From positions 2,480,001 to 2,544,000 of the forward strand of contig NZ_BLJF01000001.1 of NCBI RefSeq assembly GCF_009932335.1: DNA of 64,000 bases, written 5' to 3'. A program made the translations under genes and the position numbers. Of the stretch, positions 1 to 64,000 are shown piece by piece. This DNA is from Pseudomonas asiatica. GTDB taxonomy: Bacteria; Pseudomonadota; Gammaproteobacteria; Pseudomonadales; Pseudomonadaceae. Under the pieces are notes generated by a model. It had not been told where the DNA came from. It made no database searches and was given only the letters and a program-made list of their open reading frames with translations. The stretch's first letter is position 1. Each line of letters begins with the position of its first letter.

Positions 1-300
1 GTCGGCGCAGCCCTGGGTGGCGCCCGCCTGGGCCAGCAGGTGCGCCCGCTGATGGCGGCGTCGGCATTCAAGTTCCTGGTCATGCCGTTGACCACCTGGG
101 GCTTGTGCCGCCTGCTTGGCCTGGGTGGCCAGGCAGCGGTGGTGGCGGTGCTGTTCCAGGCACTGCCGACCGCGTCATCTTCCTATGTGATGGCCCGGCA
201 AATGGGCGGTAACGCACCGCTGATGGCCACCATCATCGCCCTGCAGACCGTGTTGGCTGCCGCCACCCTGCCTTTGGTGCTGATGCTTGCGCTTGGCTAG
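1..300 (+). CDS. AEC family transporter, C-terminal end (partial)
   Basis: The reading frame is open from the first base of the window and ends with TAG at 298-300, so only the last 99 residues are present. They form at least three hydrophobic segments. The stretch ALPTASSSYVMARQMGG and the following hydrophobic C-terminus are typical of the last helices of auxin-efflux-carrier (Mem_trans) permeases, inner-membrane exporters or importers of organic anions. The substrate cannot be told. The family assignment rests on the C-terminus alone. Confidence 0.75.
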   Translation, partial: VGAALGGARLGQQVRPLMAASAFKFLVMPLTTWGLCRLLGLGGQAAVVAVLFQALPTASSSYVMARQMGGNAPLMATIIALQTVLAAATLPLVLMLALG

Positions 301-335
301 ACTGTGAACCAGCCCACAGTTCGGGAGCTTGCATC

Positions 336-947
336 ATGCGCCTTTCGTGGATGGTGATCGGCCTGGTTTCGGCCCTGCTCGCAGGCCCCTTGCACGCGGC
401 CGACCCGGCCAAGGCTGCCGTCGCCGAGGACAAGGCCGAGGTGCTCGAGGAAAAAGTGGTGAATGACACACCACCCCCGAAAAAGGCCGAAACCCTCACA
501 CCGGGCGAAGCACAGGCAGTGGACCCGGCCGGCCAGGCGCCGCTGGATGACAGCATCACCTGCCTGGCCCGCACCATCTACTGGGAGGCCAAGGGTGCGG
601 ACGCCGAAGACATGGCCGCCGTGGCCAACGTCGTGCTCAACCGCCTGGGCCACGATGGCTTCCCGGATACCATCTGCGGCGTGGTCAAGCAGGGGGTGGA
701 AAGCAAGGCCTGCCAGTTCTCCTGGTGGTGCGACGGGCGCCCGGACCAGGTCGAAGAAGCGCAACGCTACGACATTGCCAAGGAAATCGCGCGCAAGGCG
801 CTCAACCAGCAATTGAGAGACCGCACCGGGGGTGCCTTGTACTTCCATGACCGCAACGTGCGCCCGGACTGGGCCAAAGCCTACCGCCGGACGGCGCAGA
901 CCAGGCATTTTCTGTTCTACAAACCGAACCAGGCGGTGGCGCGCTGA
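336..947 (+). CDS. SleB-like cell wall hydrolase (Hydrolase_2 family)
   Basis: A 203-residue protein with an N-terminal signal peptide (about residues 1-21, ending LHAAD), a low-complexity charged linker (22-70) and a C-terminal hydrolase domain. The domain opens with CLARTIYWEAKG, in which E84 matches the conserved glutamate of the SleB/Hydrolase_2 family, and ends with the W-x-K-x-Y and HxF segments seen in that family. It should cut peptidoglycan in the periplasm, probably as a lytic transglycosylase or amidase-like enzyme. It is a stand-alone gene, 35 bases after the AEC transporter and followed by a hairpin terminator. Confidence 0.8.
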   Translation: MRLSWMVIGLVSALLAGPLHAADPAKAAVAEDKAEVLEEKVVNDTPPPKKAETLTPGEAQAVDPAGQAPLDDSITCLARTIYWEAKGADAEDMAAVANVVLNRLGHDGFPDTICGVVKQGVESKACQFSWWCDGRPDQVEEAQRYDIAKEIARKALNQQLRDRTGGALYFHDRNVRPDWAKAYRRTAQTRHFLFYKPNQAVAR

Positions 948-1088
948 TAGCCGCCGGGCGCCAGCAAACCGGCAGACAGCGTGGTTCGATAGGAATGATT
1001 ACCAACTATTCGCACTTTTCAGATGAACAGTGGTCTACTCCCTCTTTTGCCGCCAGCAAAGAATGTTGGCGTTTTCATTGCTTCGCAC

Positions 1089-1116
1089 GAGCCCGGGCCA
1101 AAAGCCCCGGGCTTGT
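1089..1116 (+). terminator. Hairpin terminator after the cell wall hydrolase
   Basis: Arms AGCCCGGG (1090-1097) and CCCGGGCT (1106-1113) pair perfectly around an 8-base loop. The tail (TGTGTAGG) is only weakly U-rich, so this may be a weak rho-independent terminator. Confidence 0.5.
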
Positions 1117-1166
1117 GTAGGATGAGCAGCGCGAACCACGACGCTGCCAGTCATAGGGAGATCCAC

Positions 1167-2018
1167 ATGCGCGTCCTGTCATCCGTTGCCGCCTTGTCGC
1201 TGGGCCTGGTCGTCTCGGCCGGGGCCATGGCTGCCACCGGCGAAGAAGCGCAACTGATCGATTCGATCAATGCCTACCGCAGCAAGGCCCAGCCCTGCGG
1301 TGGCGAAGCGTCGTTGGAACTGCCGCCGCTCAACAGCGATACCCGCCTGGCACTGTCGCCAGAGGGCACCCGCGACCTGCAGCAAGCCATGACCCGCGCC
1401 GCCTACCCGATGGTCAACGTGCAGGCCATCAGCCTGTCGGGGCCGCGTGATGCGCGCGCTGCCATGCATGCCATCGAAGAGAGCTTCTGCCAGGTGGTGC
1501 TCGACCCGCAGTTCGTCGATATCGGCGTCAGCCAGGAAGGCCGCGACTGGCGCATCGTGCTGGCCCGGCCGCTGCTCAGTGGCCGCCTGGGCGACTGGCA
1601 GGCCGAGGGACAGAAGGTGCTGCAGGAGATCAATGCCGCGCGCAAGGTACCGCGCCAATGCGGTGGCCAGCCCTTCGCCGCCGCCCCTGCGTTGAGCTGG
1701 AGCACGGTGCTGGCCGGGGTTGCCGCCAACCACACCCGGGCCATGGCCAACCAGAACTTCTTCGACCACATCGACAAGGATGGCCGCACCCCCGGGGACC
1801 GGGCAGAGTTGGCCGGTTACCTGTACCAGCAGATCGGCGAAAACATCGCCGCCGGGCGTGACACTGCGCGCAAGGTGGTCGATGGCTGGCTGGATAGCCC
1901 GGGGCATTGCGCGACGCTGATGAACCCGGACTTCCGCGAGCTGGGCGCTGCGTATGCAGTGGACCCGAAGAGTGATGCGGGGATTTACTGGACGGGGTTG
2001 TTCGGGACGCCGCAGTAA
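1167..2018 (+). CDS. Secreted protein with tandem CAP (SCP-like) domains
   Basis: The start at 1167 is chosen over an in-frame ATG at 1023 because it follows AGGGAG at the right spacing and begins a clear signal peptide (residues 1-23, MRVLSSVAALSLGLVVSAGA...). The 283-residue product has a C-terminal CAP domain with the expected histidine (in NHTRAMANQ), glutamate (in IGENIAAG) and histidine (in SPGHCATLMNP). The N-terminal half repeats the same landmarks (INAYRSKAQPCGG against INAARKVPRQCGG, and a closing strand before a final R/P-rich segment) but lacks those residues, so it looks like a degenerate CAP copy. It is presumably periplasmic or extracellular, of unknown function. Confidence 0.8.
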   Translation: MRVLSSVAALSLGLVVSAGAMAATGEEAQLIDSINAYRSKAQPCGGEASLELPPLNSDTRLALSPEGTRDLQQAMTRAAYPMVNVQAISLSGPRDARAAMHAIEESFCQVVLDPQFVDIGVSQEGRDWRIVLARPLLSGRLGDWQAEGQKVLQEINAARKVPRQCGGQPFAAAPALSWSTVLAGVAANHTRAMANQNFFDHIDKDGRTPGDRAELAGYLYQQIGENIAAGRDTARKVVDGWLDSPGHCATLMNPDFRELGAAYAVDPKSDAGIYWTGLFGTPQ

Positions 2019-2037
2019 GCCCGGCTGACGCGCTTTA

Positions 2038-2153
2038 TGTAGGAGCGGCCTTGTGTCGCGAAAGGGGTGCGAAGCGCCCCCAGGATATCGGCATCGCCAC
2101 AAAATTGCCGGGGCCGCTTTGCGGCCCTTTCGCGACACAAGGCCGCTCCTACA
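2038..2153. repeat. REP doublet, type A
   Basis: Inverted pair beginning TGTAGGAGCGGCCTTGTG and ending with its complement. Inside each arm lies a second GC-rich dyad (GGGTGCGAAGCGCCC on the left, GGGCCGCTTTGCGGCCC on the right). It lies between two convergent genes. This is the reference copy for the type A doublets listed below. Confidence 0.9.
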
Positions 2154-2169
2154 GAGTGCGCGCCGGGCT

Positions 2170-3144
2170 TCAGGGCGAGATATTGCGGTCACGCAACGCT
2201 TGGGCCGTGCAACCAAACCGTCGCCGCACGCACTTGCCCAGGTAACTGGCATCGCCCAGGCCCACTTCATCGGCAATCTGCGCCAGGCTGTGGCTGGAAT
2301 TGAGCAAACGCCAGCGCGCCTGTTGCAGGCGCATCTCCAGCCACCAGGCCTTGGCGCTCATGCCATGGCTGGCGTGAAACTGCCGGTCCAGCTGGCGCCG
2401 GCTGATGCCCAGCTCAGCCGCCAACTGCTCCGCGGTCAACGGCGTACCCAGGTGATGACGCATCAACGCCTGCGCACGCTGCACCTGCCGCCCCTGCCCG
2501 GCCCCCAGCTCCAACGAGCGCAAGGCATGGCGGCTATCGCGGGTTTCATCCACCAGCATGTCGGCCAGGCCCTTCAGCGCCCTGGCCCTCCCGCAGGCGC
2601 GTGACAACAGCGCGACGGCCAGGTCGATGGCCGCGGTGCCGCCGGCGCAGGTGATGCGGCTACCGTCGATGCAATACAGCTGCTCACTCAGCACCTGCAA
2701 ATGCGGGAAGGCCGCACGGAATTCGGCTTCGTGTCGCCAGTGCACCACCACCTTGTGCCCCTGCAGCAACCCGCAGGCGGCCAACAGGAAGGCGCCATTG
2801 TCGACCCCAACCAGCTTGACGCCAGCCTTGCCAGCCTGCCTCAGCAAGGCCCGGTAGCGAGGCGCCAGCGCGGCAGTGGCCATCGCGTTGCGCCCGCCGA
2901 ACACCACCAGGTAGTCGAAACTGGCCAGCTCGAGCTGGCCAGCGACGGCCTCGACCTGCACCACCGCGCCACTGCTCGAAGGCACCGGGTCGAGTGTCAG
3001 CCCTGCCACGGTCCAGCTGCAGTAGCGCTGCTGGCTGTAGTCCTCGTCGTCGGCGCTGAAACGCAACTTGTCGAGAAAGGCACCGAACGGCAGCAGGGCA
3101 AAATCCGGTAACGGCAAGATCAGCAAGCGGATATCGGGCTGCAT
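2170..3144 (-). CDS. GlxA family transcriptional regulator (DJ-1/PfpI + AraC HTH)
   Basis: A 324-residue protein with an N-terminal class-I amidotransferase-like (DJ-1/PfpI) sensor domain and a C-terminal AraC/XylS DNA-binding domain. The first HTH is in LTAEQLAAELGISRRQLDRQF and the second in SLAQIADEVGLGDASYLGK. The start at 3144 (MQPDIRLLILPLPDF) was chosen over an in-frame ATG at 3273 because it begins the first strand of the DJ-1 fold and leaves a promoter region before the divergent lysE-type gene. Regulators of this architecture (GbdR, ArgR, CdhR in pseudomonads) sense amines or amino-acid derivatives. Here the divergent exporter is a plausible target; the ligand is unknown. Confidence 0.85.
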   Translation of the reverse strand: MQPDIRLLILPLPDFALLPFGAFLDKLRFSADDEDYSQQRYCSWTVAGLTLDPVPSSSGAVVQVEAVAGQLELASFDYLVVFGGRNAMATAALAPRYRALLRQAGKAGVKLVGVDNGAFLLAACGLLQGHKVVVHWRHEAEFRAAFPHLQVLSEQLYCIDGSRITCAGGTAAIDLAVALLSRACGRARALKGLADMLVDETRDSRHALRSLELGAGQGRQVQRAQALMRHHLGTPLTAEQLAAELGISRRQLDRQFHASHGMSAKAWWLEMRLQQARWRLLNSSHSLAQIADEVGLGDASYLGKCVRRRFGCTAQALRDRNISP

Positions 3145-3250
3145 TGGCTTCGCGTCCAGAAACGACCATTCAATGTCCGGATCATACCCTTGCCCGACAA
3201 GATCGGCGCCATAGACTGGCGCCCTCTCCATCAACAAGGCATTCCCCACC

Positions 3251-3862
3251 ATGGCACTCGACACCTGGCTCATCTACCTGCTGGCGAGCATCGGCCTGTC
3301 GCTGACCCCAGGCCCCAACAGCCTGCTGGCCCTGACCCACGGCGCCCTGTATGGCGCACGCCGGACGTTGTTCACCATCATCGGCGGGGTGTTTGGCTTC
3401 AGCGCCCTGATTGCCTTGGCCATGTTCGGCCTCAGCGCATTGCTGCAGGCCTCGGCCTCGGTGCTGAGCGTGCTCAAGTGGGTGGGTGGCGCCTATCTGG
3501 TCTGGCTGGGTATCCAGCTGTGGCGCAGCCCGGGCCTGCACCTGGAACTGACCGCGCAAAGTGCGCGGCTGGGCAATGCCGGCCTGTTCCGCCAGGGCCT
3601 GCTGTCGGCCATGGCCAACCCCAAGGTGCTGCTGTTCTACGGCGCTTTCCTGCCGCAGTTCATCGACCCGCAGCGTGGGTTGCTGCTGCAGTTCGTGGTG
3701 ATGGCGGCGACCTTTGCCAGTGTCGAGTTCCTGGTCGAATACCTGTTGGCACGCCTGGCGTTTCGCATCCGGCCATGGCTGGCCAAGGGCGGCAAGGGCT
3801 TCAACCGCTGCTGCGGCAGCCTGTTTGCCTTGATTGGTGTGGCGTTGCCGCTTGGGCGGTAG
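3251..3862 (+). CDS. LysE/RhtB family amino-acid exporter
   Basis: A 203-residue membrane protein with about five to six hydrophobic segments. The N-terminal LTPGPNSLLALTHGALYG matches the conserved TPGPN signature of LysE/RhtB translocators, which export amino acids or related metabolites across the inner membrane. It is divergent from the GlxA-type regulator with 106 bases between the chosen starts, which suggests the regulator controls it. The substrate cannot be deduced. Confidence 0.9.
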   Translation: MALDTWLIYLLASIGLSLTPGPNSLLALTHGALYGARRTLFTIIGGVFGFSALIALAMFGLSALLQASASVLSVLKWVGGAYLVWLGIQLWRSPGLHLELTAQSARLGNAGLFRQGLLSAMANPKVLLFYGAFLPQFIDPQRGLLLQFVVMAATFASVEFLVEYLLARLAFRIRPWLAKGGKGFNRCCGSLFALIGVALPLGR

Positions 3863-3875
3863 CACTACGCAAAGG

Positions 3876-4017
3876 CTGTCGCGATCCCTGTAGGAGCGGC
3901 CTTGTGTCGCGAAAGGGCTGCAACGCAGCCCCGGCAATATCAGCAGCGAAGCCGATATCCCGGGGCCGCTGCGCGCCCCATCGCGACACAAGGCCGCTCC
4001 TACAGGGATCGCGACAA
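3876..4017. repeat. REP doublet, type A, with extended arms
   Basis: The core doublet spans 3889-4004. The dyad continues outward on both sides (GTCGCGATCCC before the left arm and GGGATCGCGAC after the right arm), making this the longest palindrome of the set. It lies between convergent genes. Confidence 0.9.
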
Positions 4018-4032
4018 CCTGTGGGCTCGCAT

Positions 4033-5232
4033 TCAACCCCGGCGCGCTTTGGTCAGGAAGATGATCAAGGCCACGCCCGGCAACCCCGCCCCCACCAGCG
4101 CCACACCCTGCCAGCCGAACTGGCTGAACACCGCACTGGCCACCGCCGAACCCAGCGCCCCACCCAGGAAGATGCTGGTCATGTACACCGCGTTCAGCCG
4201 CCCGCGGCTGGCCGGGTCCAGCGCGTACACTTCACGCTGGCCTATGACCATGTTCATCTGCACCGCAAAATCCAGCAGCACGCCAGTCAGCCCCAGGCCG
4301 ATCACGCTGTAGCCCGGCACGGTCAGCCCCAGCAACAGTGCCGCCGGTGCCAGTAACAACGCCAACAGCGACCCGGCCCGGGCATGCCCGGCATCGGCCA
4401 GGCGGCCGGCCATGGGTGCGGCGACGGCGCCTACCGCGCCCACCAGGGCGAATACCGCGATCTGGCTCTGCGACAGGCCATGCTCGGTTGCCAGGGCCAT
4501 CGGCGCCGCCGTCCAGTACAGGCTGAACGCCGCGAACATCAACGCCTGGTACAGCGAGCGCTGGCGCAGCAAGGGATAACGGCGCAGCAGCGTGAGCAGC
4601 GACAGCATCAGCCCGGCATAGCTGGCCTTGTGCTCGGGCACCCGCCGCGGCAAGGTCAGGGCCAGCAGCAGGATGATCGCCAGCATCACCCCGGCAGCGC
4701 CAATGAACACCGCACGCCAGCCGAAGTAGTCGGCCACCAGGCTGGACAACGGCCGCGCCAGCAGGATACCCAGCAGCAGGCCGCCCATGATGTTGCCGAC
4801 CACCCGCCCACGCTGCTGCTCCGGCGCCAGGTGCGCCGCCAGCGGAATGAGCATCTGCACCGCCACGGAACTGAAACCGATCAGCAGTGCATAGCCGAGG
4901 AACAGCTGGCCCTGGCCGCTGCTGCTGGTGCCCGCCAGCAGCAGACTGACGCAGGCCAGCACGGCGGTAGCCACCATCAAGCGGCGGTTTTCCAACAGGT
5001 CGGCCAGCGGTACCAGCAACAGCAGGCCCAAGGCATAGCCAAGCTGCGTGAGCGAAACGATGAGGCTGGCATGCTCGATGGACAACCCCAGGTCCGGGGC
5101 GATCAGCCCGACGATGGGTTGGGCATAGTAGATATTGGCGACGATCGCGCCGCAGCAGAACGCCAGCAGGGCGACCAGGGCCCGGCTGAGGCCGGTGGCG
5201 GCAGGCTGCGCGGCGGCAAGGGAGGGATTCAT
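4033..5232 (-). CDS. MFS transporter
   Basis: A 399-residue major facilitator protein with about twelve hydrophobic segments. The first is preceded by a short Ala-rich cytoplasmic tail, and the segment LADLLENRRLM has the loop 2-3 pattern of the superfamily. GAGGA lies 8 bases before the ATG at 5232. The overall pattern (GAIVANIYYAQPIVG in helix 1, AAHLAPEQQRGRVVG in the middle loop) fits the YgaY/YdhC-like drug or metabolite efflux group. It lies 105 bases downstream of, and on the same strand as, a LysR regulator, which may control it. Confidence 0.85.
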   Translation of the reverse strand: MNPSLAAAQPAATGLSRALVALLAFCCGAIVANIYYAQPIVGLIAPDLGLSIEHASLIVSLTQLGYALGLLLLVPLADLLENRRLMVATAVLACVSLLLAGTSSSGQGQLFLGYALLIGFSSVAVQMLIPLAAHLAPEQQRGRVVGNIMGGLLLGILLARPLSSLVADYFGWRAVFIGAAGVMLAIILLLALTLPRRVPEHKASYAGLMLSLLTLLRRYPLLRQRSLYQALMFAAFSLYWTAAPMALATEHGLSQSQIAVFALVGAVGAVAAPMAGRLADAGHARAGSLLALLLAPAALLLGLTVPGYSVIGLGLTGVLLDFAVQMNMVIGQREVYALDPASRGRLNAVYMTSIFLGGALGSAVASAVFSQFGWQGVALVGAGLPGVALIIFLTKARRG

Positions 5233-5337
5233 GCGAGTGTCCTCGGCGATGGCTGGAATATGCCGGCCACCTTACCCAGACGCACTCCTGGCGAGAATCC
5301 AGCGCTGGCGCAACAGGGCTTTGCGCATTGCGCAACA

Positions 5338-6243
5338 CTAGGTGCTGCGCTGCAGCAAGTTTTCGCAAAAGTCGATAAAGGCACTCACCCGCCGCGAACC
5401 ACGATGGTTGGGCAGGTACAGAGCGTTAATGCTGTCATTGGCCGCGCCGGGGCTGGCCTGCCAATCGGGGAACAGCCGTTGCAGGCGCCCGGCCGCCACA
5501 TCCTCACGCACCAGCCAGTCGGCCAGCAGCGCGATGCCGCTGCCCGCCAGTGCGGTTTCGCGCAACATGTCGGCATTGGCGCTGCGCAACGGCCCGCTCA
5601 CGTCCAGTTCCAGACTGTCCTGCCCACGGGCCAGGCGCCAGGGGCGGCCTTTCTGCCCGTAGCGAAAGCGCAGGCAGGCGTGCTCGAGCAGCTGCCGCGG
5701 ATGCTCCAGCGGGTCACGCCCGGCCAGGTAGCCCGGGCTGGCCACCAGCCAACGCTGGAAGCGACCCAGCTGGCGGCATACCAGCTCGTCATTGGGCGAG
5801 GGGTCGCCCAGGCGGATCGACAGGTCATAGCGCCCGTCAAGCAGGTCATCCAGGCGGTCGCTGAGGTCGATGTCCAGCTCCAGAGCCGGATGTTGCGCCA
5901 GGAACGGCCCCAGGTGCGGGGCGATGACCCGCCTGCCGAACTCCACCGGCAAGCACAGGCGCAGCACACCGACAGGCTCCTCGCCCCGGTCGGCGACACT
6001 GGCATCGGCCTCGTCCAGGGCCTCGAAAATACCCCGCGCGCGCTCGTAATAACGGGCGCCGGCCTCGGTCAGGCTGACCTGGCGCGTGGAGCGGTTGAGC
6101 AAGGTGGCGCCCAACGCCGCTTCCAGGGCATCGACCAGGCGCGTCACCGACGATGTCGCCAGCCCAAGCTGGCGTGCGGCGGCAGAAAAGCCTTGGGCAT
6201 CGACGGTGGCCACGAACATTTTCATCGCCAGGAGTTTGTCCAT
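5338..6243 (-). CDS. LysR family transcriptional regulator
   Basis: A 301-residue LysR-type regulator. The HTH lies in residues 1-60 (MDKLLAMKMFVATVDAQGFS, then AARQLGLATSSVTRLVDALE), followed by the effector-binding domain. The start at 6243 is preferred to an ATG six codons upstream because the family begins with MDKL and GGAAGACGGG lies just before it. It is divergent from the cupin gene (118-base gap) and upstream of the MFS gene, so either could be a target. It is of the large CrgA/YafC-like group whose members often repress a neighbouring exporter or oxidoreductase. Confidence 0.9.
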   Translation of the reverse strand: MDKLLAMKMFVATVDAQGFSAAARQLGLATSSVTRLVDALEAALGATLLNRSTRQVSLTEAGARYYERARGIFEALDEADASVADRGEEPVGVLRLCLPVEFGRRVIAPHLGPFLAQHPALELDIDLSDRLDDLLDGRYDLSIRLGDPSPNDELVCRQLGRFQRWLVASPGYLAGRDPLEHPRQLLEHACLRFRYGQKGRPWRLARGQDSLELDVSGPLRSANADMLRETALAGSGIALLADWLVREDVAAGRLQRLFPDWQASPGAANDSINALYLPNHRGSRRVSAFIDFCENLLQRST

Positions 6244-6360
6244 TTGTTGCCCGTCTTCCAAATCCCGGAAAGTTCTTACAAACAGCGGGGCCGGTCAAGA
6301 AGCGCGGCGCGCGGCAATTGCGTCCATAGTGGAACTACCCCCTTCCAAGCGAGGTTTTCC

Positions 6361-6711
6361 ATGATCCCGACCAACCTGCTGACTGCCCTGCCCCCTTGCG
6401 ACCCCACCAGCTCCGAACGGGTCGACCAACTGCTCAGCCGCCCAGGTGTGCGTGTTGAGCGTATCGTTTCCAGCGGCCAGGCCAGCCCGCCCGGTTTCTG
6501 GTACGACCAGGCCGAGGGCGAATGGATCGTGCTGCTCAGTGGCGCCGCCGGCCTGCGCTTCGAGCACGAGAGCCATACCCGCCTGCTGGCGCCGGGCGAT
6601 TGCCTGGACATCCCGCCGCATTACCGCCACCGCGTGGAATGGACCGCCCCCGGCACCGCCACCATCTGGCTCGCGGTGTTCTACAGCAGCGGCACTCCGT
6701 GGCCGACATGA
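6361..6711 (+). CDS. Small cupin-domain protein
   Basis: A 116-residue single-domain cupin. It shows the two cupin motifs in outline: GEWIVLLSGAAGLRFE followed by a glycine turn (LAPGDCLDIPPHYRHRVEW). The metal ligands include the H-x-H pair of HYRHRV. Proteins of this size bind a small molecule or metal in the cytoplasm; function is unknown. The reading frame is open far upstream, but that part is antisense to the LysR and MFS genes and is not coding. It is divergent from LysR. Confidence 0.8.
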   Translation: MIPTNLLTALPPCDPTSSERVDQLLSRPGVRVERIVSSGQASPPGFWYDQAEGEWIVLLSGAAGLRFEHESHTRLLAPGDCLDIPPHYRHRVEWTAPGTATIWLAVFYSSGTPWPT

Positions 6712-6724
6712 AACGGTGGCCGCC

Positions 6725-6818
6725 TGTAGGAGCAGCCTTGTGCTGCGAAGGGGCCAGTCCTGCCGACACACCCGCTGCACTCGTAGCGGCCTCTTCGCAG
6801 CACAAGGTTGCTCCTACA
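6725..6818. repeat. REP doublet, type B
   Basis: Inverted pair built on TGTAGGAGCAGCCTTGTGCT, which differs from type A by GCAGC/GCTGC in place of GCGGC/GTCGC. It sits in the 334-base gap between the cupin and the PQQ dehydrogenase. Confidence 0.9.
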
Positions 6819-6992
6819 CAGAGCACACCGCCGACCTTCACACTCAAGCATAGCCTGAGTGCCCGCTACATGAATCAGCACGAACACCTCGTAGAATGCA
6901 ATTTTAATCGCATGATCTAGACTTTTAGCCACACCTTGCAGAGTTCAGCCCTGCGACAATCCGCCCCACAAAATTATGTACCAACTTGTTAA

Positions 6993-7004
6993 TTAGCAAG
7001 CTAA
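6993..7004. promoter_or_regulatory. Possible operator upstream of the PQQ dehydrogenase
   Basis: TTAGCAAGCTAA is a 5-bp-arm dyad inside an AT-rich patch (about 6968-7016), 42 bases before the dehydrogenase start. AT-rich sequence is rare here, so this is the likely promoter/operator area, but I recognise no specific binding site. Confidence 0.25.
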
Positions 7005-7045
7005 GAGATTACACTGCGCGCATTCCACCTGCTGAGATCCCTGGC

Positions 7046-9463
7046 ATGAAAGAAACACCGCGCGCCTCTGGCGCCACAAACATCATCCTGGTCGGCCTGG
7101 GCGTGATCATCGCCCTGCTCGGCCTCCTCCTGGCTGCGGGCGGCGTCAAGCTGGCCGGCCTGGGAGGTTCCTGGTACTTCCTGATCGGCGGCCTGGCCAT
7201 GGCCATCGCCGGCGTTCTCATCGCTCGCCGCAAGCCGGCTGGCGCCTGGCTGTACGCGGCGTTCCTGGTCGGCACTGCCATCTGGGCGCTGATCGACGCA
7301 GGCCTGGTGTTCTGGCCGCTGTTCTCGCGCCTGTTCATGTTCGGCGCAATCGGCATGGTGGTGGCACTGGTCTACCCGCTGCTGGCCCGTGCCAATGGCA
7401 CCAGCGCCGGCCGCGGTGCCTATGGCGTTGCCGGGGTGATGGCCGTGCTGCTGGTGGTCGCCGCCGGCAACATGTTCGTCGCCCACCCAAGCGTCGCCCC
7501 CACCGGCAAAGGCCCGGGCATGACCCCGGTCGAGGCCGGCAAGGCGCAGAAGGACTGGGCTCACTACGGCAACACCGAAGGTGGCAGCCGCTTCGCCGCG
7601 CTGGACCAGATCAACCGCGACAACGTCAACAAGCTGAAAGTGGCCTGGACCTACCGCACCGGTGACGTGGCGCTCAGCGACGGCAACGGCGCCGAAGACC
7701 AGCTGACCCCGCTGCAGGTCGGCAACAAGGTGTTCATCTGCACCCCGCACAACAACCTGATCGCCCTTGATGCCGACACCGGCAAAGAGCTGTGGAAGAA
7801 CGCGATCAACGCCCAGTCCAAGGTCTGGCAGCGTTGCCGTGGCATGGCCTACTTCGACGCCACTGCCGCCATCGCCCAGCCGACCCAGCCGAACAGCTCG
7901 CCAATCACCGCGGCCAGCGTACCGGCCGGTGCCAACTGCCAGCGTCGCCTGCTGACCAACACCATCGATGGCCGCCTGATTGCCGTCGACGCCGACACCG
8001 GCGAGTTCTGCCAGGGCTTCGGCAACAACGGCCAGGTCGACCTCAAGGCCGGCCTGGGCGATGTGCCGGACTCCTACTACCAGCTGTCCTCGGCCCCACT
8101 GATGGCCGGTACCACCGTGGTGGTCGGCGGCCGCGTCGCCGACAACGTCCAGACCGACATGCCAGGCGGCGTGATCCGTGGTTTCGACGTGATCACGGGT
8201 GAAATGCGCTGGGCCTTCGACCCCGGCAACCCGGAAGATCGCCAGGCACCGCAGGGCGACAGCACCTATGTGCGCAGCACCCCCAACAGCTGGGCCCCGA
8301 TGTCCTACGACCCGGCGATGAATACCGTGTTCCTGCCGATGGGCTCGTCGTCCACCGACATCTACGGTGTCGAACGCAGCAAGCTGGACCACACCTATGG
8401 CGCTTCGGTACTGGCGCTGGACGCCACCACCGGCAACCAGAAGTGGGTGTTCCAGACCGTGCACAACGACCTGTGGGACTTCGACCTGCCGATGCAGCCG
8501 AGCCTGATCGATTTCACCAAGGACGACGGCCAGTCGGTACCTGCAGTGGTAATCGGCACCAAGGCCGGGCAGATCTACGTGCTCGACCGCGCCACCGGCA
8601 AGCCACTGACCCAGGTCGACGAAGTACCGGTCAAGCCAAGCAACATTCCCAACGAGCCGTACTCGCCAACCCAGCCGAAGTCGGTGGGCATGCCGCAGAT
8701 CGGCGCGCAGACCCTGACCGAATCGGACATGTGGGGCGCAACCCCGTACGACCAGCTGCTGTGCCGCATCGACTTCAAGAAAATGCGCTACGACGGCCTG
8801 TACACCGCCCCGGGCACCGACCTGTCGCTGAGCTTCCCGGGTTCGCTGGGTGGCATGAACTGGGGCAGCATTTCCACCGACCCGGTACATGGGTTCATCT
8901 TCGTCAACGACATGCGCCTGGGCCTGTGGATCCAGATGATCCCGTCGCAGAACAAGGGCGGTGCCGCTTCCGGTGGCGAAGCGCTGAACACCGGCATGGG
9001 TGCAGTACCGCTCAAGGGCACCCCGTATGCAGTGAACAAGAACCGCTTCCTGTCGGTGGCCGGCATCCCGTGCCAAGCGCCGCCATTCGGCACCCTGACC
9101 GCCATCGACATGAAGACCCGCCAGGTGGCGTGGCAGGTACCTGTGGGTACTGTCGAGGACACCGGCCCGCTCGGCATCCGCATGCACCTGCCGATCAAGA
9201 TCGGCCTGCCGACCCTCGGCGGCACCCTGTCGACCCAGGGTGGCCTGGTGTTCATCGCCGGCACCCAGGACTTCTACCTGCGCGCCTACGACAGCAGCAA
9301 CGGCAACGAAATCTGGAAGGCTCGCCTGCCAGTGGGCAGCCAGGGCGGCCCGATGACCTACGTTTCGCCGAAAACCGGCAAGCAGTACGTGGTGGTCACG
9401 GCTGGCGGCGCGCGCCAGTCGACTGACCGTGGCGACTACGTGATTTCTTACGCTCTGCCGTAA
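7046..9463 (+). CDS. quiA: Membrane-bound PQQ-dependent dehydrogenase, glucose/quinate/shikimate family (probably quinate dehydrogenase)
   Basis: An 805-residue quinoprotein. Residues about 10-130 hold five hydrophobic segments that anchor the enzyme and bind ubiquinone. The rest is a periplasmic PQQ propeller with repeated W-motifs (LIALDADTGKELWK, VLALDATTGNQKWVF, LRAYDSSNGNEIWK). HNDLWDFDLP (473-482) holds the likely catalytic aspartate and K506 (in GTKAGQIYVLDR) matches the PQQ-contacting lysine of E. coli Gcd. It oxidises a polyol or sugar and passes electrons to ubiquinone. Glucose dehydrogenase Gcd belongs to the same family; I prefer quinate/shikimate from remembered synteny with KT2440 PP_3569-3570 and the C-terminal VEDTGPLGIRMHLPI region. 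The start at 7046 begins the first membrane segment; an in-frame start 20 codons upstream lacks support. Confidence 0.75.
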   Translation: MKETPRASGATNIILVGLGVIIALLGLLLAAGGVKLAGLGGSWYFLIGGLAMAIAGVLIARRKPAGAWLYAAFLVGTAIWALIDAGLVFWPLFSRLFMFGAIGMVVALVYPLLARANGTSAGRGAYGVAGVMAVLLVVAAGNMFVAHPSVAPTGKGPGMTPVEAGKAQKDWAHYGNTEGGSRFAALDQINRDNVNKLKVAWTYRTGDVALSDGNGAEDQLTPLQVGNKVFICTPHNNLIALDADTGKELWKNAINAQSKVWQRCRGMAYFDATAAIAQPTQPNSSPITAASVPAGANCQRRLLTNTIDGRLIAVDADTGEFCQGFGNNGQVDLKAGLGDVPDSYYQLSSAPLMAGTTVVVGGRVADNVQTDMPGGVIRGFDVITGEMRWAFDPGNPEDRQAPQGDSTYVRSTPNSWAPMSYDPAMNTVFLPMGSSSTDIYGVERSKLDHTYGASVLALDATTGNQKWVFQTVHNDLWDFDLPMQPSLIDFTKDDGQSVPAVVIGTKAGQIYVLDRATGKPLTQVDEVPVKPSNIPNEPYSPTQPKSVGMPQIGAQTLTESDMWGATPYDQLLCRIDFKKMRYDGLYTAPGTDLSLSFPGSLGGMNWGSISTDPVHGFIFVNDMRLGLWIQMIPSQNKGGAASGGEALNTGMGAVPLKGTPYAVNKNRFLSVAGIPCQAPPFGTLTAIDMKTRQVAWQVPVGTVEDTGPLGIRMHLPIKIGLPTLGGTLSTQGGLVFIAGTQDFYLRAYDSSNGNEIWKARLPVGSQGGPMTYVSPKTGKQYVVVTAGGARQSTDRGDYVISYALP

Positions 9464-9478
9464 GACCGCGTCGCCTTC

Positions 9479-9558
9479 ATCGCCGGCAAGCCAGCTCCCA
9501 CAGGATCGTGCCACCTGCAAAGGCAGCGCAGACCTGTGGGAGCTGGCTTGCCGGCGAT
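9479..9558. repeat. REP-like inverted pair between dehydrogenase and porin genes
   Basis: A 25-base arm beginning ATCGCCGGCAAGCCAGCTCC is repeated exactly inverted at 9534-9558. This variant (GCCGGCAAGCCAGC core) occurs only here in the window. It starts 16 bases after the dehydrogenase stop, so it may act as a hairpin limiting read-through into the porin gene. Confidence 0.85.
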
Positions 9559-9589
9559 GAGCCCCTGAAAAACAACCTGAGATTCAGCA

Positions 9590-10858
9590 ATGCCATCCGT
9601 AATTCGCATCACCCCCACCCTGCTGCTGGCCCTCGCCAGCAGCACCGCCCTGGCCGACGGCGACCTGATGACACGCAGCACCATGACCGGTGACTGGGGC
9701 GGCCTGCGTCACCAGCTGGAAGAAGACGGCGTCAGGTTCACCGGCGACTACAGCGGCGAAACCGCCTACAACGCCCATGGTGGTCTGCACCGCTCGGCGC
9801 GCTACTCGCAAAACCTGAAACTGGGCGTGCAGTTCGACCTGTCGAAACTGTATGGCCTGGACAACGGCGGCAAGGTCCAGCTGACCATCAACGACCGCCG
9901 CGGCAACAGCGCCTCGGAAGACCTGGTGGGCAACCGCCTGCCGATCCAGGAAAACTTCGGTGGCCTGTACACCCGCCTGACCGAGCTGAGCTACGAGCGT
10001 ACCCTGTTCACCCCGGCGCTCAACGTCAAGCTCGGCTACATGGCCATGGGCAACGACCTCGGCGGCCTGGACAGTGGCATCCTGTGCAACTTCATGAACG
10101 CCGGCTTCTGCGGTCACCCGCTGAACATGTCTGGCGGCAGTGGCTGGACCAATTACCCCAATGCCCACCTGGGCGTACGGGTGAAGTACGACCTGTCGCC
10201 ATCCTGGCAACTGCGTGTGGCGGCGTTCAACGTCGACCCGGAAAGCAACGGCAACTCCAGCCGCGCCTGGCACCTGGGCCCCAAGCACACCACCGGCACC
10301 GTGGTACCGGTAGAGCTGGTCTATAAGCTGCAGGGCGAGCTGCCTGGCGAGTACAAACTGGGCTACTACTACGACAGCTCCGACGTGAAGCGCATCGGCA
10401 GCGACGAGGAAGTGTCCGGCCGTGGCGGCCACTACCTGCTGATCGACCAGGCGGTGTGGAACGACCAGGGCTTGCCGGGCCGCAGCCTGCATGCCTTCGG
10501 CCAGTACTCGGCGTCGAGCAAGGCCGCCTCGCCATTCACCAAGTGGTATGGCGCCGGCGTGGTGCTGTACAAGCCGTTCGCTGGTCGCCCGAAGGATACT
10601 GTGGCCCTGGGCTATGGCCGTGCCGTACCCAACCCGCGTAGCCGCGACGTGCTGGAAGATGCCGCGTTCGATGCCGGGCAGCAGTTCCCCGATATCGACA
10701 GCGCCGAGCAGCTGGTCGAGCTGAGCTATGGCTACCAGGCCACGCCGTGGCTGAACCTGCGCCCGGATGTGCAGTACATCATCGAGCCGGGCGCGTTCTC
10801 CGGGAAGGACATCGACAACGCGCTGGTGGTTGGCCTGCAGGTCAAGGCTACCTTCTGA
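9590..10858 (+). CDS. OprB family carbohydrate-selective porin
   Basis: A 422-residue outer-membrane porin with a signal peptide (about 1-22, ending STALADGD). It then has the OprB signature start (MTGDWGGLRHQLEEDGVRF) and many alternating amphipathic strands, ending with the membrane-insertion motif ...LQVKATF with C-terminal phenylalanine. OprB porins admit sugars and related small polyols to the periplasm. Placed right after a periplasmic PQQ dehydrogenase, it most likely brings that enzyme's substrate across the outer membrane. Confidence 0.9.
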   Translation: MPSVIRITPTLLLALASSTALADGDLMTRSTMTGDWGGLRHQLEEDGVRFTGDYSGETAYNAHGGLHRSARYSQNLKLGVQFDLSKLYGLDNGGKVQLTINDRRGNSASEDLVGNRLPIQENFGGLYTRLTELSYERTLFTPALNVKLGYMAMGNDLGGLDSGILCNFMNAGFCGHPLNMSGGSGWTNYPNAHLGVRVKYDLSPSWQLRVAAFNVDPESNGNSSRAWHLGPKHTTGTVVPVELVYKLQGELPGEYKLGYYYDSSDVKRIGSDEEVSGRGGHYLLIDQAVWNDQGLPGRSLHAFGQYSASSKAASPFTKWYGAGVVLYKPFAGRPKDTVALGYGRAVPNPRSRDVLEDAAFDAGQQFPDIDSAEQLVELSYGYQATPWLNLRPDVQYIIEPGAFSGKDIDNALVVGLQVKATF

Positions 10859-10883
10859 AACCTTGATTGGGGCTGCTCTGCAG

Positions 10884-10904
10884 CCCTTCGCGGGCACGCC
10901 CGCG
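10884..10904. repeat. Truncated type C REP arm
   Basis: CCCTTCGCGGGCACGCCCGC is the core of a type C REP (hallmark: CGCGGGC-ACGCCCGC followed by TCCCACAGG). It stops where the composite repeat at 10905 begins. Its inverted partner lies at 11146-11182 on the other side of that element. Confidence 0.7.
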
Positions 10905-11098
10905 CTCATAGAACAACACATGACTCATTGGTTCGGCGAGGCTCTGTAGGAGCAGCCTTGTGCTGCGAAGAGGCCGGGGCTGACAAAGCCTGTCTATTGG
11001 CTGTACCGGCCTCTTCGCAGCACAAGGCTGCTCCTACAAAGGACGCGTCAGACGAGCGATATTGGTTCTCTGCGCGACAGCGCAGCCCAAAGGGCTGG
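10905..11098 (+). repeat. 194-bp composite repeat, copy 1
   Basis: A type B REP doublet (10947-11037) flanked by unique-looking arms: CTCATAGAACAACACATG on the left and ACGAGCGATATTGGTT followed by the hairpin CTGCGCGACAGCGCAG on the right. The whole unit recurs inverted at 53665-53858 without gaps and with roughly twenty differences by eye, so conservation extends well beyond the REP. Confidence 0.85.
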
Positions 11099-11145
11099 GC
11101 AATCTCCCACAGGTATATCACCGGCTGGCCTGGCGGTGCTGTACC

Positions 11146-11182
11146 TGTGGGAGCGGGCGTGCCCGCGAAGAGGCCAGCGCAA
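11146..11182. repeat. Type C REP, single arm
   Basis: CCTGTGGGAGCGGGCGTGCC followed by CGCGAAGAGGCC. It pairs with the truncated arm at 10884-10904, so the composite repeat lies between the two halves of a type C doublet. It abuts the argE-like stop codon. Confidence 0.8.
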
Positions 11183-12343
11183 TCAACCCTGCCTGAGGTA
11201 ATCCACCAACCTCAGCAACATGGCATCACACCCCCGCAACTGCTCGACACTGACGAACTCATCCGGCTTGTGCCCCTGGTTCATGCTCCCAGGCCCGCAC
11301 ACCACAGTCGGGATGCCCGCCTGGTCGAACAGCCCACCTTCGGTACCAAACGCCACGGTACCGAACTCATCCGAACCACTGAGCAACGCCACCAGGCGAG
11401 CCGCCTCGCTATCCGCTGGCGTGGCCAGCCCCGGATATGCACTCAACGGCTGCAGGCGAATGGCGCTGGCGGCATTGACCTTGCGCATGCGCGGCAGCAG
11501 TTCGGCCTCGGCATAGGTTTGCAACTGGTCGGCCACTGCCTGCGCCTCGAACCCAGGCAAGGCCCGCACTTCGAAATCGAATTCGCATTCCGCCGGCACG
11601 ATGTTCAGCGCCCTGCCCCCTTTGATCACACCGGTCTGCACAGTGGAGAACGGTGGGTCGAAGCGCTCGTCGTGATGCTCCGGCAACGCCAGGGCATCAC
11701 CGATATCACCCAGCTTGCCGATCAGCTTCGCCGCATACTCGATGGCATTCACCCCATACGGCGCGTACGCCGAGTGGCAGGCCGCGCCATGTACCTGGCA
11801 ACGCATCGCCAGCTTGCCCTTGTGCCCCAGCACCGGCTTGAGTTCGGTGGGTTCGCCAATCAGGCACAACCGTGGCTTGTGCGGGCGCTGCTCGAGCGCG
11901 GCCAGCATCGAGCGCACCCCCAGGCAGCCGACTTCCTCGTCGTAGGAGAACGCCAAGTGCACCGGCATGCGCAACGGCTGGGCGAGAAACGCGGGTACAG
12001 CCGCCAGCACCGAAGCGATGAAACCCTTCATGTCGGCCGTGCCGCGGCCGTACAGGCGCCCGTCGCGTTCACTCAGGGCAAACGGCTCGACTGTCCAGGC
12101 CTGGCCGTCCACCGGCACCACATCGGTATGCCCGGACAACACCACGCCGCCAACATCCCGGGGGCCGATGGTGGCGAACAGGTTGGCCTTGGTACCTTCC
12201 GGGTTATGGAACAGTTCGCTTTCCACCCCCAGCTCGGCCAGGTAGTCGCGGATGAAGCTGATCAGTTCGAGATTGGAATCCCGGCTGACCGTGGCAAAGC
12301 CGATCAGCCTGGCCAGCAGCGCGCGACTGGCAAATTCACTCAT
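11183..12343 (-). CDS. argE: ArgE/DapE family (M20) deacetylase, annotated acetylornithine deacetylase
   Basis: A 386-residue M20 metallohydrolase. Metal ligands and catalytic residues are visible: H72 in SGHTDVVPVDG, D104 in GRGTADMKGF, and the E136-E137 pair in YDEEVGCLG, followed by the dimerisation domain. Acetylornithine deacetylase removes the acetyl group from N-acetylornithine. Pseudomonads normally use the ArgJ transacetylation cycle, so with this context an N-acyl amino-acid hydrolase of a catabolic pathway is as likely. It overlaps the DUF1028 gene by 8 bases (ATGAGTGA), so the two are translationally coupled. Confidence 0.8.
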   Translation of the reverse strand: MSEFASRALLARLIGFATVSRDSNLELISFIRDYLAELGVESELFHNPEGTKANLFATIGPRDVGGVVLSGHTDVVPVDGQAWTVEPFALSERDGRLYGRGTADMKGFIASVLAAVPAFLAQPLRMPVHLAFSYDEEVGCLGVRSMLAALEQRPHKPRLCLIGEPTELKPVLGHKGKLAMRCQVHGAACHSAYAPYGVNAIEYAAKLIGKLGDIGDALALPEHHDERFDPPFSTVQTGVIKGGRALNIVPAECEFDFEVRALPGFEAQAVADQLQTYAEAELLPRMRKVNAASAIRLQPLSAYPGLATPADSEAARLVALLSGSDEFGTVAFGTEGGLFDQAGIPTVVCGPGSMNQGHKPDEFVSVEQLRGCDAMLLRLVDYLRQG

Positions 12344-13013
12344 CGCCCGGCACCCCGTAGCTTGGCGCGGCAGTCGGGTTGAGGGCGCGGGTGACGTAGT
12401 CCTGCATCTGCGGCCGATATGCCTGCCACAGGCCATCGAGCACACCGATCGGGTCTGCTTCGGCCCAGTCCACACGCAGGTCCACCAGTGGCCAGGTCAG
12501 TTCGCCGGCAATCTTCAACGCCGCCGAGTGCACAGGCCCCGCCTCGCCGCCTGCGGCCATCGCCGCGTGCATGGCCGCCAGCAGGCGGTCGGCCAGATGC
12601 CCGCCGGCTTGTTCAAAGGCCTGCACCATCGCCTCGATCACCTGGGGCGAGGCCAACAGGTTGCCTGCCGCCGCACATTGCTCACCGGCCACGGCGTGGT
12701 GCGTGCCCAGGGCTTCCTTGCCAGTGAACAGCGCGACCTGGCCATGGCTGTCGATCACCGTGAGCTGGCGATACTCGCTCCAGCCGTTGGCGCTCAGCAC
12801 CCGGTCCAGCGCAGCGGCAGGCGGCAACTGGCCCTGTTCCAGGGCATCGAGAATCTGCGGACCCAGCGCCGGCAAGGTGATGTTCTGGGTGGCGACCGCG
12901 CCCACACCGGCACGTACCCACGGGCAGCGGGCGCCCACGGCGATGCTCGAAGAGCTGATGGCGATACCGACCTGGCCGGTTTCCTGGCAACGACCGATGA
13001 TGGAAAAAGTCAT
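12336..13013 (-). CDS. DUF1028 domain-containing protein (predicted Ntn-hydrolase fold)
   Basis: A 225-residue protein starting MTFSIIGRCQETGQVG, the canonical DUF1028 N-terminus, with AISSSSIAVGARCPWVRAGV and GAVATQN following as in the family. The start at 13013 was taken because the mature N-terminus of this family begins there; an ATG 12 codons upstream adds no conserved sequence. DUF1028 proteins are predicted amidases but biochemically uncharacterised as far as I know. It is the first gene of an operon with the ArgE-like hydrolase and divergent from the monooxygenase-Rid pair. Confidence 0.85.
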   Translation of the reverse strand: MTFSIIGRCQETGQVGIAISSSSIAVGARCPWVRAGVGAVATQNITLPALGPQILDALEQGQLPPAAALDRVLSANGWSEYRQLTVIDSHGQVALFTGKEALGTHHAVAGEQCAAAGNLLASPQVIEAMVQAFEQAGGHLADRLLAAMHAAMAAGGEAGPVHSAALKIAGELTWPLVDLRVDWAEADPIGVLDGLWQAYRPQMQDYVTRALNPTAAPSYGVPGDE

Positions 13014-13130
13014 GTCATGGTTCCTGTTGTGCTGTGCGATACACGGCATTCTGGGTTGAACCTTTCGGCCGGCGAAACGACCTTTTTCCGAGGGGTTAGG
13101 CAGGAAAAAACTTTGCTCTGGCTGAGATCG

Positions 13131-13174
13131 AGCGCCGCCCGCGCGGCGCTTCGCAGCACAAGGCTGCTCCTACA
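13131..13174. repeat. Hairpin plus single type B REP arm
   Basis: AGCGCCGC/GCGGCGCT (13131-13150) forms a perfect 8-bp stem with a 4-base loop and runs into a type B arm ending GCTGCTCCTACA. No inverted partner is nearby. It lies within the 371-base divergent promoter region between the DUF1028 and monooxygenase genes, where I see no other clear site. Confidence 0.65.
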
Positions 13175-13384
13175 TCTGTTTCGGGCCAATTATTCCTGTC
13201 GGCACAGCGCGCGGTCCCTTGGCGTCCAACTCGCAAGCCACAGAATCCAGGGCCTTCGCCGTTTTATCGGCAAGCCCCAGCTAAATACTATTTTCGCCAT
13301 TTCCACAGCATCCCTAGTCTGGCCCCAGGCAACGGCGGTCCTCCAAACCGACCTGACAAAAACCGCCTGAACAAGGGCTCGGAC

Positions 13385-14704
13385 ATGACACTGAACAACC
13401 TCGAAATCGACACCCTCGTCGTCGGCGCCGGCCAGGCCGGCGTGGCCATGAGCGAACACCTGAGCAAGCTTGGCGTGCCGCACCTGGTGCTGGAGCGCAA
13501 GCGTATCGCCGAGGCCTGGCGCACCGGTCGCTGGGACTCGCTGGTGGCCAACGGCCCGGTCTGGCACGACCGCTTCCCGGGGCTGGAATTCAACCTCGAC
13601 GCCGACGCCTTCGCCGGCAAGGACCAGGTGGCCGACTACTTCGAGCAGTACGTACGCAAGTACAACCTGCCCGTACGCACCGGCATCGAAGTGAAGAAAG
13701 TGCTGCGCAACAGCGACCGCCCCGGTTTTACCATCGAAACCAATGAAGGCGTGATTCGCGCCAACCGCGTGGTCGCCGCCACCGGCCCGTTCCAGAAACC
13801 GGTAATCCCGGCCATCGCGCCGAAAGACAGCAACCTGCACCAGATCCACTCCGCGGCCTATTACAACCCCGAGCAGTTGCCAGAAGGCGCTGTGCTGGTG
13901 GTCGGCGCCGGCTCCTCCGGCGTGCAGATCGCCGAAGAACTGATGCGTGCCGGGCGCCAGGTGTACCTCTCGGTCGGCGCCCACGATCGCCCGCCACGCG
14001 CTTACCGCAACCGCGACTTCTGCTGGTGGCTGGGCGTGCTGGGTGAGTGGGATGCGGAAATCGCCAAGCCTGGCCGCGAGCACGTGACCATTGCCGTCAG
14101 TGGCGCCCGTGGCGGCCACACCGTGGACTTCCGCGCCCTCGCCCACCAGGGCATGACCCTGGTCGGCCTGACCCAGTCGTTCGAGAACGGCGTGGCGCGC
14201 TTCCAGGACAACCTGGTCGAGAACATCAACCGCGGCGACGAAAACTACCTGGCCCTGCTGGATGCCGCCGATGCCTACATCGAACGCAACGGCCTGGACC
14301 TGCCGGAAGAGCCCGAAGCCCGCAAACGCCTGGCCGACCCTGAGTGCATGCGCAACCCGCTGCAGCAACTGGACCTGGCCAAGGCCGGCGTCACCAGCAT
14401 CATCTGGGCCACCGGTTACGGTGTCGACTTCAGCTGGCTGCAGGTAGACACCTTCGACGCCAACGGCAAGCCCCAGCACCAACGCGGCGTGGCCCGCGAG
14501 CCGGGTGTGTACTTCCTTGGCCTGCCGTGGCTGTCGCGTCGTGGCTCGTCGTTCATCTGGGGCGTGTGGCACGACGCCAAGCACGTCGCCGGCCACATCG
14601 CCACGCAACGCACCTATGCCGCCTACCGCGACCGCGAACAACGCGCAGCGGATGAGCAGCAGCAACCCAAGATCAGCAACGTCAGCACCCTCGGAGCCCA
14701 CTGA
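13385..14704 (+). CDS. Flavin-containing monooxygenase (CzcO-like)
   Basis: A 439-residue flavoprotein with an N-terminal FAD-binding Rossmann motif (G14-A-G16-Q-A-G19, in TLVVGAGQAGVAMSEHL) and a second NADPH-binding Rossmann motif (G174-A-G176-S-S-G179). Between them QIHSAAYYNPEQLP occupies the place of the FMO linker motif. Such enzymes oxygenate nitrogen or sulfur atoms of small metabolites. The stop overlaps the start of the Rid gene by one base (TGATG), so the two are coupled, and both are divergent from the DUF1028/ArgE pair. The substrate is unknown. Confidence 0.85.
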   Translation: MTLNNLEIDTLVVGAGQAGVAMSEHLSKLGVPHLVLERKRIAEAWRTGRWDSLVANGPVWHDRFPGLEFNLDADAFAGKDQVADYFEQYVRKYNLPVRTGIEVKKVLRNSDRPGFTIETNEGVIRANRVVAATGPFQKPVIPAIAPKDSNLHQIHSAAYYNPEQLPEGAVLVVGAGSSGVQIAEELMRAGRQVYLSVGAHDRPPRAYRNRDFCWWLGVLGEWDAEIAKPGREHVTIAVSGARGGHTVDFRALAHQGMTLVGLTQSFENGVARFQDNLVENINRGDENYLALLDAADAYIERNGLDLPEEPEARKRLADPECMRNPLQQLDLAKAGVTSIIWATGYGVDFSWLQVDTFDANGKPQHQRGVAREPGVYFLGLPWLSRRGSSFIWGVWHDAKHVAGHIATQRTYAAYRDREQRAADEQQQPKISNVSTLGAH

Positions 14705-15120
14705 TGCCTACTCATACCCGCATCCGCATGTTCAACACCAAGGCCACCTACCCCAACCAGACCCTGGACAACGACCTGTGCCAGGCGGTGCGCGCCGGCA
14801 ACACCATCTACGTGCGCGGCCAGGTCGGCACCGACTTCGAAGGCAACCTGGTGGGCCTGGGTGACCCACGGGCGCAGGCCGAACAGGCAATGAAGAACGT
14901 CAAGCAACTGCTCGAAGAAGCCGGCTCGGACCTGTCGCACATCGTCAAGACCACCACCTACATCACCGACCCGCGCTTCCGCGAGCCGGTGTACAAGGAG
15001 GTAGGCAAGTGGCTCAAGGGCGTGTTCCCGATTTCCACCGGGCTAGTGGTGGCCGGGTTGGCCCAGGCCGAGTGGCTGATGGAGATCGATGTGATCGCCG
15101 TGGTGCCTGATTCGGTCTGA
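14704..15120 (+). CDS. Rid (YjgF/UK114) family protein lacking the catalytic arginine
   Basis: A 138-residue Rid protein: N-terminal strand with QAVRAGNTIYVRGQVGTD, helix QAEQAMKNVKQLLEEAG, and C-terminal AEWLMEIDVIAVV. In RidA the 2-imino-acid deaminase activity depends on an arginine in a PARSxV motif; here the matching segment reads VFPISTGLVVAGL, with no arginine. It therefore belongs with the Rid subgroups that lack RidA-type deaminase activity. Its coupling to the monooxygenase suggests it handles a reactive product of that enzyme. Confidence 0.85.
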   Translation: MPTHTRIRMFNTKATYPNQTLDNDLCQAVRAGNTIYVRGQVGTDFEGNLVGLGDPRAQAEQAMKNVKQLLEEAGSDLSHIVKTTTYITDPRFREPVYKEVGKWLKGVFPISTGLVVAGLAQAEWLMEIDVIAVVPDSV

Positions 15121-15135
15121 CCGATCGGTTCAACC

Positions 15136-15181
15136 TGTAGGAGCGGCCTTGTGTCGCGAAAGGGCCGCAACGCGGCCCCAG
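15136..15181. repeat. Single type A REP arm
   Basis: TGTAGGAGCGGCCTTGTGTC followed by the GC dyad GGGCCGCAACGCGGCCC. The right-hand arm is missing. It lies in the short gap between the convergent Rid and receptor genes. Confidence 0.85.
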
Positions 15182-15220
15182 GATTGATGCGCAACGGAAC
15201 GCACCCACTTTTAAAATGGG

Positions 15221-17626
15221 CTAGAAACCCACTGTCGCCGACAGCAGGTAGGTACGCGGCGTAGACAGCGTCAGCCCCGGCTCGCTGTCATCCGAGGCCC
15301 CGGCCGAACTCCAGTAGCGGTCGTCCAGCACGTTCTCGACACTGGCACGCAAGGTAACCTGGGCGGAATTCACCTTGAACGCATAACGCGCACCCACGTC
15401 GTAACGCTCCCAGCCTTCGATCTGCTTGCTGTTGTTCTGGTCCAGGTACTGCGAGCTCGAGTGGATGCCCCGCGCCGTCAGGGTCAGGCCGTTCACCCCA
15501 GGCACATCCCATTCTGCGCCGAGGTTGACGTTGTACTCGGGCGTGGCCGGCGCGCGGTTGCCATCGTGGGCGCCACCGATGGTGTCGGTCAGTTCGCTGT
15601 CGATATACATCACCCCGCCCAGCACACGCACGCCTTGCACGGGCTCGCCGAACACGCTCAGTTCGATACCGCGGTTGTCGCGCTTGCCATTGGGGCCGAA
15701 CACCCGCGATATGGGGTTGGTTTCATAGGCGGGCTGGCGGATGCGGAAGGCACTGGCGGTAAAGGCGACCTGGCCCAGGTCGTACTTGGCCCCCACCTCG
15801 ACCTGGCGGCTGGTGAACGGCGGGAAGATCTGGTCTTCGTTGACCGATGTCGACGGCGCAATCTTGCCCTGGCTCAGGCCCTCCATGTAGTTGGCATACA
15901 ACGACAGCTGGTCGGTAACCTTGAGCAGCACGCCGCCCGAGGGCGACACCTTCTCTTCATCGTAGGCGGTATCCCCCTTGATGCCGTCGCTCCAGTCATC
16001 CACCTGCACCCGCTGCCAGCGCGCCCCAAGGGTCAGCAGCAGGCGGTCGTCGAAGAAGCCCAGGGTGTCGGCCAGGGCCACGCCGGAAAAGCGGTTTTCC
16101 GTGTACACCTCAGGATCGATGCGGGTTGGCGTGCCCGGTGTCGGCGTGGCCACCGGGTGGTAGAGGTTGCTGGGCGCCGAGGCATAGCGGGCGCCGCCGT
16201 TGGTGAAGTCCATGTAGAAGTAGGTGGCGGCCAGGTTCAGCTCGTGGCTGACCGGCCCGGTATGGAACCAGTTGCGCACGCCGGCCATGGCGGTACGCAC
16301 GGTTTCATCCCGGGTGAAGTCGCGCGGCTGCACGGTGAAGTCGCCGGCATCGTTGCTGATCGACACGTTGTGGCGCAGGAAGTCATGGTTGCTCTTGCGC
16401 GCGCCGACCGCGCCATAGGCCAGCAGCGACTCGCTGATATCGTACTCGGCATGCAGCGCACCGAAGGTGTCGTTGGTGCGCGCCTTGCTCCAGGCCTGGG
16501 CGTAATTGTGGCGTACGTCGTTGGCATCCGGCACCTTGGCATTGGCACCGACCAGCACCCGCTCCTGCGGTGCATCGGTATCGCGCTCGGTATGGCCAAG
16601 GTCCGCCGAAAGCCGCAGGCGCTCGCCACGAAAGTCCAGGCCCAACACCGCCATTTCACGTTCGACTCGCTGGTGGTCCCATTCGGTATCGCCCGCCTGT
16701 TTCACGCCATTGAAGCGCACGCCGAACTGCTGGCCTTCGCCAAAGCGCCGACCAACGTCCACCGCACCGCCTGCCTGGCCGGCCGAGGCATAGCTGCCGG
16801 TAAACTCGGTGAGCGGCTGGTCGCCGGCTCGCTTGGGCTGCACATTGATGCCGCCGCCGACACTGCCTCGCGGCGAAATGCCGTTGATCAGCTGGCTGGG
16901 GCCTTTGATGATGTCGACCCGGTCAGCCATTTCCATGTCGATCGAGTAGGTCGGCAGGATGCCGTACAGGCCGTTGTAGGCCACATCACTGTTGAACAGG
17001 CTGAAGCCGCGAATGGTGAACTGCTCGAAGCGCCCACCCGCCGGGTTGGTGGCGCGTACCGATGGGTCGCTGGCGATCAGCTCGCCCAAGGTTCGCGCCT
17101 GCTGGTTCTTCACCAGTTCGCTGGTGTAGCTGGTGATGCTGAACGGGGTTTCCATGAAGTCGCGCGTGCCGAGCAGGCCCTGTGAACCCTGACGGGCCAC
17201 CTGGCCACCGGCATAAGGTTGCGTTTCGTTGCCTGCGGCCAGGCCACCGACGATGCTGGTCGGGGCGATTTCAAGCGCACCACCCGCCTGGGGTGCCGGC
17301 ATCAATGTGAAAGCGCCCTCGCCCACCGGCAGCAACTGCAGGCCGCTGCCGCGTAGCAGCTGGGTGAAGCCTTCGTCGACGCTGTAGCTGCCGGACAGGC
17401 CATTGCTCTGCCGGCCGTTGACCAGCGCCGGGTCCAGCGACAGGCTGACCCCGGCCTGGTCGGCAAACTGGGTAAGTGCCGCACCCAGGCTGGCGGCTGG
17501 CACCTGATAGCTGCGCCGGGCAGGTTCATCGGCCCAGGCCGGTGTACACAACAACAGGCTCATGGCGAACAACGGATGTGCCGCACGCGCCAGTGGACGC
17601 AGGCGGCTGGACATGACAACAGGCAT
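15221..17626 (-). CDS. TonB-dependent siderophore receptor with N-terminal signalling domain
   Basis: An 801-residue outer-membrane receptor. A signal peptide (to about residue 32, TPAWADEP) is followed by a STN signalling domain (about 37-110: YQVPAASLGAALTQFADQAG ... GAFTLMP), a plug domain (RDFMETPFSITSYTSELVKN onward) and a beta-barrel ending in the classical ...LLSATVGF. It imports a ferric siderophore using TonB energy. The STN domain means it also signals through the FecR-type anti-sigma factor encoded just upstream. AGGGGAG precedes the first ATG at 17626, deciding the start. The siderophore is not identifiable, although the FpvA/FoxA-like layout is clear. Confidence 0.92.
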   Translation of the reverse strand: MPVVMSSRLRPLARAAHPLFAMSLLLCTPAWADEPARRSYQVPAASLGAALTQFADQAGVSLSLDPALVNGRQSNGLSGSYSVDEGFTQLLRGSGLQLLPVGEGAFTLMPAPQAGGALEIAPTSIVGGLAAGNETQPYAGGQVARQGSQGLLGTRDFMETPFSITSYTSELVKNQQARTLGELIASDPSVRATNPAGGRFEQFTIRGFSLFNSDVAYNGLYGILPTYSIDMEMADRVDIIKGPSQLINGISPRGSVGGGINVQPKRAGDQPLTEFTGSYASAGQAGGAVDVGRRFGEGQQFGVRFNGVKQAGDTEWDHQRVEREMAVLGLDFRGERLRLSADLGHTERDTDAPQERVLVGANAKVPDANDVRHNYAQAWSKARTNDTFGALHAEYDISESLLAYGAVGARKSNHDFLRHNVSISNDAGDFTVQPRDFTRDETVRTAMAGVRNWFHTGPVSHELNLAATYFYMDFTNGGARYASAPSNLYHPVATPTPGTPTRIDPEVYTENRFSGVALADTLGFFDDRLLLTLGARWQRVQVDDWSDGIKGDTAYDEEKVSPSGGVLLKVTDQLSLYANYMEGLSQGKIAPSTSVNEDQIFPPFTSRQVEVGAKYDLGQVAFTASAFRIRQPAYETNPISRVFGPNGKRDNRGIELSVFGEPVQGVRVLGGVMYIDSELTDTIGGAHDGNRAPATPEYNVNLGAEWDVPGVNGLTLTARGIHSSSQYLDQNNSKQIEGWERYDVGARYAFKVNSAQVTLRASVENVLDDRYWSSAGASDDSEPGLTLSTPRTYLLSATVGF

Positions 17627-17692
17627 TGAACAAGGCTCCCCTTTATTTGCTCCTACCGGTAATGACCGGTGAGCGAAAAAAAGGGGACAGCC

Positions 17693-18637
17693 TCATGCGC
17701 GATTTTCCCGCGCGACCAGGCTCACCCAGTAACGCGTGCGCGTGTGCACCTGCAACGGCAGGCTGGCGGCGAGCAAGGCCAGCACCCGGTCGGTGTCGTC
17801 GAGGCGGAACGTACCGGTCACGCGCAGGGCCTCCAGTTCGGGCGCCCAGCGCAGCACGCCGGGGCGGTACCTGCGCAGCTCGTGCAGCAGCTCGCCCAAG
17901 GGGCGATCCTCCAGCCGCAGTACCCCTTCGCGCCAGCCCAGCAGCCATGCGTCCAGGCCGGTGACAGGGCCAACCCCGGCCACTTGCAGGCTGGCCTGCT
18001 GCCCGGCCTGCAGCAGCAGCGCCGGGCCTTGCCGCGGCTGCAGGTTGGCCGTGCCCTTGAGCACCGATACCCGGCAAGCCTGATCGACCAGGCGCAAGCA
18101 CACCTCACCAGCATCCAGCGCGACCTGGCCATAGGGCACCTGCAACGTCAGGCTCAGGTTGCCGGGCAACCTGACTGCCACTTCGCCACGCAGCAATGTC
18201 AGGCGACGCGCGCCCAGGTCGATATCCACCGCACTGTCGGTGTTCAACTGCACGAATGTGCCATCGCTCAGCAGCACCTGCCGGCGCTCCCCGACTGCGG
18301 TGCGCATGTCGGCGGCCCAGGCCTCCAGCGGCAGTTCGCGGCTTGCCAGCCAGGCCGCCGGCAACAATGCAGCCACGCCCAGGGCCTGCTTGAGCAGCGC
18401 CCGACGGCCGCTATCCGGGCGGTCCAGGGTGGCCATGGCCAATGCGCCGGGTAGCGCGGAAAAGCGCTGGCGCAACAGCAGTGCCTTTTGCCAGGCGTGT
18501 TCGTGCAAGGTGCTGCTGGTGCGCCATTGTTCCAGGCGCTGCAGGTCACCCTCGCTGGCAGCGCCAGAGTCCACCAGTGCCAGCCAGCGCGCGGCGGCCT
18601 GCAGTGCCTCGCGGGTTTCGGGGGAATGGCTGGTCAT
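17693..18637 (-). CDS. FecR family anti-sigma regulator
   Basis: A 314-residue FecR-type regulator: a cytoplasmic N-terminal anti-sigma domain (ARWLALVDSGAASEGDLQRL ... WQKALLL), one membrane segment (about 83-101, LKQALGVAALLPAAWLAS), and a periplasmic FecR domain (ERRQVLLSDGTFVQLNTDS). It receives the signal from the STN domain of the receptor downstream. The ATG at 18637 overlaps the sigma factor stop (ATGA), giving translational coupling. Confidence 0.92.
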   Translation of the reverse strand: MTSHSPETREALQAAARWLALVDSGAASEGDLQRLEQWRTSSTLHEHAWQKALLLRQRFSALPGALAMATLDRPDSGRRALLKQALGVAALLPAAWLASRELPLEAWAADMRTAVGERRQVLLSDGTFVQLNTDSAVDIDLGARRLTLLRGEVAVRLPGNLSLTLQVPYGQVALDAGEVCLRLVDQACRVSVLKGTANLQPRQGPALLLQAGQQASLQVAGVGPVTGLDAWLLGWREGVLRLEDRPLGELLHELRRYRPGVLRWAPELEALRVTGTFRLDDTDRVLALLAASLPLQVHTRTRYWVSLVARENRA

Positions 18638-19146
18638 TGCAGTTCGGCCAGCAGGCAATGCTCGTAGGCCTGCGCCATGTAGCGTTTGACCGAGCGCTCG
18701 CAAACGCCCAGGCGCTTGCCGATCTCGGCATAGCCCAGGCCCTCCAGCTGGCTCCAGAGAAAGGCCTTGCGTACCGGCACCTTGAGGCCGTCGAGCAACT
18801 CGTCGAGGGCTTGCAGGGTTTCCAGCAGTACCCAACGCTGCTCTGGCGAGGGCACATGCTGCTCGGGCAACTGCGCCAGTGCATCGAGGTAGGCTTGTTC
18901 CAGGCTACGCCGCTGGTGGAAGTTGCTCAGCAGGCGCTTGCCCACGGTCAGCAGGTAGGCACGCGGTTCGCGAATGTCTGCCAGCGGCTGGGCGCTGGCC
19001 AGGATACGCAGGAAGGTATCCTGGCTGAGGTCGGCGGCATCCCAGGCATTGCCCATGCGCCGCCGCAGCCAGGTTTCCAGCCAGCCGCGGTGTTCCCGGT
19101 ACAGGGCAGGCAGGCTATGCTCCGGTGGCGGCGCGGCGTCGATCAT
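18634..19146 (-). CDS. ECF RNA polymerase sigma factor, FecI type
   Basis: A 170-residue sigma factor with region 2 (LYREHRGWLETWLRRRMGN ... DLSQDTFLRIL) and region 4 (VRKAFLWSQLEGLGYAEIGK then RLGVCERSVKRYMAQAY). It should direct transcription of the receptor gene two positions downstream when the siderophore is bound. A Fur-like site lies 22 bases upstream of the start, so the whole cluster is probably iron-repressed. Confidence 0.92.
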   Translation of the reverse strand: MIDAAPPPEHSLPALYREHRGWLETWLRRRMGNAWDAADLSQDTFLRILASAQPLADIREPRAYLLTVGKRLLSNFHQRRSLEQAYLDALAQLPEQHVPSPEQRWVLLETLQALDELLDGLKVPVRKAFLWSQLEGLGYAEIGKRLGVCERSVKRYMAQAYEHCLLAELQ

Positions 19147-19167
19147 GGGGAAGGCCCTGCGGTGGTG

Positions 19168-19190
19168 TAAATAAGATTAATTCTAATTTA
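19168..19190 (-). promoter_or_regulatory. Putative Fur box
   Basis: A 23-base all but G-free near-palindrome (core AATAAGATTAATTCTAATTT) that matches its own complement at 18 of 23 positions. It is strikingly AT-rich for this genome and lies directly upstream of the iron-starvation-type sigma factor. The match to the Fur consensus is by eye. Confidence 0.65.
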
Positions 19191-19224
19191 CAGCGCACCA
19201 CAGAACCAAGCGGTTTGTTACCAG

Positions 19225-20862
19225 TCAGGCAATCGCCGCATCCACCAGCACTTGCGCTTCCTGCACCAGGCGCTGCAGGTGCGCCTCGTCGATGAAGCTT
19301 TCGGCGTAGATCTTGTAGATATCCTCGGTGCCCGACGGGCGTGCGGCGAACCAGCCATTCGCGGTCATCACCTTCAGCCCGCCGATCGCCTGGCCGTTGC
19401 CCGGCGCATGGCTGAGGATCTGCACGATCGGCTCACCCGCCAGCTCGGTCGACTTCACCTGCTCCGGCGCCAGCTTGCTCAGCAAAGCCTTCTGCCGGGC
19501 ATCGGCCTTGGCTTCGACACGGGTGGCGAACGGCTTGCCCAGCGCCTCGGTCAGGTCGGCGTAGGCCTGGCTCGGGTTGCGCCCGGTGCGGGCGGTCATC
19601 TCGGCAGCCAGCAAGGCCGGGATCAGCCCGTCCTTGTCGGTGGCCCAGACCGAGCCATCGCGGCGCAGGAACGAAGCCCCCGCACTTTCCTCGCCACCAA
19701 AGCCCAGCGTGCCGTCGAACAGGCCCTGGGCGAAGAACTTGAAGCCCACCGGCACTTCGTACAGTTCACGGCCCAGGCGCTGGGTGACGCGATCGATCAG
19801 GCCACTGGACACCACGGTCTTGCCGACGGCGGCATCGCTGCGCCATTGCGGGCGGTGGCGGTACAGGTAGTCGATGGCCACGGCCAGGTAGTTGTTCGGC
19901 TGCAGCAGGCCATCGGGGGTGACGATGCCATGGCGATCGTGGTCCGGGTCGCAGGCGAAGGCCACGTCGAAGCGTTCGCGCAGGCCGATCAGGCCCTGCA
20001 TGGCATAGGGCGAGGACGGGTCCATGCGGATCTGGCCGTCCCAGTCGACAGTCATGAAGCGGAAGGTCGGGTCGACCTCGGTGTTCACTACTTCCAGGTC
20101 GAGCTGGTAATGCTTGGCGATCGCCGACCAGTAGCGCACCCCTGCGCCGCCCAGCGGGTCGACGCCCAGGCGCAGCTTGGCAGCGCGGATGACGTCGAAG
20201 TCGATGACGTTTTCCAGGTCGGCCACGTAGTTGCTCACGTAGTCGTGACGCTGGGTGGTGGATGCCTGCAGCGCCTGGGCATGGTCCATGCGCTTGACGC
20301 CCGCCAGGTCAGCAGCCAGCAGTTCGTTGGCCTTGGCCTCGATCCACTTGGTCACGTCGCTGTCGGCCGGGCCGCCATTGGGCGGGTTGTACTTGAAGCC
20401 ACCGCTTTGCGGCGGGTTGTGCGACGGGGTGATGACGATGCCGTCGGCCAGGCCCTGCTCGCGGCCACGGTTATGGCAGAGGATGGCATGGGAAACCGCT
20501 GGTGTTGGCGTGTATTCGTCGTCCTTGGACAGCATTACCTGCACGCCATTGGCAGCCAGCACTTCCAGGGCGCTGGCGGTAGCCGGTGCCGACAGTGCGT
20601 GGGTGTCGGCGCCGATGAACAGCGGGCCATCGATGCCCTTCTCCTGGCGATACAGGCAGATGGCCTGGGTAATGGCCAGAACGTGGTACTCGTTGAAACT
20701 CAATTCAAGCGAAGTGCCCCGGTGCCCAGAGGTGCCGAAGGCCACCCGCTGGGCCGCCACGGCAGCGTCGGGGCGGCCGGTGTAGTAGGCGGTGAGCAGT
20801 CGGGGAATATCGACCAGCACGCTGGCCGGAGCCGGCTTGCCTGCCAAAGGACTGAGCGTCAT
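19225..20862 (-). CDS. pgm: Phosphoglucomutase (alpha-D-glucose phosphate-specific)
   Basis: A 545-residue phosphohexomutase of the usual length for bacterial Pgm. [15 protein letters not shown] near residue 45 is the substrate/metal-proximal N-terminal motif, [23 protein letters not shown] holds the catalytic phosphoserine, [11 protein letters not shown] is the metal-binding DxDxDR-like loop, and [18 protein letters not shown] near the C-terminus is the phosphate-binding loop. It interconverts glucose 1- and 6-phosphate for glycogen, trehalose and envelope sugars. GAGG precedes the start. It is monocistronic as far as can be seen. Confidence 0.95.
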
Positions 20863-20975
20863 GCAGAAACCTCGAGTTCAACGGATGTTGGTGTTGGAGC
20901 GTGCAGTGTACTGAGAGTTGCAATGCCGCGCGATGGGCGGCAGCAAAGAAACATCAGGCCACGTAGCCCGCTTTT

Positions 20976-21090
20976 TGTAGGAGCGGCCTTGTGTCGCGAT
21001 AGGGGTGCGAAGCGCCCCCAGGATCTTCGCACCTCCAGGAATTGTCGGGGCCGCTTTGCGGCCCTTTCGCGGCACAAGGCCGCTCCTACA
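20976..21090. repeat. REP doublet, type A
   Basis: Full inverted pair upstream of both flanking genes, i.e. in the divergent region between pgm and the DUF1345 gene. The right arm carries one substitution in the core (CGCGGCACAAGG). Confidence 0.9.
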
Positions 21091-21163
21091 TGGACCGCGC
21101 ATGCCGCTCATCTGCCTCATGACGGTCTAGAGTAAAAGCCATGCACCCTGCAAAAGAGACCCC

Positions 21164-21811
21164 ATGGCTTTCCACCGCCTGACCCACACCCACCCGCGCC
21201 TGAGCATCGCCACTTTGGTCGGCCTGCTCGGCGCCTGGCTGATCCCCGCCAGCGACAGCGTGCAGCACATCCTCGCCGGTTGGAACCTTGGCGTATGGCT
21301 GTACCTGCTGCTGGTGCTCTACCTGACCTTGAGCGCCAATGCGGAAAAGGTACGCAAGGTCGCCCGCGTCGAAGACGAAAACGCCGGCCTGGTCCTGCTC
21401 ACCGTGTGCATCGCCGCCATCGCCAGCCTCGCCGCCGTCACCCTGCAACTGGTGTCCAGCCGTGGCCTGCAAGGCACGGCGCTGGTCGTGCACTACCTCT
21501 ACACCGGCCTGACCGTGGCCGGCTCCTGGCTGTTGATCGGCTGCATTTTCAGCCTGCACTATGCGCGGCTGTTCTATACCGGACAAAACCACGAACCGCC
21601 GCTGCGCTTCGCCGATGGCGAACGCAACCCCGATTACTGGGACTTCCACTACTTCTCGTTCACCATCAGCGTGGCGGTACAAACCTCCGACGTGGGCATC
21701 GCCGGGCGGGAGTTGCGGCGGGTAGTGCTGGCACATTCACTAGTGGGGTTCGTATTCAACACGGCGATCCTGGGATTCACCATCAACATCGCTGCCGGGT
21801 TGCTCGGCTGA
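21164..21811 (+). CDS. DUF1345 family membrane protein
   Basis: A 215-residue protein with about five hydrophobic segments. [23 protein letters not shown] and the C-terminal [23 protein letters not shown] are the hallmark segments of DUF1345. The family is widespread and uncharacterised. It is followed by a 275-base gap with no recognisable feature apart from the promoter of the next gene. Confidence 0.85.
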
Positions 21812-22085
21812 TCACACCGCTCGTCCGAAAACATCGCGCGGCAAATTCGATCAAATTGGCAGCACCTGGCGGGTTATCTGCCGTCAACATGCCAGGAAAA
21901 CGTTTGCCTTGCGGGCGTGCGCAAAATGCCGTCCAAGACAAAGCTGTGACCTCTGTCATGCATCAGTGAATTTGTCTTATTGGCCGCCGAGAATAGTGCG
22001 TGACAGGTGCTATGGTTACCTTCCCGGCGGCCGCATCGATGTGGCCACCCGCTCACCACGTCCAGGTACGGACAAGGAGGCTGGC

Positions 22086-22346
22086 ATGAACAAGATGACG
22101 TTCCCCAACGCCTGCCAGGTGATGCGCTGGCATTTCCACCCGCTGGGCTTCGAAGCCAGCATGGATGCGCCGCGCAGCATGGTCGCGCGGCTGTTCGACC
22201 GCGCCACCGGCGAAACCTTGCTGGCGATCGCAGGCATTCCCTGCTCGGCAATCATGGCCGCCGCCGACGTAGAGCGCATCATCGAGGCCGTCGAGGCGGA
22301 GATGGATACCTTCATGCCCGCCTTCACCTTGCGCGACGCGGTCTAG
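22086..22346 (+). CDS. DUF1652 family small protein
   Basis: An 86-residue cytoplasmic protein. A perfect AAGGAGG lies 7 bases before the ATG at 22086 and fixes the start. The N-terminal helix and CQVMRWHFHPLGFEASMD match the pseudomonad-specific DUF1652 family of unknown function. Its TAG stop (22344-22346) overlaps the TAG stop of the convergent c-di-GMP gene within the palindrome CTAG. Confidence 0.8.
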   Translation: MNKMTFPNACQVMRWHFHPLGFEASMDAPRSMVARLFDRATGETLLAIAGIPCSAIMAAADVERIIEAVEAEMDTFMPAFTLRDAV

Positions 22347-24433
22347 CCCGCTGCGGTGCTTTCCTGGCGCATGGCCTGCAACTTGCCCATGAACTGCTCG
22401 GCCGGCACCGGCTGGCCCAGCAGGTAGCCTTGCAGCGAATCGCAGCCCAGGCGGGTCAGGAAGTCCTGCTGCCTGTCAGTCTCCACCCCTTCGGCAACGA
22501 TGCGCAGGCCCAGCGCCTGGCCCAGCGCCACGATAGCCGAAACGATCGCCGCATCGTCGCTGTCCTGCTCCAGGTCGCGCACGAAACCGCGGTCGATCTT
22601 CAGCTCGTTGGCCGGCAGGCGCTTGAGGTACATCAGGCTGGAATAACCGGTGCCAAAGTCATCGATGGACAGGTCCACGCCCATGTCGGACAACCGTTGC
22701 AGCACCGTCAGGCTGGCATCGGCGTCGTGCATGGCGGTGGTTTCGGTAATTTCCAGGGTGAGGCAGTTGGCCGGCAGGCTGTTCTGCTGCAGGGCTCGGG
22801 CCACGCTCTCGACCAGCCCGGCATGGCAGAACTGGATGGCGGACAGGTTCACCGCCATGCGCCAGCCGTGGTGCCCCTGGTCCAGCCACTGGCGCATCTG
22901 GCGGCAGGCCTCGATGAGCACCCATTCGCCAATGGGGATGATCAGGCCGGTCTTTTCTGCCAGGCCGATGAAACGGTCGGGCAGCAACAGGCCCTGCTGA
23001 GGGTGCTCCCAGCGCAGCAAGGCCTCGGCACCGATCGGCTGGCAATTCTGGGCGTCGAACTTGGGCTGGTAGTGCAGGCGGAACTGGCGCTGCTCCAGGG
23101 CCTGGCGCAGGTCCTGCAGTAGCTGCAGTTGCTGGCGGGCGTTGCTGTTCATCGACGCGTCGAAGAAGCTGTAGCCATTCTTGCCGGCGCTCTTGGCGTG
23201 ATACATGGCAGCGTCGGCATTGCGCAGCAGCTCATGCTGGTCCAGGCCATTGCCCGGGTACAGGACGATGCCCAGGCTCGCTGTCAGCTGCAGGTCATGC
23301 TCGGCCACGCGGAATGGCCGTGACACCAGGTTGACCTGCTTGACCGCCACATCCATGGCATCGTTCGGCTCGCGCAGCTCCACCAGCAGCACGAATTCGT
23401 CGCCGCCGATGCGCGCCAGCGTGTCCTGGCTGTGCAGGTGCCCGCGCAGGCGCGCCGCCACAGCCTTGAGCAGCAAGTCGCCGATGTGGTGGCCGAAGGC
23501 ATCGTTGACGGGCTTGAAGCCGTCCAGGTCGATGAACATCAGGGCAAAGCAGCCGCCCTGCTCCGCTACCTTGGCAATGGCCTGCTCGATGCGGTCGGCC
23601 AGCAACGTACGGTTGGGCAGGTCGGTGAGCGTGTCGTGCAGGGCCAGCTGGGTCAGTTCCTGATTTGCCAGCGTCAGCGAGCGGGCCAGCTCGGCGGTAC
23701 GCGCCTCCAGCCGGGCATCCAGTACCGAGGTGAGCAAGGCCACCGCGAGTACCGCCAGCGTGGTGATCAGCACCAGGTAGACCAGGCCGTCGCCTTGCAG
23801 GCCTCCCGCTGCCAGCGCACCGCAGAAGCTGCCTTCGGGGAAGTTCGCCGCGGCCATGCCGGTGTAGTGCATGCCGACGATGGCAACGCCCATCACCACC
23901 GCCGCCAGGCCGCGAATCTGCCGCACATAGGGCGTGTGCGCGCGGAGGCGGAAGGCGATCCACAAGGCCGCTGCCGAGGCGCCCACCGCAATCAGCAGCG
24001 AGGCCCCGAACAGCGTGGGGTCATAGTCGATGCCCGGCAGCATGCGCAGCGCGGCCATACCGGTGTAATGCATACAGGCGATGCCGGCGCCCATGATCAG
24101 CGCACCAAACCCCAACTGCAGCCAGGGCAGGCTCGGCTGGCTGACCAGCCACAAGGCAAAGCCTGAAGACAAGACGGCGATCAGCAGCGAGAACGCGGTC
24201 AGGGCAAGGTCGTAGCCCAGGTCGATGGGCAGGCTGAAGGCGAGCATGCCGATGAAATGCATCGACCATACGCCGATGCCCATCGCCAGCGCGCCACCCC
24301 CCATCCACAGCCAGGCAGCCCGGCCTTTGGCCGTGGCGATGCGGCCGGTCAGGTCAAGGGCGGTATAGGACGCCAGGATCGCCACGCACAGCGAAATCAA
24401 CACCAGCGAAGAGGAGTAACTACCGGTCAGCAT
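22343..24433 (-). CDS. MHYT-GGDEF-EAL cyclic-di-GMP protein (MucR-like)
   Basis: A 696-residue membrane protein. Seven hydrophobic segments carry three MHYT-type motifs (58-61 MHFI, 121-124 MHYT, 188-191 MHYT), predicted to bind a metal and sense oxygen, CO or NO. They are followed by a GGDEF domain with intact GGDEF (343-347) and an EAL domain with E470-A-L (in GAEALLRWEHP), DDFGTGYSSL (591-600) and EGVE (648-651), so both cyclase and phosphodiesterase activities look possible. The product-inhibition RxxD site is degenerate (H334 in place of Arg). The architecture equals P. aeruginosa MucR. The start at 24433 begins the first membrane segment; longer readings run through the REP element. Confidence 0.92.
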   Translation of the reverse strand: MLTGSYSSSLVLISLCVAILASYTALDLTGRIATAKGRAAWLWMGGGALAMGIGVWSMHFIGMLAFSLPIDLGYDLALTAFSLLIAVLSSGFALWLVSQPSLPWLQLGFGALIMGAGIACMHYTGMAALRMLPGIDYDPTLFGASLLIAVGASAAALWIAFRLRAHTPYVRQIRGLAAVVMGVAIVGMHYTGMAAANFPEGSFCGALAAGGLQGDGLVYLVLITTLAVLAVALLTSVLDARLEARTAELARSLTLANQELTQLALHDTLTDLPNRTLLADRIEQAIAKVAEQGGCFALMFIDLDGFKPVNDAFGHHIGDLLLKAVAARLRGHLHSQDTLARIGGDEFVLLVELREPNDAMDVAVKQVNLVSRPFRVAEHDLQLTASLGIVLYPGNGLDQHELLRNADAAMYHAKSAGKNGYSFFDASMNSNARQQLQLLQDLRQALEQRQFRLHYQPKFDAQNCQPIGAEALLRWEHPQQGLLLPDRFIGLAEKTGLIIPIGEWVLIEACRQMRQWLDQGHHGWRMAVNLSAIQFCHAGLVESVARALQQNSLPANCLTLEITETTAMHDADASLTVLQRLSDMGVDLSIDDFGTGYSSLMYLKRLPANELKIDRGFVRDLEQDSDDAAIVSAIVALGQALGLRIVAEGVETDRQQDFLTRLGCDSLQGYLLGQPVPAEQFMGKLQAMRQESTAAG

Positions 24434-24563
24434 CGAGAGTTCCAGCGGGGCGGGAGGCCCGGAAAAGCTGATGATTGTACTCAAGGTCAGGCGAAACGCA
24501 CGGGGTTTTTGCGAATGGGAATGGATCCAAAGACTGCGAGGGCCTGGACGCATGCGCGGTAGC

Positions 24564-24679
24564 TGTAGGAGCGGCCTTGTGTCGCGATCGGGCTGCGAAG
24601 CGGCCCCAGCGATCTGTGCTTGTACACAAAGTTCTGGGGCCGCTCTGCGGCCCGATCTCGACACAAGGCCGCTCCTACA
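24564..24679. repeat. REP doublet, type A
   Basis: Full inverted pair between the c-di-GMP gene and the outer-membrane component of the RND operon; both flanking genes are read leftward. Confidence 0.9.
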
Positions 24680-24702
24680 GAGGTACGCGTCTGCGGGTCG
24701 CT

Positions 24703-26190
24703 TCAATCCTGCTCGGCGAAGGCTTGCCCGGCATCCCAACCACCACCCAGGGCAGCAACCAGCTGCACGCTGGCCACCAGGCGCCCTTGCAGCAGGTTCA
24801 ACACACTGCGCTCGTTGCTCAGCGCCGTGGTCTGCACGTTGACCACATCCAGGTAGCCGATCAGCCCGGCGCGGTACTGGTTCTCGGTCAGGCGCAGCGA
24901 CTCGCGGGCAGCATCCAGTGCCTCCTGGCGCACCACCGCCTCATCGCCATACACCTTCAACTGCACCAGCAGGTTTTCCACTTCCTTGAACCCGTCGAGC
25001 ACGGTCTGGCGGTACTGCGCCACGGTCTGGTCATACACCGCCACCGTGCGGTCCACCTCGGCACTGCGCTTGCCGGCGTCGAACAAGGTCAGCGCCAGCT
25101 GCGGGCCCACCGACCAGTAGCGGTTGGGCAGTTCGATCCAGTTGCTGAAGCTGCTGCTGGAGTAACCGCCACTCATGCTCAGGCTCAGGTCCGGGAAGTA
25201 GGCCGCCCGCGACACGCCGATGTTGGCGTTGGCAGCCATCACGTTGCGCTCGGCCGCAGCGATGTCCGGGCGTCGCTCCAGCAACTGCGAAGGCAAGGCC
25301 ACCGGAATTTGCGGCAGCGCCGGAATGGATTTGCTGTCGGCCAGGGCGAAGTCCGCCGGGGTCTTGCCCAGCAACACGGCAATGGCGTTCTCGAACTGTG
25401 CACGCTGCCAGACCAGGTCGATCAGGTCGGCCTGGGTGCTCTTGAGCTGGGTACGCGCCTGGGCCACTGCATCCGGGCCGGCGACGCCAGCGCGATACTG
25501 GTTTTCGTTCATTCGCAAGGAACGTTCATACGCTGCCACGGTGGCTTCCAACAGGCGTTTCTGCTCGTCGATCACCCGCAACTGCAGGTAGTTCTGCACC
25601 AGTTCAGACTGCTGGCTGAGGCGGATCGAGGCCAGGTCGGCCAGGCTGGCTTCGGCACTGGCTTCGTTGGCGTTCAAGGTCTCGCGCAGCTTGCCCCACA
25701 GGTCGATTTCCCAGCTGACGCCGAGCTGGGCATTGTAGGTGTTGCGAATGCCACTGCTGTTGTTGGACAGGCTCGAGCTGGAGCTGCCGGTACCCTGGGC
25801 CGAGCGGGTCTTGCCGACGCTCAGGTCCAGGCTGGGGAACAGCGCCGCCCGGCTGCTGCGCACCAGCGCCTGGGCCTGGCGATACTGGGCCTCGGATTGG
25901 GCCACGGTCTGGTTGCTGCGGTTGAGCTCTTCGACCAGTGCATTGAGCCCGGCATCGCCGTAGATTTCCCACCAGGCGCCGCGGGCGATGGCATCGGACG
26001 GCGTGGCCTGGGTCCAGCCTTCGGCGTGCTTGAACTGCGCCGTGCTGCTCAGTTCCGGGCGGTGGTAGTCCGGGCTCAGGGTGCAGGCGCTGAGCAAGGC
26101 GACGCACAACCCGGCGCCGAGCAGGCGCGAGCCACGCCCACGGGTCAGCGTCTGCAGGGCACGGTGAAGTGGGGTCTGGGCAAAAGTCAT
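24703..26190 (-). CDS. opmB: Outer membrane channel lipoprotein of RND efflux pump (OpmB-like)
   Basis: A 495-residue OprM/TolC-family lipoprotein. The lipobox LLSAC places the lipidated cysteine at residue 36, followed by SPDYHRPE, the usual mature start. Two long repeated coiled-coil halves (OEP domains) follow, e.g. ENQYRAGVAGPDAVAQAR and ENQYRAGLIGYLDVVNVQ. It forms the exit duct of the tripartite pump encoded upstream. Its ATG overlaps the stop of muxC (ATGA), fixing the start at 26190. Confidence 0.92.
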   Translation of the reverse strand: MTFAQTPLHRALQTLTRGRGSRLLGAGLCVALLSACTLSPDYHRPELSSTAQFKHAEGWTQATPSDAIARGAWWEIYGDAGLNALVEELNRSNQTVAQSEAQYRQAQALVRSSRAALFPSLDLSVGKTRSAQGTGSSSSSLSNNSSGIRNTYNAQLGVSWEIDLWGKLRETLNANEASAEASLADLASIRLSQQSELVQNYLQLRVIDEQKRLLEATVAAYERSLRMNENQYRAGVAGPDAVAQARTQLKSTQADLIDLVWQRAQFENAIAVLLGKTPADFALADSKSIPALPQIPVALPSQLLERRPDIAAAERNVMAANANIGVSRAAYFPDLSLSMSGGYSSSSFSNWIELPNRYWSVGPQLALTLFDAGKRSAEVDRTVAVYDQTVAQYRQTVLDGFKEVENLLVQLKVYGDEAVVRQEALDAARESLRLTENQYRAGLIGYLDVVNVQTTALSNERSVLNLLQGRLVASVQLVAALGGGWDAGQAFAEQD

Positions 26191-29100
26191 AGCGGGGTTT
26201 CCAGGGCGGCGTCGGTGCGCACGCCACGCCAACGGTTGAAACGGTGACGCAGGCGGTCCAGGTACAGGTAGACCACCGGTGTCGTGTAAAGAGTGAGGAC
26301 CTGGCTGAACACCAGGCCGCCAATGATGGTCAGGCCCAGAGGCTGGCGCATTTCCGCGCCTTCGGCGCGGCTCAGCAGCAGCGGCAAGGCACCGAGAATG
26401 GCCGCCAGGGTCGTCATCAGGATCGGCCGCAGGCGCAGCAGGCAGGCCCGGCGGATCGACTCTTCCGGTGTCAGGCCCTGGTGGCGCTCCAGCTGCAAGG
26501 CCAGGTCGATCATCAGGATGGCGTTCTTCTTCACCACGCCGATCAGCAGGAACAGCCCCAGCAGCGAGATCAGGCTGAACTCGCCGCCGGTGACGTACAG
26601 CGCCAGCAAGGCACCCACGCCGGCCGAGGGCAGTGTCGAGAGGATGGTCAGCGGGTGAATGTAGCTTTCGTAGAGGATGCCCAACACCAGGTAGACCAGC
26701 ACCAGCGCGCCAAGGATCATCAGCGGCTGGCCTTCCTGGGTCTTGGCGAAGGCATCGGCGGTACCACCAAGCTTGGCAATCACTTCCTCGGGCAAGCCCA
26801 GCTTGGCCACCGCACGCTCCAGCGCCGCCATGGCCTGGTCGGGGCTGTAGCCTTCGGCGACGTCGAAGGCGATGCTTTCGGCGGCGAACTGGCCTTCGTG
26901 GCTGACCCGGTCGTTGGCCAGGCTGTTCTCGTAGTGGGCGATGGTCGACAGCGGTACGCGGGCACCGTCGGCGGTAATCACCTGTACCTGCTCGAGGGTG
27001 CTCGGGTCCCAGGCGTACTTCGGGTTGATCTCGAGCACTACCTGGTACTGGTTGAGGCTGTCGTAGATGGTGGAGATCTGCCGCTGGCTGTAGGCGTTGT
27101 TCAGCACCGTGGTGACCATGTCCATGTCGATGCCCAGGCGCTTGGCCTGGTCACGGTCGACCACCAGGGTCACCTGCTGGGTGCCGGCACCGTCGCGGGC
27201 GTCGATGGCAGTCAGTTGCGGCAGTGCACGCAGCGCCGCCACCACTTTCGGGAACCATTCGCGCAGGGCCGCCAGGTCTCCGCTCTGCAGGGAGTACAGG
27301 TACTGCGAAGAGGTCTGGTCACGGCCACCACCGCCCAGTTGCAGGTCCTGGTCGGCCATCAGGAACAGGCGCCCGCCGGGTACCTTGGGCATTTCCTTGC
27401 GCAGGCGTTCGATCACCTTCTGGGCGTCGAGCTTGCGCTCGCTGATCGGCTTCAGGCGCACCAGCACAAAGGCATTGTTGGTCCCGCTGTTGCCACCGAT
27501 GAAGCCGGCAACGCTCTGCACTGCCGGGTCGGCCAGCAAGGCGCGGCGGTAGATTTCCATTTTCGGTTGCATGACGCTGAACGACAGGCCATCGTCGCCA
27601 CGGATGAAGCCTATCAGCTGGCCGGTATCCTGCTGCGGCATCAGCGTCTTCGGCACCACCACGTACAGGGCGATGTTGATGCCGATGGTGGCCAGCAGGC
27701 TGATCAGCGTCAGGCGTTTGTGGCGCAAGGCCCAGCCCAGGCTGCGGTCATAGGCATCGACCATGCGCTGGTGCAACTGTTCGCTCCAGCGCTGCAGACG
27801 TGTCGGCTCGGCCTGGTGCGGTTTGAGCCAGCGGGCGCACAGCATCGGCGTGAGGGTCAGCGACACCACCAGCGACACGATGATCGCCGCCGCCAGGGTG
27901 ATGGAGAACTCCTGGAACAGGTTGCGCACGATGCCACCCATGAACAGGATGGAGACGAATACCGCCACCAGCGACACGTTCATCGACAGCAAGGTGAAAC
28001 CCACTTCCTTGGCGCCCAGGAAGGCCGCTTTCATAGGTGGTTGGCCGTCCTCGATGTGCCGGGATATGTTCTCCAGCACCACGATGGCATCGTCCACCAC
28101 CAGGCCGGTGGCGAGGATCAGCGCCATCAGCGACAGGTTGTTGAGCGAGAACCCGCACAGGTACATGACCGCGAAAGTGCCCACCAGTGACACCGGCACC
28201 GCCAGGCTGGGGATCAGCGACGCCCGCAGGCTGCCGAGGAACAGGTAGACCACCAGGATCACCAGCACCACGGCGATCAGCAGGGTGTGCTCGGCTTCCT
28301 TGAGGGTGGCCTTGATCACTGGCGAACGGTCCATGGCCACGTTCAGTTGCACGCTGGCCGGCAGCAGCGACTGCAGGGCCGGCAACTGCGCCTTGATCTG
28401 GTCGACCGTTTCAATGATGTTGGCGCCTGTCTGGCGGTTGACCACCAGCAGCACCGCGCTCTGGTCATTGAAGAAGCCGCTGTTGTAGCGGTTCTCGACA
28501 CCGTCGGTGATGGTCGCCACGTCGGAAAGGCGCAGGATGGTGCCGTTCTGCTGGCGGATCACCACAGGCTCGTAGTCCTTGGCGCTTTCCAGCTGGTCAT
28601 TGGCGCGCACCTGCCAGTTGCGCTCGGCGTCCTCGACAAAGCCCATCGGCCGGCGCTGGTTGGCGTTGGACACGGCAGTACGTACTTCATCCAGCGACAG
28701 GCCGTACTGGTTGAGCAATTGCGGCTCGACAGCAATGCGCACCGCCGGCAGCGAACTGCCGCCGATCTGCACCTCCCCTACCCCGGGCACCTGGGCCAGG
28801 CTCTGCGACAGGATGGTGTCGGCCAGGTCGTACAGCTGGCCCTTCTGCAGCACGTCCGAAGTCAGCGACAGCACCATGATCGGTGCCTGCGACGGGTTGA
28901 TCTTCTTGTAGGTGGGCATGCTGCGCATACCGCTGGGCAACAGGTTGCGGGTGGCGTTGATCGCCGCCTGCACCTCGCGCGCCGCACCGTCGATGTCGCG
29001 GCCCATCTCGAAGCCGATGATCACCCGTGTGGAGCCCTGGTTGGAGCTGCTGGTCAGGGTGGTCACGCCGGCAATGCTGCCCAGCTTGCGCTCCAGCGGC

Positions 29101-29294
29101 GTGGCCACGGTGGACGCCATCACTTCCGGGCTGGCGCCTGACAGGTTGGCCGACACCACGATTACCGGGAAGTCCATCTGTGGCAGCGGTGCCACCGGCA
29201 GCAGACCGAAGCTGACCCCGCCCAGCAGCATGATCGCCAGGCTCAACAGCATCGTCGCAACCGGGCGACGGATGAAAGGACCGGACAGGTTCAT
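26187..29294 (-). CDS. muxC: RND efflux permease MuxC/MdtC type
   Basis: A 1035-residue RND inner-membrane pump with twelve membrane segments and two large periplasmic loops. Conserved helix-4 residues appear in [17 protein letters not shown], where the DD pair drives proton relay, and [20 protein letters not shown] is the helix-10/11 region typical of MdtB/MdtC. It works as a heteromer with MuxB, exporting drugs such as novobiocin or bile-salt-like compounds in relatives. A 4-base overlap (ATGA) couples it to muxB. Confidence 0.93.
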
Positions 29295-32200
29295 GCCTCG
29301 GCCTGCTTCACGTCAGTGGCCGGGCGCCAGCGGCGGGCCAGGCGGTCGAAGTACAGGTAGATGACCGGGGTGGTGAACAGCGTCAGCACCTGGCTGACCA
29401 GCAACCCGCCGACCATCACCAGGCCCAGCGGCTGGCGCAGCTCGGCACCGGAACCGGTGGCGAGCATCAGCGGCACGGCGCCGAACAGCGCGGCCAGGGT
29501 AGTCATCAGGATCGGCCGGAAGCGCAGCAGCGCCGCCTGGTAGATGGCATCGCGCGGGCTCATGCCCTGCTGGCGCTCGGCCTCGAGGGCGAAGTCGATC
29601 ATCATGATCGCGTTCTTCTTGACGATGCCGATCAGCAGGATGATGCCGATGATGGCGATCATGCCCAGGTCGTTGCCGCTGATGAGCAAGGCCAGCAAGG
29701 CGCCGACCGCTGCCGACGGCAGGGTCGAAAGGATGGTCACCGGGTGGATGTAGCTCTCGTACAGCACGCCCAGCACGATGTACATGGTCACCACCGCCGC
29801 CAGGATCAACAGCAAGGTGCTCGACAGCGATGCCTGGAAGGCCTCCGCCGCGCCCTGGAAGCGAGTCTGCACGCCCAGCGGCATGCCGATGTCCTTCTGC
29901 ACCTGCTCGATCACCTGCACCGCCTTGCCCAGCGAAGCGCCGTGGGCCAGGTTGAACGACAAGGTCACCGCCGGGAACTGGCCAATGTGGGAAATGGCCA
30001 GCTGGGCCTGGCGCTGCTCGATGCGTGCCAGCGCCGACAGGCGCACCTGGCCGCCATCGGTGGCCTTGACGTGGATCGACTCCAGCGCCTGCGGGCCGAT
30101 CACCGCCGCATCCTGCGACTGCAGCACCACGCGGTACTGGCTGGCCTGGGTGTAGATGGTCGAGATCTGACGCTGGCCGAAGGCGTCATACAGGGCGTTG
30201 GTGATTTGCGACACGCTGATGCCCAGGCGCCCGGCCATGTCGCGGTCGATCACCAGGTACACCTGCAGGCCCTTGTCCTGCAGGTCGCTGGCCACGTCGG
30301 CCAGTTCCGGGCGCTGCTGCAGCGCCTGCACCAGCTTGCCGCTCCACTGCGCCAGCAGGTCGGCGTCGGGCGACGAGAGGCTGAACTGGTACTGGGTCCG
30401 GCTGACCCGGTCCTCGATGCTCAGGTCCTGCACCGGCTGCATGAACAGGCGGATGCCCACCAGCCGATCGACTTGTGGCTGCAGGCGGTTGATCACCTCG
30501 CTGGCAGTGACATCACGCTCGCCATGGGGTTTGAGGTTGATCAGCAGGCGGCCGCTGTTGAGCGTGGCGTTGTCGCCATCGACGCCAATGTAGGACGACA
30601 GGCTCTGCACCGCCGGGTCCTGCAGGATCACCTTGCTCAGCGCCTGCTGGCGTTCGCTCATGGCGGCGAACGAGGTGGACTGCGGCGCTTCGGAAATGCC
30701 CTGGATCACCCCGGTGTCCTGTACCGGGAAGAAGCCCTTGGGCACCACCATGTACAGGAATACGGTGAGCGCCAGGCTGGCCACGGCCACCAGCAGCGTC
30801 AACGGCTGGCGCTTGAGCACCCACTGCAGGGCGCTACCGTAGTGCCTGATCAGCCAGTCGATCCAGGCGCCACTGGCGCGGTAGAACCGGCCCTGTTCCT
30901 CTTCCCTGGGCTCGCGCTTGAGCAGGCGCGCGCACATCATCGGCGTGAGGGTCAGCGATACCACCAGGGAAATCAGGATGGCCACCGCCAGGGTGATGGC
31001 GAACTCGCGGAACAGGCGGCCGACCACATCGGCCATGAACAGCAGCGGGATCAGTACCGCAATCAGCGAGAAGGTCAGCGAGATCAGGGTGAAGCCGATT
31101 TGCCGGGCGCCCTTGAGCGCCGCCTGCATGGGCGTCTCGCCCTCCTCGATGTGCCGGGAGATGTTCTCCAGCATGACGATGGCGTCGTCGACCACGAAAC
31201 CGGTGGCGATGGTCAGGGCCATCAGGGTCAGGTTGTTGACCGAGAAACCGGCCAGGTACATCACGCCGAAGGTGCCGATCAGCGACAACGGTACGGCGAT
31301 CGACGGGATGAGCGTGGCGCTGAAACGGCGCAGGAAGACGAACGTGACCATTACCACCAGGGCGATGGCGATCAGCAGTTCGTGCTGCACGTCCTTGACC
31401 GCGGCGCGGATGGTCTGGGTGCGGTCGGTGAGCACCGACACATCGAGGCCGGCCGGCAGGTTGTCGGTGATCGACGGCAGCAGGGCCTTGATGCGGTCGA
31501 CCACTTCGATGACGTTGGCGCCCGGCTGGCGCTGGATGTTCAACAGCACGGCGTGGTTTTCGTTGGCCCAGGCAGCCAGGCGCTCGTTTTCGGCGCCGTC
31601 GACGATTTCTGCAACATCCTTCAGACGCAGAGGCGCGCCATTGTTGTAGGCCAGGATCAGGTTGGCGTATTCCTCAGGGGAACGCAGCTGGTCGTTGGCG
31701 TCGAGCATCGACACCCGGGTCGGGCCGTCGAAGTTGCCCTTGGGCTGGTTGACGTTGGAAGCGCCGATCAGGGTGCGTACGTCCTCCAGGTTCAGGCCGT
31801 TGGCGGCCAGGGCATCGACGTTGACCTTGATCCGCACCGCCTGGCGCTGGCCACCGGCGATGCTGACCATGCCAACACCGCTGATCTGTGCGAGCTTCTG
31901 TGCCACACGGGTATCGACCAGGTCGTTGAGCTTGGGCAGCGGCATGGTCTTGCTGGAGATGGCCAGGGTCAGCACCGGGGTGTCGGCCGGGTTGACCTTG
32001 TTGTACACCGGCGGCGCCGGAAGGTCGCTGGGCAGCAGGTTGCTGGCGGCGTTGATCGCGGCCTGCACCTGTTGCTCTGCAACGTCCATGTTCATGTCGA
32101 GGTTGAAGCGCAAGGTCAGCACCGAGGCGCCGCCGGAGCTGGTCGAGGCCATCTGCTCCAGGCCTGGCATCTGGCCGAACTGACGTTCGAGCGGCGCGGT

Positions 32201-32389
32201 AACCGCGCTGGTCATGACCTGCGGGCTGGCGCCTGGGTACAGGGTCATGACCCGGATGGTCGGGTAATCCACCTGCGGCAACGCGGAAACCGGCAACAGC
32301 TTGTAGGCGATCAGGCCGGCCAGGACGATGGCCAGCATGCTCAGCGTGGTGGCAACCGGCCGCAGGATGAACAGACGCGAGAGGTTCAT
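29291..32389 (-). CDS. muxB: RND efflux permease MuxB/MdtB type
   Basis: A 1032-residue RND permease, paralogous to MuxC. It has the same signature [20 protein letters not shown] in helix 4 and [20 protein letters not shown] near helix 11. The presence of two different permeases in one operon is the mark of MdtABC/MuxABC pumps. It begins 4 bases inside the end of muxA (ATGA overlap). Confidence 0.93.
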
Positions 32390-33708
32390 GCGCCCGCCTT
32401 GCCTGCTGCGCTACCAGGCTGTGCTTCACCGGGCTGCACATCGCCAGTGCTTGCCGAACCCTTGCCTTCCTGGCCTTGCAGGTGCTGGCCCGGGGTGGTC
32501 GGCACCTGCGAGCTGTCTTCGACAACTTCCACCTTGGTGCCTTCGCGCAGGCGGTCGGTGCCTTCCAGCACCAGGCGGTCGCCGGCCTTGAGGCCCTCGA
32601 GAATGACGCTGTTCTCGCCGTCGCTGGCGCCGACCTTGAGCTTGCGGATGTTGACCGTGTTCTGGTCATTGACCACATAGGCGAAGGAGCCGTCATTGCC
32701 GAACTGGATGGCCGCCGCCGGGGCCATGGTCACCTGCTTGAGGGTGTCGGCCAGCAGGCGCACGTTGACGAACTGGTTGGGGAACAGGGCCAGGTCCTTG
32801 TTCTCGAAGCGGCCCTTGAACTTGAGGGTGCCGGTGGTGGTGTCGATCTGGTTGTCGATGCTGCCCAGCACGCCGGTGGACTGCAGCTTGCTGTCACTGC
32901 GGTCCCAGGCCTCGACCGGCAGACTGGCGCCGCTGCGGTAGCGTTCCAGCACGGTGCTCAACTCGGTTTCCGGCAGGGTGAAGGCAACGCTGATCGGCTC
33001 GGTCTGCGTGATCACCACCAGCGCGGTGGTGTCGTTGGCCGCCACCAGGTTGCCCAGGTCGAGCTGGCGCAGGCCTACGCGGCCGTTGATCGGCGCGCGG
33101 ATCTGGGTGAAGTCCAGGTTCAGGCGGGCGTCATTGACCTGCGCCTGGTTGGTCTTCACCAGCCCCTGGAACTGTGCCACCTGCGCTTCGGCGGTGTCGA
33201 GGGTTTGCTTGGCGATGCTGTCTTCGGCGTACAGGCCTTTATAGCGGGCCAGGTCGACCTGGGCGTTCTTCAGTTGCGCCTGGTTCTGCGCCAGGGTGCC
33301 CTCGGCCTGCTGCAGGGCAATGCGGTACGGGCGCGGGTCGATTTCGGCGAGCAGGTCGCCGGCCTTGACCTGCTGGCCTTCCTTGAAGTGGATCTTGACC
33401 AGCTCGCCAGCCACGCGGCTGCGCACGTTGACGGTGTTGGTGGCGGTGACTGTGCCCAGGGCCTTGTAGTACAGCGGGAAGTCGCCCACCCGCACCGGCT
33501 CGACGCGCACCGGCACCGGGTCGCTGGAGCCGCCGAAGCCCGGGCGACCGCCCATCATGCCCATGCCCTTGCCACCGCGCCCGCCACCGGCTTCTTTATG
33601 CGCAGGCGTCGCTGCGGGCCACAGCCACCAGGCCAGTGCAGCCACCAGCAGCAGGATCAGCAGGCCGACGAGCCAGCGACGAGGGGAGCGGGAATTGGAC
33701 ACTTGCAT
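32386..33708 (-). CDS. muxA: RND efflux periplasmic adaptor MuxA/MdtA type
   Basis: A 440-residue membrane fusion protein. Residues about 12-31 ([20 protein letters not shown]) form an uncleaved or signal anchor, followed by a glycine-rich stretch, then barrel, lipoyl ([20 protein letters not shown]) and coiled-coil domains and an Ala/Gly-rich C-terminal tail. It links the permeases to the outer-membrane channel. The start at 33708 gives the usual short basic N-terminus; an ATG 24 codons upstream adds no family sequence. It is first in the four-gene operon muxA-muxB-muxC-opmB, all joined by 4-base overlaps. Confidence 0.92.
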
Positions 33709-33840
33709 GGGTTGAACGAACCTTGTTCGGAATGACGGCTTGGGGAGAATGAACGATAAGCACTGGCATCGTTTTAGCAAAGCGCCTTTACCAGAGGTTT
33801 ACCTTTGCCTGACGTTGCCAAGGGGTTGAACTTTAAATGA

Positions 33841-33870
33841 AAACGGCCCGGAAAGCGTTCCGGGCCGTTT
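33841..33870 (-). terminator. Rho-independent terminator downstream of tpx
   Basis: AAACGGCCCGGAA pairs with TTCCGGGCCGTTT around a 4-base loop. On the minus strand the stem is followed by TCATTTAAAG. It stops leftward transcription from tpx before the mux operon and, because the stem ends in A/T runs, could work in both directions. Confidence 0.8.
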
Positions 33871-33927
33871 ACAGGGTGTTGCCTGGAGCGGTGGGTGGCG
33901 GGCTGAAGGGTTTCGGCTGCCTGTGTC

Positions 33928-34134
33928 GGCCCCTTCGCGGGTAAACCCGCTCCCACAGGTGCAGTGCACTACCTGTAGGAGCAGCCTTGTGCTGCGAAGG
34001 GGCCGGCACGGCAAAAGAGACTCTGTGGCAGTAATGGCCTCTTCGCAGCACAAGGCTGCTCCTACATAGGTACCGCGCAGTCCTGAAGCATTGTGCAGTA
34101 CCGGTGGGAGCGGGTTTACCTGCGAAGAGGCCGG
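33928..34134. repeat. Type B REP doublet nested in a type C REP doublet
   Basis: Outer arms GGCCCCTTCGCGGGTAAACC...CCCACAGG (33928-33959) and its inverse at 34101-34134 are of type C. The inner arms at 33974-34066 are a complete type B doublet. The bases just outside the inner pair are themselves related (GTGCAGTGCACTACC and TTGTGCAGTACC). With the terminator they fill the 463-base gap between tpx and muxA; the mux promoter must lie near 33709-33800, where I see no clear site. Confidence 0.85.
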
Positions 34135-34171
34135 CACAGGCGATCGACGCCCGCCCTGCCCCACACAACTC

Positions 34172-34672
34172 TTACTTCAGCACAGCCAGAGCTGCGTCGT
34201 AGTTCGGCTCATCAGCGATTTCGCCAACCAGCTCGCTGTGCAGCACCTTGTCGTTTTCGTCCAGCACCACCACGGCACGGGCAGCCAGGCCGGCCAGTGG
34301 GCCATCGGCGATGGCCACGCCGTAGTTTTCGAGGAACTCGCGGCCACGCAGGGTCGACAGGTTCTTCACGTTGTCCAGGCCTTCGGCGCCGCAGAAGCGT
34401 GCCTGGGCGAACGGCAGGTCGGCGGAGATGCACAGCACCACTGTGTTGGCCACATCGTTGGCCTGGGCGTTGAACTTGCGCACGGAGGTAGCGCAGGTCG
34501 GGGTGTCGACGCTCGGGAAGATGTTCAGCACCTTGCGCTTGCCGGCGAAGTCTTTCAGCGACTTGTCAGCCAGGCCTTCACCGACCAGGGAGAAAGCCGG
34601 AGCCTGGGCGCCGGTTTTCGGCAGCTCGCCGTTGACCTGAACCGGGTTGCCTTTGAGAGTCACTTGAGCCAT
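34172..34672 (-). CDS. tpx: Thiol peroxidase, atypical 2-Cys peroxiredoxin
   Basis: A 166-residue Tpx. The peroxidatic cysteine C60 is in [15 protein letters not shown] and the resolving cysteine C94 in [12 protein letters not shown], the same spacing as E. coli Tpx (C61/C95). It reduces hydroperoxides with thioredoxin; family members are periplasmic or cytoplasmic, and no signal peptide is seen here. AAGGA lies 8 bases before the ATG at 34672. It is a single gene, bounded by terminators on both sides. Confidence 0.95.
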
Positions 34673-34780
34673 GACGAAATCCTTATGCGGGTTTGAAAAG
34701 GACACTGAGTTAAGCATGAAGGCGGCCGGGTGCCTATGGGGACAGTGAAATTGTTCTATTACCGGACAATTCTTGTGGAC

Positions 34781-34818
34781 AAAAAAATGCCCGGGTGGCT
34801 ACAAGCGCCCCGGGCATT
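34781..34818 (-). terminator. Rho-independent terminator of the amino-acid transporter
   Basis: AATGCCCGGG (34786-34795) pairs with CCCGGGCATT (34809-34818). Read on the minus strand the stem is followed by a run of T (complement of the seven A at 34781-34787), the classical form, 19 bases after the transporter stop. Confidence 0.85.
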
Positions 34819-34836
34819 ACTTTTGCGGATGACGTA

Positions 34837-36117
34837 TCAGCCCAGCAGGCCGTATACCACCGAGGTCAGCGCAACCAAGCCGACCACTACCACGAACACG
34901 TTGGAGGCAGCACCGCTGTACTTGCGCATGGATGGCACGCGGCGAATGGCGTACATCGGCATCAGGAACAGCAACACCGCGAGGATCGGGCCACCGAGCG
35001 ACTCGATCATGCCGAGGATGCTCGGGTTGAGGGTGGCGACAATCCAGCACACCACCAGCATCAGCGCGGCAACCACCCGGTCCAGGGTCTTGCCCGCCGG
35101 GCGTGCACCAGCCTTGGTGATGATGCCCTTCAGGCCTTCGCTGGCGCCGATGTAGTGGCCGAGGAACGACTTGGCAATGGCCACGAAGGCGATCAGCGGT
35201 GCAGCGAACGCGATGGTCGGGTTGCTGAAATGGTTGGCCAGGTACGACAGGATCGACAGGTTCTGCGCCTTGGCCTCGGCCAGCTGGGCGCTGCTCAGGG
35301 TGAGCACGCAGCTGAACACGAAGAACAGCACCATCACCACCATCAGCAGGTGGGCACGGCGCAGGACCTGGCCGCTACGCTCATCGGCATGCTCGCCGTA
35401 GCGGCGCTTCTGGTCGACGGCAAAGGCGGAGATGATCGGCGAGTGGTTGAACGAGAACACCATCACCGGAATCGCCAGCCACAGGGTGTGCAGGAAGGCC
35501 GAAGCTGGTGGTACCTGGGTGGCGCTATCGAGAATGCCACCGGTCCAGTGCGGCACCAGGTACAGGCCCAGCAATGCCAGGGCGACGATGAACGGGTAGA
35601 CCAGCAGGCTCATGACCTTGACCGTGGCCTGCTCCCCGCAGCGCACGATGGCCAGCAGGCCGAGGATCAGCACGAACGACAGGATGGCCCGTGGCGGCGG
35701 CTGCATGTGTAGCTGGTGCTCCATGAAGCTGGACACGGTGTTGGTCAGCGCCACGCTATAGATAAGCAGGATCGGGAAGATCGCGAAGAAGTACAGCACG
35801 GTGATCGAGGCGCCGGCGGTAATGCCGAAGTGCTCCTTGACCACTTCGGTGATATCGCCGTCATTGCGCCCGGAAAGGACGAAACGGGTCAGCCCGCGGT
35901 GAGCGAAATAGGTCATCGGGAAGGCCAGCATGGCCAGGATCAGCAACGGCCAGAAGCCGCCAAGGCCGGCGTTGATCGGCAGGAACAGGGTTCCGGCGCC
36001 GATCGCTGTGCCGAACAGGCCCAGCATCCAGGTGGTGTCGTGACGCGACCAGCTGCCGAGGGTGGCGGGGGTCGATTCTGCAAAGCGTTGTTCAACGCTT
36101 GGGGCCTGCTCATTCAT
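34837..36117 (-). CDS. SdaC-type amino-acid/proton symporter (HAAAP family)
   Basis: A 426-residue inner-membrane permease with about eleven hydrophobic segments. TWMLGLFGTAIGAGTLFLPI near residue 30 is the helix-1 signature of the hydroxy/aromatic amino-acid permease family; SPIISAFAVDQKRRYGE is another shared segment. E. coli SdaC, a serine/proton symporter, is the closest named type I recognise. The start at 36117 (MNEQAPSVEQ) is the first that does not run into the REP element and upstream basic sequence. It lies next to the D-lysine genes, but there is no evidence that it carries lysine. Confidence 0.85.
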   Translation of the reverse strand: MNEQAPSVEQRFAESTPATLGSWSRHDTTWMLGLFGTAIGAGTLFLPINAGLGGFWPLLILAMLAFPMTYFAHRGLTRFVLSGRNDGDITEVVKEHFGITAGASITVLYFFAIFPILLIYSVALTNTVSSFMEHQLHMQPPPRAILSFVLILGLLAIVRCGEQATVKVMSLLVYPFIVALALLGLYLVPHWTGGILDSATQVPPASAFLHTLWLAIPVMVFSFNHSPIISAFAVDQKRRYGEHADERSGQVLRRAHLLMVVMVLFFVFSCVLTLSSAQLAEAKAQNLSILSYLANHFSNPTIAFAAPLIAFVAIAKSFLGHYIGASEGLKGIITKAGARPAGKTLDRVVAALMLVVCWIVATLNPSILGMIESLGGPILAVLLFLMPMYAIRRVPSMRKYSGAASNVFVVVVGLVALTSVVYGLLG

Positions 36118-36310
36118 TCCGGGTGAAGCTCCACTCGCAAGACTGCAACAGGCTGAGAATGGCGAAATAGACGTTTCGCCCAACTCAACCGAAAAAGGGA
36201 GCGCGATTGTGCACGGAAAGGTTGCACTTGCGAAGCCCTTTTCCGAGGAGCGGTTGCACTTGTCTTTACAAGCGGGTTGTGCCCGTGGACTGCAGGAGGG
36301 ATTTGACAGG

Positions 36311-36428
36311 TGTAGGAGCGGCCTTGTGTCGCGAAAGGGCCGCAAAGCGGCCCCGGCAATATTCGCGGCGAAGTTGCAAACGTTGGGGGCGCTGCGCACC
36401 CCTTTCGCGACACAAGGCCGCTCCTACA
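36311..36428. repeat. REP doublet, type A
   Basis: Full inverted pair within the 346-base gap between amaC and the transporter, both read leftward. The rest of the gap (36118-36310) should hold the transporter promoter; I see no specific site. Confidence 0.9.
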
Positions 36429-36463
36429 AAGGCCGCGCCCCACAGAAGCGGCCTGGTACGGTG

Positions 36464-37660
36464 TTACTTCTGGACGGCGGCGAAGGCTTCGGCAACCCGT
36501 TGCAGGTTGGCCGGACGCAGGCCGGACATGCATACGCGGCCGCTGTCGATCAGGTACACGCCGAACTCGTCACGCAGGCGGCGCACCTGCTCGACGCTGA
36601 AGCCGGTGTAGCTGAACATGCCGCGCTGGCGCAGGAAGAACTGGAAGTCCTGGCCTGGCAGCAGCACGGCCAGGGCATCGACCAGCGCCTGGCGCATGTC
36701 GAGGATACGTTTGCGCATCACTTCGACTTCCTCGGCCCACTGGGCATTGAGGGCGGCATCGCCGAGCACGCCAGCAACCAGCTGGGCGCCGAAGTTGGGC
36801 GGGCTGGAGTAGTTGCGGCGCACGGTAGCCTTCAGCTGGCCGAGCACGCTCTGGGCAGTGGCTTCATCGTCGCAGACCACCGACAGGCCGCCGACACGCT
36901 CGCCGTACAGCGAGAAGATCTTCGAGAACGAGTTGCTGACCAGGCACGGCACGCCGGCGCGGGCCATTTCGCGGATGGCGTAGGCGTCTTCCACCAGGCC
37001 TTCGGCGAAGCCCTGGTAGGCGATGTCGAGGAACGGGATCAGTTGGCGTGCCTTGACCACTTCAACCACCTGTTGCCACTGGTGCTGTTCCAGGTCGGCG
37101 CCGGTGGGGTTGTGGCAGCACGGGTGCAGCAGCACCACGCTGTTGGCCGGCAGGGTCTGCAGGGTGGCCAGCATGCCGTCGAAGTCCACGCCACGGGTGG
37201 CCTGGTCGAAGTACGGGTAGGTGTGCACCTTGAAGCCGGCGCCTTCGAAGATGGCGCGGTGGTTGTCCCAGGTCGGGTTGCTGACCCAGACTTCGGACTG
37301 CGGGAAGTAGCGCTTGAGGAAGTCGGCGCCGACTTTGAGGGCGCCGGAACCGCCTACGGTCTGCACGGTGGCCACACGCCCGCCGGTAACAGCCGGGTGA
37401 TCGGCACCGAACAGCAGCGCCTGGATCGCCTGGCGGTAGCTGGCCAGGCCTTCCATCGGCAGGTACAGAGAGGCTTCGTGGTCCTGGCCGGCGATGCGTT
37501 TCTCCACCGCATCCACAGCCGCCAGTTGCGGCACCACGCCGGCCTCATCGTAGTACAGGCCGATACTCAGGTTGACCTTGTCGGCGCGCGGGTCGGCCTT
37601 GAAGGTTTCCATCAACGAGAGGATCGGGTCGCCGGCATAGGCATCGACATGTTTGAACAC
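36464..37660 (-). CDS. amaC: Aromatic/D-lysine aminotransferase (TyrB family)
   Basis: A 398-residue fold-type I aminotransferase of the AspC/TyrB group. The PLP lysine is K247 in [21 protein letters not shown] (183-187) and DIAYQGF (212-218) are the other cofactor contacts; a substrate-carboxylate arginine lies in SGLRP. In P. putida KT2440 the aminotransferase at this position (AmaC, PP_3590) takes part in D-lysine degradation to Delta1-piperideine-2-carboxylate. It starts with GTG at 37660, preceded by AAGGAG at 9 bases. It lies downstream of dpkA with a REP doublet between them. Confidence 0.85.
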
Positions 37661-37793
37661 AGCGTGCAGCTCCTTGGATCAGGACAGTTCGAAAAGGCAG
37701 CCCTGAGCATACCCGGAGTGCGGGCTCAGGAACATCAACTATTGTGCAAGGTTGTCTATGCAACATTGCATGGCTGAGGATTGGTGCTGGATT

Positions 37794-37882
37794 CTTCGCG
37801 GGCATGCCCGCTCCCACAGGTACTGCACAGGTCTCAAGGGCGGTGCTATCACTGTGGGAGCGGGCGCGCCCGCGAAGAGGCC
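37794..37882. repeat. REP doublet, type C
   Basis: Inverted pair of the TTCGCGGGCATGCCCGCTCC type, between dpkA and amaC, which are on the same strand. It may separate their expression levels. Confidence 0.9.
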
Positions 37883-37885
37883 GGG

Positions 37886-38911
37886 TCAGCCAAGCAGCTC
37901 TTTCAGGCCTTGCAATTCCTGCTCGGTCAACGCCACCCCCTCCTCCTCGGCCACCTCGCGCTCGCGGTAACGCCGCTCGCCCGGCATGCGCGTCAGCCCT
38001 ACCGCCTGCATCTGCTCGACCAGTTCGCGGCTGCGCTGGGCAAACCGCTCGCCCTCGGCCTTGTTCGGGTCGATGACGATGATCAACTGGCCGGTCCACG
38101 GCGTCTTCGCCCCCGGGTGCCCCGACCAGTCGAACTCCCAGGAGAAATGCCCGCCGGTCAGCGCCGCCGCCAGCAACTCGACCATCATCGACAAGGCCGA
38201 GCCCTTGTGCCCGCCAAATGGCAGCAAGGCGCCGCCTTCCAGAATCGCCTTGGGGTCGGTGGTCGGCTCGCCATTGGCATCCACACCCATGCCCTGCGGC
38301 AATTGCTGGCCAGCACGCGCGGCAATCTGCACGTCGCCATGGGCCATGGCGCTGGTGGCCATGTCGAAGACGATCGGGTCATGTTCGGCGCAAGGTGCGG
38401 CAAAGGCGATGGGGTTGGTGCCGAACAGCGGCTTGCGGGCGCCGTGCGGCACCACGCAGGTCATGCTGTTGACCACGCTCAGGGCTACCAGGCCTTCGTC
38501 GGCGAAAGGCTCCACATCCGGCCACAGCGCGGCGAAGTGGTGCGAGTTGTGGATCGCCAGCACGGCGATGCCAGCGTTGCGCGCCTTCGCCACCAGAAGT
38601 TCACGGGCCGCCGCCAGCGCCGGCTGGGCGAAGCCGCCTGCGGCATCGACGCGAACATAACCGGGCGCCACGTCGCTGACCTTCGGCGTGGCCTGGCCAT
38701 CGACCCAGCCGCTGGCCAATGTCGAAACATAGCCGGGCATGCGGAACACCCCATGGCTATGGGCACCATCGCGCTGGGCGCTGGCGCAGTTGTGGGCCAG
38801 CACCCGGGCCACGCTTTCGCTGCAGCCATGGCGCTGGAAAATGCTCTGCAACAGGCCCTGCAGCTCGGTAAAAGGCACACGCACGACGGTGCTGGTGGAA
38901 GGTGCGGACAT
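37886..38911 (-). CDS. dpkA: Delta1-piperideine-2-carboxylate reductase (LDH2/MDH2 family)
   Basis: A 341-residue NAD(P)H-dependent oxidoreductase of the LDH2/MDH2 family. It shows HSHGVFRMPGYV (51-62), the catalytic histidine region NSHHFAALW (122-130), HGARKPLFGTNPIAFA and the C-terminal PFGGHKGSALSMMVELLA. DpkA reduces Delta1-piperideine-2-carboxylate to L-pipecolate in the D-lysine pathway, and the proline analogue. AAGGAG precedes the ATG at 38911. It is divergent from the RpiR regulator (143-base gap) that probably controls it. Confidence 0.9.
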   Translation of the reverse strand: MSAPSTSTVVRVPFTELQGLLQSIFQRHGCSESVARVLAHNCASAQRDGAHSHGVFRMPGYVSTLASGWVDGQATPKVSDVAPGYVRVDAAGGFAQPALAAARELLVAKARNAGIAVLAIHNSHHFAALWPDVEPFADEGLVALSVVNSMTCVVPHGARKPLFGTNPIAFAAPCAEHDPIVFDMATSAMAHGDVQIAARAGQQLPQGMGVDANGEPTTDPKAILEGGALLPFGGHKGSALSMMVELLAAALTGGHFSWEFDWSGHPGAKTPWTGQLIIVIDPNKAEGERFAQRSRELVEQMQAVGLTRMPGERRYREREVAEEEGVALTEQELQGLKELLG

Positions 38912-38974
38912 CTGAAGCTCCTTGTTGGAATTGGAATGGCTACAGCGTTGCAACGACAAAAACTTTCCTGCATG

Positions 38975-38990
38975 TGACAGCTATCTGTCA
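38975..38990. promoter_or_regulatory. Candidate RpiR operator between dpkA and the regulator
   Basis: TGACAGCTATCTGTCA is a 6-bp-arm dyad; a third half-site, TGACAG, lies at 39004-39009. They sit in the AT-richer centre of the divergent region, where a regulator of both genes would bind. Assignment to the RpiR protein is inference. Confidence 0.5.
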
Positions 38991-39054
38991 AATGTTGACT
39001 TGATGACAGAAAACAGCCATTTTCTTTCGCAAGCCTTACCCCTGGAGCCGCAGC

Positions 39055-39927
39055 ATGAGCCAACCGATCAAGCAACGCTTGGAAAACAGCCTCGAAGGGG
39101 CCGCTGCTTCGGGCCGCAAGATCGCCACCTACATGCTCGCCAATCTGCAGGAACTGCCGTTCCAGACCTCGGCCAGCATTGCCGCCAAGCTGGGCGTCAG
39201 CGAATCCAGCGTCGGCCGTTTCTGCCGCTCATTGGGTTATGCCCATCTCAAGGCGTTGAAGCAAGACCTGCAGAACGACCTGGGCGATGGCCCGTGGCTG
39301 GTCGGCGACCGCCTGCAAGATTACCGCCAGAACCAGGACGCCAGCGACAACGCCGGCAGCCTGGAGCTGGAAATCGCCGCCCTGGTGCGCGTGCACGAGT
39401 ATCGCCAGAGCAGCGCCTGGCACAGCGTCGCCCAGCGCCTGGCAAGCAGGCAGCGGGTGTTCATCGCCGGCTTCCAGACCGAGCGTGGCATCGCCATGTG
39501 CATGAGCCACCTGCTGCAGTACCTGCGCGATGGCGTGCAGCTGGTGGATATGAGTGCCGGGCACTTTGGCGAAGTATTGCTGGGCCGCGCCGAAGACAGC
39601 GCCCTGGTGGTGTTCGAAGCCCGCCGTTATTCCCGCCATGCCCTGCTGTTGTGCCAGAAGGCGCGCGAGGCTGGCATAGCGGTCACCCTGGTGACCGACA
39701 CCTTCTGTGACTGGGCCGATGCCAACGCCGACGAGGTGTTCCGCATCCCCACCGAGTTCAACCTGTTCTGGGAGTCCACCTCGACCATGCTGTCGTGGGT
39801 GCACCTGATGGTCAACGAGGTCTGCAAGAAGCTCGGGCCGGATGTTGAAAAGCGCTTGGAAGCAACTGCCGCTCTACATAACGAATTCGTCGGCTACACC
39901 TCGTGGTCGACGGGAAAACAACAATAG
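39055..39927 (+). CDS. RpiR family transcriptional regulator (HTH + SIS)
   Basis: A 290-residue regulator: N-terminal RpiR helix-turn-helix (about 20-70, SASIAAKLGVSESSVGRFCR) and a C-terminal SIS domain (about 125-255, RVFIAGFQTERGIAMCMSHL ... VTLVTDTFCDWADANADEVF). SIS domains usually sense phosphosugars, but this one is embedded in amino-acid catabolism, so the ligand is probably a D-lysine pathway intermediate. It is 22 bases upstream of the binding-protein gene and divergent from dpkA. Confidence 0.9.
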   Translation: MSQPIKQRLENSLEGAAASGRKIATYMLANLQELPFQTSASIAAKLGVSESSVGRFCRSLGYAHLKALKQDLQNDLGDGPWLVGDRLQDYRQNQDASDNAGSLELEIAALVRVHEYRQSSAWHSVAQRLASRQRVFIAGFQTERGIAMCMSHLLQYLRDGVQLVDMSAGHFGEVLLGRAEDSALVVFEARRYSRHALLLCQKAREAGIAVTLVTDTFCDWADANADEVFRIPTEFNLFWESTSTMLSWVHLMVNEVCKKLGPDVEKRLEATAALHNEFVGYTSWSTGKQQ

Positions 39928-39949
39928 CAAGAGTGCAATGAGGTGCGAG

Positions 39950-40702
39950 ATGAAAAAGACCATGGCCTTGGTGGGTGCGTGCGCCCTGCTGCTGTCGGGT
40001 GCCGCCAGTGCCGAAACCCTGCGCTTCGCCACCGAGGGCGCCTACCCGCCCTTCAACTATGTCGACGCCAATAACCAGTTGCACGGCTTCGACGTCGACA
40101 TCACCCACGCCCTGTGCGAGCAGATGAAAGTCGAGTGCACGCTGGTGGCCCAGGACTGGGAAGGCATCATCCCGGCGCTGATGGCACGCAAGTACGACGC
40201 GGTGGTCGCGTCGATGATCAATACCGAAGAACGGCGCAAGAAAATCGCCTTCACCGACCACTATTACCGCACCCCGCTGACCGTTGCCGTGGCCAAGGAC
40301 AGCAAGATCAACGACGCCCAGACCACCTTCGACGGCTACACCGTTGGCGCCCAGTCGTCGTCCACCCAGGCCATCTACGCCGAAGACGTCTACGCCAAGG
40401 CCGGTGCCGACGTGAAACTGTACCCGACCATGGACGAAGCCAACGCCGACCTGGCCGCGGGCCGCCTGGACGGGGTGATTGCCGACAAATTCCCGCTGCA
40501 TGAGTGGATGACCAAGAACGGCGGGGACTGCTGCAAGATCCTCGGTGACGTGGCCGACACCAAGGCCGATGCCGCCATTGCCGTGCGCAAGGACGACGAA
40601 GCCCTGCGCCAGCGCCTGAACACCGCGCTGCAACAGATCGTGGCCAACGGCACCTACCAGAAGATCGCCAGCAAGTACTTCGCTTTCGATATCTACAACT
40701 GA
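39950..40702 (+). CDS. ABC transporter periplasmic binding protein, probably for D-lysine
   Basis: A 250-residue family-3 solute-binding protein with a signal peptide (1-20, MKKTMALVGACALLLSGAAS) and the family motif FATEGAYPPFNYVDANNQLHGFDVDI. It resembles lysine/arginine/ornithine binding proteins. GAGGTG precedes the ATG at 39950, which begins the signal peptide; longer readings have no support. Context (two permeases, ATPase, amaD, dpkA) makes D-lysine or another cationic D-amino acid the likely ligand. Confidence 0.88.
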   Translation: MKKTMALVGACALLLSGAASAETLRFATEGAYPPFNYVDANNQLHGFDVDITHALCEQMKVECTLVAQDWEGIIPALMARKYDAVVASMINTEERRKKIAFTDHYYRTPLTVAVAKDSKINDAQTTFDGYTVGAQSSSTQAIYAEDVYAKAGADVKLYPTMDEANADLAAGRLDGVIADKFPLHEWMTKNGGDCCKILGDVADTKADAAIAVRKDDEALRQRLNTALQQIVANGTYQKIASKYFAFDIYN

Positions 40703-40725
40703 TCTTCAGGAAACTGCGCAATTTC

Positions 40726-40840
40726 TGTAGGAGCGGCCTTGTGTCGCGACAGGGCCGCAAGGCGGCCCCGGCAATCCCTGCTGCGGCATAGATCCTGGGG
40801 CTGCTAAGCAGCCCTTTCGCGACACAAGGCCGCTCCTACA
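40726..40840. repeat. REP doublet, type A, inside the ABC operon
   Basis: A full inverted pair between the binding-protein stop (40702) and the first permease start (40874). It is the only type A doublet inside a clear operon in this window. A hairpin here would let the binding protein be made in excess over the permeases. Confidence 0.9.
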
Positions 40841-40873
40841 AAGAGTCCGCATTGCCCATCCTAGGGGTTTGTC

Positions 40874-41593
40874 ATGCTCGATCAATTATCCTTGCTGTCC
40901 TTCGCCAGTGGAGGCTGGGGCCAGGCGTTGCTGGCCGGCGCCCTGGTCACTGTTTCCCTGGCCCTGGCCTGCCTGCCCATCGGCCTGCCGCTGGGCCTGG
41001 TCGTCGCCCTTGCAGCACGCTCGCGCAAGCGCTTGCCGCGAGCCTGGGCCACCACCTTCTCCACCGTGTTCCGTGGCCTGCCCGAACTGCTGACGCTGCT
41101 GATCATCTATTACGGCTGCCAGATCGCCGCACAGAAGACTCTCGCAGCCATGGGCTACCAGGGTGAGTTCCTGATCAATACCTTCCTCGCCGCGTTGATC
41201 GCCTTCAGCCTGGTGTTCGCCGCGTTCTCCAGCGAGATCTGGCTGGCAGCCTTCAAGACCCTGCCCAAGGGCCAGCTGGAAGCCTGCTCGGCGTTGGGCC
41301 TGAGCAAGCGCACCGGCTTCTTCAAGGTGCTGCTGCCGCAATTGACCCGCATCGCCCTGCCCGGCCTGTCCAACAACTGGCTGTCGCTGCTCAAGGACAC
41401 CTCGCTGGTATCCACCATCTCGCTGGTCGACCTGATGCGCCAGACCAACCTGGCCGTCAGCGTGACCAAGGAGCCGATGTTCTTCTATGGCGTCGCCTGC
41501 CTGGGCTACCTGCTGTTCGCCGCCATTTCCGGGCGCGTGTTCGCCTTCATCGAACGGCGCAGCAACCGCCACCTGCAAGGAGCACGCGCATGA
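40874..41593 (+). CDS. ABC transporter permease 1 (polar amino acid, HisQ-like)
   Basis: A 239-residue permease with about five hydrophobic segments and the EAA-type loop (LEACSALGLSKRTGFFKVLLPQ) that contacts the ATPase. VFRGLPELLTLLIIYYG is the helix-2/3 signature of the HisQ/M family. AGGGG precedes the ATG. The end overlaps the second permease by 4 bases. Confidence 0.92.
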   Translation: MLDQLSLLSFASGGWGQALLAGALVTVSLALACLPIGLPLGLVVALAARSRKRLPRAWATTFSTVFRGLPELLTLLIIYYGCQIAAQKTLAAMGYQGEFLINTFLAALIAFSLVFAAFSSEIWLAAFKTLPKGQLEACSALGLSKRTGFFKVLLPQLTRIALPGLSNNWLSLLKDTSLVSTISLVDLMRQTNLAVSVTKEPMFFYGVACLGYLLFAAISGRVFAFIERRSNRHLQGARA

Positions 41594-42300
41594 GCTTCGA
41601 ACAACTGCTGGCGCTGGTACTCGACCCCGACCTGCTGGAACGCTACGGCCCACGCTTCCTCGATGGCCTGCTGGTAACGGCCAAGCTGGTGGCGATTTCC
41701 TTCAGCCTGGGTGCGGTGCTCGGCCTGTTGCTGGCCCTGGCGCGCATGTCGCGCAGCCTGCTGCTGCAGCGCATGGCCGCCGGCTATGTGTACTTCTTCC
41801 GCGGCTCGCCGCTGCTGGCCCAGCTGTTCCTTCTGTATTACGGCCTGGGTTCGCTCAAAGGCTTCTGGCAGGACGTCGGCCTGTGGTGGTTCTTCCGCGA
41901 GGCGTGGTTCTGCACCCTGCTGGCGTTCACCCTGAACACCGCCGCCTACCAGGCCGAGATCTTCCGCGGCAGCCTGATGGCCGTCGCCCCCGGCCAGCAT
42001 GAGGCGGCGCGGGCGCTGAACCTGAAGCGCTCGACCACCTTTTTCAAGGTGATCCTGCCGCAGTCGCTGCTGGTGGCCATCGGCCCGCTGGGCAACGAAC
42101 TGATCCTGATGATCAAGGCCAGCGCGATCGCCTCGCTGGTGACCATCTACGACCTGATGGGCGTGACCAAACTGGCCTTCTCGCGCAGTTTCGACTTCCA
42201 GATCTACCTGTGGGCCGCCGTGCTCTACCTGCTGATCGTCGAACTGGTGCGGCGCCTGCTGAAACACCTGGAAGCCCGCCTGGGCCGCCACCTGAACTGA
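41590..42300 (+). CDS. ABC transporter permease 2 (polar amino acid, HisM-like)
   Basis: A 236-residue permease paralogous to its neighbour, with YFFRGSPLLAQLFLLYYG and the EAA loop HEAARALNLKRSTTFFKVIL. AAGGAG precedes the ATG, which overlaps the stop of permease 1 (ATGA). The two form the heterodimeric channel of the importer. Confidence 0.92.
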   Translation: MSFEQLLALVLDPDLLERYGPRFLDGLLVTAKLVAISFSLGAVLGLLLALARMSRSLLLQRMAAGYVYFFRGSPLLAQLFLLYYGLGSLKGFWQDVGLWWFFREAWFCTLLAFTLNTAAYQAEIFRGSLMAVAPGQHEAARALNLKRSTTFFKVILPQSLLVAIGPLGNELILMIKASAIASLVTIYDLMGVTKLAFSRSFDFQIYLWAAVLYLLIVELVRRLLKHLEARLGRHLN

Positions 42301-42316
42301 CCGAAGGATACGTTCC

Positions 42317-43561
42317 ATGCATTGCCAGACCCTTGTCCTCGGCGCCGGCATCGTCGGCGTCAGCACCGCGCTGCACCTGCAGGCCCGCGGGCGCCAGGTG
42401 ATCCTGATCGACCGCGACGAACCGGGCTGCGGCACCAGCCACGGCAACGCCGGGCTGATCGAGCGCTCCAGCGTCATCCCCTATGCCTTCCCGCGGCAAC
42501 TGGGCGCACTGCTGCGCTATGGCCTGAACCGCCAGCCCGACGTGCGCTACAGCCTGCTGCACCTGCCCAAGGCCGCACCCTGGCTGTGGCGCTATTGGCG
42601 CCAGTCGGCCCCCGGGCGCCTGGCCGGGGCCGCCGCCGACATGCTGCCGCTGGTGCAGCGCTGCGTAGAGGAGCACGACGTATTCATTGCTGCCGCCGGC
42701 TTGGAAGGGCTGGTGCAGGCCAAAGGCTGGATCGAAGTGTTCCGTGACCCGGCGCTGTTCGAGCAGGCCAAGGCCGACGCCAAGGGCCTGAGCCGTTATG
42801 GCCTGCAGTTCGAAATCCTCGAATGCGGGCAGTTGCAGGCCCGCGAGCACCAGCTGGACGCCAGCGTGGTCGGCGGCATCCACTGGCTCGACCCCAAGAC
42901 CGTGAACAACCCTGGCGCCCTCACCCGTGGCTACGCCACCCTGTTCACGCAGCGCGGCGGGCAGTTCCTGCATGGCGATGCGCGCAGCCTGCGCCAGGTC
43001 GACGGCCAATGGCAGGTAGACAGCCGCCGCGGCCCGATCACCGCCAACGAGGTAGTGGCCTGCCTCGGCCCGCAGTCAGCCGACCTGTTCAGCGGCCTTG
43101 GCTACCAGATCCCGCTGGCGATCAAGCGTGGCTACCACATGCACTACAGCACCCGTGACGGCGCGCAACTGGAGCATTCCATCTGCGACACCCAGGGCGG
43201 CTACGTGCTGGCGCCGATGGCCCGCGGCGTGCGCCTGACCACCGGCATCGAGTTCGACGCCAGCAGCGCGCCGGGCAACCAGATCCAGCTGGGCCGTTGC
43301 GAAGCCCTGGCGCGCAAGCTGTTCCCGGCCCTGGGTGAGCGCCTGGACGACACCCCGTGGCTGGGCCGCCGCCCGTGCCTGCCCGACATGCGCCCGGTGA
43401 TCGGCCCGGCGCCGCGCCACCCAGGGCTGTGGTTCAACTTCGGCCACGCCCACCACGGCCTCACCCTGGGCCCGGTCAGCGGCCGGCTGGTGGCCGAACT
43501 GGTCACCGGCGAACGCCCCTTCACCGACCCCGCGCCCTACAGCGCGACCCGTTTCGACTGA
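42317..43561 (+). CDS. amaD: FAD-dependent D-amino acid oxidase/dehydrogenase (D-lysine)
   Basis: A 414-residue flavoprotein of the DadA/DAO family. The dinucleotide motif GAGIVGVSTALHLQARG starts at residue 9, the ribose-binding acidic strand ends LIDRDEPGCGTSHGNAG (typical of DadA), and FNFGHAHHGLTLGPVSGR is the C-terminal FAD-contact segment. In KT2440 AmaD (PP_3596) oxidises D-lysine to the ketoacid that cyclises to Delta1-piperideine-2-carboxylate, the DpkA substrate. It lies 16 bases after permease 2, between the permeases and their ATPase. Confidence 0.88.
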   Translation: MHCQTLVLGAGIVGVSTALHLQARGRQVILIDRDEPGCGTSHGNAGLIERSSVIPYAFPRQLGALLRYGLNRQPDVRYSLLHLPKAAPWLWRYWRQSAPGRLAGAAADMLPLVQRCVEEHDVFIAAAGLEGLVQAKGWIEVFRDPALFEQAKADAKGLSRYGLQFEILECGQLQAREHQLDASVVGGIHWLDPKTVNNPGALTRGYATLFTQRGGQFLHGDARSLRQVDGQWQVDSRRGPITANEVVACLGPQSADLFSGLGYQIPLAIKRGYHMHYSTRDGAQLEHSICDTQGGYVLAPMARGVRLTTGIEFDASSAPGNQIQLGRCEALARKLFPALGERLDDTPWLGRRPCLPDMRPVIGPAPRHPGLWFNFGHAHHGLTLGPVSGRLVAELVTGERPFTDPAPYSATRFD

Positions 43562-43583
43562 ACCCCTGCGGGAGAACAACAAG

Positions 43584-44366
43584 ATGACCGCACCACTGAG
43601 CCTTGCCACCCTTGCCCCCGAACCCGACCCGCGCCCGGTGCTGATCCGCATCGAAGGCCTGAACAAGCACTACGGCGCGTTCCACGTGCTGCGCGACATC
43701 GACCTGCAGGTGCGCGAAGGCGAACGCATCGTGCTGTGTGGGCCGTCCGGCTCGGGCAAGTCGACCCTGATCCGCTGCATCAACCGCCTGGAAGTGGCCC
43801 AGCAGGGCAGCATCAAGGTGGATGGCATCGACCTGGCGGCCACCACCCGCGAAGCGGCGCAGGTGCGCAGCGACATCGGCATGGTGTTCCAGCACTTCAA
43901 CCTGTTCCCGCACATGAGCGTGCTCGACAACTGCCTGCTGGCCCCCACCAGCGTGCGCGGCCTGTCGCGCAAGGACGCCGAGGAGCGGGCGCGCATGTAC
44001 CTGAGCAAGGTCGGCATCGAAAGCCAGGCGCACAAGTACCCCAGCCAGCTGTCCGGCGGCCAGCAGCAGCGCGTGGCGATTGCCCGGGCGCTGTGCATGA
44101 AGCCGCGGATCATGCTGTTCGACGAGCCCACCTCGGCGCTGGACCCGGAGATGGTCGCCGAGGTGCTGGATGTGCTGGTGCAACTGGCCGGCACTGGCAT
44201 GACCATGCTTTGCGTCACCCATGAAATGGGCTTTGCCCGCCAGGTAGCCGAGCGGGTGCTGTTCCTCGAGGGCGGGCAGATCATTGAAGACAGCCCGCCG
44301 CAGGTGTTCTTCAACCAGCCGCGTACCGAGCGGGCCAAGGGGTTCCTGGCGCAGATACTGCACTGA
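43584..44366 (+). CDS. ABC transporter ATP-binding protein (polar amino acid)
   Basis: A 260-residue ATPase. Walker A is GPSGSGKST (53-61), the signature LSGGQQQRVAIARAL, Walker B IMLFDEPTSALDPE, and the switch histidine in CVTHEMGFARQV, all as in GlnQ/HisP. About 20 extra residues precede the core. It ends the operon that begins with the RpiR gene. Confidence 0.95.
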   Translation: MTAPLSLATLAPEPDPRPVLIRIEGLNKHYGAFHVLRDIDLQVREGERIVLCGPSGSGKSTLIRCINRLEVAQQGSIKVDGIDLAATTREAAQVRSDIGMVFQHFNLFPHMSVLDNCLLAPTSVRGLSRKDAEERARMYLSKVGIESQAHKYPSQLSGGQQQRVAIARALCMKPRIMLFDEPTSALDPEMVAEVLDVLVQLAGTGMTMLCVTHEMGFARQVAERVLFLEGGQIIEDSPPQVFFNQPRTERAKGFLAQILH

Positions 44367-44397
44367 TTGAAAATGATGAAAGCTGGCGCAATATCTG

Positions 44398-44514
44398 TGT
44401 AGGAGCGGCCTTGTGCCGCGAAAGGGCTGCGCAGCAGCCCCAGGGTTTCAGCGCAGGTGCACAAATTGCCGGGGCTGCTTTGCAGCCCTTTCGCGACACA
44501 AGGCCGCTCCTACA
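44398..44514. repeat. REP doublet, type A
   Basis: Full inverted pair 31 bases after the ABC ATPase stop, at the end of the D-lysine operon, where it could also protect the 3' end of the transcript. Confidence 0.9.
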
Positions 44515-44856
44515 GGTTCCGCGTCAGCCGAAGGAGTGAGCGACTCTGCCGGCCCTTCATTGCACCGCTGCAAAGACCCAACTGCATCGTTAAATATTAT
44601 TGACCTTAACCCCCGCCAAACCCACGCCGCCACAGGCCCGCATCGGTTTCAGCCCCCAAAAACCGGCGCATTCCCTGCCATCAAGCCCTGCTCCGTCGTT
44701 TGACATATCGAACGGCTCTGGCAAGCTATCTACAAGCCCCGACCGGAATCGTCGCCTCCGACGAGCCGGCAGTGCTCGGGGCTACAGGTTGCACCCATGG
44801 CCCCGCGCCGTGCACCTGCACAACAACGACAGGCCGAACCTGTCCCAAGGTGACAT
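44515..44856. other. Intergenic region with no recognised gene
   Basis: About 340 bases between the REP doublet and the amidotransferase gene. No reading frame with family resemblance is visible on either strand. TTGACA at 44700-44705 could be a -35 box, but the sequence 17-18 bases further on is a poor -10. AAGGTGAC just before 44857 is the ribosome site of the next gene. Confidence 0.4.
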
Positions 44857-45666
44857 ATGTCCAACAGCAACATTGGCAACAAGCAACCCTCCCTGCGCAA
44901 ACCCGTCGTCCTGATGACCATGGGCAGCCAAGAGCGCAAAGGCCATGACTACCAGGTCATGACCCACAAATACATCACCCCGCTGGTCGAGTTTTCCGAT
45001 TGCGTCCCGGTGCTGGTGCCCACCTGCTGCGGCATCGAAGACCTCGAGACCTATCTGGACATGGCCGACGGCGTGTACCTGACCGGTGCCGGCAGCAACA
45101 TCGACCCGGCCCTGTACGGCCAGGAAAACGAGACCCCCGGCAAAGGCCAGGACCAGAACCGCGACCTGTTCGACATCCCGCTGGTCAAGGCCGCGATCAA
45201 GCGTGGCCTGCCGATCTTCGGCATCTGCCGTGGCATGCAGGAAATCAACGTGGCCCTGGGTGGCGACATCTACCAGAAGGTGTACGCCGAGCCTGGCTTC
45301 AACGACCACCGGGAAAACCCGGAAGACCCGGTCGAGGTGCAATACGCCCAGGTGCACGGCGTGAAGATCAAGCCGGACAGCTGGCTGCGTGACACCCTGG
45401 GTACCGACGAGATTCGCGTCAACTCGCTGCATGGCCAAGGCCTGCACAAGCTCGGTGCCGGCATCGAGGCCATCGCCCACGCCGAAGACGGCTTGGTCGA
45501 GGCGATCCATGCCCCGAGCATCTCGCCATTCCTGTTCGCCGTGCAGTGGCACCCGGAGTGGCAAGCGGCGAAGAACCCGGATTCGATCAAGATTTTCCAG
45601 GCTTTCGGCGACGCTTGCCGGGCCCAGGTACGCAAGGCGCAGATCAAGCGCCAGCACGCTGCCTGA
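44857..45666 (+). CDS. Class I glutamine amidotransferase-like hydrolase (peptidase C26, PuuD-like)
   Basis: A 269-residue protein of the gamma-glutamyl-GABA hydrolase group. The nucleophile is C124 in IFGICRGMQEINVALGG and the catalytic histidine-acid pair is in FAVQWHPEWQ. PuuD-type enzymes split gamma-glutamyl amides of amines in the cytoplasm. A hairpin terminator follows, separating it from the hexarate operon; it stands between the D-lysine and hexarate clusters without clear membership of either. AAGGTG precedes the ATG. Confidence 0.85.
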   Translation: MSNSNIGNKQPSLRKPVVLMTMGSQERKGHDYQVMTHKYITPLVEFSDCVPVLVPTCCGIEDLETYLDMADGVYLTGAGSNIDPALYGQENETPGKGQDQNRDLFDIPLVKAAIKRGLPIFGICRGMQEINVALGGDIYQKVYAEPGFNDHRENPEDPVEVQYAQVHGVKIKPDSWLRDTLGTDEIRVNSLHGQGLHKLGAGIEAIAHAEDGLVEAIHAPSISPFLFAVQWHPEWQAAKNPDSIKIFQAFGDACRAQVRKAQIKRQHAA

Positions 45667-45690
45667 CCCCAGTTTCCTCTGCTTTGATCG

Positions 45691-45718
45691 CGGGGCGGCG
45701 CAAGGCCGCCCCCGTTTT
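45691..45718 (+). terminator. Rho-independent terminator after the amidotransferase gene
   Basis: GGGGCGGC pairs with GCCGCCCC around GCAAG, followed by CGTTTTCC. It lies 25 bases after the stop. Confidence 0.8.
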
Positions 45719-45880
45719 CCCCGGTCACCCTCTGCTGGTCCCAGAACACTTCCCGTGGAAACGGGCGGCGGGCTTGTGCCTGTCTCCGCGATCTTTTTTC
45801 CTGCCCCTCAAGAGATACGATGACTGATCGCGATTAGTCTGCCATCTATGTCTCATGCATCTCTTGTTGTCGCCTGTTCT

Positions 45881-45958
45881 GGCCTCTTCGCGGGCAACCC
45901 CGCTCCTACAAGCGCGACGCGGTCCCTGTAGGAGCGGATTTACCCGCGAAGAGGCCGG
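45881..45958. repeat. REP doublet, type C variant
   Basis: GGCCTCTTCGCGGGCAACCC on the left and its degraded inverse GGAGCGGATTTACCCGCGAAG on the right, so the arms are less alike than in other copies. It lies in the 428-base gap before kdgD. Confidence 0.85.
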
Positions 45959-46016
45959 CACAGGCAATAACACGCCTTCCGCCCCTCCACAAAAAAATCT
46001 CCCCAAGGGACTAGTC

Positions 46017-46035
46017 ATCGTACAAGTTGTACGAT
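46017..46035 (+). promoter_or_regulatory. Likely GntR operator of the hexarate operon
   Basis: ATCGTACAAGTTGTACGAT is a perfect 19-base palindrome about one central base, 59 bases upstream of the chosen kdgD start. Its half-site TTGTACGAT recurs upstream of the GntR gene at the end of the same cluster. The shape (short odd-length dyad with GTAC) fits operators of the FadR subfamily. Confidence 0.75.
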
Positions 46036-46094
46036 AACTTACCTCCAACGCAAAACATCACCCTTCACCCAAGCGCCACAGGATGCCAACAACA

Positions 46095-47006
46095 ATGACT
46101 CCACAAGAACTCAAATCCATCCTCTCCCACGGCCTGCTGTCTTTCCCGGTCACCGACTTCAACGCCCATGGCGACTTCAACCCGGCTGGCTACGTCAAGC
46201 GCCTGGAATGGCTGGCCCCGTACGGCGCCAGCGCCCTGTTCGCCGCCGGTGGCACCGGTGAGTTCTTCTCGCTGGCTGCCAGCGAGTACAGCCAGGTGAT
46301 CAAGACCGCCGTCGACACCTGCGCCAAGTCGGTCCCTATCCTCGCCGGCGTCGGTGGCTCCACCCGCCAGGCCATCGAATACGCGCAAGAAGCCGAGCGC
46401 CTGGGTGCCAAGGGCCTGCTGCTGCTGCCCCACTACCTGACCGAAGCCAGCCAGGAAGGCGTCGCCGCCCACGTCGAAGCCGTATGCAAATCGGTAAACA
46501 TCGGCGTAGTCGTCTACAACCGCAACGTCTGCCGCCTGAACGCCGACCTGCTGGAAAAACTCGCCGAGCGCTGCCCGAACCTGATCGGCTACAAGGACGG
46601 CCTGGGTGACATCGAGCTGATGGTGTCGATCCGTCGCCGCCTGGGCGACCGCTTCAGCTACCTGGGCGGCCTGCCGACCGCCGAGGTGTATGCTGCTGCC
46701 TACAAGGCCCTGGGCGTGCCGGTGTACTCCTCCGCCGTGTTCAACTTCGTGCCGAAGACCGCCATGGACTTCTACAACGCCATCGCCCGTGACGACCACG
46801 CCACCGTGGCCAAGCTGATCGACGACTTCTTCCTGCCTTACCTGGACATCCGCAACCGCAAGGCCGGCTATGCCGTGAGCATCGTCAAGGCCGGCGCCAG
46901 GATCGCCGGTTATGACGCCGGCCCGGTGCGTACTCCGCTTACCGACCTCACCGCCGACGAGTACGAAAAACTCGCCGCGCTGATGGACAAGATGGGCCCG
47001 CAGTAA
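46095..47006 (+). CDS. kdgD: 5-dehydro-4-deoxyglucarate dehydratase
   Basis: A 303-residue class-I aldolase-fold (DapA family) enzyme. The Schiff-base lysine is K167 in [27 protein letters not shown] is the carboxylate-binding loop; VVYNRN holds the proton-relay tyrosine. It dehydrates and decarboxylates 5-keto-4-deoxyglucarate to 2-ketoglutarate semialdehyde. The second of two in-frame ATGs (46095, MTPQELKS) is preferred, since orthologues I recall begin MNPQELKS and AGGA lies 11 bases upstream; 46083 remains possible. First gene of the operon. Confidence 0.92.
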
Positions 47007-47110
47007 GCGCCGCCCGCGGCCTGCCAGATGCCGCGCCCGGAGTGGGCCAGCCCCGCTCCGGTTACAATTCGTGAGCCCGCACAAAAATAACTAGTGGGAG
47101 TACTACCAGC

Positions 47111-48472
47111 ATGCAAGCGACGAAGAAGACGCATGTGCGCTACCTGATCCTGTTCATGCTGTTCCTGGTGACCACGATCAACTACGCTGACCGCGCCACC
47201 ATTGCCATCGCGGGCTCCAGCCTGCAGAAAGACCTCGGCATCGATGCCGTGACCCTCGGCTACATCTTCTCCGCCTTCGGATGGGCATACGTGGCTGGCC
47301 AGATTCCTGGTGGCTGGCTGCTCGACCGCTTCGGTTCCAAGAACGTCTACGCCTTCAGCATCTTCACCTGGTCGCTGTTCACCCTGCTGCAGGGCTTTGT
47401 CGGTGGCCTGCCGGTAGCCTGGGCGGTGGTGACTTTGTTCACCCTGCGCTTTTTGGTCGGTTTTGCCGAAGCCCCGTCGTTCCCCGGCAATGCGCGCATC
47501 GTCGCGGCCTGGTTCCCGACCCAGGAACGCGGCACCGCCTCGGCCATCTTCAACTCGGCGCAGTACTTCGCCACCGCACTGTTCGCACCGATCATGGGCT
47601 GGATCGTGTTCAGCTTCGGCTGGGAGCACGTGTTCGTGGTCATGGGCGCACTGGGCATCGTGTTCTCCATGGTGTGGCTGAAGACCATCTACAACCCGCG
47701 CCAACACCCACGTATCAGCCCAGGTGAACTCGAACACATCGAGCAGAATGGCGGGCTGGTGGACATGGACCAGAAGCGCGGCAACGACGGCCCGAAATGG
47801 GGCTACATCAAGCAACTGCTGACCAGCCGCATGCTGCTGGGCGTGTACCTGGGCCAGTACTGCATCAACGCCATCACCTACTTCTTCCTCACCTGGTTCC
47901 CGGTGTACCTGGTGCAGGAGCGCGGCATGACCATCCTCAAGGCCGGCTTCATCGCCTCGCTGCCGGCGGTCTGCGGCTTCATCGGTGGTGTGCTGGGCGG
48001 GGTGATCTCCGACTGGCTGCTGCGCCGCGGCAACTCGCTGACCTTCTCGCGCAAGCTGCCGATCGTCTGCGGCCTGCTGCTGTCGACCACCATGGTGTTC
48101 TGCAACTACGTCGACGCCGAGTGGATGGTGGTCGGTTTCATGACCCTGGCGTTCTTCGGCAAAGGCATCGGCGCGCTGGGCTGGGCGGTGGTCGCCGACA
48201 CCTCGCCGAAACAGATCGCCGGGCTGTCGGGCGGGCTGTTCAACACCTTCGGCAACATCGCCTCGATCACCACGCCAATCGTGATCGGCTACATCATCAG
48301 CGCCACGGGTTCGTTCAAGTGGGCCCTGGTGTACGTCGGCGCCAACGCCCTGGTGGCGGTGTTCAGCTACCTGGTGATCGTCGGCCCGATCAAGCGCATC
48401 GAGCTGCGTGAAAGCCCAAAGCCTGACGCCGAGCCAGCGGCCGGCAGCGAACTGGCCGGCTCGCGCCACTGA
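47111..48472 (+). CDS. gudP: MFS transporter for glucarate/galactarate (GudP/GarP type)
   Basis: A 453-residue ACS-family permease. The N-terminus TTINYADRATIAIAGSSLQ followed by GYIFSAFGWAYVAGQIPGG and WLLDRFGSKNVYAFS is very close to E. coli GarP/GudP. Twelve membrane segments are visible. It imports hexarates by proton symport for the enzymes encoded on either side. It has a TGGGAG ribosome site and a 104-base gap after kdgD with no evident promoter. Confidence 0.92.
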   Translation: MQATKKTHVRYLILFMLFLVTTINYADRATIAIAGSSLQKDLGIDAVTLGYIFSAFGWAYVAGQIPGGWLLDRFGSKNVYAFSIFTWSLFTLLQGFVGGLPVAWAVVTLFTLRFLVGFAEAPSFPGNARIVAAWFPTQERGTASAIFNSAQYFATALFAPIMGWIVFSFGWEHVFVVMGALGIVFSMVWLKTIYNPRQHPRISPGELEHIEQNGGLVDMDQKRGNDGPKWGYIKQLLTSRMLLGVYLGQYCINAITYFFLTWFPVYLVQERGMTILKAGFIASLPAVCGFIGGVLGGVISDWLLRRGNSLTFSRKLPIVCGLLLSTTMVFCNYVDAEWMVVGFMTLAFFGKGIGALGWAVVADTSPKQIAGLSGGLFNTFGNIASITTPIVIGYIISATGSFKWALVYVGANALVAVFSYLVIVGPIKRIELRESPKPDAEPAAGSELAGSRH

Positions 48473-48480
48473 GTGAACAC

Positions 48481-48506
48481 GCCCGCGGCGGCCACCCGCC
48501 GCGGGC
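48481..48506. other. Strong GC hairpin between gudP and garD
   Basis: GCCCGCGGCGG pairs with CCGCCGCGGGC around CCAC: a perfect 11-bp stem with a 4-base loop, 8 bases after the gudP stop. There is no U-tract, so it is more likely an mRNA-processing or stabilising hairpin than a terminator. Confidence 0.6.
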
Positions 48507-48548
48507 GGATGTACAAAAGCCTGAGAACCTGACAAGTAGGGCCCGAAC

Positions 48549-50102
48549 ATGCAGTTGATCGAACATTCCGACTCGCCCCGCTACGTCCGCCTGCACGACG
48601 ATGACAATGTCGTGGTGGTGGTCAATGATGGCGGACTGGGCGAAGGCGCCCGCTTCGCCGACGGCCTGACCCTGGTCGAAGGCGTGCCACAGAGCCACAA
48701 GGTGGCCACCGTAGCCATCGCCAAGGGCGAACCGGTGCGCCGCTACGGGCAGATCATCGGCTACGCGCTGGAAGACCTGCGCCAGGGCAGCTGGGTGCAG
48801 GAGAGCCAGCTGGCCATGCCGGCCGCGCCGGAGCTGGACAGCCTGCCACGCTGCGACGCCGTCCCGCAGCCGCTGCCGCCGCTCGAAGGCTTCACCTTCG
48901 AAGGCTACCGCAACGCCGACGGCACCGTCGGCACCCGCAACATCCTCGGCATCACCACCACCGTGCAGTGCGTGGCCGGCGTGCTGGAGCATGCGGTAAA
49001 GCGCGTTCGCAGCGAGTTGCTGCCCAAGTATCCCAATGTCGATGACGTGGTGGCGATCACCCACAGCTACGGCTGCGGTGTGGCGATCAACGCGCGCGAT
49101 GCCTACATCCCGATCCGCACGGTGCGCAACCTGGCGCGCAACCCCAACCTGGGCGGCGAGGCCCTGGTCATCAGCCTGGGCTGCGAAAAGCTGCAGGCCG
49201 GCCAGGTGATGCACGACAACGACCCGTCGGTGGACCTCAGCGACCCGTGGCTGTACCGCCTGCAGGACGCCAGCCTGGGCTTTGTGGAAATGATCGAGCA
49301 GATCATGCAACTGGCCGAGACACGCCTGAAGAAACTCGATCAGCGCCGCCGCGTAAGCGTGCCGGCCAGCGAACTGATCCTGGGTATGCAGTGCGGGGGC
49401 AGCGATGCCTTCTCGGGCATCACCGCCAACCCGGCGCTGGGCTACGCCGCCGACCTGCTGGTACGCGCCGGCGCCACCGTGCTGTTCTCGGAGGTGACCG
49501 AAGTGCGCGACGCCATCTATATGCTCACCTCGCGGGCGGAAAACCAGGAGGTCGCAGACGCCCTGGTGCGCGAAATGGACTGGTACGACCGCTACCTGCA
49601 GTAAGGCGCCGCCGACCGCAGCGCCAACACCACGCCGGGCAACAAGAAAGGCGGCCTGTCGAATATCGTCGAGAAGTCCCTGGGGTCGATCGTCAAGTCC
49701 GGTAGCGGCGCCATCCAGGGCGTGCTCGGCCCGGGCGAGCGGGTCAACCGCAAAGGCCTGATCTTCTGCGCCACCCCGGCCAGCGACTTTGTGTGCGGCA
49801 CCCTGCAACTGGCTGCCGGCATGAACCTGCATGTGTTCACCACCGGCCGCGGCACGCCATACGGTCTGGCCATGGCGCCAGTGGTCAAGGTATGCACCCG
49901 CAGCGAGCTGGCCCAGCGCTGGCCCGACCTGATCGACATCGACGCCGGGCGCATCGCCAGCGGCCGCTCGACCATCGAGGAGCTGGGCTGGGAGCTGTTC
50001 CACTACTACCTGGACGTGGCCAGCGGCCGCAAGCAGACCTGGGCCGAACAGCATCGCCTGCACAACGACATCACCCTGTTCAACCCGGCACCGATTACCT
50101 GA
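48549..50102 (+). pseudogene. garD: Galactarate dehydratase interrupted by an in-frame TAA
   Basis: The frame encodes a full-length GarD: an N-terminal SAF-like domain ([20 protein letters not shown]), then [30 protein letters not shown] and [19 protein letters not shown], up to DWYDRYLQ at residue 351. Codon 352 (49602-49604) is TAA. The same frame then continues [35 protein letters not shown] and [13 protein letters not shown] to the natural end NPAPIT and TGA at 50102, 518 codons in all, the family's usual length. The stop replaces a position usually held by Lys or Arg in a loop. Apart from it no codon is lost. A nonsense mutation, a base error or read-through are the options; the C-terminal part has no credible start of its own. 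Confidence 0.85.
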
Positions 50103-50131
50103 TGACCCGGCTTCTCGACAGTGTCGCGATC

Positions 50132-50220
50132 CCTGTGGGAGCGGGCGAGCCCGCGAAGCAGGCAACCCGGTGTATGGCACCGGCTGCGCCGGTGTTCGCG
50201 GGCTCGCCCGCTCCCACAGG
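50132..50220. repeat. REP doublet, type C, between garD and KGSADH gene
   Basis: CCTGTGGGAGCGGGCGAGCC and its exact inverse, ending 48 bases before the dehydrogenase start, inside the hexarate operon. Confidence 0.9.
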
Positions 50221-50267
50221 TCATGCGACAACCTGCCAGATTTTCTCTCAACCTACAGGAGCACCCC

Positions 50268-51848
50268 ATGCCTGAAATCCTCGGCCACAACTTCATCGCC
50301 GGCCAGCGCAGCGCCGCTGGCCCGCAGCGCCTGCAGAGCCTGGACGCCAGCACCGGCGAGGCCCTGCCCTACAGCTTCGCCCAGGCCACCGAAAGCGAAG
50401 TGGACCAGGCCGCCAAGGCCGCGGCCGCCGCTTTCGCCGAATTCCGCCAGCTGGCCCCGGCGCGGCGCGCCGAATTCCTTGACGCCATCGCCGCCGAGCT
50501 GGACGAACTGGACGACGCCTTCGTCGCCATCGTCTGCCGTGAAACCGCCCTGCCCCCCGCCCGTATCCAGGGCGAGCGCGGCCGCACCAGCGGCCAGATG
50601 CGCCTGTTCGCCCAGGTGCTGCGCCGTGGTGACTTCCTCGGTGCACGCATCGACCTGGCCCTGCCCGAGCGTCAGCCCCTGCCACGCGTGGACCTGCGCC
50701 AGATGCGCATCGGCGTCGGCCCGGTCGCCGTATTCGGCGCCAGCAACTTCCCGTTGGCCTTCTCCACCGCCGGTGGCGATACCGCTGCGGCCCTGGCCGC
50801 CGGTTGCCCGGTGGTGTTCAAGGCCCACAGCGGCCACATGGCCACCGCCGACCTGGTCGGCTGTGCCATCCAGCGCGCCGCCGAGCGCACCGGCATGCCC
50901 AAGGGCGTGTTCAACATGGTGTTCGGTGGCGGCGTCGGTGAGTGGCTGGTCAAACACCCGGCCATCCAGGCCGTCGGCTTCACCGGCTCGCTGAAAGGCG
51001 GTGACGCCCTGTGCCGCATGGCCGCCGAGCGCCCGCAGCCGATCCCGGTGTTCGCCGAGATGTCCAGTATCAACCCGGTCATCATCCTGCCGGGCGCCCT
51101 GGCCAAGCGTGGCGAAGCCATCGCCCGAGAACTGGCCGGTTCGGTGTGCCTGGGCGCAGGCCAGTTCTGCACCAACCCGGGCCTGGTGATCGGCCTGCAG
51201 TCGCCGCAGTACAGCCAACTGCTGGCAGAGCTTGGCCTGCACCTGAGCCAGCAGGCCGGCCAGACCATGCTCAACGCAGGTGGCCTGCGCAGCTACGTCG
51301 GTGGCCTGGAGCACCTACACGCCCATGCCGGTATCGAGCACCTGGCCGGCCAGGCGCAGGCAGGCAGCCAGGCGCGCGCCCAGCTGTTCAAGGCCGATGC
51401 CCGCCTGCTGGTGGAGTCTGACCCGCTGCTGCAGGAAGAAGTGTTCGGCCCGACCACTGTTGCCGTGGAAGTGCAGGACAACGATCAGTTGCGCGCCGCC
51501 CTGCTCGGCCTGCGCGGCCAGCTGACCGCGACCCTGATTGGCGAGCCGGAAGACCTGCAGGCCTTCGCCTGGCTGGTGCCGCTACTGGAGGAGAAAGTCG
51601 GGCGGATCCTGATCAACGGCTACCCGACCGGTGTCGAGGTGTGTGATGCGATGGTGCACGGCGGGCCTTACCCGGCCACGTCGGATGCGCGCGGCACGTC
51701 GGTCGGCACCCTGGCCATCGACCGCTTCCTGCGCCCGGTGTGCTACCAGAACTACCCGCAGGCACTGTTGCCTGAGGCACTGCGCGACGGCAACCCGCTG
51801 GGGCTGCGCCGGCTGGTAAATGGCCAGTGGAGTGAGGGCGCGATCTGA
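50268..51848 (+). CDS. 2,5-dioxovalerate (2-ketoglutarate semialdehyde) dehydrogenase
   Basis: A 526-residue aldehyde dehydrogenase, the length of the KGSADH group. The nucleophile is C301 in GAGQFCTNPG and the general base E264 in FAEMSSINPV. It oxidises 2-ketoglutarate semialdehyde, the KdgD product, to 2-oxoglutarate with NAD(P)+, feeding the TCA cycle. AGGAG lies 7 bases before the ATG at 50268; longer readings run into the REP. A terminator hairpin follows. Confidence 0.93.
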   Translation: MPEILGHNFIAGQRSAAGPQRLQSLDASTGEALPYSFAQATESEVDQAAKAAAAAFAEFRQLAPARRAEFLDAIAAELDELDDAFVAIVCRETALPPARIQGERGRTSGQMRLFAQVLRRGDFLGARIDLALPERQPLPRVDLRQMRIGVGPVAVFGASNFPLAFSTAGGDTAAALAAGCPVVFKAHSGHMATADLVGCAIQRAAERTGMPKGVFNMVFGGGVGEWLVKHPAIQAVGFTGSLKGGDALCRMAAERPQPIPVFAEMSSINPVIILPGALAKRGEAIARELAGSVCLGAGQFCTNPGLVIGLQSPQYSQLLAELGLHLSQQAGQTMLNAGGLRSYVGGLEHLHAHAGIEHLAGQAQAGSQARAQLFKADARLLVESDPLLQEEVFGPTTVAVEVQDNDQLRAALLGLRGQLTATLIGEPEDLQAFAWLVPLLEEKVGRILINGYPTGVEVCDAMVHGGPYPATSDARGTSVGTLAIDRFLRPVCYQNYPQALLPEALRDGNPLGLRRLVNGQWSEGAI

Positions 51849-51865
51849 TCGCCCCTTGAAACCAG

Positions 51866-51895
51866 AAAGCCCCGCGCATGGCGGGGCTTTTCTTT
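51866..51895 (+). terminator. Rho-independent terminator of the hexarate operon
   Basis: AAAGCCCCGC pairs with GCGGGGCTTT around GCATG and is followed by TCTTTT, 17 bases after the dehydrogenase stop. Confidence 0.9.
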
Positions 51896-51907
51896 TGGCT
51901 GTACCGA

Positions 51908-52000
51908 CCTCTTCGCGGGCACGCCCGCTCCCACAAGTATCGCTGCACCCTCAAGATAAGGTGATCCCTGTGGGAGCGGGCGCGCCCGCGAAGAGGCCGG
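51908..52000. repeat. REP doublet, type C
   Basis: CCTCTTCGCGGGCACGCCCG and its inverse with a small change (GCGCGCCCGC), in the gap between the convergent KGSADH and GntR genes. Confidence 0.9.
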
Positions 52001-52017
52001 TACAAGCGACGAAGGCC

Positions 52018-52767
52018 TCAGGCCCCCTGCGCCTCGGCCTCTTCATGCGCCTGGCGCAAGCGCTCGCGGCTGTTGCTCAGGTGCATGCGCATGGCCATCT
52101 TCGCCCCTTCGCTATCACGCCGGGCGATGGCTTCGTAGATCGCCTCGTGCTCATGCATCAGCCGGCTCATGTAGTGCGCCTGGTCATCATGGGCCAGCCG
52201 CGCCGAATTCAACCGGGTACGCGGGATGATGCTGGTGCCCAGGTGGTTGATGATGTCGGCGAAGTAGTGGTTGCCGCTGGCCTGGGCAATGCGCAGGTGG
52301 AACTGGAAATCCGCCGACACCGCATCCGTGGCGTGGGCAGCCCCTTCGTTGAGTTCGTCCAGCGCCGCACGCATGCCGGCCAGCTCTTCGTCGCTGCGCC
52401 GCTGCGCCGCCAGGCCCGCCGATTCGATCTCCAGGGCAATGCGCAATTCCAGCACCGCCAACACTTCGCGAAGGGTGACCACGGTCGCCGGGTCGATACG
52501 GAAACCACCCGTTGCTGGCGCGTCCAGCACGAAGGTACCGATGCCGTGGCGGGTCTCGACCTGCCCGGCAGCCTGCAGCCGCGAGATCGCTTCACGCACC
52601 ACCGTGCGGCTGACACCCTCTTCGGCCATGATCTGCGATTCGGTCGGCAGCTTGTCGCCGCGCTTGAGCTGGCCGCTGCGAATGCGCTCGGTCAGCACCG
52701 TGACCAGTTCCTGAGCCAGACTGCGCGGCTTGCGCCGGGTCTTTGCCTGTACCTGCTGCTCTGTCAT
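52018..52767 (-). CDS. GntR family (FadR subfamily) regulator of the hexarate operon
   Basis: A 249-residue regulator with an N-terminal winged helix (LVTVLTERIRSGQLKRGDKL ... SRTVVREAISRLQAAG) and a C-terminal FCD ligand domain with metal-binding histidines (DFQFHLRIAQASGN ... MHEHEAIYEAI). FadR-type proteins of this size usually repress a neighbouring catabolic operon until its substrate binds. It is convergent with the hexarate operon, and its upstream region shares the half-site of the palindrome before kdgD. The start at 52767 (MTEQQ) is chosen; a GTG five codons upstream is possible. Confidence 0.9.
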   Translation of the reverse strand: MTEQQVQAKTRRKPRSLAQELVTVLTERIRSGQLKRGDKLPTESQIMAEEGVSRTVVREAISRLQAAGQVETRHGIGTFVLDAPATGGFRIDPATVVTLREVLAVLELRIALEIESAGLAAQRRSDEELAGMRAALDELNEGAAHATDAVSADFQFHLRIAQASGNHYFADIINHLGTSIIPRTRLNSARLAHDDQAHYMSRLMHEHEAIYEAIARRDSEGAKMAMRMHLSNSRERLRQAHEEAEAQGA

Positions 52768-52805
52768 TGCCCTGTATTTCACCTTGAAAGACAGCGTTCA
52801 TCATA

Positions 52806-52827
52806 GCGCAAGCAGTTGTACGATCAC
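52806..52827 (-). promoter_or_regulatory. Half-operator upstream of the GntR gene
   Basis: TTGTACGAT at 52816-52824 equals one arm of the kdgD palindrome. The other arm is poor (ATAGCGCAA at 52804-52812 matches 6 of 9, at a different spacing). It lies about 50 bases before the GntR start, suiting weak autoregulation. Confidence 0.55.
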
Positions 52828-52878
52828 ATACACGCAGTGCGGTATTTCCCGGCGTCCGTAGGCGACACGCAGCCCTGA

Positions 52879-53256
52879 ACGAATGGTCTGGGCAGCCTGG
52901 GTACCGGCTGGTTTCCCTGCGACCAAGGTTGCGCTCCGGCGCAGCCTTCCCCTTCACAGCAGCTACACAACCTGTCCGGCTTGCTGATGTTCCTTTCGCT
53001 GACCCTTGCAAGCGCACTGTGGGCCTGGTTGGGCAATCGCATTGCCGGCTCCAGGGCACTGGGGCTGTTTTCCCTGGCCTGCGTGGTGCTGGCGATCCTG
53101 ACCGTCGTACTCATGGGCAAGGCAGCGCAAAGCGGCCAATGGTTCGGCCTGTACCAGCGCCTGAACTACGGCGTATCGGTGATCTGGGTCGCCAGCCTGG
53201 CCTGGACCAGCCTGCGCACACACCGCGCCAGCCCGTTGCGGATGGCAACAACCTGA
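52879..53256 (+). pseudogene. Remnant of a DUF998 membrane protein (N-terminal half missing)
   Basis: From 52879 the frame reads ...TGWFPCDQGCAPAQPSPSQQ, then LHNLSGLLMFLSLTLASA and three further hydrophobic segments, ending in a short basic tail at 53256. PCDxGC followed by LHNLxGLLMF is the mid-region of DUF998 proteins, which are about 200 residues long with seven or so membrane segments. The frame is closed by TGA at 52876-52878 and no ATG, GTG or TTG with a ribosome site precedes the PCD motif; a TTG at 52981 would give only 91 residues. The upstream bases belong to the GntR promoter, so the front of the gene seems lost. Confidence 0.55.
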
Positions 53257-53330
53257 CGGCAATTTGCTGGCCCCCGGTAGCTGCTTGTGAAGGCAAACTT
53301 CGTTTTCCTTCAGATGCTTAGGACAGCAAC

Positions 53331-53660
53331 ATGCGAGTACTTCTAGCAACGATGGCCGGCTGCCTGCTAGCCACGCTCGCTTTCGGCGCCCAGGCACGGG
53401 CGCTGAGCCAGAACGATCGCCACACTTGCGGCTGGGGCGCACAGATAGCCGCCGAAGCGCAGCAGGCCAAGCTTTCCGGGGTAACCCTGTATGCCACGCG
53501 CAAGAAGTTGCAGGCGCGCAAATTCCCCAAACCGTGGATGCGCATGACCGCCTTCGGCATTACCGAACAGACCTACAACAGCCGCTCGCGGCTAAAGCCT
53601 GCAGCGATCAAGCAGACCTATTACGAGCAGTGCGTGCAACATGCGGTAGCAAGGCGATAA
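53331..53660 (+). CDS. Small secreted protein of unknown function
   Basis: A 109-residue protein with a good signal peptide (1-24, MRVLLATMAGCLLATLAFGA...). The mature part has two cysteines (in RHTCGWGAQ and YEQCVQHA) that could form a disulfide, and many basic residues. I do not recognise a family. It is isolated, followed by the second copy of the composite repeat. Confidence 0.6.
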   Translation: MRVLLATMAGCLLATLAFGAQARALSQNDRHTCGWGAQIAAEAQQAKLSGVTLYATRKKLQARKFPKPWMRMTAFGITEQTYNSRSRLKPAAIKQTYYEQCVQHAVARR

Positions 53661-53664
53661 AGCT

Positions 53665-53858
53665 CTGGCTCTTTGGGCTGCGCTGTCGCGCAGAAAACAA
53701 ATATCGCTCGTTTGAAGCGTCCTCTGCAGGAGCAGCCTTGTGCTGCGAAGAGGCCGGTACAAGCAATAGACAAGCTTTGTCAGTAACGGCCTCTTCGCAG
53801 CACAAGGCTGCGCCTACAGAACTTCACTAAACCAATGAGGCATGTGTTGTTCTATGAG
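53665..53858 (-). repeat. 194-bp composite repeat, copy 2 (inverted)
   Basis: On the minus strand it reads CTCATAGAACAACACATG, a type B doublet (its arms carry one substitution each, e.g. GTAGGCGCAGCC), then ACGAGCGATATTTGTT and the hairpin CTGCGCGACAGCGCAG. It aligns end to end with 10905-11098. It lies between the secreted-protein gene and the LysR gene. Confidence 0.85.
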
Positions 53859-53921
53859 AGCGGCCTTGGGCATTTGTTAAACTGATGAAAACTGTCGGAC
53901 GCAACCAAGACCATTCGCAAC

Positions 53922-54830
53922 ATGGATGAACTACGCAAGATCGACCTCAACCTGCTGCTCGCCCTGCACGCCCTGCTGAGCGAAAAGCACGTCACCCGCG
54001 CCGCCTTGCGCCTGCACCGCAGCCAACCGGCGGTAAGCCACGCCCTGGCGCAGTTGCGCAAGCACTTCGACGACCCCTTGCTGGTGCGCCAGAACGGCCG
54101 CATGGCCTTGACCGCCCGCGCCCAATCGCTGGCCAAACCGCTGCACGACGCCCTGGGCAACCTCAACGGCCTGCTGGCCGCCCCACAGTTCGAACCGGCC
54201 AAGGCCCAGCGTCGCTTCAGGCTCTCGCTGTCCGACTATTCCTCGCGGATCATCCTGCCACCCCTGCTGCGCCACCTGCGCCAGGTCGCGCCCGGGGTAG
54301 ACCTGGCCATCAGCCAGGCCAGCCGCGAAACCATGCTGGCCCAGTTGCTCGATGGTGAACTGGACCTGGCCCTGGGCATCTTCCCGGACCTGCCCCAGGC
54401 CATCACGGCGCAGCCGCTGTTCACCGACAGCTTCATCAGCGTTGCCGACCGCCAGGTGCTACCGGCCAGCGGCGGCCTGGCCCTGGACGACTGGCTGGCC
54501 CGTCCGCATGTGCTGATGGCCATGCACCCGGATGCCTTCGATGAAATCGAACGCGCCCTGGCCGCGCAAGGCCTGCGTCGGCGGATTGCCCTGGCCTTGC
54601 CGCACTGGAGTGCGGCGGTCGAGGTGCTGGCCGGCACCGACCTGATCCTCACCGTGGCCAGCCGCGCGGTTGGCTCGCTGCGCCAGCACAAGACATTGCG
54701 CCAGTTCGAGCCGCCACTGGCGATTGCTTCGTTCGATTACCAGCAGGCCTGGCACAGCCGCAAAGAGGACGACCCGGGGCATCGCTGGCTGCGAGAAACC
54801 GTGTGGGCGTGCAGCCAGCCGGGGCGCTGA
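53922..54830 (+). CDS. LysR family transcriptional regulator
   Basis: A 302-residue LysR-type regulator with the HTH in residues 1-65 (MDELRKIDLNLLLALHALLS ... RSQPAVSHALAQLRKHFDDP). The NodD/NahR-like opening (IDLNLL) places it in the group with the SQPAVSHALxQLR recognition helix. It is convergent with, and directly adjoins (no bases between), the YdcZ-type gene. A target is not evident from position. Confidence 0.9.
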   Translation: MDELRKIDLNLLLALHALLSEKHVTRAALRLHRSQPAVSHALAQLRKHFDDPLLVRQNGRMALTARAQSLAKPLHDALGNLNGLLAAPQFEPAKAQRRFRLSLSDYSSRIILPPLLRHLRQVAPGVDLAISQASRETMLAQLLDGELDLALGIFPDLPQAITAQPLFTDSFISVADRQVLPASGGLALDDWLARPHVLMAMHPDAFDEIERALAAQGLRRRIALALPHWSAAVEVLAGTDLILTVASRAVGSLRQHKTLRQFEPPLAIASFDYQQAWHSRKEDDPGHRWLRETVWACSQPGR

Positions 54831-55346
54831 TCAGCCTTCCGACTGTTTCTCCACGGCAGGGGCATTGGCCGGCGAGCCTGCTGCCCAGGTGCCCTGCACC
54901 AGCAGAACGCCGCAGAGGATCAGCACCACACCCGCCAACCTGGCCAGACTGAGCGGCTTGCCTCCCAACCCCATCACCCCAAAGTGGTCTGCGACCACCG
55001 CCGTGATGATCTGCCCCGCCACCACCAGCACCAGGAACCCCGCTGCCCCAAGCCGGGGGGTGAGCGCAGCAGCACCGGCCACGTACAGCGCCCCCAGCAC
55101 ACCACCAACCCACAGCCACCAGGGCCCCTGCAAGGCCTTGCCCATGTCCGGCGCCGGCACCCTGAGGATCAGCAGCGCGGCGATCACTACCAGCGAACTT
55201 ACCGTCAATGACGTGAACGCACCCCACAACCAGTGCCCCAGCGCCCGGCCGACGGCGGCATTACCCGCAGCCTGGAACGGCAGCACGGCACCGGCAAGCA
55301 ACGCCAGGGCAAAGGGAAGTACCAGAAGGCACAAGGTCTTGCTGAA
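54831..55346 (-). CDS. YdcZ/DUF606 family membrane protein (DMT superfamily)
   Basis: A 171-residue protein with five or more hydrophobic segments; WWLWVGGVLGALYVAGAAAL and GQIITAVVADHFGVMGL match the DUF606/YdcZ family, small drug/metabolite transporter-like proteins. GAGGA lies 8 bases before the ATG at 55346, which sets the start; more upstream ATGs lack this. Substrate unknown. Confidence 0.8.
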   Translation of the reverse strand, partial: FSKTLCLLVLPFALALLAGAVLPFQAAGNAAVGRALGHWLWGAFTSLTVSSLVVIAALLILRVPAPDMGKALQGPWWLWVGGVLGALYVAGAAALTPRLGAAGFLVLVVAGQIITAVVADHFGVMGLGGKPLSLARLAGVVLILCGVLLVQGTWAAGSPANAPAVEKQSEG

Positions 55347-55553
55347 CATGGCAGTCCTCATTGGTGACAGATGTTCAGGCGATGATCGGAAAATTCCCTT
55401 CATCCATGGAAATCGAAAGTGTGCACTCATGCTATTCGTCACATGGATACCAGCCAATTGGGCTAGGATGCTGCGCAGCCTCGCCGCCCGCGGCCTGAGC
55501 CGGCGGGTTCACGACTGAGGCCAGACCAAACCGTATGTGATGGAGCACATTCG

Positions 55554-56318
55554 ATGACAGATGAACGTACAACCCTGATCGACCATGGGCAGTTGCCCAC
55601 CCGCAACCTGGCCGAATGCCTGGCAGTGGATCAAAGGACCTTGGTCAGTGCACTGGCAGGCCAGTTGCCCGACACGCTGATCGAACAGCTGGCTACCTGC
55701 GCCGAAGAAACATGCTCGCAGGGCCTGTCAAAAAAAATTACGGGGATCGGCCTTGCCCTTGGGCAGTGGCTGGAACCCGCACCTGCGCACCAGCGCCAGC
55801 AGGTGTTGGAGCAGTGCAGCGCGCACAGCTCCGATACGGTGCGCAGCTGGGCGGCCTTCGCCCAGGCGCACCTGTCGCGCACGGTCGATCTCGAAGCCGC
55901 ATTGCTGGCCCAGCTGCGTTTTGCTCGCGATGAACATTTTGGTGTGCGCGAATGGGCCTGGATGGCCCTGCGCCCGCGCCTGGCTCAAGCGCTGGATGAT
56001 GCCCTGGCCCTGCTTGCCCGGCATGCCGGCGACAGCAACCCACTGGTACGACGCTTCTGTATCGAGGTGCTGCGCCCACGTGGCGTGTGGTGCGAGCACA
56101 TCGCCGCACTCAAGCAAGCGCCCGAAGTGGCCGAGCCACTGTTGGTGCCGCGCCTGGCTGAGGCAGACAAGTATGCCCAGGACTCGGTTGCCAATTGGCT
56201 CAACGATGCCAGCAAGACTCGGCCCGATTGGGTGATGCAGCTGTTCGAACGACATCCGCCGTCATGCAAGGCATCACGACGGATCCATGCGCGGGCAACC
56301 CGTAGCCTGCCCCAATGA
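55554..56318 (+). CDS. HEAT-repeat protein, DNA alkylation repair (AlkD-like)
   Basis: A 254-residue all-helical protein with repeated helical pairs (SSDTVRSWAAFAQAHL, HFGVREWAWMALRPRLAQAL, NPLVRRFCIEVLRPRGVWCE). The C-terminal DSVANWLNDASKTRPDWVMQ resembles the conserved closing segment of AlkC/AlkD DNA glycosylases, which remove alkylated purines without base flipping. GGAG precedes the ATG. It is a stand-alone gene; the assignment is by fold pattern and that segment. Confidence 0.7.
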   Translation: MTDERTTLIDHGQLPTRNLAECLAVDQRTLVSALAGQLPDTLIEQLATCAEETCSQGLSKKITGIGLALGQWLEPAPAHQRQQVLEQCSAHSSDTVRSWAAFAQAHLSRTVDLEAALLAQLRFARDEHFGVREWAWMALRPRLAQALDDALALLARHAGDSNPLVRRFCIEVLRPRGVWCEHIAALKQAPEVAEPLLVPRLAEADKYAQDSVANWLNDASKTRPDWVMQLFERHPPSCKASRRIHARATRSLPQ

Positions 56319-56322
56319 ATGG

Positions 56323-56904
56323 TCAGCGCGAGGTCTCGACGCGCAGCACTTCGGTGTAGATCGCGTCGACCGTCTGGCCGACCTTGAGGTTCTTCATGCG
56401 TGCCTGCAGGTCAGGGTTCTCGACCTTGACCACCTGCAGCTTGCCCTCCGGCGGCAACAGGCTCACTTCATGCGTCTTGAGGTCGATCTTCTTGATCTGC
56501 GAGGTCACCCTGACCTGGCGGAACGCCTCGCCGCCCGGGTTGGGGTTGTCTGCCGTGGCGCGAATGGTACCGGACTCTTCAGTCGCCTTCGGTGCACCGC
56601 CCACCTCCGGGTTGAGCACATAGGCCACCGCACGGGTCACGTAGATGTCGACTTGGTCACCCACCTTGAGGTTGGGCAGCGCCTTGGCCTTTTCAGTGAG
56701 CTGGAAGGTCACATCCTTCTTGGCGTCAGGGCCTTTCACCGTGACCTGTCGGTTAGCCAGGTCGATGGCCGTGACCTGCGTGGTGACGTGGCTTTCCAGC
56801 GCCTCGCTACCAATGGGAATACCGGCAGCCTGCACCGTGAAGCTGAAGGCAGACGCCAGGGTGGCAACGGCAATGGCACGAGCGAGAGAGCGAATTGGAT
56901 TCAT
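56323..56904 (-). CDS. Periplasmic protein with two CusF/DUF5666-like repeats
   Basis: A 193-residue exported protein (signal peptide about 1-26, ending VQAAG). The mature part holds two similar beta-rich units: VTAIDLANRQVTVKGPDAKK ... LPNLKVGDQVDIYV and IKKIDLKTHEVSLLPPEGKL ... MKNLKVGQTVDAIY. Each has the ID-x-x-x-x-V and LKVGxxVD pattern of CusF/DUF5666 OB-fold domains. The methionines of CusF copper sites are not obvious, so metal binding is not supported. It is divergent from the TonB receptor gene. Confidence 0.7.
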   Translation of the reverse strand: MNPIRSLARAIAVATLASAFSFTVQAAGIPIGSEALESHVTTQVTAIDLANRQVTVKGPDAKKDVTFQLTEKAKALPNLKVGDQVDIYVTRAVAYVLNPEVGGAPKATEESGTIRATADNPNPGGEAFRQVRVTSQIKKIDLKTHEVSLLPPEGKLQVVKVENPDLQARMKNLKVGQTVDAIYTEVLRVETSR

Positions 56905-57081
56905 AGGCCTGCTTCCATGTAATCGAGACCGGGTAGGGACGTGAAATGATCACGCGCCAACAAGCATAGCCCTTGCCTGACACATTGCCGGCCCTTCCCC
57001 CTCACGACGCGTTTTGTCGCTTTTTCTGCCAGCTGCATTCTTGCAATAGCAAATACGAACTCTTTACACTTGCTTTACATT

Positions 57082-57102
57082 TGCAAATCATTACTATTCG
57101 TG
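57082..57102 (+). promoter_or_regulatory. Putative Fur box upstream of the TonB receptor
   Basis: TGCAAATCATTACTATTCGT within a 100-base AT-rich patch, 31 bases before the receptor start, resembles the ATNATNAT spacing of Fur sites. The match is by eye and imperfect. Confidence 0.45.
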
Positions 57103-57132
57103 ACCTTCAAATACAACAAAGAGTCACCTGTA

Positions 57133-59262
57133 ATGGCAAAAAAGTCTGTTGTCCCAGCATCCATTTCCGTGCTGGGCATTCTGGTTGTACCTGCCGTTCA
57201 CGCGGTCCAATCTGAATCGCTGGGTTCCCTCGCCTTGCCCGCCACTGCGGTCACCAGCGCCTACGAGCAGCAAAGCTACAAGGCCAGCGAAAGCCGCAGC
57301 GCCATGAAGATCGACGCCCCGCTGCGCGACATCCCGCAAACCGTCAACGTCGTGCCCGAAAGCGTGATCAAGGACCAGGGTGCACAGTCCATGGAAGACG
57401 TGCTGAAGAACGTGCCCGGCGTCGGCCTGTCCAACGGCGACGGCCAGCGTGACCAGGTGACCATTCGCGGCTTCAGCGCCATTGGCGACATGTACATCGA
57501 CGGCGTGCGCGACGACGCCCTGTACTTCCGTGACCTGTCCAACATCGAGCGGGTCGAGGTGATCAAGGGCCCTGCCGCCGTGCTGTATGGCCGTGGCTCT
57601 TCGGGCGGCCTGATCAACAGCATCAGCAAGAAGCCGAGCTTCACGCCCAAGCGCGAAGTCGGCATGAGCTTCGACAGCGAAGGCAAGCGCCGCACCCAGT
57701 TCGACACCGGCTGGGCCGACCCGCAAAGCAACCAGGCCTACCGCGTGACCGGCGCCTTCGAAGACAGCGACACCTTCCGCGACGATGGCTACATCGACCG
57801 CAAGGCCATCGCGCCATCGGCCTACTTCCGCCTCTCCGACGACCTGGAACTGAACCTGGGCGCCACCTACCTGTACGACAAGCGCCTGATCGACTTCGGC
57901 ATCCCGGCGCTGGGCAACCGCCCGGTAGATGTGGACCGCGACAAGCGCTTCGGCTCCGGCGATGCCGACCAGGACTACGCCCGCAGCGAAGTGTTCTCGC
58001 TGACTGCCAGCCTGGACTACCGCATCAACGACGACTTCACCCTGACCAACACCAGCCGGTACTACCGCTACGACCTGGACCGCAACAACACCTTGGCCGA
58101 CAGCAGCCCGACGCGCTTCGTCACCGCGCCTGACGGCGAACTGCTGGTCAAGCTCAACCGTGGCAACGTCGCCCGCGACGAGTACGGCATGTTCAACCAG
58201 ACCGAACTCAAGCAACAGGCGCAGCTTGCCGGCATGCAGCACAACCTGCTGTATGGCGTTGAAGTGGGCTTCCAGGACAAGCACCAGCGGGTGCTGAGCC
58301 AGAACAACGTGGCCCAGGTGCCGGTGTACCGCGACGCCCTGGTGCCGGTGCCGGAGCACGCCGCCAACCTGTCGTCCAAGGGCACCAACTTCCAGCAGAC
58401 CGCCGGCCTGTATGTGCAGGACATGATCGAGCTGAACGAGCACTGGAAGGCCCTGGTCGGTGTGCGTTATGACATCTTCGGCCAGGAGTACGACGACGAC
58501 CGCGCGCAGAACGTCGACCTCGACCGTACCGACAAGACCTGGAGCCCACGTGCCGGCCTGGTGTACCAGCCGGATAACATCCAGTCCTACTATGTGTCGG
58601 TCAGCCGCAGTTACCAGCCTTCGGGCGAAGTGTTCGCGGTCAGCCCGACCAACCAGCATCTGGAGCCGGAAGAAACCACCAACTACGAAATCGGCGCCAA
58701 GTGGGACCTGCTCGACAGCCGCCTGTCGGTGACCGCAGCGGTATTCCGCCTCGAGCGCACCAACATGAAGACCGCCGACCCTGCCAACCCCAACCTGACT
58801 GTGCTGGCCGGGGAACAGCGCACCGACGGTTTCGAAGCCACCGTCAGCGGGCAGCTCACGGACAAGTGGCAGATCTACGCCGGCTACGCCTACCTGGATG
58901 CCGAGATCACCAAGTCCAACAACAAGACCAATGGCGTGGCCAACGAAGGCCAGACTCCTACCCTGACGCCGCGTAACAGCGCCAACGTCTGGCTGGTGCG
59001 CACGCTGACCCCGGAATGGCGCGTGGCCGCCGGCGCCAACTACGTCGACGAGCGCTACACCGCACTCGACAACGTGGTGGTGATGCCGGGCTACACCACC
59101 TTCGACGCCGCGCTGCTGTACAGCGTGCCGCAGTGGGATGCCGCGCTGCGCCTCAAGAACGTGTTCGACCGCGACTACTATGCCTCCGCGCACGGTTCGG
59201 TTGACCTGATTACCCCAGGTGCACCGCGCACGCTGGAAGCCAGCTTCAACTACCGGTTCTGA
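57133..59262 (+). CDS. TonB-dependent catecholate-type siderophore receptor
   Basis: A 709-residue outer-membrane receptor without an STN domain. Signal peptide (to about residue 25, VPAVHAV), plug domain (DIPQTVNVVPESVIKDQGAQ, TIRGFSAIGDMYIDGVRDDA, IKGPAAVLYGRGSSGGLIN) and a 22-strand barrel ending ...TLEASFNYRF. The layout matches the Fiu/PiuA group, which takes up ferric catecholates. The start at 57133 begins the signal peptide; longer readings have no ribosome site. Iron repression is likely from the upstream AT-rich box. Confidence 0.92.
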   Translation: MAKKSVVPASISVLGILVVPAVHAVQSESLGSLALPATAVTSAYEQQSYKASESRSAMKIDAPLRDIPQTVNVVPESVIKDQGAQSMEDVLKNVPGVGLSNGDGQRDQVTIRGFSAIGDMYIDGVRDDALYFRDLSNIERVEVIKGPAAVLYGRGSSGGLINSISKKPSFTPKREVGMSFDSEGKRRTQFDTGWADPQSNQAYRVTGAFEDSDTFRDDGYIDRKAIAPSAYFRLSDDLELNLGATYLYDKRLIDFGIPALGNRPVDVDRDKRFGSGDADQDYARSEVFSLTASLDYRINDDFTLTNTSRYYRYDLDRNNTLADSSPTRFVTAPDGELLVKLNRGNVARDEYGMFNQTELKQQAQLAGMQHNLLYGVEVGFQDKHQRVLSQNNVAQVPVYRDALVPVPEHAANLSSKGTNFQQTAGLYVQDMIELNEHWKALVGVRYDIFGQEYDDDRAQNVDLDRTDKTWSPRAGLVYQPDNIQSYYVSVSRSYQPSGEVFAVSPTNQHLEPEETTNYEIGAKWDLLDSRLSVTAAVFRLERTNMKTADPANPNLTVLAGEQRTDGFEATVSGQLTDKWQIYAGYAYLDAEITKSNNKTNGVANEGQTPTLTPRNSANVWLVRTLTPEWRVAAGANYVDERYTALDNVVVMPGYTTFDAALLYSVPQWDAALRLKNVFDRDYYASAHGSVDLITPGAPRTLEASFNYRF

Positions 59263-59274
59263 TCGCTGCCCCAG

Positions 59275-59308
59275 GCGCAAGGCCTTGCCATGGTGCAAGG
59301 CCTTGCGC
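59275..59308 (+). terminator. Perfect hairpin after the TonB receptor
   Basis: GCGCAAGGCCTTGC and GCAAGGCCTTGCGC form a 14-bp perfect stem with a 6-base loop, 13 bases after the stop. There is no U-run, so it may terminate weakly or shield the transcript end. Confidence 0.55.
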
Positions 59309-59385
59309 TGCATCTGATGCAACGCAAGCGTTCACCGCTTCGCTTGAATGCAATATCCTGTGCAGTGTATGGCACCGGCCTTGCC

Positions 59386-59431
59386 AGTGTTCGCGGCGGT
59401 TCGACGCCTCGGTAAACCCACTCCCACAGGG
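59386..59431. repeat. Degenerate single type C REP
   Basis: GTGTTCGCGG and GGTAAACCCACTCCCACAGG are the two parts of a type C arm separated by about 14 unrelated bases. No partner arm is present. Confidence 0.5.
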
Positions 59432-59482
59432 GCAGCACCTTGCTTGCGATCGCAGAGTCCTGCACCTCGGTAAGGAGAGCAT

Positions 59483-59782
59483 ATGAGCAGTAAACCGATT
59501 CGCCCCTCCACGTCCTGGGCGCTGACCACCCTGCTCGCCTTCAGCCTGGCACTCACCGCCGGCTGCTCCAGCAAAGCCAGCAAGGCCAGGTACGCAACGC
59601 CGGCAACGGGCTCCAACTGCTTCGCCAAGGCCGTCCCCACCACCGGCGAAGGCGGCCTCGCGTGGGGCAATACGCTGAGCATTGCCCGGCAGAAATCGCT
59701 GAACAACTGCGTGCGTTATGCAAGCCGGTCAGGAGGCACACCGAAGACTTGCCAGGTGGTGATGGCCAAGTGCAAGAACTGA
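59483..59782 (+). CDS. Small lipoprotein, DUF4189-like
   Basis: A 99-residue lipoprotein. The signal sequence ends in the lipobox LTAGC, giving the lipidated cysteine at residue 28. The mature part has W-x-N ... A-x-x-x-S-L-x-N-C ... G-x-x-x-T-C-x-V, like the short cysteine-containing DUF4189 domain. AAGGAGA precedes the ATG. Function unknown. Confidence 0.65.
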   Translation: MSSKPIRPSTSWALTTLLAFSLALTAGCSSKASKARYATPATGSNCFAKAVPTTGEGGLAWGNTLSIARQKSLNNCVRYASRSGGTPKTCQVVMAKCKN

Positions 59783-59799
59783 GCGCTTGGCCCGTGGGC

Positions 59800-60612
59800 T
59801 CAACCTCGAATGATCACCACTTCAAGGTACTCACTCGGCACCACCAACGACGACGAGCCGCCCACATTGCTTTCGTTCAGCAACTGGGTCAGATCCCGCT
59901 CCAGCGCCCCGGCCGCTTCCGGCTCCAGCGAGGCAAACGCTTTGTGCACCGGCCCGTACCAGGTGCGGAACACCTCGATGAAATGCGCCGCCGAGCGATA
60001 GCGGAAGTTGAAGTGCTGGCGGCTGACCTTCAATTCGCCCAGCGCCTCCTCGAACATCACGCGCAACTGTTCTTCATCACCCCAGCGTGAAGGCGGCAGA
60101 GCCCCGGCCGGTGGCGGTACATGCCGCCCGAGGGTCTTGAACATCTGCCCGACGAACCCTTGCGGGGTCCAGTTGGCCAGGCCGATCCGGCCACCGGGCC
60201 GGCACACCCGGCCCAATTCACGCGCGGCCTGGGCCTGGTCGGGCGCGAACATCACGCCGAAAGTGGACAGCACGGCATCGAAGGTGCCATCGGCAAACGG
60301 CAGCGCTTCGGCATCGGCGACCTGGAACACCACATTGAGGTGCTCGGCCCGCGCGCGTTCTTCACCGCGCTTGAGCAGCTCGGGCACATAGTCGGTGGAG
60401 GTGACACAGCAGCCGCGCCGGGCAGCAGCCAGGGTGGCATTGCCGTTGCCGGCGGCGACATCCAGCACCTGCTCGTCCCAGCGCAGGTCACAGGCTTCGG
60501 CCAGGCGTTCGCCAACCAGTTGCAGGGTGGTGCCGATTACCGCGTAGTCGCCACTGGCCCACGCGGCTTGCTGGCGGGCTTTGAGGGCATTGGTATCCAA
60601 AGGGGTGCTCAT
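59800..60612 (-). CDS. SAM-dependent class I methyltransferase
   Basis: A 270-residue methyltransferase of the UbiE/Methyltransf_11 type. Motif I is VLDVAAGNGNATLAAARRG (about 51-69), the acidic residue of motif post-I is in TSTDYVPELL, and motif II/III are in VADAEALPFADGTFDAVLS and CRPGGRIGLANWTP. The start at 60612 (MSTPLDTNAL) is preferred to an ATG 16 codons upstream in a basic stretch. No substrate can be inferred. Confidence 0.85.
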   Translation of the reverse strand: MSTPLDTNALKARQQAAWASGDYAVIGTTLQLVGERLAEACDLRWDEQVLDVAAGNGNATLAAARRGCCVTSTDYVPELLKRGEERARAEHLNVVFQVADAEALPFADGTFDAVLSTFGVMFAPDQAQAARELGRVCRPGGRIGLANWTPQGFVGQMFKTLGRHVPPPAGALPPSRWGDEEQLRVMFEEALGELKVSRQHFNFRYRSAAHFIEVFRTWYGPVHKAFASLEPEAAGALERDLTQLLNESNVGGSSSLVVPSEYLEVVIIRG

Positions 60613-60776
60613 GGTCTGCGCCTTCTTGTTGTGCGCGGCCGAGGTCCTTCTGGCGGTCAACGCGCCATGGATCGAGAGGATGGGAGCAAAACGCTACGCG
60701 CCTGGCAGGCGAAGCGGCAAGACAGATTGGGGATAGCGGTTATTTGAAACCGATATATGAAGGCGATCGACGTCGC

Positions 60777-60889
60777 TGTAGGAGCGGCCTTGTGTCGCGA
60801 TGGGCCGCAAAGCGGCCCCCGTTTTGGCATTGAAGCTGATATTGCCGGGGCCGCTTTGCGGCCCATCGCGACACAAGGCCGCTCCTACA
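60777..60889. repeat. REP doublet, type A
   Basis: Full inverted pair between the methyltransferase and YcaO genes, both read leftward. Its right arm ends 4 bases from the YcaO-gene stop. Confidence 0.9.
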
Positions 60890-60893
60890 GGAG

Positions 60894-63080
60894 TCAGGCG
60901 AACTTGGCCCGGGCCGCGTGCAGCTTCTTGTAGCTTTCGATCAGGCGCAGGTGGCGATCGAGGCCTTCGAGCTTCATGCTGGTCGGGGTCAGGCCATGGA
61001 AGCGCACGCTGCCGTCCACCGAACCCAGCACCGCGTCCATGCGCGGGTTACCGAACATGCGGCGGAAGTTGGCTTCGTAGTCGTCCATTTCAAGTTCGTC
61101 GTCCAGTAGCACTTCCAGCACCACGTTCAGCGCCTGATAGAACAGGCCGCGCTCGACGGTGTTGTCGTTGAATTGCAGGAACGCCTCGACCAGTTCCTTG
61201 GCATCCTCGAAGCGCTGCACAGCCAGGCAGATCAGCAGCTTCAGCTCGAGAATGGTCAACTGGCCCCACACCGTGTTCTCGTCGAACTCCACGCCGATCA
61301 GCGTGGTGATGGTGGTGTAGTCATCCACATCGCAGTTGTCCAGGCGCTTGAGCAGCAGCTTGAGGGAACGGTTGTCCAGGCTGTGCAGGTTGAGGATGTC
61401 GGCGCGGAACGACAAGGCGCGGTTGGTGTTGTCCCAGATCAGGTCCTCGACCGGGTAGATCTCCGAATAACCCGGCACCAGGATGCGGCAGGCGGTGGCG
61501 CCAAGGTTGTCGTACACCGCCATGTACACTTCCTTGCCCAGGTCCTCGAGGATGCCGAACAAGGTCGCGGCCTCCTGCACGTTGGAATCCTCGCCGTGGC
61601 CGGAGAAGTCCCACTCGACGAACTCGAAGTCGGCCTTGGCACTGAAGAAGCGCCACGACACCACGCCACTGGAGTCGATGAAGTGCTCGACGAAGTTGTT
61701 CGGCTCGGTCAGCGCGTGGCTTTCGAAGGTCGGTTGCGGCAGGTCATTCAAGCCTTCGAAGCTGCGGCCCTGCAGCAGTTCGGTGAGGCTGCGCTCCAGC
61801 GCCACTTCCAGGCTCGGGTGGGCGCCGAACGAAGCGAATACGCCGCCGGTGCGCGGATTCATCAAGGTCACGCACATCACCGGGAACTCGCCACCCAGCG
61901 ACGCATCCTTGACCAGCACCGGGAAGCCCTGCTCTTCCAGGCCCTGGATGCCGGCGACGATGGCCGGGTACTTGGCCAGTACCTCCTGCGGCACATCCGG
62001 CAGGCACAGCTCGCCTTCGAGGATTTCGCGCTTCACGGCGCGCTCGAAGATTTCCGACAGGCACTGCACCTGCGCCTCGGCCAGGGTGTTGCCGGCGCTC
62101 ATGCCGTTGCTGAGGAACAGGTTCTCGATCAGGTTGGACGGGAAGTACACCACCTGCTGGTCGGACTGGCGCACGAACGGCAACGAGCAGATGCCGCGCG
62201 CGGTGTTGCCCGAGTTGGTGTCGTACAGGTGCGAGCCACGCAGCTCGCCGTCCGGGTTGTAGATTGCCAGGCAGTGCTCGTCGAGGATCTCGGCCGGCAG
62301 CTCATCGCGCGGGCCGGGTTTGAACCACTGCTCGTTCGGGTAGTGCACGAACGGCGCGTTGGCCAGGTCCTCGCCCCAGAACTGGTCGTTATAAAAGAAG
62401 TTGCAGTTCAGCCGCTCGATGAACTCACCCAGCGCCGAGGCCAGCGCAGCCTCCTTGGTCGCGCCCTTGCCGTTGGTGAAGCACATCGGCGACTGGGCGT
62501 CGCGCACATGCAGCGACCACACGTTAGGCACGATGTTGCGCCACGAGGCGATCTCGATCTTCATCCCCAGCCCGGCGAGGATGCCCGACATGTTGGCGAT
62601 GGTCTGTTCCAGCGGCAGGTCCTTGCCGGGGATGTAGGTGCTGGTGTCCGCCACCGGCATCAGCAGGCCCTGGGCATCGGCATCGAGGTTGTCGACCACT
62701 TCGATCACGAACTCGGGGCCGGTCTGCACCACCTTCTTCACGGTGCAGCGGTCGATGGAGCGCAGGATGCCCTGGCGGTCCTTCTCGGAAATGTCCTCGG
62801 GCAGCTCGACCTGAATCTTGAAGACCTGGTTGTAGCGGTTTTCCGGGTCGACGATGTTGTTCTGCGACAGGCGAATGTTTTCGGTGGGAATGTCGCGGGT
62901 CTGGCAGTACAGCTTGACGAAGTAAGCCGCGCACAAGGCCGAAGACGCCAGGAAATAGTCGAACGGCCCCGGGGCCGAGCCATCACCCTTGTAGCGGATC
63001 GGTTGGTCGGCGATCACCGTGAAGTCGTCGAACTTGGCTTCGAGACGGAGATTGTCGAGAAAATTGACCTTGATTTCCAT
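60894..63080 (-). CDS. OsmC-YcaO fusion protein
   Basis: A 728-residue protein. Residues about 1-135 form an OsmC-like domain with the two family cysteines (C50 in LASSALCAAYFV, C112 in IDRCTVKKV). Residues about 150-560 form a YcaO domain with the ATP/Mg motifs GATKEAALASALGEFIERL (206-224) and QCLSEIFERAVKR (339-351). A helical C-terminal region (about 600-728) resembles the tail of E. coli YcaO. YcaO enzymes use ATP to activate amide carbonyls; E. coli YcaO assists RimO in methylthiolating ribosomal protein S12. No precursor peptide or partner of a thiazole-forming cluster is nearby, so a housekeeping-type role is more likely. Confidence 0.88.
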   Translation of the reverse strand: MEIKVNFLDNLRLEAKFDDFTVIADQPIRYKGDGSAPGPFDYFLASSALCAAYFVKLYCQTRDIPTENIRLSQNNIVDPENRYNQVFKIQVELPEDISEKDRQGILRSIDRCTVKKVVQTGPEFVIEVVDNLDADAQGLLMPVADTSTYIPGKDLPLEQTIANMSGILAGLGMKIEIASWRNIVPNVWSLHVRDAQSPMCFTNGKGATKEAALASALGEFIERLNCNFFYNDQFWGEDLANAPFVHYPNEQWFKPGPRDELPAEILDEHCLAIYNPDGELRGSHLYDTNSGNTARGICSLPFVRQSDQQVVYFPSNLIENLFLSNGMSAGNTLAEAQVQCLSEIFERAVKREILEGELCLPDVPQEVLAKYPAIVAGIQGLEEQGFPVLVKDASLGGEFPVMCVTLMNPRTGGVFASFGAHPSLEVALERSLTELLQGRSFEGLNDLPQPTFESHALTEPNNFVEHFIDSSGVVSWRFFSAKADFEFVEWDFSGHGEDSNVQEAATLFGILEDLGKEVYMAVYDNLGATACRILVPGYSEIYPVEDLIWDNTNRALSFRADILNLHSLDNRSLKLLLKRLDNCDVDDYTTITTLIGVEFDENTVWGQLTILELKLLICLAVQRFEDAKELVEAFLQFNDNTVERGLFYQALNVVLEVLLDDELEMDDYEANFRRMFGNPRMDAVLGSVDGSVRFHGLTPTSMKLEGLDRHLRLIESYKKLHAARAKFA

Positions 63081-63176
63081 GCGGGATTACCGTGATTTAA
63101 ACGTGCAAAACGAAATTGGCCGGCATTATCCGGGTTTTCGTTGCGGAAGTCCTCCTCACCTCCAAATGCGCTTTCT

Positions 63177-63290
63177 TGTAGGAGCGGCCTTGTGTCGCGA
63201 TGGGCCGCAAAGCGGCCCCTTACAATACTGCATGCTGCCAAGACCCCGGGGCCGCTGCGCGCCCCATCGCGACACAATGCCGCTCCTACA
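63177..63290. repeat. REP doublet, type A
   Basis: Full inverted pair in the divergent region between the YcaO-fusion and molybdenum-hydroxylase genes; the right arm has one change (ACAATGCCGC). Confidence 0.9.
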
Positions 63291-63469
63291 GGCGATAGCG
63301 CACATCGCCGCTTGCGCATTTCACCGAATTGCTTGCCTGATCCTCTGAACCTGCCCCCGTCAGCAGACCGGCGGTCACCCCGCTGTGCTAGCGTTTCTGC
63401 ACTGGGGAGCACCGTATTCCCCGATCACAAGAAACCAAGCGACAGCAACCGTTGACGGGCAGGTGAACC

Positions 63470-63925
63470 ATGGAACTACGCATCAACCAGAAGACCTACC
63501 AGGTCGAGGCAGACGCCGACACGCCCCTGCTGTGGGTGATCCGCGACGACCTGGGGCTGACCGGCACCAAGTATGGCTGCGGCCTGGCCCAGTGCGGCGC
63601 CTGTTCGGTGCTGGTGGACGGCAACGTGGTGCGCGCCTGCGTCACCCCGGTGGCCGGCGTGGTCGGGCGCGAGGTGACCACCATCGAGGCGATCGAGGCC
63701 GATGCCGTCGGCAAACGGGTGGTCGCGGCCTGGGTCGAGCACCAGGTGGCCCAGTGCGGCTACTGCCAGTCCGGCCAGGTAATGGCGGCAACGGCGCTGC
63801 TCAAGCACACGCCCAAGCCCAGTGACGCACAGATCGAGGCAGCCATGGTCAACCTGTGCCGCTGCGGCACCTACAACGCCATCCATGCTGCCGTGCATGA
63901 GCTGGCCCAAGGGGAGAAGGCCTGA
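63470..63925 (+). CDS. iorA: (2Fe-2S) small subunit of a molybdenum hydroxylase (isoquinoline 1-oxidoreductase alpha type)
   Basis: A 151-residue two-cluster iron-sulfur protein. The plant-type ferredoxin domain has GCGLAQCGACSVLVDG and the C-terminal four-helix domain has CGYCQSGQ and NLCRCGTY, the eight expected cysteines. It passes electrons from the molybdopterin subunit encoded next. CAGGTG precedes the ATG, and the stop overlaps the next start by one base (TGATG). The exact substrate (isoquinoline, nicotinate, aldehyde) cannot be told. Confidence 0.85.
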   Translation: MELRINQKTYQVEADADTPLLWVIRDDLGLTGTKYGCGLAQCGACSVLVDGNVVRACVTPVAGVVGREVTTIEAIEADAVGKRVVAAWVEHQVAQCGYCQSGQVMAATALLKHTPKPSDAQIEAAMVNLCRCGTYNAIHAAVHELAQGEKA

Positions 63926-64000
63926 TGAACACACCAGTCGATACCCCCGCCGAACTGCTCAAGCTGCAATTGGGCGAAACGGTCAACCTGTCGCGTCGGC
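63925..64000 (+). CDS. iorB: Molybdopterin-binding large subunit, N-terminal start (partial)
   Basis: Only the first 25 residues lie in the window, ending ...ETVNLSRR. The twin arginine after NLS is the beginning of the Tat signal usual in IorB-type large subunits, which are exported. The reading starts within the stop codon of the small subunit gene. Identity rests on the neighbour and this motif. Confidence 0.6.
   Translation, partial: MNTPVDTPAELLKLQLGETVNLSRR

Follow-up and report, generated by a model that had tools for sequence, protein, structure and literature searches.

An in-frame stop codon within an otherwise full-length gene for galactarate dehydratase (garD) raises the question of whether the gene has recently been lost, whether the codon is read through, or whether a base of the assembly is in error. 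Such a stop is present in the window, the whole 64,000-nucleotide stretch of DNA analyzed here, which lies in contig 1 of a genome of 5,968,018 bases. The host was placed by its relatives in Pseudomonas, within the P. putida group. All three options had been put forward in an initial annotation, made from the letters of the window; here they are weighed against comparisons with relatives and with the remainder of the genome.

Interruption of the garD reading frame

The garD frame starts with an ATG at position 48549 of the forward strand and runs for 351 sense codons up to a TAA at 49602 to 49604 (codon 352, in the context CAG TAA GGC). Past this TAA, the same frame continues for 165 further codons to the natural TGA at 50100 to 50102. 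The initial annotation had described a TAA at codon 352, a full-length frame beyond it and no frameshift, and this description was borne out in every detail by re-reading of the bases and by matches to the protein family. The 5′ part of the gene (48549 to 49604, forward strand) encodes the SAF domain, the GD_AH second domain and the first third of the GD_AH C-terminal domain and ends at the premature TAA. Intact C-terminal domain sequence is encoded by the 165 codons of the 3′ part (49605 to 50102, forward strand), which ends at the natural TGA. When searched apart, the two pieces matched the galactarate dehydratase model TIGR03248 end to end (positions 2 to 341 and 343 to 507), while the DNA read across the stop scored 935.2 bits against this model, with one TAA inside the match. 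Both pieces also matched PDB 6U7L (residues 13 to 359 and 362 to 526), which we take to be E. coli GarD. This protein and that encoded by the window's garD are of the same family along their entire length, before and after the stop, but the PDB entry has a single continuous chain of 526 residues. Protein identity of the whole frame to intact copies was 98.6% (genome G071) and 97.5% (genome G216), and third-position GC was 0.88 upstream and 0.90 downstream of the stop. A chance open frame was rejected on the basis of this high identity and of the matching third-position GC on both sides.

The TAA falls within the C-terminal domain, PF20629, and divides its 242-position profile after position 78. 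Nearly whole profiles of the SAF and second domains are present in the encoded product, with only positions 1 to 78 of PF20629, and the domain set is hence incomplete. Against TIGR03248, the 351-residue product scored 586.7 bits, which is under the curated cut-off of 730.85, and the part past the stop scored 330.1 bits. Conservation was assessed in 110 GarD proteins of 510 to 530 residues, taken from 120 that were listed after scoring of 8,000 candidates; the clusters of GarD proteins are collapsed at 90% identity and therefore cannot show a short form in other strains. Positions identical in at least 99% of these 110 listed proteins made up 89 of 165 in the lost part versus 127 of 351 in the kept part. 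The residue at the stop site itself was R in 74, K in 22, Q in 10, S in 2, T in 1 and M in 1 of the same 110 proteins. As this residue is variable across the family, the argument for a loss of function rests on the sequence lost after the stop. Judged in this way, the part missing from the predicted product is a conserved part of GarD, as for a nonsense pseudogene, and the truncated protein is unlikely to be functional.

Distribution of intact and disrupted garD genes

The nearest relatives found were Pseudomonas sp. Kh13 and P. inefficax, with 96.5% DNA identity over garD, in a comparison from which records very close to the window's own genome may be missing. A comparison of GarD with that of related strains had been proposed as a check on the stop, and no stop was detected at this site in the relatives. 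Of 111 loci covering the site, two were the own locus, both with the stop, and the other 109 (a count in which some records occur twice) all had a sense residue. A codon-by-codon comparison gave glutamine at codon 352 in 18 of 18 close relatives. Two prior codons had been suggested, CAA and AAA. Only the glutamine kind is supported, because glutamine is present in all 18 close relatives, while the lysine kind was without support there.

A wider survey covered 298 sampled Pseudomonas genomes, in 255 of which the 5′ part of garD was matched; a full-length frame was present in 247 of these 255. For 150 genomes, rows were read by open-frame length, and the frame was at least 520 amino acids in 149, the exception being the own genome, with 354 codons between stops. 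The other 105 genomes were searched with the family model in sets of 70 and 35, with a full-length match over the cut-off and without a stop in 66 and 32 genomes, respectively. In the seven remaining genomes, garD was found as two overlapping pieces (G034 and G075) or short remnants (G254 and G269), or the matches were at the level of paralogues, with 387 to 395 bits against the family model (G137, G192 and G225). By this reading, 252 of the sampled Pseudomonas genomes have garD or a remnant of it, and the gene is broken in 5 of them, the own genome included. A lone stop within an otherwise full-length garD frame was observed only in the own genome among the 255.

The other disrupted copies are similar in kind to that of the window but not in form. 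Like the window's gene, garD of G034 and G075 is disrupted, but these copies consist of two overlapping pieces rather than one open frame. The two pieces in G034, a single-contig genome, are at G034:C1:1928192-1929708 and reflect either a loss by a frameshift that arose independently or an erroneous indel; G075 is a draft assembly of about 650 contigs. In G254 and G269, garD is reduced to remnants, in short pieces only and with no lone stop in a full-length frame. These pieces (G254:C1:3342703-3342885 and G269:C29:112349-112902), of which those of G269 contain stops, are presumably decayed garD remnants from losses older than that in the window.

Constraint past the stop codon

An examination of dN/dS around the stop, as proposed in the initial annotation, was performed with the two nearest relatives. 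Over the 165 codons past the stop, 12 and 15 synonymous differences were detected and no amino-acid differences, such that dN was 0 against both relatives, with dS values of 0.10 and 0.13. This lack of any amino-acid change past the stop indicates that the change is very recent. Eleven codons were unique to the window in comparison with 18 close relatives, 10 of them upstream of the stop and one being the stop codon, with none downstream.

Substitutions on the window's own branch were assigned by parsimony with ten outgroups. There were 18 in total, with 11 synonymous and 3 amino-acid substitutions before the stop, 3 synonymous and no amino-acid substitutions past it, and the stop. If the part past the stop had been unconstrained for the whole branch, the expected number of amino-acid changes there would be about 13 (14/387 synonymous sites × 369 non-synonymous sites). 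As none was seen, constraint would have been lost no earlier than about the last quarter of the branch, a very rough estimate that uses a Poisson bound of 3 of 13 and ignores mutation bias. Relaxation after the stop was thus not apparent, the interval being too recent for it to show or the stop being a base error. On sequence grounds, the absence of decay would fit equally well with an assembly error or with a functional gene that is read by other means.

Source and decoding of the TAA codon

One substitution without other decay is the pattern that a wrong base in the assembly would give, and in that case the living strain would have an intact garD. The assembly is, however, of good grade (3 contigs, completeness of 100 and contamination of 0.09), and the garD change falls into the commonest class of substitutions on the own branch (8 of 18, counting the stop). 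Furthermore, garD was the only gene in the window judged to have a mid-gene stop in comparison with two relatives. In this control, flagged frames were judged by position, by the author rather than by a tool, and the nearest relative utilized, G071, is listed with 7% contamination. The frames flagged at 3068, 9536, 13082, 21615, 37889 and 59321 were rejected as their stops precede the real gene start (for 59321, a small gene begins at 59483), and those at 20708, 33917, 40741 and 44788 were rejected as they overlie another gene (for 33917, a redoxin on the opposite strand at 34175 to 34750). The absence of another mid-gene stop argues against a poor assembly and is still compatible with one wrong base. 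We regard a base error as improbable on this evidence, while giving it some weight, and we infer that the TAA is a real change and that enzyme activity and growth on galactarate have probably been lost with it.

Read-through of the stop, with production of some full-length GarD, would be in keeping with the identity of the amino-acid sequence past the stop to those of the two nearest relatives. A means of decoding the codon was not apparent, however, as ARAGORN assigned 38 kinds of anticodon to 70 of 70 tRNA places and none of these was UUA, CUA or UCA; two extra calls outside these places were for Gly and Arg. The 120 bases from the stop onward folded no better than shuffled sequences (z = −0.08, with 87 of 200 shuffles as good), and the stop was present in 0 of 109 relative loci, indicating that there is no conserved recoding site. 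Very low read-through rates in P. putida, of 0.08% for UGA and 0.01% for UAG, are given in the available portion of a study whose reporters were for those two stops and not for UAA (PMC9481147). Having been one of the three options initially offered, read-through is now very unlikely, in view of the lack of a stop-reading anticodon and of RNA structure and, as far as that portion of the study goes, of the low rates in P. putida. It is similarly hard to credit that TAA is usefully decoded in certain circumstances, perhaps by way of an unrecognized change in a release factor or the ribosome, with galactarate use being kept. The intactness of both parts of garD in sequence would also be consistent with synthesis of GarD as two polypeptides that come together as an active enzyme, but the cut falls inside one domain, and a scan with the sigma-70 consensus detected no promoter-like site in 49400 to 50300. 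In-frame starts past the stop occur only from codon 392, and none of these had a well-placed ribosome site when inspected by eye; no convincing restart was found among them, in line with the earlier statement that the downstream part has no ribosome site. Two-chain synthesis is the most far-fetched of these explanations.

Predicted loss of galactarate use

With a sense residue at all 109 relative loci and zero amino-acid differences past the stop, a recent nonsense change is the best supported of the three options. We estimate a probability of about 80% that one nonsense substitution, of very recent date, has inactivated garD. A single base change would have converted a sense codon, glutamine in close relatives, to TAA. 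Ribosomes would then stop after 351 residues, within the C-terminal domain, and the protein would be short by a third of its length. No full-length galactarate dehydratase would be made, and galactarate would not be usable as a carbon source by the GarD route, while glucarate would still enter the same pathway via a separate, intact glucarate dehydratase, GudD. An early stop in a frame that is open in relatives is the mark of a nonsense pseudogene, and this is the predicted status of garD in the window. If real, the stop appears to mark a gene loss of an ordinary kind and very recent date, and not a new reading of the genetic code.

Losses of garD are already a known kind of event in Salmonella, according to the portions available of two reports, in which garD (STM3250) is a clade-specific pseudogene of S. 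Typhimurium clade 3 (PMC4810482) and carries Lys132fs in S. Paratyphi A (PMC10171690). As in those cases, galactarate dehydratase appears to have been lost here in a single lineage, and the window's garD would be one more case of such loss. The Salmonella examples, as described there, differ in being from another genus, in being common to whole lineages where the Pseudomonas stop was found in one genome only, and, for Paratyphi A, in being due to a frameshift rather than a lone nonsense codon. A garD stop in Pseudomonas was not named in the titles and abstract openings of literature on GarD, sugar acids, PP_3601 and read-through.

The genome was searched for other enzymes of galactarate and glucarate use. 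No second GarD-family match over the cut-off was found genome-wide; the GD_AH second domain was matched once, in the own garD, which was also the sole source of a C-terminal domain over the cut-off (with 1 TAA), a weak match at C2:172013 being under it. Among two candidates tested, no enolase-type galactarate dehydratase was over the cut-off of 500 for the L-talarate/galactarate dehydratase model; GudD scored 52.5 bits, and a muconate cycloisomerase, which is over its own cut-off, scored 105.4 bits. A third enolase-type match, at C1:479423, was weak and under the cut-off. A glucarate dehydratase elsewhere in the genome had been postulated in the initial annotation and was located, as a GudD match over the cut-off and without a stop on contig 3. 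Directly upstream of this intact gudD (within L112:90-2823, from contig 3 of G000, the own genome) is an MFS transporter gene, and the two likely form a separate unit for glucarate uptake and dehydration. Glucarate dehydratase yields an intermediate common with the galactarate route in the E. coli pathway, as outlined in the accessible part of a further report (PMC11775122). As GudD is complete and makes this intermediate, glucarate use should persist, unless polarity lowers expression of the aldehyde dehydrogenase gene downstream of garD. The prediction for this strain is, therefore, no growth on galactarate and a likely retention of growth on glucarate. For annotation, the first two domains make the 351-residue product resemble a galactarate dehydratase, but it should not be counted as one.

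The surrounding operon

A galactarate/glucarate operon context is present around garD, with the functions of genes other than kdgD being assigned by family and position. An intact kdgD, for 5-dehydro-4-deoxyglucarate dehydratase (46083 to 47006, forward strand), is over the cut-offs of TIGR03249 and NF002958 and is full length in comparison with two relatives; the intermediate common to galactarate and glucarate goes on through KdgD. It is followed on the same strand by an intact gene for an MFS sugar-acid transporter (47111 to 48472), which is of the TIGR00893 family, over the cut-off, and full length versus two relatives. Downstream of garD, an intact aldehyde dehydrogenase gene (50268 to 51848, forward strand) matches PF00171, reaches the cut-off for none of the 25 NCBIfam families listed and is full length versus relatives; by position, it is presumably an alpha-ketoglutaric semialdehyde dehydrogenase. 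A GntR/FCD-family regulator (52018 to 52782, reverse strand; PF00392 and PF07729), also full length versus two relatives, probably controls the garD operon, as judged by position.

The initial annotation had suggested that the rest of the operon still serves glucarate. A caution here is that the aldehyde dehydrogenase gene follows the garD stop, and a polar effect of this stop could reduce expression of that gene. Copies of this dehydrogenase with 75% and 53% identity are present in the own genome (G000:C1:1444549-1446120 and G000:C1:3580403-3581956, respectively) and are possibly redundant for the same step. Short repeats with many dispersed copies in the close relative G071 were detected at 40716 to 40845, 44398 to 44523, 50122 to 50221 and 51895 to 52010, one of them in the gap that separates garD from the aldehyde dehydrogenase gene. 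The matches in G071 were mostly of about 90 to 130 bases, up to 96% identical and on both strands, and we take these elements to resemble REP/BIME-type repeats.
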